Shown here: positions 1 to 25,372 of the stretch, in pieces
Position numbering within the stretch: the first letter of the stretch is position 1
Layout: each line of letters starts with the position of its first letter
The notes under the pieces: model-generated
Databases searched by the model: none
Seen by the model: the letters and a program-made list of their open reading frames with translations, nothing else
What the model was told of the DNA's origin: nothing
Source of the DNA: a virus
Reading direction: 5' to 3' (one strand)
Virus record (IMG/VR): IMGVR_UViG_3300048062_000011
Span: 1-25,372 of that record
Length of the DNA: 25,372 nt
Program-made: the position numbers and the translations under genes

Positions 1-80
1 TTCCATGCCCAAAAGTCACCAAGCTGCAATTCATCAGGAACTTCAGTTGGATAGTTGGTTGAATCAAATTTGTTGCTCAA
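1..80 (-). CDS. Small phage protein after terL, 5' part only
   Basis: The first 26 codons are visible before the left edge cuts the gene. The start is TTG at 80-78, giving MSNKFDSTNYPTEVPDEL and then QLGDFWAW. A GAGG Shine-Dalgarno sits about seven bases upstream, and an in-frame TGA shortly before the TTG excludes a longer version. It follows the large terminase by about 80 bases, the slot where lambda has the head-completion gene W. The NYPTxxP...WAW style start is familiar from small proteins beside terminases in marine phages, but I do not know their function. A head-joining role is inferred from position only. Confidence 0.6.
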   Translation of the reverse strand, partial: MSNKFDSTNYPTEVPDELQLGDFWAW

Positions 81-161
81 TCAAAAACCTCATAATAAAT
101 AGATATATCTAATCTTATATTACTTGATTAAACCTTTTTTGCAATATGGTAAAGGGATTAT

Positions 162-1991
162 TTAATATTTCCACGATGTTGCAAAATTCTTCCTATTTAT
201 TCCCTTTTTAGCTTTTGCAACTCTATTTGGGTCAGGCTCTTGTGCATTACCTGTTAATAACTTTTGTTCTATGACATCAAAGTTAGGATTTAAGATATAT
301 GCTGCAGCTAATGCATAACAAATAGTATCTAAGGCTTCATTACGTTCTCTTATCTGTTTCCAGTACAAAGTCTTTCTACCTTTTACAAATTTAACAAATC
401 TTTGCTCTGCTGTTAGTTGTTTAAAATACTCTTCATCTAACTCACTTGCAAAATGCAAAGTTGAGTAACCATATTCAACAGCAAGTCTAGAATAGATAAC
501 TTCTTTAGCTGTATCACTTCCTACTGGGTATAAAGTGTTATTTTCTTTACCAACTCTTGTTGGTTTACCTACAACAGTCTTTCCGCTTTGTGATTGACCT
601 TTTATTGCAAATATCCTTCTGCCTTTCTTGTTTTTAGTAAAAGCATAAACCATTTGTGTTTGGAAACCTGAGTCAATAGTAGTACAAGCTATAGTCATAG
701 CTCTTCCTGCATGTGTTTTAAATTTAGTTAGCAAATATCTATCTAATTGATTCCAAACGTCTTGTTGACCTGTAGAACCATACAAAATCTTGTATTCAAC
801 GACCCACATTTCATAATTGTGCGAAAAAGCCACAACTTGACACTCAAGACGATCTTTTTGCACATCAACTCCGCATGTAAGCACTAATGCTTCATCAGGT
901 ATAGTTTGACCATCATAGCTTTCTCTTCTTGATAGTAGTCCTTCTGCTTCTACAGCTTCTTCAGGTTCAGGTTCCCATGTTTCGCCTAAACTAGTATTTA
1001 TAAATGTTTTTAACATTTCAGGTTGTTTCTTAGATTCAAGAAAGTTTTCTGCCATTGATGCCCATGTGCTAAAAACTGAGTAAAGCTCGTTTAAATGAAA
1101 TCCTGCTGTTTTTTTGGTTTCTGTTGTAGCTCTCCACTCTCCATTCTTTAACATCTTATGTTTTTTAGATTCTTCAATAACACATCCATTCTCTTCGCAT
1201 GTGTATATTGCAGTTTCGGGTTTATCATCTTCCCATATTACATTTGACCATTTTAGCGTTTGCATGTGTCCGCATTCAGGGCAAGGAACATAGTAGTATC
1301 TTTGATCACTTTCCTCAAAAGCAGCTTCAATACGAGAAAGACCTTTTACTGTTGGTGTACTGCATAAATAGATTTTGCGATTAAAGAAGGTTTGTGTACG
1401 TTTAGATGCTAATAATACTGGGTCACCCTCACTACCTACACTTGCTTCCATTCTATCAACTTCATCAATACATAGGATTCTTACAGCTCTACTTGCTACT
1501 GATGCAGCAGAATTAGAACCAACCATGTTTAGTGTAGTTCCGCCTAAAAACTTCTTTGATAGTACTGTATTAGAGCTATCTTTGCTTTTTGACTCATTTA
1601 GTCTTGCTTTTAGCACTGGCGTATCTCTTAGCATGTTTGCTAGTTTCTCTTTACTGTAGGCTTGAGCCATTTGTAAAGTAGGCTGCATAACTAGAATAGG
1701 TGAAGGTTGCATGTGAACATAATAACCAACAACATTATTTAAAATCTCAGTCGCACCAACCTGAGCAGACTTCATCCAAACAATACGTTCTATGTTTGGG
1801 TCATTGAAAGCATCCATGATCTCTTTTTGGTATGGTGCATAGTCAGTTCTGTATTTTCCACTAATTGCAGATGATTCAGGTGATAAAAACCTGTAAGTGT
1901 CTGCCCACTCAGATATCTTCAGTTCTGTTGGTGGTCTCCACTGCTTTTGTACTTGTTCCAGTACGTTCTGCATATTCTGTTGGTATTCCAT
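162..1991 (-). CDS. terL: Terminase large subunit, lambda GpA type
   Basis: This is the packaging motor: an ATPase plus endonuclease that cuts concatemeric DNA and pumps it through the portal into the prohead. At 609 aa it is close to GpA-family length. The Walker A variant MKSAQVGATE lies at residues 73-82 and the Walker B run RILCIDEVD at 171-179 (D176, E177). A zinc-ribbon-like set follows: C237/C240 (CPEC) and C265/C270. The nuclease half shows CGVDVQ (D376), TTIDSGF (D440) and NEALDTICYA (D555), matching the acidic triad of the family. The ATG at 1991 has an AGAGGAG sequence ten bases upstream inside terS, and the two genes overlap by 83 bases. GpA-type terminases often, but not always, go with cohesive ends. 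Confidence 0.95.
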   Translation of the reverse strand: MEYQQNMQNVLEQVQKQWRPPTELKISEWADTYRFLSPESSAISGKYRTDYAPYQKEIMDAFNDPNIERIVWMKSAQVGATEILNNVVGYYVHMQPSPILVMQPTLQMAQAYSKEKLANMLRDTPVLKARLNESKSKDSSNTVLSKKFLGGTTLNMVGSNSAASVASRAVRILCIDEVDRMEASVGSEGDPVLLASKRTQTFFNRKIYLCSTPTVKGLSRIEAAFEESDQRYYYVPCPECGHMQTLKWSNVIWEDDKPETAIYTCEENGCVIEESKKHKMLKNGEWRATTETKKTAGFHLNELYSVFSTWASMAENFLESKKQPEMLKTFINTSLGETWEPEPEEAVEAEGLLSRRESYDGQTIPDEALVLTCGVDVQKDRLECQVVAFSHNYEMWVVEYKILYGSTGQQDVWNQLDRYLLTKFKTHAGRAMTIACTTIDSGFQTQMVYAFTKNKKGRRIFAIKGQSQSGKTVVGKPTRVGKENNTLYPVGSDTAKEVIYSRLAVEYGYSTLHFASELDEEYFKQLTAEQRFVKFVKGRKTLYWKQIRERNEALDTICYALAAAYILNPNFDVIEQKLLTGNAQEPDPNRVAKAKKGINRKNFATSWKY

Positions 1992-2439
1992 CGCCTGATA
2001 ACTCCTCTAATGCTTCATATATACTTTTTTTGATTAAACTTGATGCTTCATTAAAATCTTCTGCTGCTAATACTTGATGAGCAAGATTTGTTGGTATATT
2101 TAAGAACTTAGCATGTGCATTTGATACTAAGCCACTCCATGTGTCTCTAACTAGTGATGCAGGTATTAATTTACCTTCTAGCTGGTTAACTTCTAATTCT
2201 GCTTTGTCTGCTTGGAACTTTTTAAGTCTTGTTGACTCTTCAACAATATCACCGCTATTACCAGTCTTTTTGTAGTGATTCTGATTTTTTCTTAAATGTT
2301 CTAAATATTCACGTCTAGCAAATTCAATATCTATTGGCGATCTGCCCTTATGTACTGTAATTACGCCATTTTTAACAAGGTTTCCCACCGCTTGGGGTGA
2401 AATGAACAAATGATCAGCTAAATCCTTCTGCGTGGCCAT
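1909..2439 (-). CDS. terS: Terminase small subunit, Nu1-like
   Basis: This 176-aa protein should recognise the packaging site and load the large subunit. The N-terminus (MATQKDLADHLFISPQAVGN, residues 1-20) reads as a winged helix-turn-helix of the Nu1 type, with a following basic stretch VHKGRSPID. The middle is charged and helical (KKFQADKAELEVNQLEGKLI), as in the Nu1 family where this part mediates oligomerisation. It lies directly upstream of terL and overlaps it by 83 bases in another frame, so the last ~28 residues share DNA with the terL start. No convincing Shine-Dalgarno precedes the ATG. The 95 non-coding bases upstream are a candidate packaging site. Confidence 0.88.
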   Translation of the reverse strand: MATQKDLADHLFISPQAVGNLVKNGVITVHKGRSPIDIEFARREYLEHLRKNQNHYKKTGNSGDIVEESTRLKKFQADKAELEVNQLEGKLIPASLVRDTWSGLVSNAHAKFLNIPTNLAHQVLAAEDFNEASSLIKKSIYEALEELSGDGIPTEYAERTGTSTKAVETTNRTEDI

Positions 2440-2534
2440 ACGTTAGCGTGAATAAACCTGATTTTGTTGACCTTCGTCTAGAAAAATAAAAAAATCGCAA
2501 CCTTCGATGCTTTTAGCCTTCAGTAAGAACCTAC
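2440..2534. other. Non-coding gap before terS, possible packaging site
   Basis: These 95 bases are one of the few non-coding gaps. On the minus strand they carry two exact copies of CGAAGGT (plus-strand ACCTTCG ending at 2476 and 2506, start to start 30 bases) and a degenerate third GAAGG near 2517-2521. A run of seven T follows the second copy after a weak four-base ATCG/CGAT stem, so a weak terminator is also possible. In lambda the cos site with its repeated terminase-binding sites lies just before the small terminase gene. Assigning cos or pac here is inference from position and repeats. Confidence 0.35.
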
Positions 2535-3134
2535 TCATCTTCTAACCGCCTTCCTTATTTGTCTATCCAGCTCTTTCTTATAGTTATTGTTGACTACACC
2601 TATAGCAATCTTAAAGAAATCCAAGAACTTTCTATGTTTGATGAATGGTTTAGATACAGCCAAGAGTTTAAGGTTGTCCTTGCCTTCTCTCTTCCATAAT
2701 GCATTGTTTGTGTAGAATATTTTCTTCGGTGCATCAGCCTTGTTACTCTTCTTGCCAATGATGTTACCAAATTTGTTTAACCTTTCACCACCTGCTGATG
2801 TAACTGGTGCAAGTATAGATGATTTCTTTGCCTTCTCTATACCACCCTCATATACATACTTGAGATACTTAGCTGCAATATCTTTGACAAAGATAAGAGC
2901 TGATAGATCATTAGGTTTAGCTCTAAACTTCTTAGGCATATCTACTGACTTAATAGTAAATGGTGTTGGTCTATCTAATCTCTTTTGTATCTGTGCTCTT
3001 TGTGCATTGACTACCTTTGCACCTACATTGTTGATAGCTTTAGCGGTTGCATCAGGTAAGTGTTTTCTTTTAAACAATCCCATCTGTTTCTTTAGCTCTT
3101 TCTCGTTAGTCTTTACGTTTATTGTTATTGTCAT
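2535..3134 (-). CDS. Minor tail protein Z-like / tail completion protein
   Basis: This is a basic 199-aa protein. The N-terminal part, with a helix LPDATAKAINNVGAKVVNAQ (26-45) followed by LDRPTPFTIKSV (53-64), matches the pattern of prophage minor tail protein Z and related tail-completion proteins, in which a helix rich in A and N is followed by RPTP. Family members act at the head-proximal end of the tail or in tail completion. The start ATG overlaps the stop of the upstream DUF3310 gene as ATGA. It lies just before the terminase genes rather than among the tail genes, which is unusual relative to lambda. Family call is fairly firm; its precise role is not shown by the sequence. Confidence 0.7.
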   Translation of the reverse strand: MTITINVKTNEKELKKQMGLFKRKHLPDATAKAINNVGAKVVNAQRAQIQKRLDRPTPFTIKSVDMPKKFRAKPNDLSALIFVKDIAAKYLKYVYEGGIEKAKKSSILAPVTSAGGERLNKFGNIIGKKSNKADAPKKIFYTNNALWKREGKDNLKLLAVSKPFIKHRKFLDFFKIAIGVVNNNYKKELDRQIRKAVRR

Positions 3135-3367
3135 AGTTCCTCATAATGTGCTATCAATTTATCAATATACCATTTAGCCTTTTGTAAGTCTTGTATGTTG
3201 GCATCCTTCATACGATGTCTATGTATATACTTTATGGCTGAACCCTCTAGATAACTAGGAAACTCTGAGCCTAATTGTTGTTTAATATACTCAATGCACT
3301 CCACCTTTCCATTGTTGTAGTGCTTAGGTGCAGATACTGGGTCATGCTTTTTCTTTTTAATACTCAT
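3131..3367 (-). CDS. DUF3310 family protein
   Basis: A 78-aa protein beginning MSIKKKKHDPVSAPKHY. The pattern DPV-x-x-P-x-HY ... IEYI ... YLEGSAIKYIHRH ... DLQKAKWYIDKLI matches DUF3310, a small family common in phages and sometimes annotated as nucleotide kinase-like; its biochemical role is not established. The open frame extends upstream to 3550, but ATG at 3367 is preferred because AAAGGAG lies ten bases upstream, the conserved domain begins right after it, and the upstream extension is only the shadow of the 44-aa gene in another frame. It overlaps the next gene by four bases (ATGA). Confidence 0.82.
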   Translation of the reverse strand: MSIKKKKHDPVSAPKHYNNGKVECIEYIKQQLGSEFPSYLEGSAIKYIHRHRMKDANIQDLQKAKWYIDKLIAHYEEL

Positions 3368-3428
3368 CTTTACTTCACTCCTTTTTGTTAATTTATCTTC
3401 AGTGTTCTGAAACGACCACTCAAAGAAT

Positions 3429-3563
3429 CTATCTATCGCTTTTCCTATCATCTTTCTTTTTCTTTTTCTTTTTCTTACCAAAGATAGCTTCATAGTTATC
3501 TTCATATTTTTTTGTATTCTCAGGACGTCTTGAACTACCCTTACCACCATGCCACTTAGTCAT
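3429..3563 (-). CDS. 44-aa lysine-rich phage peptide
   Basis: The protein begins MTKWHGGKGSSRRPENTKKY and continues EDNYEAIFG followed by eight consecutive lysines and DDRKSDR. Short phage proteins with a GGKGS-x-R-P start and a Y-x-x-N-[WFY]-x-x-IFG core are widespread in podo- and siphoviruses; their function is unknown to me. The ATG at 3563-3561 overlaps the stop of the upstream gene by eight bases (ATGACTAA), as expected of a coupled gene. The polylysine is encoded by four tandem AAGAAA units (3453-3476), a simple repeat that could change length in phase. It fills a gap otherwise covered only by the spurious 5' extension of the DUF3310 frame. Confidence 0.72.
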   Translation of the reverse strand: MTKWHGGKGSSRRPENTKKYEDNYEAIFGKKKKKKKKDDRKSDR

Positions 3564-4050
3564 AACTTATCCTTTCAAAATTTACAGTCTTATCTAACTT
3601 AGACAATAACTCTTTTGCTTTCATAAAATCTTTTGGGATACATCTAAGTAATTCCTCTACACTAAAGATCATCATGTCAGGCTCATCTTTATGTATCTTA
3701 TTTAAGATTGGCTTCTCATCATCAGTGTCACAAACTATTGCTGTTTTCTTGTCAAAGTTAAAACATCTTGTATTAGGTTGTATTCTTGTATAACCACTCT
3801 CTTCACATTTCTTGTTAAGTGCATCAAAAGCTCTATGCATCATTTCGACCATTTGTATTTTCTTTTTTGCATGAGCATCATGTAATGTATCTTTTAACAA
3901 CATTTCAGCTCTACAAAATTTAATTTCAAAATTAACACCAACCATATTAAATATTCTTTTTCTACTACCCCACCTCTCATATGTTTCAGATTCATAAATT
4001 CTTAATTCTTTTAATTTTGTATCTAAAGTTTCATCTAAATATGTTTTCAT
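3556..4050 (-). CDS. Conserved phage protein of unknown function, 164 aa
   Basis: Starting from MKTYLDETLDTKLKELRIYE the protein has 164 residues and no signal peptide or membrane segment. It is helical, with a charged middle (RAEMLLKDTLHDAHAKKKIQ) and a mixed alpha/beta second half containing KTAIVCDTDDEKPIL and SVEELLRCIPKDFMKAKELL. I do not recognise a catalytic motif. The open frame reaches back to 4179, but that extension translates the repeat-rich intergenic region into low-complexity hydrophobic sequence; the ATG at 4050 is therefore chosen although its ribosome site (GAGA about nine bases upstream) is weak. It follows the primase-helicase and the iteron region, so a replication-related or regulatory role is possible but not shown. 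Confidence 0.7.
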   Translation of the reverse strand: MKTYLDETLDTKLKELRIYESETYERWGSRKRIFNMVGVNFEIKFCRAEMLLKDTLHDAHAKKKIQMVEMMHRAFDALNKKCEESGYTRIQPNTRCFNFDKKTAIVCDTDDEKPILNKIHKDEPDMMIFSVEELLRCIPKDFMKAKELLSKLDKTVNFERISYD

Positions 4051-4190
4051 TGGATTGGTCTCATTTTGTGAATTATAAGTGGATTGGGACTGGTTGCTTA
4101 TAAAAAGCAAACCAATCCATCCAACTTTTGGGTAATTTGGCACTAAAACCAATCCAAAAACAGTCCAAAACCAATCCAAAACTAATCCAG
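4051..4190. other. Repeat-rich intergenic region, candidate replication origin
   Basis: These 140 bases separate the primase-helicase stop from the next ATG in a genome where gaps are otherwise short. They hold the 11-bp iteron array (4149-4192), a further CCAATCC at 4112-4118, and two copies in the opposite orientation, GGATTGG at 4052-4058 and 4081-4087. Repeats of one heptamer in both orientations, a hairpin and AT-rich surroundings beside a replication gene are what one expects of a phage or plasmid origin. A regulator-binding site is the main alternative. Confidence 0.5.
4081..4118. repeat. Inverted repeat / hairpin within iteron region
   Basis: The segment starts GGATTGG and ends CCAATCC. 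Inside it TTGCTT and AAGCAA pair perfectly over six bases around an AT loop, flanked by GG/CC after a single-base bulge. On the transcribed strand it is not followed by a U-run, so it does not look like a simple intrinsic terminator. Confidence 0.5.
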
Positions 4191-4192
4191 TT
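4149..4192. repeat. Four tandem 11-bp iterons
   Basis: The plus strand reads CCAATCCAAAA, ACAGTCCAAAA, CCAATCCAAAA, CTAATCCAGTT at 4149, 4160, 4171 and 4182. Units 1 and 3 are identical; units 2 and 4 vary. The 11-bp period places each unit on nearly the same DNA face. The array starts directly after the stop codon of the primase-helicase gene. Confidence 0.75.
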
Positions 4193-6086
4193 AATATAAC
4201 TCATTATCCCACCTTTTAGATTGATAACCCTTATCTTCATGATAATGCACCAAATCATTGTTTGCTAAATCTCTTAATCTACCAGTCATTGTCTTTTCTT
4301 TTACATCTAATATTGATGCTAAAATTGAATTTTTTACCCATACATCACTTGGACTTTTTGGATTTTTTTCTAACTGATAATCTTCTATAGCTTTATTTGT
4401 TTCTCTTCTTTTTGGCGTCCAAAGATTATATTTTGGCTTTTCATCAGTTTCTAACAGTACACCTGATGTAACACCTTTAAATCCTAACAGTTCTATTTCC
4501 TTGAACTTTAAATACATTTCATCAATAGGCGTACCATCTTTGACTAATGTCTGCTTCAAATTAACTAACATAGCCGCATCATCACTATTTTTATCTCTAT
4601 CTACCTTAAACTCATAATCTAATGCTGCAGGTAATACTGAGCTTCCTCTTGATCTAGCACCACTACCATGACCAGTATGGTGAACAATAATAATAGATGC
4701 ATTAAACTCTTCTTTTAAATCATCTATATGCTGGATAAACTTATTCATATCTTCTGTGCTATTCTCATTGAGACCATAGTTTCTAGCCAAAGTATCCACA
4801 ATAATCATTCCTATTGAACCTTGTTCCTTTTCTATGTTTCTACAAACCTCTTGTAGATTCTTAAAATCTTCATTATCACCAATTCTTGTTCCTCTGTTAC
4901 TAACCAATAAAGGCTTATTTTTTAAACTGTAGTCGTGATGTTGCTCATGGCTTTTTATTCTTCTGCCCACACCAGTAAAACCTTCTCCAGCTAAATAAAG
5001 CACTGTAGCTGGTTTAGTTTCATAACCATAAAAAGTCCTTCCTGATGCAACAGCACATGCCATATCAATAGCTATAAATGACTTACCACTTTTAGCTGCA
5101 CCAAATATAGATGTCACTGTGCCACGTTCTATACATTTATCAATCAACCAGTCAGGCTCAGTTATATTAGACATAATCTCATCAACTGTTTGGAAATATA
5201 GACTGGCTCTAGGTGCTTTTATCTCTTTAAACTCATCCATGCTTTCTATATATGTCACTAAGTCACCTGACGTTGGAAAATCACCTCTTATATGTGCATC
5301 CCACAAATCATCTTTAGCTTTAAAATGTGATGGTGGTGTAATTACTTTAACTGTAGATTTATTTTTTGTTAGCATATCTGCTATTTCATTAGCACACTTA
5401 AATCCAGCTTCATCATTATCAGGAAATATCCAAACTTCTTTACCATACAAAGGTGACCAGTCAGACTTTTTCCAACTATTAACGCCACCATGCCACGTTG
5501 CACAGTCGCCTTCATATATCTTCTCTGCACCTAATGTAGCTTTCTCACCCTCTGATACTAAAATAGGCTTATCTGTATGCTCTGCTTTATAGTACAAAGG
5601 CATAATGCCTTCAGGTCTTTTTAGTGACCAAGTACCATCTGTATTTTTACTAAATGGTGCATATTTTTGTTTGATTCTATGACCAGTGGGAAACCTCATA
5701 ACCCAAAAATCTTTAGCATACTGCATTGCTATAGATGCTTCTGTAAAAAGGTTTCCCATTTGTTTTCTATCAAATGATCTTGCATTGCCCTTGTTAATGC
5801 CATTTGGGGGAGTCACACTAACACTGAGTAAGGAGTCAGAGGACAATGCTTGATCATAACCAAACTGTTTTAAAACTGTTGTTACATCTTCATTCATGTA
5901 TTTAATAAGCTCTACAACCCCACCACCAAAGCCACCTTCGAATGTATAGAAAGTGCCTTTCTCTAGATTGAGAACCATACTGCCATGAGTACCCCATCTC
6001 ATTTCTGTAGATGAGATACTCTTTGGCTCACCTAAAAGCTGCTTTGCAACTTCAGGTGCTATTTTTACCCAATCAACAGACTGCAT
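4191..6086 (-). CDS. Primase-helicase: TOPRIM plus RepA/RecA-like ATPase
   Basis: A 631-aa replication protein. Residues 30-62 (WGTHGSMVLNLEKGTFY, then FEGGFGGGVVELI) resemble the core of a primase zinc-binding domain, but the metal-binding cysteines are absent. A TOPRIM domain follows, with the glutamate motif EGEK at 179-182 and DNDEAG at 223-228. From about residue 300 a RepA/AAA_25-type RecA-like ATPase begins, with Walker A GAAKSGKS (329-336), Walker B MIIVD (427-431) and HHTGHG (469-474). The C-terminal ~70 residues look like a winged helix. The TOPRIM-ATPase order matches phage primase-helicases that prime and unwind at the fork. No phage DNA polymerase is visible, so host polymerase is presumably used. 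Its ATG shares one base with the stop of the SSB-like gene (TGATG). Confidence 0.88.
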   Translation of the reverse strand: MQSVDWVKIAPEVAKQLLGEPKSISSTEMRWGTHGSMVLNLEKGTFYTFEGGFGGGVVELIKYMNEDVTTVLKQFGYDQALSSDSLLSVSVTPPNGINKGNARSFDRKQMGNLFTEASIAMQYAKDFWVMRFPTGHRIKQKYAPFSKNTDGTWSLKRPEGIMPLYYKAEHTDKPILVSEGEKATLGAEKIYEGDCATWHGGVNSWKKSDWSPLYGKEVWIFPDNDEAGFKCANEIADMLTKNKSTVKVITPPSHFKAKDDLWDAHIRGDFPTSGDLVTYIESMDEFKEIKAPRASLYFQTVDEIMSNITEPDWLIDKCIERGTVTSIFGAAKSGKSFIAIDMACAVASGRTFYGYETKPATVLYLAGEGFTGVGRRIKSHEQHHDYSLKNKPLLVSNRGTRIGDNEDFKNLQEVCRNIEKEQGSIGMIIVDTLARNYGLNENSTEDMNKFIQHIDDLKEEFNASIIIVHHTGHGSGARSRGSSVLPAALDYEFKVDRDKNSDDAAMLVNLKQTLVKDGTPIDEMYLKFKEIELLGFKGVTSGVLLETDEKPKYNLWTPKRRETNKAIEDYQLEKNPKSPSDVWVKNSILASILDVKEKTMTGRLRDLANNDLVHYHEDKGYQSKRWDNELY

Positions 6087-6715
6087 CAGAAAGGAATATC
6101 ATCGTCAGATAGCTCAGATGTCTTTACTATCATGTCATTCACTTTATCTGCAAGACCTTCATTTGGTGATACAAAACCATCATCGTCATCTGCTGGTGCA
6201 TCAGGGTCTATATACCAATCAGGTATAGCATTGCCATCAAATCTATCTGCCCATTTACTGAACTTAAATGAAAGCTCTGATGAACTACCCATGCCTACTT
6301 GTATTATCTTTGAACCAGTAAACTCTACAACTGGCAATTTACCTACATTGTTAGCTCTGTCATTCCAAAACAAATCTAAAATGCTATCAAAAGCACTTGA
6401 TTCAGCAAAAGTAAATCTTTGCCATAGATAAGCATGTTCTGCACCATGTGGCATTACCCAGCAAGAAAAGGCTCTTTTCCAATCCTCATCAGGTTTAGGG
6501 TCAACTGAGCCAAACTTAGCATCCCATTTATATTGGAAACCATCAGCCTTTGTGTACCTACCCCATCCTGATTTAAAAGTTTCAGGGTCTAGCTGTAGAT
6601 ATTTAACATCAACCTCAGTTTCACCATTAGCATAAAACTTCTGACCCATTGTTTTGAATCCTAAGTAGATTTGTTGTTTATTTTCGGTATTTCCCATACC
6701 ACCTAATATACTCAT
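6086..6715 (-). CDS. SSB-like protein with acidic DDDIPF tail
   Basis: A 209-aa soluble protein. Its last residues, SELSDDDIPF (200-209), are the classic C-terminal tip of bacterial single-stranded-DNA-binding proteins, which docks repair and replication partners; a longer acidic linker (DPDAPADDDDGF, about 169-180) precedes it. The N-terminal ~160 residues are rich in aromatics and beta-prone (GRYTKADGFQYKWDAKFGSV; AYLWQRFTFAES) but I cannot identify a standard OB-fold motif. Position directly upstream of the primase-helicase, with TGATG coupling, supports an ssDNA-binding role. GGAG five bases before the ATG at 6715 favours this start over M7. Family assignment rests mainly on the tail and context. 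Confidence 0.68.
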   Translation of the reverse strand: MSILGGMGNTENKQQIYLGFKTMGQKFYANGETEVDVKYLQLDPETFKSGWGRYTKADGFQYKWDAKFGSVDPKPDEDWKRAFSCWVMPHGAEHAYLWQRFTFAESSAFDSILDLFWNDRANNVGKLPVVEFTGSKIIQVGMGSSSELSFKFSKWADRFDGNAIPDWYIDPDAPADDDDGFVSPNEGLADKVNDMIVKTSELSDDDIPF

Positions 6716-6726
6716 ATATTCTCCAT

Positions 6727-6939
6727 TTAATGTATCGTCAAATTCTCGATACTGTTTATATAATCAGTTTCAAGTTGGGTATAACACCTTTCCTTAAAAC
6801 CCTGATAATCCTCATCGTTTATGATTCCTAAAAATTCACATGCAACTTGGATTTTATTGTAGGAACTCCTACAAAACTCTTCAAAATCTTCCTCAAATAA
6901 ATAACTATTTAAGTCCATTCGCCTTTTGTACGACTTCAT
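6727..6939 (-). CDS. Hypothetical small acidic protein, 70 aa
   Basis: A 70-aa protein rich in acidic and aromatic residues (LNSYLFEEDFEEFCRSSYNK) with no membrane segment and no motif I recognise. It overlaps the resolvase-like gene by 35 bases. The ATG at 6939 has AAGAGG four bases upstream; an alternative start at M8 (6918) has a poorer site. Its place between a nuclease and the SSB-like gene suggests an early, DNA-related accessory role, which is context only. Confidence 0.6.
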   Translation of the reverse strand: MKSYKRRMDLNSYLFEEDFEEFCRSSYNKIQVACEFLGIINDEDYQGFKERCYTQLETDYINSIENLTIH

Positions 6940-7330
6940 CTAACCTCTTGCAGACTTCTGATAGTGGGCACATATAGTATTGTTCCCAATTCTTTTTATA
7001 ACCACTCTCCATCAAATATAGAGGTATCACACACATAATTTTGCGTCTGTCATACTTATAAATTAATACTGGTATTAAGTTATCGTTAGCACTCTCTACT
7101 GCTTGATTCCACCAGTCGTTTTTAAATACATCGCTTCTGCCATTACCTTTGTATCTCTTACATTCTATTGCTAAGTTACCCCAGTAAATGTCAGCCATAC
7201 CTTTGGTTTGATATTGATCTAAATTTCTTTTAACAGTCTCAGTGCTACCTTTAGATGCAAGATAGGTATTAATCTTTTTGCATATAACTCTTTCAAAAGC
7301 TGCACCTTTTGTTCTGCTGTTAATTGGCAT
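6905..7330 (-). CDS. PD-(D/E)XK nuclease, Holliday junction resolvase-like
   Basis: The 141-aa protein has the arrangement of Hjc-like and related PD-(D/E)XK endonucleases: a conserved glutamate in the first helix (GAAFERVICKKI, E13), MADI with D47, then LAIECK with E56 and K58, and a later glutamine (Q76, WWNQAVESA). These are the expected metal-binding and catalytic positions. Such enzymes resolve branched recombination and replication intermediates before packaging. The ATG at 7330 has AAGGAG about ten bases upstream. It sits among the exonuclease, SSB-like and primase-helicase genes, consistent with recombination-dependent replication. A different PD-(D/E)XK specificity cannot be excluded. 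Confidence 0.78.
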   Translation of the reverse strand: MPINSRTKGAAFERVICKKINTYLASKGSTETVKRNLDQYQTKGMADIYWGNLAIECKRYKGNGRSDVFKNDWWNQAVESANDNLIPVLIYKYDRRKIMCVIPLYLMESGYKKNWEQYYMCPLSEVCKRLDEVVQKANGLK

Positions 7331-7514
7331 TTACTATGATCTCCTTTTTACCAGTATCGTGGTAAGTAATGGTTAAAGTGTTACCTTGTTTTACCTCAGT
7401 ATAACCAGCACCATTGTTTACATGGATATACCACTCATCTCTTTCTTTATTTAGCTTTAGTCTTTGCAGCTCTACAATGTCTTTATACTGAGTCATAGCC
7501 TTTCTCTGCTTCAT
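7320..7514 (-). CDS. Hypothetical protein, 64 aa
   Basis: The protein starts MKQRKAMTQYKDIVELQRLK and ends with a beta-rich part (NTLTITYHDTGKKEIIVNAN). No membrane segment or known motif is seen. It overlaps the ribbon-helix-helix gene upstream by 32 bases and the resolvase-like gene downstream by 11 bases, typical of the packed early operon. A second possible start is M7. I do not recognise the family. Confidence 0.55.
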   Translation of the reverse strand: MKQRKAMTQYKDIVELQRLKLNKERDEWYIHVNNGAGYTEVKQGNTLTITYHDTGKKEIIVNAN

Positions 7515-7647
7515 AAGTCACCATACCAAGTTTAATTAGCATCTGACTGGCTTGTTCTATTGTTAAGTTATTTTCTATTGCAAAGATTTTTATGTCTTTG
7601 TGTAGCTCTTCAGGAATCCAAAGTGCTTTTTTGTTTTTCTCATCCAT
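7483..7647 (-). CDS. Small ribbon-helix-helix protein, 54 aa
   Basis: Translation from ATG at 7647-7645 gives MDEKNKKALWIPEELHKDIK and then IFAIENNLTIEQASQMLIKLGMVTY to a TAA at 7485-7483. A short strand (ALWIPEEL) followed by two helices split by NNLTIEQA is the pattern of Arc/CopG-type ribbon-helix-helix DNA-binding proteins. GGAGAG lies eight bases upstream of the ATG. It is the only DNA-binding regulator candidate apart from the terminase small subunit, so it may repress or tune the early promoter; that is inference. Fold assignment is by pattern reading. Confidence 0.72.
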   Translation of the reverse strand: MDEKNKKALWIPEELHKDIKIFAIENNLTIEQASQMLIKLGMVTYEAEKGYDSV

Positions 7648-7762
7648 TGTTTTGACTCTCCATATTTATATTAAAATTTATTTGATAATAAAGCAAAGCA
7701 TTTATTACATCTTTAGTTAAAAACCTTATACTATCCATAAGGGCATTTGATAAACTCTCCAT
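7640..7762 (-). CDS. Possible 40-aa peptide
   Basis: The frame gives MESLSNALMDSIRFLTKDVI, then NALLYYQINFNINMESQNNG. It starts at 7762 with GAGAG about nine bases upstream and its stop TGA overlaps the next ATG, so it fits the coupled layout. The composition is AT-driven and no family is recognised; it may be a leader or a chance frame in a 149-base gap. Confidence 0.4.
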   Translation of the reverse strand: MESLSNALMDSIRFLTKDVINALLYYQINFNINMESQNNG

Positions 7763-7796
7763 ACTCTAAATACTCTCATTATCTATTTGCCCTTAC

Positions 7797-8624
7797 CTAC
7801 AACACCAAATCAATAACATTAGCACTATTATAAATACTTAAAGGCTTACCTTTCTTGTATTCTTTAAAGTCCTCTAAGTAGCTTTCCATTATTGACCAAC
7901 CAAAGTCCATCTGTTCTTTAGTCATTCTAAATACTTTAGATGCATAAGGATAAGTCTTTTCTTGAGCAACAAACACAAAGTCAGTAACCTTATAACCAGC
8001 AGCTTCCATACCACGTCTATAATATGATGCTTGTAAGTCGTATCTAAACTTTTTAACTGACTTAGCAAACGTATAAGGTTCAACTGATTGTGTAGTCTTG
8101 TAGTCAACTATAACTATCTCATCTTTAGAGTTAGGGTTATCTAAAGGCGGACATATCAAATCAGGCCTACACTTACACAACACATCATCCTCATACCAAT
8201 AGAAACTACTCTCAGCTACTTTACCTTTAGCATCAAGATATGCATTACCTTCATAGATCATGTTATCTTTCATGCCTTGTATTAACTCTACGTCTGTTTC
8301 TTTAAGTGCAATCAAACCTCTCTTCTCATACTCTTCTTTGAGTTCTTTGTTAGCCTTTGTGTAAGGACTACCAGTAATAACAACCACTTCTTTATCAAAG
8401 GCTTCCTGACCTTCTACAAGCAAAGAATGAGCTGCAGTTCCAAACCTCATAGCTGGTGTTGTTTCTTGTTGATGCTTTATTGCATGTAATTGTGATTCAC
8501 CAAACCTTCTAATGAAACTACTGCTAACACCAACACCTGCATGATAGTCTTTGTTAGGTATATCTTTGAACACCCATGCTTTGCCACGTTGCTGAGACTG
8601 GTATTCTTTTAGCTCTTCAATCAT
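7797..8624 (-). CDS. RecE/DUF3799-type PD-(D/E)XK exonuclease
   Basis: This 275-aa protein matches the DUF3799 group related to the nuclease domain of RecE (exonuclease VIII) and RecB. Visible hallmarks are FGTAAHSLL (H66), AESSFYWYED (E138), CKCRPDLI (D155), IVIVDYKTT (D174 and K176) and LQASYYRRG (Q198, Y201, Y202), which together form the usual metal and DNA-end binding site. Such enzymes degrade one strand from double-strand ends to produce 3' single strands for annealing. No RecT/Erf-type annealase was found, so the SSB-like protein or host factors may serve. Its ATG overlaps the stop of the upstream 61-aa gene as ATGA. Confidence 0.88.
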   Translation of the reverse strand: MIEELKEYQSQQRGKAWVFKDIPNKDYHAGVGVSSSFIRRFGESQLHAIKHQQETTPAMRFGTAAHSLLVEGQEAFDKEVVVITGSPYTKANKELKEEYEKRGLIALKETDVELIQGMKDNMIYEGNAYLDAKGKVAESSFYWYEDDVLCKCRPDLICPPLDNPNSKDEIVIVDYKTTQSVEPYTFAKSVKKFRYDLQASYYRRGMEAAGYKVTDFVFVAQEKTYPYASKVFRMTKEQMDFGWSIMESYLEDFKEYKKGKPLSIYNSANVIDLVL

Positions 8625-8806
8625 TGCACTATACCCATAAGGTACATGATCTCAGTCAATGATTCTCTGACTACATGCTCAGACTCACCAACTTGCACTT
8701 TAGTTTCACCAGTTAAGAAGTCTTTGTAATAACCTCTTATTTCTCTTTTTGGTAGTCTAATTTGACCAGCACCCACTATGTTAAATGTTACTTCGTTTGT
8801 TTGCAT
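8621..8806 (-). CDS. First gene of early operon, hypothetical 61 aa
   Basis: A 61-aa protein (MQTNEVTFNIVGAGQIRLPK ... TGETKVQVGESEHVVRESLTEI) that looks beta-rich with a short C-terminal helix. I recognise no family. AAGGAG lies five bases before the ATG, and a sigma70-like promoter candidate lies 29-57 bases upstream, so this is probably the first gene expressed in the replication block. It overlaps the exonuclease gene by four bases. Confidence 0.62.
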   Translation of the reverse strand: MQTNEVTFNIVGAGQIRLPKREIRGYYKDFLTGETKVQVGESEHVVRESLTEIMYLMGIVQ

Positions 8807-8834
8807 ACTAACTCCTTATTTAATTAATATATAA

Positions 8835-8863
8835 ATATTAATGCATAAAAATATAAATAGCAA
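8835..8863 (-). promoter_or_regulatory. Sigma70-like promoter for early operon
   Basis: On the minus strand TTGCTA (8863-8858) and TAATAT (8840-8835) are separated by exactly 17 bases. The element lies between the stop of the endonuclease gene (8868) and the well-spaced Shine-Dalgarno of the 61-aa gene, predicting a start near 8828. The surroundings are very AT-rich, so chance matches are likelier than usual; position is the main support. Confidence 0.5.
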
Positions 8864-8867
8864 GTAT

Positions 8868-9314
8868 TTATTTCAAAGGATTCAATACTGGCACTTGGCT
8901 AAGTGTGTCTAAGGTTTCTTGTAAGGAGTCTATTTCTAGGTTTGGAGTGATTATCTTTTTATCAAAGGTGAAGTAGGTTTGCGAAGTAGTATTTGGTTTG
9001 AAGAGAATTCGCTTATGTTCTTGGCTAAAGAAAACGAAAGCAAGAATATCACAATGATAGTTCTTATAAATCTCTGACATTGCTCTTGATGTTTCAGATG
9101 CAAAAGTGTATTTGCCTTGTCTTGACTCTCTTCTTGTTTTGACTTGTATTGTGTATTTTGCATTATTTATCTCAGCTAGGATATCTGCTGGGTGCTTGTC
9201 TTGAGTTGGATAAACAAAGTCAGCGTATTCCAATAAGAATGTTTGTACTAAGGATTCACCCAAAGCACCAAGTCTTGAATTACTTTGATGATCTTCCGAT
9301 GTTTTGTTTGCCAT
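8868..9314 (-). CDS. Free-standing PD-(D/E)XK endonuclease
   Basis: From MANKTSEDHQ the protein has 148 aa. The first half shows LGALGESLVQTFL (E20), PTQDKHPADILAEI (D44) and YTIQVKTRR (Q57, K59), the G-x-x-GE ... D ... QVKT arrangement of the PD-(D/E)XK group that includes group I intron endonucleases such as I-Ssp6803I. No intron boundaries are evident, so it is a free-standing nuclease: a possible homing-type or host-DNA-cleaving enzyme. The frame extends to 9377, but that would overlap the endolysin by 98 bases; ATG at 9314 (overlap 35) is preferred, although neither start has a good ribosome site. It lies between lysis genes and the early promoter, a typical place for inserted cargo. Confidence 0.72.
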   Translation of the reverse strand: MANKTSEDHQSNSRLGALGESLVQTFLLEYADFVYPTQDKHPADILAEINNAKYTIQVKTRRESRQGKYTFASETSRAMSEIYKNYHCDILAFVFFSQEHKRILFKPNTTSQTYFTFDKKIITPNLEIDSLQETLDTLSQVPVLNPLK

Positions 9315-9726
9315 GTTGTGTACATAGTGCAAGTTGTCGTGAGTTGTAAGAGCTTCTAACTGGTAATTGAATTGCATATTTTGAATCTAGTAATTCCTCT
9401 GATGCTTGTAGCCACATTTCCATTTCCATCAATGCTCTTGTTCTTCTAAAGTTCATAAATCCATTTATGCCAAGATTAAAGGTTAAGTCTATACAAACCA
9501 TTTGAGCTTCTTCAGGAAAGCTACGCCAAACTGCCCAGTGTTTATCTAAATTATTGTAAACTCTCTTTATGTCGTTTTCTAACATGTAATCAGATTCATC
9601 TTCTGATATGCCATTGTCAGTTAAGTTTCTACCCACACCCACGCTGATTTTTCCAGCCTTGCAAGTATAGATAGTACACATGTTTCCTTCATGCCTAACT
9701 AGCATTTTTTTAACTTTATCGTACAT
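9280..9726 (-). CDS. Endolysin, GH24 lysozyme family
   Basis: A 148-aa T4/P22-type lysozyme that hydrolyses peptidoglycan glycan strands. Starting from MYDKVKKMLVRHEG, the catalytic glutamate is E13 (RHEG). Eight residues later comes C22 and then, after five more, S28, within CKAGKISVGVGRNL: an E-8x-C-5x-S pattern, where the family norm is E-8x-D/C-5x-T. The C-terminal part (AQMVCIDLTFNLGINGFMNF and WLQASEELLDS) fits the helical lobe. The open frame continues upstream to 9837, but that part only overlaps the holin gene; ATG at 9726 lies directly after the holin stop (TAATATG), and AGAGGAG is present 15 bases upstream. No signal peptide is visible from this start, so the holin should release it. 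Confidence 0.88.
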   Translation of the reverse strand: MYDKVKKMLVRHEGNMCTIYTCKAGKISVGVGRNLTDNGISEDESDYMLENDIKRVYNNLDKHWAVWRSFPEEAQMVCIDLTFNLGINGFMNFRRTRALMEMEMWLQASEELLDSKYAIQLPVRSSYNSRQLALCTQHGKQNIGRSSK

Positions 9727-9727
9727 A

Positions 9728-10120
9728 TTATTTGTTATGGACTCCTCTGAACTTTTCTGCTGTTCTAAGTGATGACATTCCAAGTAAGGATAAAAGAATT
9801 GTAGTAAGTTGCGAAAAATCAAACTCAAGTTTTTCAAGTTGTAAATCAGTACCGCTAACTACAGCTATCCAAGTTGCGATAGGCAAGATAATGTAATGAG
9901 TGCAAAGGCTAAACCCACAAACATATCCAATGCAGGGTCTCCATGACGATACAAACCAGTTCCCGTTTTTCGCTTCTTCAGCATTAAGAGCAATTTGTGC
10001 TTTATCCAAAGATATAAGTTCTTTTTGTAAGTCATGTGATAGTTGTTCTTTTAAATCTTTATCCTGAACAAATTTGTCCAAGACGTTGTTTGCTACTTCA
10101 GCGATTTTGGTTATGCTCAA
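9728..10120 (-). CDS. Holin, HTS (gene-transfer-release) type
   Basis: From a TTG start the protein is 130 aa (MSITKIAEVANNVLDKF...). A helical charged N-terminus (residues 1-52) leads to NWFVSSWRPCIGYVCGF (54-70), a long hydrophobic region to about residue 88, and a second membrane segment near 103-115 ending GMSSLRTAEKFRGV. The WRP and G-x-x-x-x-R-x-x-E-K-x-R-G-V signatures match the three-TM holin family named for gene-transfer release. It should form the membrane lesion that triggers lysis. No ATG gives a sensible start; the TTG at 10120-10118 overlaps the stop of the upstream gene as TTGA, just like ATGA elsewhere here. The endolysin follows directly. Confidence 0.82.
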   Translation of the reverse strand: MSITKIAEVANNVLDKFVQDKDLKEQLSHDLQKELISLDKAQIALNAEEAKNGNWFVSSWRPCIGYVCGFSLCTHYIILPIATWIAVVSGTDLQLEKLEFDFSQLTTILLSLLGMSSLRTAEKFRGVHNK

Positions 10121-10317
10121 AACGTGCTTTTTACTATTAGGGTTATTAAAGAAGCTACAATAGTTGTAAGACCGCCAACAAGCCAAGCTTTTGAGCTATT
10201 GACTGATGCTTGTAAATCATCTGTTTTGCGATAGATGGTTTTCCATCTTTCCTCGCACATCTTCTCATGCACTTGCAGTTGTGTATGAACTTCAGATGCG
10301 GTCTTACGAGCTGCCAT
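10117..10317 (-). CDS. XhlA-like small membrane protein
   Basis: A 66-aa protein with an N-terminal helical, probably coiled-coil part (VHTQLQVHEKMCEERWKTIY, residues 10-29) and one C-terminal membrane segment (AWLVGGLTTIVASLITLIV, 44-62). This layout matches haemolysin XhlA-type proteins of phage lysis cassettes, which anchor to the inner face of the membrane and assist the holin. It is joined to the gene before it by TAATG and to the holin after it by TTGA. An antiholin role is possible; the sequence does not decide. Confidence 0.72.
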   Translation of the reverse strand: MAARKTASEVHTQLQVHEKMCEERWKTIYRKTDDLQASVNSSKAWLVGGLTTIVASLITLIVKSTF

Positions 10318-10547
10318 TAGTCTTCCTCTTTTACTTCCTCTTTAGGTAGAGTTTTATCAAAAGCTTCAATCAATATGTTCTTATGATTATTAATCATGTT
10401 ATAGAGATTGTAGCTTCTTTGTAGCTCTGCTAGTTCTCTTCCAGCTACGTTTAATTCAACAGCTAAACGAGTTTGCTCTTCGTTTAAATCTTCTGCTGTG
10501 TATTCTCTACCATTAAAATTAATTATTACGTTTTTCTCTTCACTCAT
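10317..10547 (-). CDS. DUF6447-like small phage protein
   Basis: From ATG at 10547 the protein has 76 aa: MSEEKNVIINFNGREYTAED, then a long helix LNEEQTRLAVELNVAGRELA ... and a charged end. The short beta start I-x-x-NG-x-x-Y-x-x-E-D-L followed by a helical rod is typical of the DUF6447 group of phage proteins, which has no assigned function. A four-residue longer TTG start exists, but GGAGAG lies five bases before the ATG, favouring 10547. It is TAATG-coupled to the XhlA-like gene. Confidence 0.65.
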   Translation of the reverse strand: MSEEKNVIINFNGREYTAEDLNEEQTRLAVELNVAGRELAELQRSYNLYNMINNHKNILIEAFDKTLPKEEVKEED

Positions 10548-10548
10548 A

Positions 10549-10659
10549 TTACTCTCCAAGTATTTTATTTTTTATAAGTTTTAGCCATTGTGGCTTCTTT
10601 GTTTTTATTATAAATAAAGCTATACCTATTACAATAATTAATCCTATTAAAGTATCCAT
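10549..10659 (-). CDS. 36-aa single-pass membrane peptide
   Basis: Translation from ATG at 10659-10657 gives MDTLIGLIIVIGIALFIIKT, then KKPQWLKLIKNKILGE. Residues 3-18 form a clear membrane segment, followed by a basic amphipathic cytoplasmic-type tail. AGGTGA lies seven bases upstream and the stop sits one base before the next ATG (TAATATG). It belongs to the lysis region, so a small holin-like, antiholin or pinholin-assisting role is attractive; toxin-like membrane peptides look similar. No homologous family is recognised. Confidence 0.68.
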   Translation of the reverse strand: MDTLIGLIIVIGIALFIIKTKKPQWLKLIKNKILGE

Positions 10660-10662
10660 ATA

Positions 10663-11019
10663 TTATTCACCTATTGTTTTTGTTTCAGTAGTTGGGTTAA
10701 TCTCTTCAGCTATTTTTGAGTCTAAAGCAGATTTTAAGTTTGCTACTTCCTCTTCACCCATAATGCCTTCTACCCAACCAGTAACCACTTCATTGGTTAA
10801 GTCTGCAAAAGGTATAAAGTCAGAATCAATATCCTCTAGTGATAAAGACTGAGTGCCATAAACACTAGCAGTATATGGTACTTCTTGACCATCTACTTCG
10901 TGTGTCTCGCTGCTCTCAGCGTTTAATCTGTAATGTACGTTATATACTGTGTCAGTATGTTCTTCGTATGTGGGATAAACATCTACTGTTTTACAATCCC
11001 ATGTGTATGTATTTGCCAT
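10663..11019 (-). CDS. Conserved phage protein after tail fibre (DUF7936-like)
   Basis: A 118-aa protein beginning MANTYTWDCKTVDVYPTYEE, with VYNVHYRLNA and later FIPFADLTNEVVTGWVEGIM. The YTWD...VDVYPT...VYNVHWRL and F-x-x-L-T-x-E-x-V-x-x-W-x-E patterns occur in many marine and cyanophage proteins encoded beside tail-fibre genes (DUF7936-type). The function is unknown; a tail-fibre assembly or virion-associated role has not been shown here. AGGAG lies nine bases before the ATG, 12 bases after the fibre stop. Confidence 0.72.
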   Translation of the reverse strand: MANTYTWDCKTVDVYPTYEEHTDTVYNVHYRLNAESSETHEVDGQEVPYTASVYGTQSLSLEDIDSDFIPFADLTNEVVTGWVEGIMGEEEVANLKSALDSKIAEEINPTTETKTIGE

Positions 11020-11031
11020 GTTATATTTCTC

Positions 11032-14000
11032 CTATATTGCTGCAATAATAAATGCTAAGAGTTCATTATACCTGACTCCTAACCTAGTTTTCTCTTCGCC
11101 TGTTGTTTCGTCTGTCCAAGTGGTTGATATAAACATACCATAATCACCTGCATCCAAACCTTCAGCACTAAAAGCCTGTTGTAAATCTTGTGCCATTATA
11201 CCAAAGTGTATTCTAGCATCATCACCTTTATCAGCTACAGCAGACTTCCATCTGTACTTTTTAAGTAAACCTTTAGCTGCAACTGCAACTCTAGTTTCTG
11301 CTTCTGATAGTTCTTCTATGTCTTGTTTTTCATTTATGTCTGAGGTTTGGATAGTTCCGTTGGTGGCATAGATGTCTTTGAATCTTGTAGAACTTCCACC
11401 CAAATCAATAGCACCATCACGACTAGCACCACCTGTATTCGCAGGTATTATTTTGTCTGAGCCATCTGTAAATAATAAATTAGTATCACCAGTACCAATG
11501 TATATATCACCACCATTAGTACCAATACTTCCAACTGCTGCACTATCTTTGCGGAACTCTAAAATAGTTCCATCTGAGTTTAGTATAGTATATGAACCAA
11601 CAGTAGAGCCATCTCTTGTAGATGCTGAATAACCGCTTGAACGCAATTCATGTCCAACATTTGTGACATCAAGACCAGTTTTATTTACCAACAGATTACC
11701 TGATGCATCAAACCTTCCAGCTTCTCCCGAGCCAAAAGTAGAATTATTTACACAGAAAATAATACCTTTAGTAATACCACCTTGAACAACAGCAGAATTA
11801 TTTGAACTGTCATAACCAAACTTTGACCTAGCACCTGCTACTGCAATATTAAAGTCTGCATCTGAATCACCAATTTGTAGGTTGCCATTGTTTGGCGAAA
11901 CTGTGCCTATTCCAACACTTGTACCAAAGTAACCTGTACCTGAAAGGTGAAGGTCTTTGAATCTGTTACCTGAATTACCTAAATCAATTGTATTGTCAGC
12001 CGATGCGTTGCTAGCAGCTCTAGGTACAATTGCACTTCCATTAGTAAAAAATAATAAACGTACATTATCAGAACCTATAGAAATATCAGTATTTGTATTT
12101 GTTGCAGCTTCAATACTTCCAACTGTTGTTGCGTCTTTTCTGAATGTTAAAATTTCTCCATCCGAGCTATTTCTTCTCAATCGAAGAGCATTACCATTAG
12201 TATTAGTAAAGTAAGAGTTTCCTGTTGGTCTAAGCTCAACACCTTGCGTTCCACCAAAGTCTGCTGAAGTCTTCCCAACTAATAAATTCCCGCTACTATC
12301 TATTCTTATTCTTTCAGTATTACCTGTTTGGAAAACCCAATTTGCATTCGTGTAAAATGCTGCTGATTCGTTAGCAGTTGCAGTTGGCCCAAAAATATAA
12401 AATGCATCTTTGTTCCAACTTGGAATACCTACCCATGCCGTAGGTACATTAGAACCATCTGTCATGCTAAATTGTATTCTTGCATCGCTAGAACCATCAG
12501 TAGAGTTTATTCTTTGTAATCCGTTTTGTAATGTTAGTTTAGCGTTTGGTGAACTTGTGCCGATTCCAACGTTGCCATCACCATCAAGCGTCATAACTGT
12601 ATTTTCTGATGCATTTTTAGCTGTTATAAATGATAATTCTCTTGTTCCGTTTCCTGGAACTGTAGCTCTAATTCTAGCGTTATAAGTAGTTGTCCCTACT
12701 GTGGTAAACACCAAGTCACCATAGTTGTTAGTGGCAAAAGGTGTACTAATAGATATAGCAGTTGCGTTGGTTGTATTATCACCTACGGTTAATTTTGAAA
12801 CTGGCGAAGTTGTGCCAATACCCAATCTCTCAGCACTAGCATCCCAAAAGAAACCTTGCGTTGAGCCTGTGTCATCATAGAAGGAGATGTCTCCTGTGTC
12901 TCTACCTATTTGAAATCTTTTAGTTACTGATGTTTGTACACCACTTTTGATATTAAAAGTATTTGCACTACCATCTATATCTAATCTAAAACCATAATTA
13001 TTAGCTGTACCAAAAGAGCCACCAGTGGCAGTGCTTTCAAGTAAATCCATACTAGCTGATTCAGCTGCATTTGCACTATCAGTTCTTGCTACAACAAGTC
13101 TAGCAGCATCGCCTGTTTCTTCTATTCGTCCTTCACCATCAACAGTCAAACCATCACTTGTAACTGTTCCTGTTACGTCTATGCCTGTGCTAGTGGTTTT
13201 CAGCTTTTGAATATTTGAATGTAACAAAGCTACTTCACCACCTTGTCCTAAATCTGTACATATAACAAAGTTCCAACCAGTAGAATCTTGTAGTCTTAAA
13301 TCAGTACCTCTTAAAGATAAATAGCCTGTTCCTGTATCAACAATGTTTGAATTACTACCATCATGGAAGATTTGTAAATCTGAGCCTGTACCGAATATGG
13401 CTTTGTCATTATCGCCAAAAGCAATATCAGTACCGCCTGTAGTATTACCATTTAAAAGTATTTCAGCTAATGTATCTACGCTACCTATTTGGCTATCTAC
13501 ATAAGCCTTAATTGATTCAGAGGTGGCAACTGTTGTAGCACTTGCAGTTCCAAAAGAATCATCATCTAAAATAGCTGAACCTGTAATACTCGTATTAATG
13601 ACTGCACTTGCAAAAGTAGGTGTAGAAGTTCCTGCATCTAAGTAAGATTCAACTCTAGCATTTGTAAAATATAGATTGCTAGAACCTTCACTAACACTAT
13701 CAGTATCAAAAGATATGTTTGCAGTACCATCAAAAGATGCACCATTAATTGTTCTTGCAGTCTCTAGTGCTGTAGCTGTAGCAGCATTACCTGTTATGTT
13801 ACCTGTAAAAGTATTATCTGCTGTAATACTTACACCAGTTGTAACCCAAGCATCATTAGCTGCGTTTCTTATCTTTAAAACACTGCTTGATGTATCTACC
13901 CATAACTGGTGTGCAAAGGTTGTAGAAGGTGCTGTAGCACCGCTATTGACTGTTGCTATAGCAGATAGAGCATTGTTTAAATCTGCTCTAAAATCTGCCC

Positions 14001-14037
14001 CTGATTGGTTTGCTAAGTTGTAATCGTGTTGTGCCAT
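11032..14037 (-). CDS. Tail fibre with C-terminal S74 intramolecular chaperone
   Basis: A 1001-aa receptor-binding fibre. The N-terminus (MAQHDYNLANQSGADFRADL ... APSTTFAHQLWVDTSSSVLK) is the attachment-type start common in marine phage fibres. The body is a low-complexity, beta-rich shaft with phage-fibre repeats such as RLGIGTTSP, NVGIGTSSP and SVGIGTVSP. Residues 584-702 and 781-895 are related modules (NLLVxKT...FRKD...VGSI...IDLG...RFKD). The last ~105 residues are an S74 domain: TSDINEKQDIEEL with S899 and K904, then HFGIMAQDLQQAF, which in other fibres folds the trimer and then cleaves itself off before the serine. It follows the gpJ-like tip gene, so this fibre probably sets host range. 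Confidence 0.9.
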   Translation of the reverse strand: MAQHDYNLANQSGADFRADLNNALSAIATVNSGATAPSTTFAHQLWVDTSSSVLKIRNAANDAWVTTGVSITADNTFTGNITGNAATATALETARTINGASFDGTANISFDTDSVSEGSSNLYFTNARVESYLDAGTSTPTFASAVINTSITGSAILDDDSFGTASATTVATSESIKAYVDSQIGSVDTLAEILLNGNTTGGTDIAFGDNDKAIFGTGSDLQIFHDGSNSNIVDTGTGYLSLRGTDLRLQDSTGWNFVICTDLGQGGEVALLHSNIQKLKTTSTGIDVTGTVTSDGLTVDGEGRIEETGDAARLVVARTDSANAAESASMDLLESTATGGSFGTANNYGFRLDIDGSANTFNIKSGVQTSVTKRFQIGRDTGDISFYDDTGSTQGFFWDASAERLGIGTTSPVSKLTVGDNTTNATAISISTPFATNNYGDLVFTTVGTTTYNARIRATVPGNGTRELSFITAKNASENTVMTLDGDGNVGIGTSSPNAKLTLQNGLQRINSTDGSSDARIQFSMTDGSNVPTAWVGIPSWNKDAFYIFGPTATANESAAFYTNANWVFQTGNTERIRIDSSGNLLVGKTSADFGGTQGVELRPTGNSYFTNTNGNALRLRRNSSDGEILTFRKDATTVGSIEAATNTNTDISIGSDNVRLLFFTNGSAIVPRAASNASADNTIDLGNSGNRFKDLHLSGTGYFGTSVGIGTVSPNNGNLQIGDSDADFNIAVAGARSKFGYDSSNNSAVVQGGITKGIIFCVNNSTFGSGEAGRFDASGNLLVNKTGLDVTNVGHELRSSGYSASTRDGSTVGSYTILNSDGTILEFRKDSAAVGSIGTNGGDIYIGTGDTNLLFTDGSDKIIPANTGGASRDGAIDLGGSSTRFKDIYATNGTIQTSDINEKQDIEELSEAETRVAVAAKGLLKKYRWKSAVADKGDDARIHFGIMAQDLQQAFSAEGLDAGDYGMFISTTWTDETTGEEKTRLGVRYNELLAFIIAAI

Positions 14038-14067
14038 ATTAAATCTCTGTGTCTTATTAGTTTACTA

Positions 14068-16620
14068 TTACCATGTGCTTATCGCTACCCTCTTCCATGT
14101 GTTTGTTGCAACACATACATAGATGTAGTTTGCATCCCATTGTATTTCACCTGTAGTACCAGTAGCGGTAGCTGATGCTGGTGTGCCATTAGATACTCTG
14201 CCTAGCTCTTCACCACTATAATGTAAAGCACTACCCACTCTATATAACCTATCTGTTGTTGAGGGTGGTGTATAAGAACTAAACTCTATTGCACCACTAC
14301 CAATATCAAAAATACCCTGACCAACAAAACCATCTACAAAAGTAACTGGATTTTCAAATTGAACATTGCCGCCATCTACAAGCAAGCCATCTTGAAATTC
14401 AGCTATTTGTTCAAAATTAACTTTGTTTGTGAAGTTTACATAGTTGCCTGATTTGCCTGATACAGTTCCATAAGTTTCAACTGTTGACATAGTAACCCCA
14501 TTCATTTCTACCTCAGTTGTCTTTACTGGGTCATCTGCAATAGTGAATGTTTTAGTAGATGCGTTAGATTCAATACCAACACCATTAAAAGCTGTAATAC
14601 TAGCTTCATAGTTAGAGCCTTTAGGTAAGAAGGCTAAATCAACTGAAGGCGTATCTACTATTTTACTGAAGACATTATTATCTGAACTATCAACTACATC
14701 TACTCTGTATTGCCTTACTGGAAAATCGGTTGGCTCAGTCCACGTTAAAGCAGGTCTATTGATTGCTGAAGAATCAGTATCAGTAAATACAATGCTATTT
14801 GCTTCAGGTGGATGTATAGCACCTATAGTTGGTGGTTTAGCTATAATAGTTGTTGGTTCTTGAGCTGGTACTTCCCATGTATAAACATCAAAGTACTCAA
14901 TTAAGCTAACAGCAACTAACCCATTAGCTTGCAACTCTAATGCTTCTACTCTGCAAATTTTTACATTAAAGTTTAAAGGCAAGTAAGTAAGGTCAACAAT
15001 ATCACCTACATTTAATTTATACATCTCAGGAGTTCCTAAGAACTGCATAGTGGTCTGATTTCTGCTTCTAGTTAAGATAGCCTTACCCATGTTATAAGCA
15101 ATATATGGGTCTGTTACATAAGGGAATTCAGCTTTAACTTCTAATATCTCACCATCATCTGAATAATACTCAGGTGAAGCATCATGTAAAACTGTAGCTG
15201 TATCTAGTTCGTATTTCTTATTTGCATTAAAGAACTCAATGACAACTTTGTTGGCTCTTTTATCTTTATTACCATAATCAACTGATATACCAGCATCAGC
15301 TATGATGTGATCATCAGTAATACTAAATGTAGAAGTACCTGTATCTTCTATTTGTAATTCATATTTGCCATCAATATAATTAAAGATACCACGCATGTTT
15401 GCAAGTAATTCTTTAGCGTTATCCATGACATTTTTGTTAGTGTCAATATAACCATTACAATGAAATCTCTTAGTTCTACCTCTTATAGTTCCAGCTTCAT
15501 TTGTATAATCTTCTTGTAAAGTATCATCTATATATAATCTGTTTTCTTGTGTTTGGTCGTAAAACTCATACCTAGAACTATCTTTAACATCTTTCTCATC
15601 AATAACTAAATTACCATCAGAGTCTTTTATATCTACAACTTCATCTATTTTATTTTGCCACCATTCATCATTGTCATTAATAAGAATATAATCATTACCT
15701 GTATCGCCACTCCATGTAAAACTCTGATAACTTCCATTGTAGTAAGGTTGATCTACTAAGGTATCGCATTTATCAGCAGCAGTTCCTATGGCAGTCATAT
15801 TGATTTGTGATGTTGCCAAACCTTTACCATACTCATCATTTTGTATGTAGTCTAAGAAACATAAAGCTGGATTGCTTGACCATTTTGTAGAATTATCCCT
15901 TGGATCAAAAACCCTCTTACCTCTAACTTGTACTGTTATTTGCGGTACGCCTTTATACATACCTTTCTTATCGTAATCAAATGAAGCAGCTATATAGCAT
16001 ATTCCATTTAATTTATGTGCTGTTGTCCATTGTGAACCAATAGATGCTGAAAGCATTGGGTCTACTGTTTGTGAAGATGCACCATGATGTAAGTTAAATA
16101 CAAAAGAATACCTAAGAGCTGGATTAGTACCTAAATTACCAGCACTAGAATATTGATTGTCTCCTACTTGAGATGCGGTATTTAAAGGCCTGTGATTTCC
16201 ATAACCAGTTTGCCCATATCTATCTGAGCCTACATATCCACCACCTTTGTAGATATTTCCATCATAAATGCTATTGCCATCAATCTCTATTGAGTTTGGA
16301 ATAATCTCATCACATTCACCAACTGCTAATGCATACACTACAAATAGATCTCTTGACCTGTTTTGTGCTGTGTCCATATAAACAATTTGAGTACCAATCC
16401 TTCTTGTTCCATATATAACTGGTATCTTGCCACCAGCAGCAGTCTTGTTAGCTAAAATGTCCTGACCTTTAGACATCATTTGTCTAGCTTGTAAGAACCC
16501 TTTAACACCTACAACAGCAGTTATGATTGTAAAGGCTGTATAAATTGCTTGAGCTGTTTCGCTAGCCTTATAAGCCTTATAAATGTCTACAAAAAATTTT
16601 ACAACTTTATCAAGAGCCAT
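14068..16620 (-). CDS. Tail tip / host-specificity protein, gpJ-like
   Basis: An 850-aa tail-tip protein. The hydrophobic N-terminus (AIYTAFTIITAVVGVKGFLQ, residues 25-44) leads to GGKIPVIYGTRRIGTQIVYM, a recurring start of gpJ-like baseplate hub proteins. The central part carries the phage-tail hub core, including NPALCFLDYI and NEYGKGL-like sequence typical of the TipJ family (seen as NDEYGKGL). Around residues 595-700 is a fibronectin-III-like domain (WTEPTDFPVRQYRVDVVDSS). The C-terminus is beta-rich and may meet the fibre. In lambda, gpJ closes the tail tip and contacts the receptor; here a separate fibre follows, so it may act mainly as hub. It is TAATG-coupled to the preceding gene. 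Confidence 0.85.
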   Translation of the reverse strand: MALDKVVKFFVDIYKAYKASETAQAIYTAFTIITAVVGVKGFLQARQMMSKGQDILANKTAAGGKIPVIYGTRRIGTQIVYMDTAQNRSRDLFVVYALAVGECDEIIPNSIEIDGNSIYDGNIYKGGGYVGSDRYGQTGYGNHRPLNTASQVGDNQYSSAGNLGTNPALRYSFVFNLHHGASSQTVDPMLSASIGSQWTTAHKLNGICYIAASFDYDKKGMYKGVPQITVQVRGKRVFDPRDNSTKWSSNPALCFLDYIQNDEYGKGLATSQINMTAIGTAADKCDTLVDQPYYNGSYQSFTWSGDTGNDYILINDNDEWWQNKIDEVVDIKDSDGNLVIDEKDVKDSSRYEFYDQTQENRLYIDDTLQEDYTNEAGTIRGRTKRFHCNGYIDTNKNVMDNAKELLANMRGIFNYIDGKYELQIEDTGTSTFSITDDHIIADAGISVDYGNKDKRANKVVIEFFNANKKYELDTATVLHDASPEYYSDDGEILEVKAEFPYVTDPYIAYNMGKAILTRSRNQTTMQFLGTPEMYKLNVGDIVDLTYLPLNFNVKICRVEALELQANGLVAVSLIEYFDVYTWEVPAQEPTTIIAKPPTIGAIHPPEANSIVFTDTDSSAINRPALTWTEPTDFPVRQYRVDVVDSSDNNVFSKIVDTPSVDLAFLPKGSNYEASITAFNGVGIESNASTKTFTIADDPVKTTEVEMNGVTMSTVETYGTVSGKSGNYVNFTNKVNFEQIAEFQDGLLVDGGNVQFENPVTFVDGFVGQGIFDIGSGAIEFSSYTPPSTTDRLYRVGSALHYSGEELGRVSNGTPASATATGTTGEIQWDANYIYVCVATNTWKRVAISTW

Positions 16621-17168
16621 TAGCTACCCCACCTTACATCTGATTTTACTTGTGTAGCAAACTCTAAACCCTTATCACCTGAATACTCCGCTTGTTGAGA
16701 CTCATCTGAATAGTGCCTACCTTTGGTTAAGTTCCAATTTGCCCAATGCGAGGCCACAGTCATTGCTATTACAGAATTTTCTACGCTTTCTGAAATAGAT
16801 ACACTTCTGACTTGACCTGTGAAATAATTTATAGCACCAACTAAAGTTTCATTCTCATCAAAGTAAGCTAAATATATTTCTACAGTTTTATCTGTAAATG
16901 CACCGCTTTGCACTAAATTTCTGACTTGATTGGTTACATTTGAAAAACCAATATTAATTTCATCTACTTGTAGTTGCCCTGTTTCTGCAACTGAGTCTAC
17001 TGTTAAAAAAGAACCACCAGCTTCATAAGAATTAGAATTGTATGTAACATCTGAATACCAATCAGTAAGTCTTATAGTTGTAGACAAACCTAATTCAACA
17101 AGAAATGCTGTTTTGGTTTGTTGTGCTGATACTTGGTTTTGTAAACCTGTTGATAAGGTTCTTGGCAT
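16620..17168 (-). CDS. Distal tail protein, DUF2163-like
   Basis: A 182-aa beta-rich protein (MPRTLSTGLQNQVSAQQTKT, then FLVELGLSTTIRLTDWYSDV). The N-terminus, with a helix and then strands L-x-L-x-x-x-x-x-R-x-T-D, resembles DUF2163 and related minor tail/hub proteins of gene-transfer-agent-like and siphovirus tails. It lies between the Dit-like protein and the gpJ-like tip, the position where lambda has gpL. It is linked to both neighbours by TAATG junctions. The C-terminus ends VKSDVRWGS, a tip common to this group. Assignment to a baseplate hub role is from context and weak similarity. Confidence 0.62.
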   Translation of the reverse strand: MPRTLSTGLQNQVSAQQTKTAFLVELGLSTTIRLTDWYSDVTYNSNSYEAGGSFLTVDSVAETGQLQVDEINIGFSNVTNQVRNLVQSGAFTDKTVEIYLAYFDENETLVGAINYFTGQVRSVSISESVENSVIAMTVASHWANWNLTKGRHYSDESQQAEYSGDKGLEFATQVKSDVRWGS

Positions 17169-17767
17169 TACTCAATAACCTCTCTAACATCAAATGAAAT
17201 ACTGTAAAAACCACTTGCATCTGTTGAATACATTATTTCATCATTTTCAAGATATACTTTAAAACTTGGTTTATTAACAGTTACAGCTTCATTGTCTGCT
17301 AGAGCAGCTACTAAATTAGGTAATATATTAACAGTGGCAGAACCGCCTGATGCTGTTACCTCATCTTGCACCATATAAACCTTTGAATGACTTGCAAATT
17401 GTATTAGATCACCTGCCCTTAATGCATGATTAGTATGTGAAAAACCATCCATAGGCACAGCACTTGCACCTACAGCAGTTGCACCATTAACAACTATATC
17501 AGTTTCACTATGACTAGTTCCTTTATTGTTTAAAGGTGCTGTTATGTCAAAGTTTTCAAAACCACCCTTTTGTTTAGATAAGAAAGCAAATATTTCCTGT
17601 GCTTTTAACTGGTCAACTGGTGGCATCTGTACTGTAAAGGAAAAGTATTGTGCACCTATTTGTCTTGCTGATTTTTTACCTGATAGCGTTTGATTCAGTA
17701 ATACAGGTCTATTGTCTTTAAATTGTAAAGCTCTAAAGTTTGGGTCTGTTGGAAAAGTTCCTGCCAT
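17168..17767 (-). CDS. Distal tail (Dit-like) structural protein
   Basis: A 199-aa protein (MAGTFPTDPNFRALQFKDNR, then SGKKSARQIGAQYFSFTVQM). The start is typical of a marine phage tail protein found directly after the tape measure. The middle inserts a small beta domain (LRAGDLIQFASHSKVYMVQD, about residues 116-135) and the end returns to strands (SGFYSISFDVREVIE). Two-part beta architecture and position fit a Dit-like ring at the tail end. No enzyme motif is present. It is TAATG-coupled to both the tape measure and the next gene. Confidence 0.62.
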   Translation of the reverse strand: MAGTFPTDPNFRALQFKDNRPVLLNQTLSGKKSARQIGAQYFSFTVQMPPVDQLKAQEIFAFLSKQKGGFENFDITAPLNNKGTSHSETDIVVNGATAVGASAVPMDGFSHTNHALRAGDLIQFASHSKVYMVQDEVTASGGSATVNILPNLVAALADNEAVTVNKPSFKVYLENDEIMYSTDASGFYSISFDVREVIE

Positions 17768-19281
17768 TATACTATCCCCATTTTGCCTTGAGTATTCATG
17801 GCATTGTTAATTATTTGTGTTATTAATCCTTTTCTTGATGCTAATAATTGATCAAATCCAGCAGCATCAACTGTTGATATGTTGAAGTTTACTGTAGCAC
17901 CACCGACTGTTTGACCTTTTGTGTGGTCTATAACAGTTTCATTTGGATGCACCATAGCCATAAAGCCACCTTTACCATCTAAACCACCAGCTCTTACACC
18001 AGTACCAGTAAAACCACCGCCATCAAAATCACTTAGAGCATCAACAGCATTACCAAAATCACCACTAATGATACTACCCATTTCACTTATAGTACCTTTA
18101 ACCATGCCTACTGCTTTTTGTACTATAAATACTTGTATAAGCTCGTTTATAACTGCTCTTGCAACTGATGTAGCTAATTCTTTGAAGTCACCAAATTTTT
18201 CTGTTGTTAGGTCAAAGAAATCTGTAAATGCATTTGTTAATTGACCTTCTACTGTATCTGCAAAAGATTTAACTATAGTTATGTTTTCTTTTATCTTCTT
18301 GGTTGTATCTTCGCCCACTAATGTTGTAGGTATTGTTCTTATTTCTTGAGCTTTTTTTACTTTTTGGATAGTTTGTAACAGTTTATCTCTTTCTTTTATA
18401 TCTGCTGTTACTTGCTCTCTTAATTTTTTTCTAACTTCTATAGCTTCTTCATCTTGCCTTGTATTATCTCTAAGGCTTAAAGTAGTTGCTACTATACTAT
18501 GTTGCAATGCATCATATTCTGCATTTAGCTCATCTAAACTTTTTAATTGTGGCTCAGGGTCAATCAATCCCATAGCTTCAGCAACATCTAAATATGCAGT
18601 AGCTACTTTAATTAATTCATTTCTTAAAGGTGTTAAAACTTGTCTTTGTAAACGATTCATTGCATCGTTAAATCTTTCTGCGTCTCTAATTGTTTGCTCA
18701 GGTATTACACCTGTTGCAGACTCAGTCAATAATTTTAGAGCTTCTGAGCCTTCACCCAATGTAGAAACTAAAGCAACACCTTCTGAATCAAAGAATTTAA
18801 AAGCAAGTCTTACTTTTTCACCACTATCAGCAGTATTAGCTAAACCATCTGAAACATCTGCCAAAATATCCTCTATTGATCTAGCATTACCTTCAGAATC
18901 ATTTAACGCAATACCTAACTGCTCTAAAGCTGCTTTTGCTTCACCAGTACCATTTCTTGCTTCTGCAACCCTTCTTGTAAATCTTTGCAGACCCATGTTT
19001 AGAGTATTAGTAGCTATACCTGTTTGCTCTGCAGCAAATTGCATCCTTTGCAAAAAGTCTGTTGTTATGCCTAGCTTATCAGCAGTTTTACCTACTTCAT
19101 CTGCTAGTTTCATAGCTTCATTACCAAATTGCACTAATTGTCTAACAGCAAAAGCACCTGCAAAAGCACCTGCAAGTTTTTTCATAGCCTTTGTTGTGCT
19201 ATTGACGTTTTTATTTACAGAATTAAATGCACCTTTAGTCTTATCCTGTGCGGTGATTCTAAATTTATAATCAGTTGCCAT
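17767..19281 (-). CDS. Tape measure protein
   Basis: At 504 aa this helical protein sets tail length. It opens with MATDYKFRITAQDKTKGAFN and a hydrophobic segment (KKLAGAFAGAFAVRQLVQFG, 34-53), a long middle rich in heptad-like helices (GITTDFLQRMQFAAEQTGIA; RKKLREQVTADIKERDKLLQ), and the usual glycine-rich end GGGFTGTGVRAGGLDG from residue 421, then VHPNETVIDH, a hallmark of lambda-type tape measures. Using the common ratio of about 0.15 nm per residue, the tail should be roughly 75 nm; this is an inference. Its ATG overlaps the end of the frameshifted chaperone extension by 11 bases. Confidence 0.92.
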   Translation of the reverse strand: MATDYKFRITAQDKTKGAFNSVNKNVNSTTKAMKKLAGAFAGAFAVRQLVQFGNEAMKLADEVGKTADKLGITTDFLQRMQFAAEQTGIATNTLNMGLQRFTRRVAEARNGTGEAKAALEQLGIALNDSEGNARSIEDILADVSDGLANTADSGEKVRLAFKFFDSEGVALVSTLGEGSEALKLLTESATGVIPEQTIRDAERFNDAMNRLQRQVLTPLRNELIKVATAYLDVAEAMGLIDPEPQLKSLDELNAEYDALQHSIVATTLSLRDNTRQDEEAIEVRKKLREQVTADIKERDKLLQTIQKVKKAQEIRTIPTTLVGEDTTKKIKENITIVKSFADTVEGQLTNAFTDFFDLTTEKFGDFKELATSVARAVINELIQVFIVQKAVGMVKGTISEMGSIISGDFGNAVDALSDFDGGGFTGTGVRAGGLDGKGGFMAMVHPNETVIDHTKGQTVGGATVNFNISTVDAAGFDQLLASRKGLITQIINNAMNTQGKMGIV

Positions 19282-19758
19282 TTTTCATTTGCCTATTTTT
19301 CTCTTCTAAGTAAGCTATCCATCCAGTGTACTCAGATAAGGTCATTTTGTCTTCTAGTTCCTGTAATGTGCAATGCAACATTTCAGCTAGATAGTATTTA
19401 GCAAATAAGTCCTTATCTTCTGCTACTTTTTTGCTTGTTCCTCTACACTTGGACTGGACATGATTTCAGTTGCTACTCTTGCAAGTACATCTTTATCAAC
19501 ACCATTCATAAGTGCATGTTTGTCTGAAAGGTCAAATACTTTTTCACCTTCAGAATCTAAGGCTTTATATATTAAGCAATAAGCCATTAATGCAACATCA
19601 TCGTCCTTTGCATATCTTTGCAATTTTGACATTTCTGCTAACGTCAATGGCTTTGCATATATCTTAAGAACCTTATCTCCATCACTCCACTCAGGTATCT
19701 CTATCTCTTTGATTTCTAAAGAATCAAAATGAGCTTTAGCCTTTTCTATTACTGACAT
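19271..19758 (-). CDS. Frameshifted tail assembly chaperone, gpGT-like
   Basis: A second product of the chaperone gene made by -1 ribosomal slippage. At 19432-19426 the frame reads GCA AAA AAG TAG, so A AAA AAG lies in the proper register right before the stop. In the -1 frame the sequence stays open for 51 codons: VAEDKDLFAKYYLAEMLHCT, then LQELEDKMTLSEYTGWIAYL, ending in TGA at 19273-19271, 11 bases inside the tape measure gene. The extension has no start codon near its beginning and the look of a T domain. The fusion would be 111 + 51 = 162 aa. In lambda gpG and gpGT load the tape measure for tail-tube assembly. Confidence 0.85.
19399..19432 (-). promoter_or_regulatory. Programmed -1 frameshift site
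   Basis: The slippery heptamer A AAA AAG lies at 19432-19426. Upstream, AGAGGA ends six bases before it, a Shine-Dalgarno-like stimulator as in E. coli dnaX. Downstream, TAGCA (19425-19421) can pair with TGCTA (19403-19399), enclosing an inner ATAA/TTAT stem; this hairpin is modest and starts closer to the heptamer than usual. Confidence 0.78.
19423..19758 (-). CDS. Tail assembly chaperone, gpG-like
   Basis: The normal-frame product has 111 aa: MSVIEKAKAHFDSLEIKEIE, a beta start, then LTLAEMSKLQRYAKDDDVAL and AYCLIYKALDSEGEKVFDLS. The order I-x-I-P-E-W ... L-x-x-L-T-x-x-E ... helical DDDVALMAYCLIYKALD is the usual one for siphovirus tail assembly chaperones encoded between tail tube and tape measure. 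It ends EEQAKK at a TAG directly after the slippery site. No clear Shine-Dalgarno precedes its ATG, which lies four bases after the tail tube stop, so translational coupling is likely. Confidence 0.85.
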   Translation of the reverse strand: MSVIEKAKAHFDSLEIKEIEIPEWSDGDKVLKIYAKPLTLAEMSKLQRYAKDDDVALMAYCLIYKALDSEGEKVFDLSDKHALMNGVDKDVLARVATEIMSSPSVEEQAKK

Positions 19759-19762
19759 CGTT

Positions 19763-20152
19763 TTATACTGTTGTCGATGTTAAAGCACCATTGCCTTGCA
19801 CTGAAATACTTGCTTCAATTAATCCATCAAATGATGCACTTCTTGAAACACCAGTAACAATAGCTGAACCAGTATAATAAGTATCACCTGATGCATCTCC
19901 TTCAGGATAGACATTTAATGTTACTTCTGAGCCAATAGTTAAAGCACCTTGACCTGATGTGTCAGTCTCATCCCAAAATACATCTAAACTTCCTGAGAAA
20001 GAAGTCAATGATGATTTATAAGTTCTAGCAGAATCACCCATTGAAGTATCTTCTAAAGTATCAGCAGACTCTTCAATTGAATATGATCTTATTTCAGCTA
20101 CAGCATTAGAACCGACTTTTACAGTTCCTTCACTTCCTTTATGTGTTGCCAT
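19763..20152 (-). CDS. Major tail (tube) protein
   Basis: A 129-aa beta-rich protein. GSEGTVKVGSNAVAEIRSYS, then DTLEDTSMGDSARTYKSSLT and FSGSLDVFWDE match a compact tail-tube family in which E-x-A-D-T-x-E-D-T-x-M-G-D and S-G-S-L-D-V-x-x-D are recurring signatures. Many copies stack into the tail tube. It lies directly before the chaperone pair and tape measure, as expected. Its ATG is 14 bases inside the preceding 55-aa gene. Confidence 0.88.
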   Translation of the reverse strand: MATHKGSEGTVKVGSNAVAEIRSYSIEESADTLEDTSMGDSARTYKSSLTSFSGSLDVFWDETDTSGQGALTIGSEVTLNVYPEGDASGDTYYTGSAIVTGVSRSASFDGLIEASISVQGNGALTSTTV

Positions 20153-20306
20153 TTTCTACCTCGTCTTTCGACTTTTTCTTAGAAGAAGATTTAATTTTAT
20201 CTTGCGAATGGACTGCTTCCTCTTTCCAACCCATATTCAATAAAGACTCAACCTTAGAAGGATGAGCTATTATAGAAACTTTACCATTTGGACTAATCAT
20301 TTTCAT
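20139..20306 (-). CDS. 55-aa small protein before tail tube
   Basis: Translation from ATG at 20306-20304 gives MKMISPNGKVSIIAHPSKVE, then SLLNMGWKEEAVHSQDKIKS and a lysine/acid-rich tail, ending in TAA at 20141-20139. GGAGATAATT directly upstream is a strong ribosome site. The I-x-x-P-x-G-K-V-x-x-I ... V-x-x-L-L-x-x-GW pattern resembles short phage proteins (DUF7302-like) encoded near head-tail connectors; the role is unknown. It overlaps the tail tube gene by 14 bases. Confidence 0.75.
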   Translation of the reverse strand: MKMISPNGKVSIIAHPSKVESLLNMGWKEEAVHSQDKIKSSSKKKSKDEVENGNT

Positions 20307-20318
20307 AATTATCTCCTA

Positions 20319-20765
20319 TTATACTGCTACGTCAGGATTTTTTTCCTTAACATAGTAATTACTTATAAAGGTTAGAGAAACAAAACCTAATGGTTTCTCA
20401 CCTTCAGCGTTAAAATCTATTTGAGTTGATTCAAGATAAGTATCTTTAGCTAAACCGCCTAATGTTCTATCAGCAGCAATAGCTTCCTCAACCTCTTTAC
20501 TTATTGTATCAATAGTATCATCAAAATTGCTTGTTGCCTTTGCATAGCCTTCAACAACTACTGATAATTCTCTACTCATAACTCTATCAGTACCTATAAC
20601 AATAGGCTCTGATGTTTCTGACTTTGTATATATAACTAAAGCTGGTAATTTAGAGTTTTCTATAGGATAGACTCTAGATTCATAAGCATTAGAACCAGTT
20701 GTAGATAAACCAGTTAGTGTAGTGCCAAAATATTCTCTTATTTGTTGTCTTATATGATTTGCCAT
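20319..20765 (-). CDS. Tail terminator, gpU-like
   Basis: A 148-aa protein with the recurrent features of lambda gpU-like minor tail proteins: RVYPIENSKLPALVIYTKSE, then RELSVVVEGYAKA, DDTIDTISKEVEEAI, and GGLAKDTYLESTQIDF with a final strand. Proteins of this family cap the tail tube at the end that joins the head. It follows the FII-like adaptor genes and precedes the tail tube gene, in agreement with the lambda order. It is linked to the upstream gene by a TAATG junction. Confidence 0.82.
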   Translation of the reverse strand: MANHIRQQIREYFGTTLTGLSTTGSNAYESRVYPIENSKLPALVIYTKSETSEPIVIGTDRVMSRELSVVVEGYAKATSNFDDTIDTISKEVEEAIAADRTLGGLAKDTYLESTQIDFNAEGEKPLGFVSLTFISNYYVKEKNPDVAV

Positions 20766-21115
20766 TACACTTCCTCTAACATTAAAGCAGTAAGACCTGT
20801 TCGATCTTTTTGCACATCAATTATAGTATAATTTTGTGCTGCTTTTAGTATATCACCCTCAACAGTTGTTGTTGCACTTGCATTAAGTAAATCACCCTGT
20901 GTAACACTAGGAACATCTATGCTTCTGCAATATGCTATAGGTTTAGTAGCTTCTACACCAATACCTGTGTCTTGCTCTACATACTCTCTATTTAAAATAA
21001 TCTTTATAGCTGTAGATACACCACCTCTTATATAAGTTGCGTTAATAGCATGACCAAAATCAACATCAAAATATGCCAACATATCCTCTTCAGTCTCTAA
21101 CATATACTGTGACAT
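20765..21115 (-). CDS. Head-tail adaptor, FII-like (copy B)
   Basis: A 116-aa protein related to lambda gpFII head-tail joining proteins: HAINATYI, STAIKIILNREYVEQDTG, YCRSIDVPSVTQGDLL, NYTIIDVQKDRTGLTALMLE. The I-x-x-EY ... R-x-x-D-V-P ... GD-x-L ... Y-x-I-x-x-V-x-x-D-x-TG pattern is that of the family. It has the same plan as the gene directly upstream, so the two are tandem paralogues. The conserved C-terminal LEE codons (TTAGAGGAA) also provide a GAGGA Shine-Dalgarno for the tail terminator, which starts at the TAATG junction. Confidence 0.78.
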   Translation of the reverse strand: MSQYMLETEEDMLAYFDVDFGHAINATYIRGGVSTAIKIILNREYVEQDTGIGVEATKPIAYCRSIDVPSVTQGDLLNASATTTVEGDILKAAQNYTIIDVQKDRTGLTALMLEEV

Positions 21116-21516
21116 TATTGTTCCTCTAAAACCACTTCAATAAGACCTGTATTATCAGGCATTACTGTTTTAATTGTGAATAATGTTTGTGGTACAAGTG
21201 TATTGCCATTATTTGTAGTAATAGCATCTACTTTTATTTGATCACCATGATTTATGTATGGTGCATCAGTTGCTTTTATTATTGCTCTTGGTTGATAACC
21301 ATCTACTGGCACTGAACCAGTTGCAATACTAAAGTATTCTTGATCAATAATTATATTTATAGGATAAGAGTCACCTGTATCTATATCATGCCAAGTATCT
21401 ATAAGGCTTGTTCTAGAATCCCATAAAGTTGTTTGGGTTTCAATGAAAGTAGCAGATACGCCATGAGCATTTGGGTCTACATAAGAGTTAAAATCTGCTG
21501 AACTCTCGATAGGCAT
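21115..21516 (-). CDS. Head-tail adaptor, FII-like (copy A)
   Basis: A 133-aa protein with the same backbone as the following gene: HGVSATFI, YPINIIIDQEYFSI, RAIIKATDAPYINHGDQI, LFTIKTVMPDNTGLIEVVLE. Compared with copy B it has a ~15-residue insertion (TTLWDSRTSLIDTWHDIDTG) after the first strand. The shared signatures H-x-x-S/N-AT-F/Y-I, EY, D-x-P, GD, TI, V-x-x-D-x-TGL and LEE span the whole length. One copy may form the connector ring and the other another neck layer; this is inference. LEE codons again supply GAGGA for the next gene. Confidence 0.72.
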   Translation of the reverse strand: MPIESSADFNSYVDPNAHGVSATFIETQTTLWDSRTSLIDTWHDIDTGDSYPINIIIDQEYFSIATGSVPVDGYQPRAIIKATDAPYINHGDQIKVDAITTNNGNTLVPQTLFTIKTVMPDNTGLIEVVLEEQ

Positions 21517-21782
21517 TATTTTTTAGCTCTTTTTTTTACTGCTTTAGTTTCAGATTTTTTAAGACCTACGCTTCTATTTGCCTTTTTAGCTTTTGGTTTC
21601 TCTTTATATAGTTCAGCCTTTTTGTTGGCTACAAGATCAAAACCTTGAGCTGCATCTAACTCAACTATATCTCCAACACTAACTCTTTGTTTGTTAGCTA
21701 TTGTGTCTCTCAATATTAAATATTTATGCATCTTAATAGAGGTGGGGTTTTTCACCCCACCATTTTCAGTGGTTAATACCAT
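21516..21782 (-). CDS. Small basic head-region protein, 88 aa
   Basis: An 88-aa protein with a compact N-terminal part (HKYLILRDTIANKQRVSVGD, then IVELDAAQGFDLVANKKAEL) and a strongly basic disordered C-terminus (KAKKANRSVGLKKSETKAVK). The K-Y-x-x-L-x-D-T-I-A-x-x-x-x-V-x-x-G-D-x-V-E-L pattern is shared by short phage proteins encoded just after the capsid gene (DUF7210-like). The role is unknown; a head-completion or DNA-contacting role is only suggested by position and charge. TAATG junctions link it to both neighbours. Confidence 0.65.
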   Translation of the reverse strand: MVLTTENGGVKNPTSIKMHKYLILRDTIANKQRVSVGDIVELDAAQGFDLVANKKAELYKEKPKAKKANRSVGLKKSETKAVKKRAKK

Positions 21783-23026
21783 TAACCGTCATTACCTAAA
21801 CAGAAAGATACTGCATTTCGAACCGCAACATCTACCATCTGAATCCCCACTACCCTAACTGTTCCTGAAGAAGAATTAGTGTATGGGTCTACGATTATAT
21901 CGAGACCGCCAAAGAATCCAACTAATAGGTCTGAGAAGTTACCAAAGTAATGATCACCAGCAGTAGGTTGGTTAGAAACAATAACATTATAGTTATTAAC
22001 TCTACCATCTCTATCTACAACAAACTGAGCTGTGCCTGAAGCCTTTTCAGTTGTTTTTAGCGTACCATAATTATCAGCTCTCATAATGTAAGAAAGGTTG
22101 CCTAGTAGAGCATTGTCTACAGCAACTTGACTTTCCATATTTACTGTTTCTGCCCATGTTGGGTTAGCAGCAGCAAATGTTACAGTATTGATACCTGATG
22201 TATTTTTGATACCTGTTGGGTTACCTGAAGAGCCTGATCCTTCTAAAGCAGCATCATCAATAGCTAAAGCCATGCTTTGTGCTATGTCGTTTCTGATTAG
22301 ATTCTCAACGTCTAAAGAACTTTGAGTTAACAGTTGTCTAGTAACATCTGTAAAACAACCTAAAGTTTTAGGGCTGAGAGTCACACTGCCAATAGCCATT
22401 TCTGACTCAGCAACAGCAGTTCCTTCACTTGATACGAAAGCAGCAGTAGAAGTACCAGTTTTCTTAGGTATTTTTACGTCACCCTGTAATCCTCTTAATA
22501 ATGTAGCACCTGCTGACATTACTGAAGATGAATTTCTTAATGCATCAATGAAATCACCAGCTCTAAAGTCTTGTCCTACCGCACCAGCATCATCAGTTGT
22601 ATTCAAATCTCTTTGATTCCAATCTCTTAATACTTCAGGTGGTAACATAAGACCCTGTGAGTTTCTTCCATATGCTTCAGAAGCAGCAGCAGAACATTCA
22701 AATTCAAATTCTGCAGCTCTTTGAGCAGCTCTATCTGAAGGGTTGGCTAGTGCGTTAATTCCTCTTACTAGGCTAAATCTCTTCATTTCTTTTTTGCTTA
22801 GTCCAATATCTTTTGGAGTTTCAAGTGGCTTACTAGCAATAGTTTCTAGTAATTCACCTCTAAACTCTTCAATAGTTTTGTGTTCAGCGATTGCTTTTGC
22901 AGCTAAGTCTTTTTGATTATGTCTTTCAGCTAACTTGTAAATCTCTTGTGAGTTTCTTTTTAATTCAGCTTTGACTTCTTCAGCAGATTTAGCTTTAACT
23001 TCGTCTAAATTGACTTCGTTATCCAT
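21782..23026 (-). CDS. Major capsid protein, HK97 fold, from internal start
   Basis: An internal ATG at 23026-23024 has a canonical AAGGAG six bases upstream (23038-23033) and would yield a free 414-aa capsid protein, in frame with the protease ORF. The first ~100 residues (MDNEVNLDEVKAKSAEEVKA ...) are helical and charged like the HK97 delta domain, which serves as scaffold and is removed by the protease. The core follows: LMLPPEVLRDW, DFIDALRNSSSVMSAGATLL, GDVKIPKKTGTSTAAFVSSE, SVTLSPKTLGCFTDVTRQLL, then ALEGSGSSGNPTGI, all typical of HK97-type capsid proteins. It ends VDVAVRNAVSFCLGNDG. The upper-level fusion is described separately. Confidence 0.88.
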   Translation of the reverse strand: MDNEVNLDEVKAKSAEEVKAELKRNSQEIYKLAERHNQKDLAAKAIAEHKTIEEFRGELLETIASKPLETPKDIGLSKKEMKRFSLVRGINALANPSDRAAQRAAEFEFECSAAASEAYGRNSQGLMLPPEVLRDWNQRDLNTTDDAGAVGQDFRAGDFIDALRNSSSVMSAGATLLRGLQGDVKIPKKTGTSTAAFVSSEGTAVAESEMAIGSVTLSPKTLGCFTDVTRQLLTQSSLDVENLIRNDIAQSMALAIDDAALEGSGSSGNPTGIKNTSGINTVTFAAANPTWAETVNMESQVAVDNALLGNLSYIMRADNYGTLKTTEKASGTAQFVVDRDGRVNNYNVIVSNQPTAGDHYFGNFSDLLVGFFGGLDIIVDPYTNSSSGTVRVVGIQMVDVAVRNAVSFCLGNDG

Positions 23027-24001
23027 TTTTATCTCCTTAAAAGATTGAGAACGTCCAACACCAACTAGTCTGCTTTGATCAGCAGGAACTGATACAGAAG
23101 ATACTTCCATAGGAGTCCAAGCTGCTCTATAAGCAACCTCTTTAGAGTCTTTTATTCTCATTAGTTTATTTACACGATATCCGACTGAAATATTCATTCG
23201 TATACCATCCTTCACGTCTTCAAACACTTCTGAAGCAAGTCGACTTTTACCAAATCGAACTACAGCAATTGTCCTTTTAGCTGTTTCATCTAGTCTGAAA
23301 TCTTCTATAACACCTATTTGCTTAGTCATGTCATGATCTAAAAGTAAAGGTGCTCTGCCTGAATTAATAAATTCCATATTAATATCATCGGCTTTATGAC
23401 TTAGTATTTCCATGCCAAATGATCTCTCAACTGGCTCTTCTGAAGATACACCTATTCTTACAGTCCTTGTATCTTCATCAATAAATTTTGCTCTTGAAAG
23501 GTCTATGTTTCTATATCGCATCGGCATATCAACAACTTTTCTTTCATCTTCAGGCTCTTCATAGTTTTCCTCTTCTATGACTTCCTCTTCAACCTCTTCC
23601 TGATGCTCTTTTGCAAACTCAACAATAACAGATTCATCTGTTTCGCTTACATTTAATATATGTCTATCTTCTTTATCCTTCATAGATTTTTCCTCTTTCA
23701 TTTTTTCTACTAGTCTTCTTGACCAAGTATAACCTGCATCGCCACCCCATAGTGCCCATGCAATCCTACCATTTGAAGGGTAGCCATCTTCACCTTGACT
23801 AAATCCTTCTGCTTTTTTATCAACTTCATGTCTACTAAAAAAGCTAAACATTCTTTTAACAGTTTCATCTGATAGATTTTCACCAGCTACTATTTGCCTA
23901 GCTCTAACAGCACCAACCCTAGTGCCACCTCTACCATGCTCTTTCCGCCAATCTAAGCCTTTCTGTGCTTCTGATTTCATGCCACCTGTAGGTTTAGGCA
24001 T
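21782..24001 (-). CDS. Prohead protease fused to major capsid protein
   Basis: One open frame of 739 aa from ATG at 24001. Residues 1-100 hold a small domain (GRGGTRVGAVRARQIVAGEN; RHEVDKKAEGF; AWALWGGDAGYTWSRRL) that also occurs elsewhere in phage head-gene clusters. A strongly acidic linker follows (about 132-154). Residues ~160-320 are an HK97-type prohead protease with LLLDHD (H223), NISVGY (S272) and PMEVSSVSVPAD (E299), the expected catalytic set. From M326 the capsid protein continues with no stop. A longer TTG start (24019) exists, but the ATG overlaps the portal stop as ATGCCTAA, fitting local style. In most HK97-like phages protease and capsid are separate genes. Self-processing could free the two parts. 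Confidence 0.85.
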   Translation of the reverse strand: MPKPTGGMKSEAQKGLDWRKEHGRGGTRVGAVRARQIVAGENLSDETVKRMFSFFSRHEVDKKAEGFSQGEDGYPSNGRIAWALWGGDAGYTWSRRLVEKMKEEKSMKDKEDRHILNVSETDESVIVEFAKEHQEEVEEEVIEEENYEEPEDERKVVDMPMRYRNIDLSRAKFIDEDTRTVRIGVSSEEPVERSFGMEILSHKADDINMEFINSGRAPLLLDHDMTKQIGVIEDFRLDETAKRTIAVVRFGKSRLASEVFEDVKDGIRMNISVGYRVNKLMRIKDSKEVAYRAAWTPMEVSSVSVPADQSRLVGVGRSQSFKEIKMDNEVNLDEVKAKSAEEVKAELKRNSQEIYKLAERHNQKDLAAKAIAEHKTIEEFRGELLETIASKPLETPKDIGLSKKEMKRFSLVRGINALANPSDRAAQRAAEFEFECSAAASEAYGRNSQGLMLPPEVLRDWNQRDLNTTDDAGAVGQDFRAGDFIDALRNSSSVMSAGATLLRGLQGDVKIPKKTGTSTAAFVSSEGTAVAESEMAIGSVTLSPKTLGCFTDVTRQLLTQSSLDVENLIRNDIAQSMALAIDDAALEGSGSSGNPTGIKNTSGINTVTFAAANPTWAETVNMESQVAVDNALLGNLSYIMRADNYGTLKTTEKASGTAQFVVDRDGRVNNYNVIVSNQPTAGDHYFGNFSDLLVGFFGGLDIIVDPYTNSSSGTVRVVGIQMVDVAVRNAVSFCLGNDG
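23033..23038 (-). promoter_or_regulatory. Internal ribosome-binding site for capsid protein
   Basis: AAGGAG, six-base spacer ATAAAA, then ATG, inside the fused protease-capsid frame. It encodes K-E-I-K-M in the fusion, exactly at the junction between protease and capsid delta domain. Its spacing and match are better than those of most true gene starts in this window. Confidence 0.8.
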
Positions 24002-25372
24002 CCTCTTCACCACCTTCAATTATAGGCTCTATAGGTGCTTTAGTAGCACCAAAAGGCTGATAAGCTAATTCTATATCATATTCTTTAGCTAATTCTACCT
24101 CTTTTTGATGTTGTTCAAATAATTCCTCAACATCACGACCATAGTTAGCTGATATGTCACTATATGTAACTGTACCATTTTGTAATCCTATAACATTAGC
24201 GTTCATTTCTTTAAGTGGGTCTATCCAAGCAAAGTTTCTAGGTATAAATGTTGCTGATGCAATAAATTTGTCTATTTTTTCTACTGGTAGTGATAAATAA
24301 TTAGTAGCAATAGCCATTTCTAGCCATTCTGCAAATATTGGCTCAATCATGTGTTCTATCATAAATTGTTGCCATATTTGATAGCTACTTCTATCTTCTA
24401 AGCTACCTTGTCTTATTGAAGAGTAGTTTACTGATGTTAAATCGTTGCTTAAAGCATGATATGAAATGTTTAAACCACTAGCTATGCTTCTTAATACGCT
24501 AGAAGTAAAACCCTCAAATGCACTTGTTGGATGTTGTGGGTCAAATGACTGAAATGATACACCTGCTGGTAATTGCTCAAATGTACCTGCATTTGCAGTT
24601 TGTACTGGGTTACCATCTATCTCTTCTGAGTCACCAACATAACCATCACCATCAGGCGAAGTAAAGAAACCCATTTTAGAACTTGCAACTCTTGCAGCAA
24701 CAATCTCAGCTTCAAGATATGCGTTAAGTTGCTTAACATTAGCCATTACAGTTGCAATATTAGTAACACCTCTTGTTTGTTCAGGTCTTGTTGGCATGTA
24801 TAGATGTATTATTTCATCAGCAGGTACAACTATATGCTCGTTTTCATTCATATAAGTTCTATCGAATGGATGATTCTTGTAAAGATGGTATGCAACTGGC
24901 TTGTCATACTTATCAACCTCAACACCCATCTTTATTTCATTACCAGTCTTAGGATTATGCTTGTTTAAATCTTCATCTAAGTGGTCTGCTTCTAAAAACT
25001 GTATTTGAAAGCCAAAAGGTGAGTCTTCTTTCTTGAGTTTCCTAATTAAGACTTCACCATCTCTTGCTAAGGCTTCAATAGCTATTTTTTGACAATCTAA
25101 AAACGATAATCTGCCATTAGCTGTACAATTACCCATTTTTGACCATTGTTTCCATGCATCTTCAATAAGTTTATTAGCTCGTATATCTAATTTGCCTTGA
25201 TTGACATCATCATCAAGCCTTACCTTTGCACTTAGCCTAATACCAGCCTTACCTATGACATTTGAAACCATAAGATTCAAATATCTTGCAATATGTGAGT
25301 CATTTCTAGCTAATTCTCTAGCTCTATCTCTTAAAACTCTTATATTGTCTTTAATTTCTGCATCTGCTGATG
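23994..25372 (-). CDS. Portal protein, lambda type, N-terminus outside window
   Basis: The frame is open through the right edge, so 458 residues are visible and the true start lies beyond. The visible N-terminus SADAEIKDNIRVLRDRAREL then ARNDSHIARYLNLM corresponds to residues some 45-60 into lambda-family portals. Further signatures are NVIGKAGIRL, DCQKIAIEALARDGEVLIRK, IIHLYMPTRPEQTRGVTNIA, YSSIRQGSLEDRSSYQIWQQ and EPIFAEWLEMAI. The dodecameric portal is the DNA gate at one head vertex and docks the terminase. The apparent methionine at 25280 is a TTG inside the gene, not the start. Its stop overlaps the protease-capsid ATG by eight bases. Confidence 0.92.
   Translation of the reverse strand, partial: SADAEIKDNIRVLRDRARELARNDSHIARYLNLMVSNVIGKAGIRLSAKVRLDDDVNQGKLDIRANKLIEDAWKQWSKMGNCTANGRLSFLDCQKIAIEALARDGEVLIRKLKKEDSPFGFQIQFLEADHLDEDLNKHNPKTGNEIKMGVEVDKYDKPVAYHLYKNHPFDRTYMNENEHIVVPADEIIHLYMPTRPEQTRGVTNIATVMANVKQLNAYLEAEIVAARVASSKMGFFTSPDGDGYVGDSEEIDGNPVQTANAGTFEQLPAGVSFQSFDPQHPTSAFEGFTSSVLRSIASGLNISYHALSNDLTSVNYSSIRQGSLEDRSSYQIWQQFMIEHMIEPIFAEWLEMAIATNYLSLPVEKIDKFIASATFIPRNFAWIDPLKEMNANVIGLQNGTVTYSDISANYGRDVEELFEQHQKEVELAKEYDIELAYQPFGATKAPIEPIIEGGEEDA

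Follow-up and report, generated by a model that had tools for sequence, protein, structure and literature searches.

A single open frame in the marine phage record studied here very probably forms a nested gene with two products, and perhaps three, in which a fusion of a prohead protease to a capsid protein and a free delta-capsid precursor would both be made, assemble together and then be trimmed by cleavage. A sequence-only reading of this DNA had predicted two products, a 739-aa fusion and a 414-aa capsid protein, and the comparative evidence points to this as the best reading. The protease-capsid fusion is itself an established kind of gene, represented by the model NF045541, by PHROGs 617 and 4523 and by genes of named phages; for a nested capsid start in such fusions we found no published description in the open-licence literature. 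Fused genes of this kind present a puzzle, as a shell would seem to need far fewer proteases than it has subunits. A conserved nested start would resolve this, and would account for the delivery of the protease into the prohead with no targeting signal of its own. If this is true, the annotated 'major capsid protein' of 600-900 aa in many phages is not the main assembly subunit, and annotation, structure prediction and heterologous assembly should begin at the nested Met.

The fused gene and its domains

The window, i.e., the whole 25,372-base stretch analysed, carries terminase, replication, tail and head genes, and its main genes all lie on the minus strand. The fused gene (21782-24001, minus) runs from an ATG at 24001 to a stop at 21784-21782 with no in-frame stop inside, and this open frame encodes 739 aa comprising an accessory N-terminal domain, an S78 protease, a delta domain and an HK97-fold capsid; with a TTG at 24019 as an alternative outer start, the product would have 745 aa. 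The 3' end of a lambda-type portal gene (23994-25280, minus; PF05136, phrog_21) overlaps the outer start. Further along, two adjoining genes at 20765-21516 (minus) both match phrog_82 (head closure), possibly through duplication. The profiles matched by the fused gene are phrog_617 (E 2e-143, residues 162-737), phrog_4523, the NF045541 fusion model, TIGR01554 and PF05065. Both domains lie in one frame and the gene thus belongs with the known protease/capsid fusions, while the NF045541 match (137 bits against a cut-off of 525, covering the protease and delta part only) marks it as a relative outside that subfamily.

The whole protein served as query for the first 100 relatives, taken from viral contigs and annotated phages. 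The first viral scan used patterns that included one spanning the junction, and later scans used capsid-only or protease-only motifs for viral contigs and a protease-only motif for bacterial genomes. The statistics pool loci from all scans, and relatives were grouped at 80% identity into 130 clusters, which are not phylogenetically independent. Wherever both domains were visible they formed one frame (313 of 313 loci, including those found with capsid-only and protease-only motifs), and none of these two-domain loci had separate protease and capsid genes. The uninterrupted frame claimed in the sequence-only reading, which had not given its minus strand, is as such genuine, and a sequencing error masking a stop between the domains is excluded. 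Loci with a single domain (19 protease-only and 7 capsid-only) were mostly cut by contig ends. The exceptions include two genome contigs (L276 and L292) with protease ORFs of 516 and 613 codons and no recognisable capsid domain, which are possibly decayed prophages or have a different capsid.

The accessory domain occupies residues 1-106 (23684-24001, minus), has a confident helical fold in the AlphaFold model and is matched over residues 4-114 by phrog_2859, a family of unknown function. A disordered, acidic stretch (residues 133-170) lies between it and the protease domain, residues 172-318 (23048-23488, minus), which is folded in the model. In isolation this domain scores 23.2 bits against PF04586, above the curated cut-off of 21, and matches TIGR01543 below its cut-off; on this sequence evidence we assign it to the HK97-type prohead proteases (S78, PF04586). 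Residues H223 (in LLLDH) and S272 (in NISVGY) are invariant in 78 sequences and intact here, and from knowledge of the S78 family we take them to be the catalytic His and Ser. At the junction of protease and delta, residues 320-334 form a linker with pLDDT below 50, and M326 sits inside it, between folded domains. The scaffold-like delta domain, residues 333-463 (22613-23005, minus), is helical by AlphaFold secondary structure, and is followed by a disordered linker, residues 463-482 (22556-22615, minus; pLDDT below 50), which is the putative region of maturation cleavage.

The mature capsid domain, about residues 473-739 (21785-22585, minus), with its HK97 fold at residues 484-737, matches PF05065 (E 3e-40) and TIGR01554 (E 1e-35); the alignment to TIGR01554, a model for HK97-type capsid precursors in full, begins at model position 2 and residue 341. 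In Foldseek the top match is the R4C capsid chain 8gta_A, followed by the D3, RcGTA and HK97 capsids. The domain is an HK97-fold major capsid protein by both sequence and fold. The R4C chain comprises only residues 362-629 of a 629-residue gene product, with protease and delta absent, and its residue 362 aligns to the linker at 463-482; by this analogy the shell chain is consistent with the predicted proteolysis of the delta domain. Neither the protease domain nor processing is discussed in the R4C papers.

From this arrangement we infer internal initiation, co-assembly of two products in some ratio and a cleavage site, as follows. Initiation at 24001 would give the protease-delta-capsid fusion, and initiation at an internal ATG at 23026 would give delta-capsid alone, a free precursor that is the counterpart of HK97 gp5. 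Because the delta and capsid domains are common to both, the two should assemble together. In HK97-type capsids the delta domain faces the prohead interior, and a protease hanging from its N-terminus would be delivered inside the prohead, packaged without a separate targeting step since it is attached to an inward-facing end. After assembly the protease would cut near residues 463-482, whereupon delta and protease would leave together and a uniform mature shell would remain.

The probable nested capsid start

An AAGGAG six bases ahead of an ATG had been noted at the domain junction, and it is there as described: the Shine-Dalgarno (SD) run lies at 23038-23033 (minus), the spacer ATAAAA at 23032-23027 and the start codon of M326 at 23026-23024, in the linker between protease and delta. 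The predicted free precursor of delta plus capsid (21785-23026, minus; TIGR01554) would have 414 aa. Aligning relatives, the check suggested in that reading, showed that the internal site has been kept along with the fused frame. An aligned Met is present in all named phages compared, which come from Roseobacter, Rhodobacter, Dinoroseobacter, Synechococcus, Escherichia, Enterobacter, Serratia, Acinetobacter, Achromobacter, Pseudomonas, Xanthomonas, Burkholderia, Vibrio and Halomonas hosts, and an in-frame ATG is found there, within 60 residues of the protease end, in 129 of the 130 clusters. The sole remaining cluster (L294) has an SD-ATG 101 aa downstream instead.

The first junction ATG is preceded by an SD 4-mer in 81% of clusters, compared with control rates of 12% for in-frame ATGs in the domains (n=1450), 8% for later ATGs in the linker or delta (n=388) and 15% for out-of-frame ATGs (n=2268). 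About a fifth of clusters have no clear SD at the first ATG. The Synechococcus phages S-CBS3, S-CBS1 and S-LBS1 (L086, L087 and L088) keep the junction Met with the SD absent; cyanobacteria rely less on SD. In the 27 close relatives the AAG and GAG codons are invariant (27/27) while the flanking Phe and Ile codons vary, and among columns with an invariant amino acid a G-ending codon is fixed in only 2 of 25 for Lys and 3 of 32 for Glu, the SD pair included. In more distant relatives the linker peptide is wholly replaced and the SD-ATG is retained. A strong SD-like run, GAAGGATGG (23195-23220, minus), also precedes the ATG of residue 269, inside the protease fold just ahead of the catalytic Ser motif; this candidate start was set aside, both for its place within that fold and because some relatives have lost the Met.

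One alternative is that the signal arises by chance or from the peptide, i.e., that a charged linker (KE, EE) ahead of a Met yields AGGAG-like runs by coincidence. The SD falls mostly in one codon register (90 of 112), and linker peptide preference would therefore give part of the signal; furthermore, for the window taken by itself, a site at least as good arises with p about 0.05 when the codons for this peptide are drawn at random among synonyms. To allow for what a charged linker alone could spell, the six codons preceding the Met were replaced at random by synonymous ones, following each gene's own codon usage, over 400 rounds. With amino acids thus fixed, the 130 clusters have 105 SD sites, against 47.7 expected and a maximum of 61 in the 400 simulations, which the peptide falls well short of explaining. 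Control Mets under the same resampling gave 193 observed against 229 ± 11 expected, a mild avoidance, and the excess persists with clusters at 65, 50 and 45% identity. That the Met is conserved in all named phages within a hypervariable linker also argues against chance. For the family this explanation is statistically refuted on codon evidence and we consider it extremely improbable, and by the same evidence the nested SD and ATG are judged to be under selection.

The other alternative is that only the fusion is translated, with free capsid arising solely as the protease cuts itself off at the linker or after delta, and with the SD-ATG as a relic of an ancestral two-gene layout. The fusion carries the protease in cis and the conserved residues are intact, the junction is disordered, neither protease nor delta is part of the R4C shell chain, and single-gene protease-capsid layouts have been described for MD8 and Gifsy-2, the latter by way of a citing source. 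However, a relic would decay, while this SD and ATG persist over 130 clusters as the linker peptide turns over, and the synonymous codons at the SD are constrained. A shell made from the fusion only would also nearly fill the prohead: by a rough estimate that assumes T=7 and an inner diameter of 38-42 nm, 415 full fusions would take up 67-90% of an HK97-sized lumen, compared with 27-37% for 60 fusions. We regard this single-product reading as unlikely.

Under the preferred reading, with both products translated, the fusion should be selected as well. The linker from the protease to the nested Met has 34 lengths across clusters, all in frame and without stops; since the length varies while the frame is always kept, and an irrelevant frame would have been broken, the frame matters. 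With fused frame and nested start both retained in the alignments, fusion and free capsid both appear to be selected. The further expectation of the sequence-only reading, that the fusion is scarce and the free capsid abundant, receives no support from signal strength. Ahead of the outer start lies a strong SD-like run, though farther away (dG -13.6, versus -8.2 for the nested site), and across named phages the two sites differ little in strength (medians -4.6 for the outer and -5.9 for the nested); SD strength was thus discarded as an uninformative predictor of the product ratio.

The accessory domain and a possible second nested start

The sequence-only reading had missed the accessory N-domain, a possible start at its boundary and a probable later cleavage near residues 463-482. 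Across the 130 clusters the N-domain is in frame in 36, a separate ORF in 2 and unseen in 92 (5 of these truncated), a distribution by which we consider it mobile. Close relatives without it have a frame that begins at about M107. In the window, M107 (ATG at 23683-23681, minus) is preceded by an SD-like GAGGAA (23695-23690, minus), and initiation there would give a 633-aa protease-capsid without the N-domain.

If M107 were also used, the gene would have three products, namely N-domain-protease-capsid, protease-capsid and capsid. This would extend the main explanation rather than replace it, with the N-domain form as a minor and perhaps specialised subunit. A strong SD-ATG lies between N-domain and protease in 32 of the 36 genes with an in-frame N-domain, where synonymous resampling gives 18.7 expected and a maximum of 25, and in one relative (L264) the N-domain is a separate ORF. 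In the Roseobacter phage CRP-823 (L085; 1489-2205 and 2165-4417), a 1-base insertion in a T-run relative to CRP-831 lies upstream of the second start site and puts the N-domain in a frame separate from that of protease and capsid. However, this insertion may be a sequencing error rather than a natural break, several candidate Mets occur per gene, and the SD is weak in the window itself (dG -5.9, compared with about -9 in many relatives). A third product from M107 is possible on this comparative evidence and less certain than the other two, and we lean very slightly against it. Both pieces in CRP-823 are annotated 'major capsid protein'.

Other fused and nested head genes

HK97 has the same domain order and folds in two separate genes, 4 (protease) and 5 (delta-capsid), whereas the window has one frame with a nested start, whose predicted product corresponds to gp5. 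In lambda C/Nu3 and herpesvirus UL26/UL26.5, a nested in-frame start yields a protease fusion and a protease-free partner. The window's gene resembles these in its in-frame internal start, here known from sequence, but differs in that the nested product is scaffold in those systems and delta plus the major capsid protein itself in the window. The comparison to C/Nu3 made in the sequence-only reading is therefore apt for the logic and does not extend to homology, as the lambda C protease is ClpP-like while that of the window is S78, and the nested product holds the capsid; the gene would work like C/Nu3 without being a member.

We think it somewhat more likely than not that nested genes are the rule among protease-capsid fusions of tailed phages and arose convergently, with at least three unrelated types keeping an internal ribosome-binding site for the release of free delta-capsid protein, so that these apparent polyproteins would be a dosage-controlled protease/capsid pair in one frame. 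Protease-scaffold-capsid fusions have been described in Microbacterium clusters EE and EL and in other small siphoviruses (PMC7302621, PMC9671004), and a nested start is not mentioned in the available portions of these papers. The EE fusions likewise hold an S78-type protease, a scaffold and an HK97-like capsid in one frame, but with another capsid family (PF25209, a weak match) and no accessory N-domain. MD8 gp5 comprises a protease, a scaffold-like region and a capsid as a single fused gene (PMC8508860), and a tripartite capsid gene is cited for Gifsy-2 (Effantin 2010, as given in a citing source); both are like the window's gene in holding these three parts in one gene, although the protease of MD8 is ClpP-type and unrelated to S78.

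In the EE cluster (L340, L342-L348), a Met with GAGAGGA lies right after the protease, at about residue 161-166, in 8 of 8 genes, and this SD-ATG survives changes in the linker. In MD8-type ClpP fusions (L341 and a subset of L394-L427), the Met after the protease aligns throughout and has an SD in 17 of 17; both of these samples are small or closely related, and the resampling statistics cover the window's family only. In some MD8-type fusions a further SD-ATG, very strong at a dG of about -12, lies within the end of the protease.
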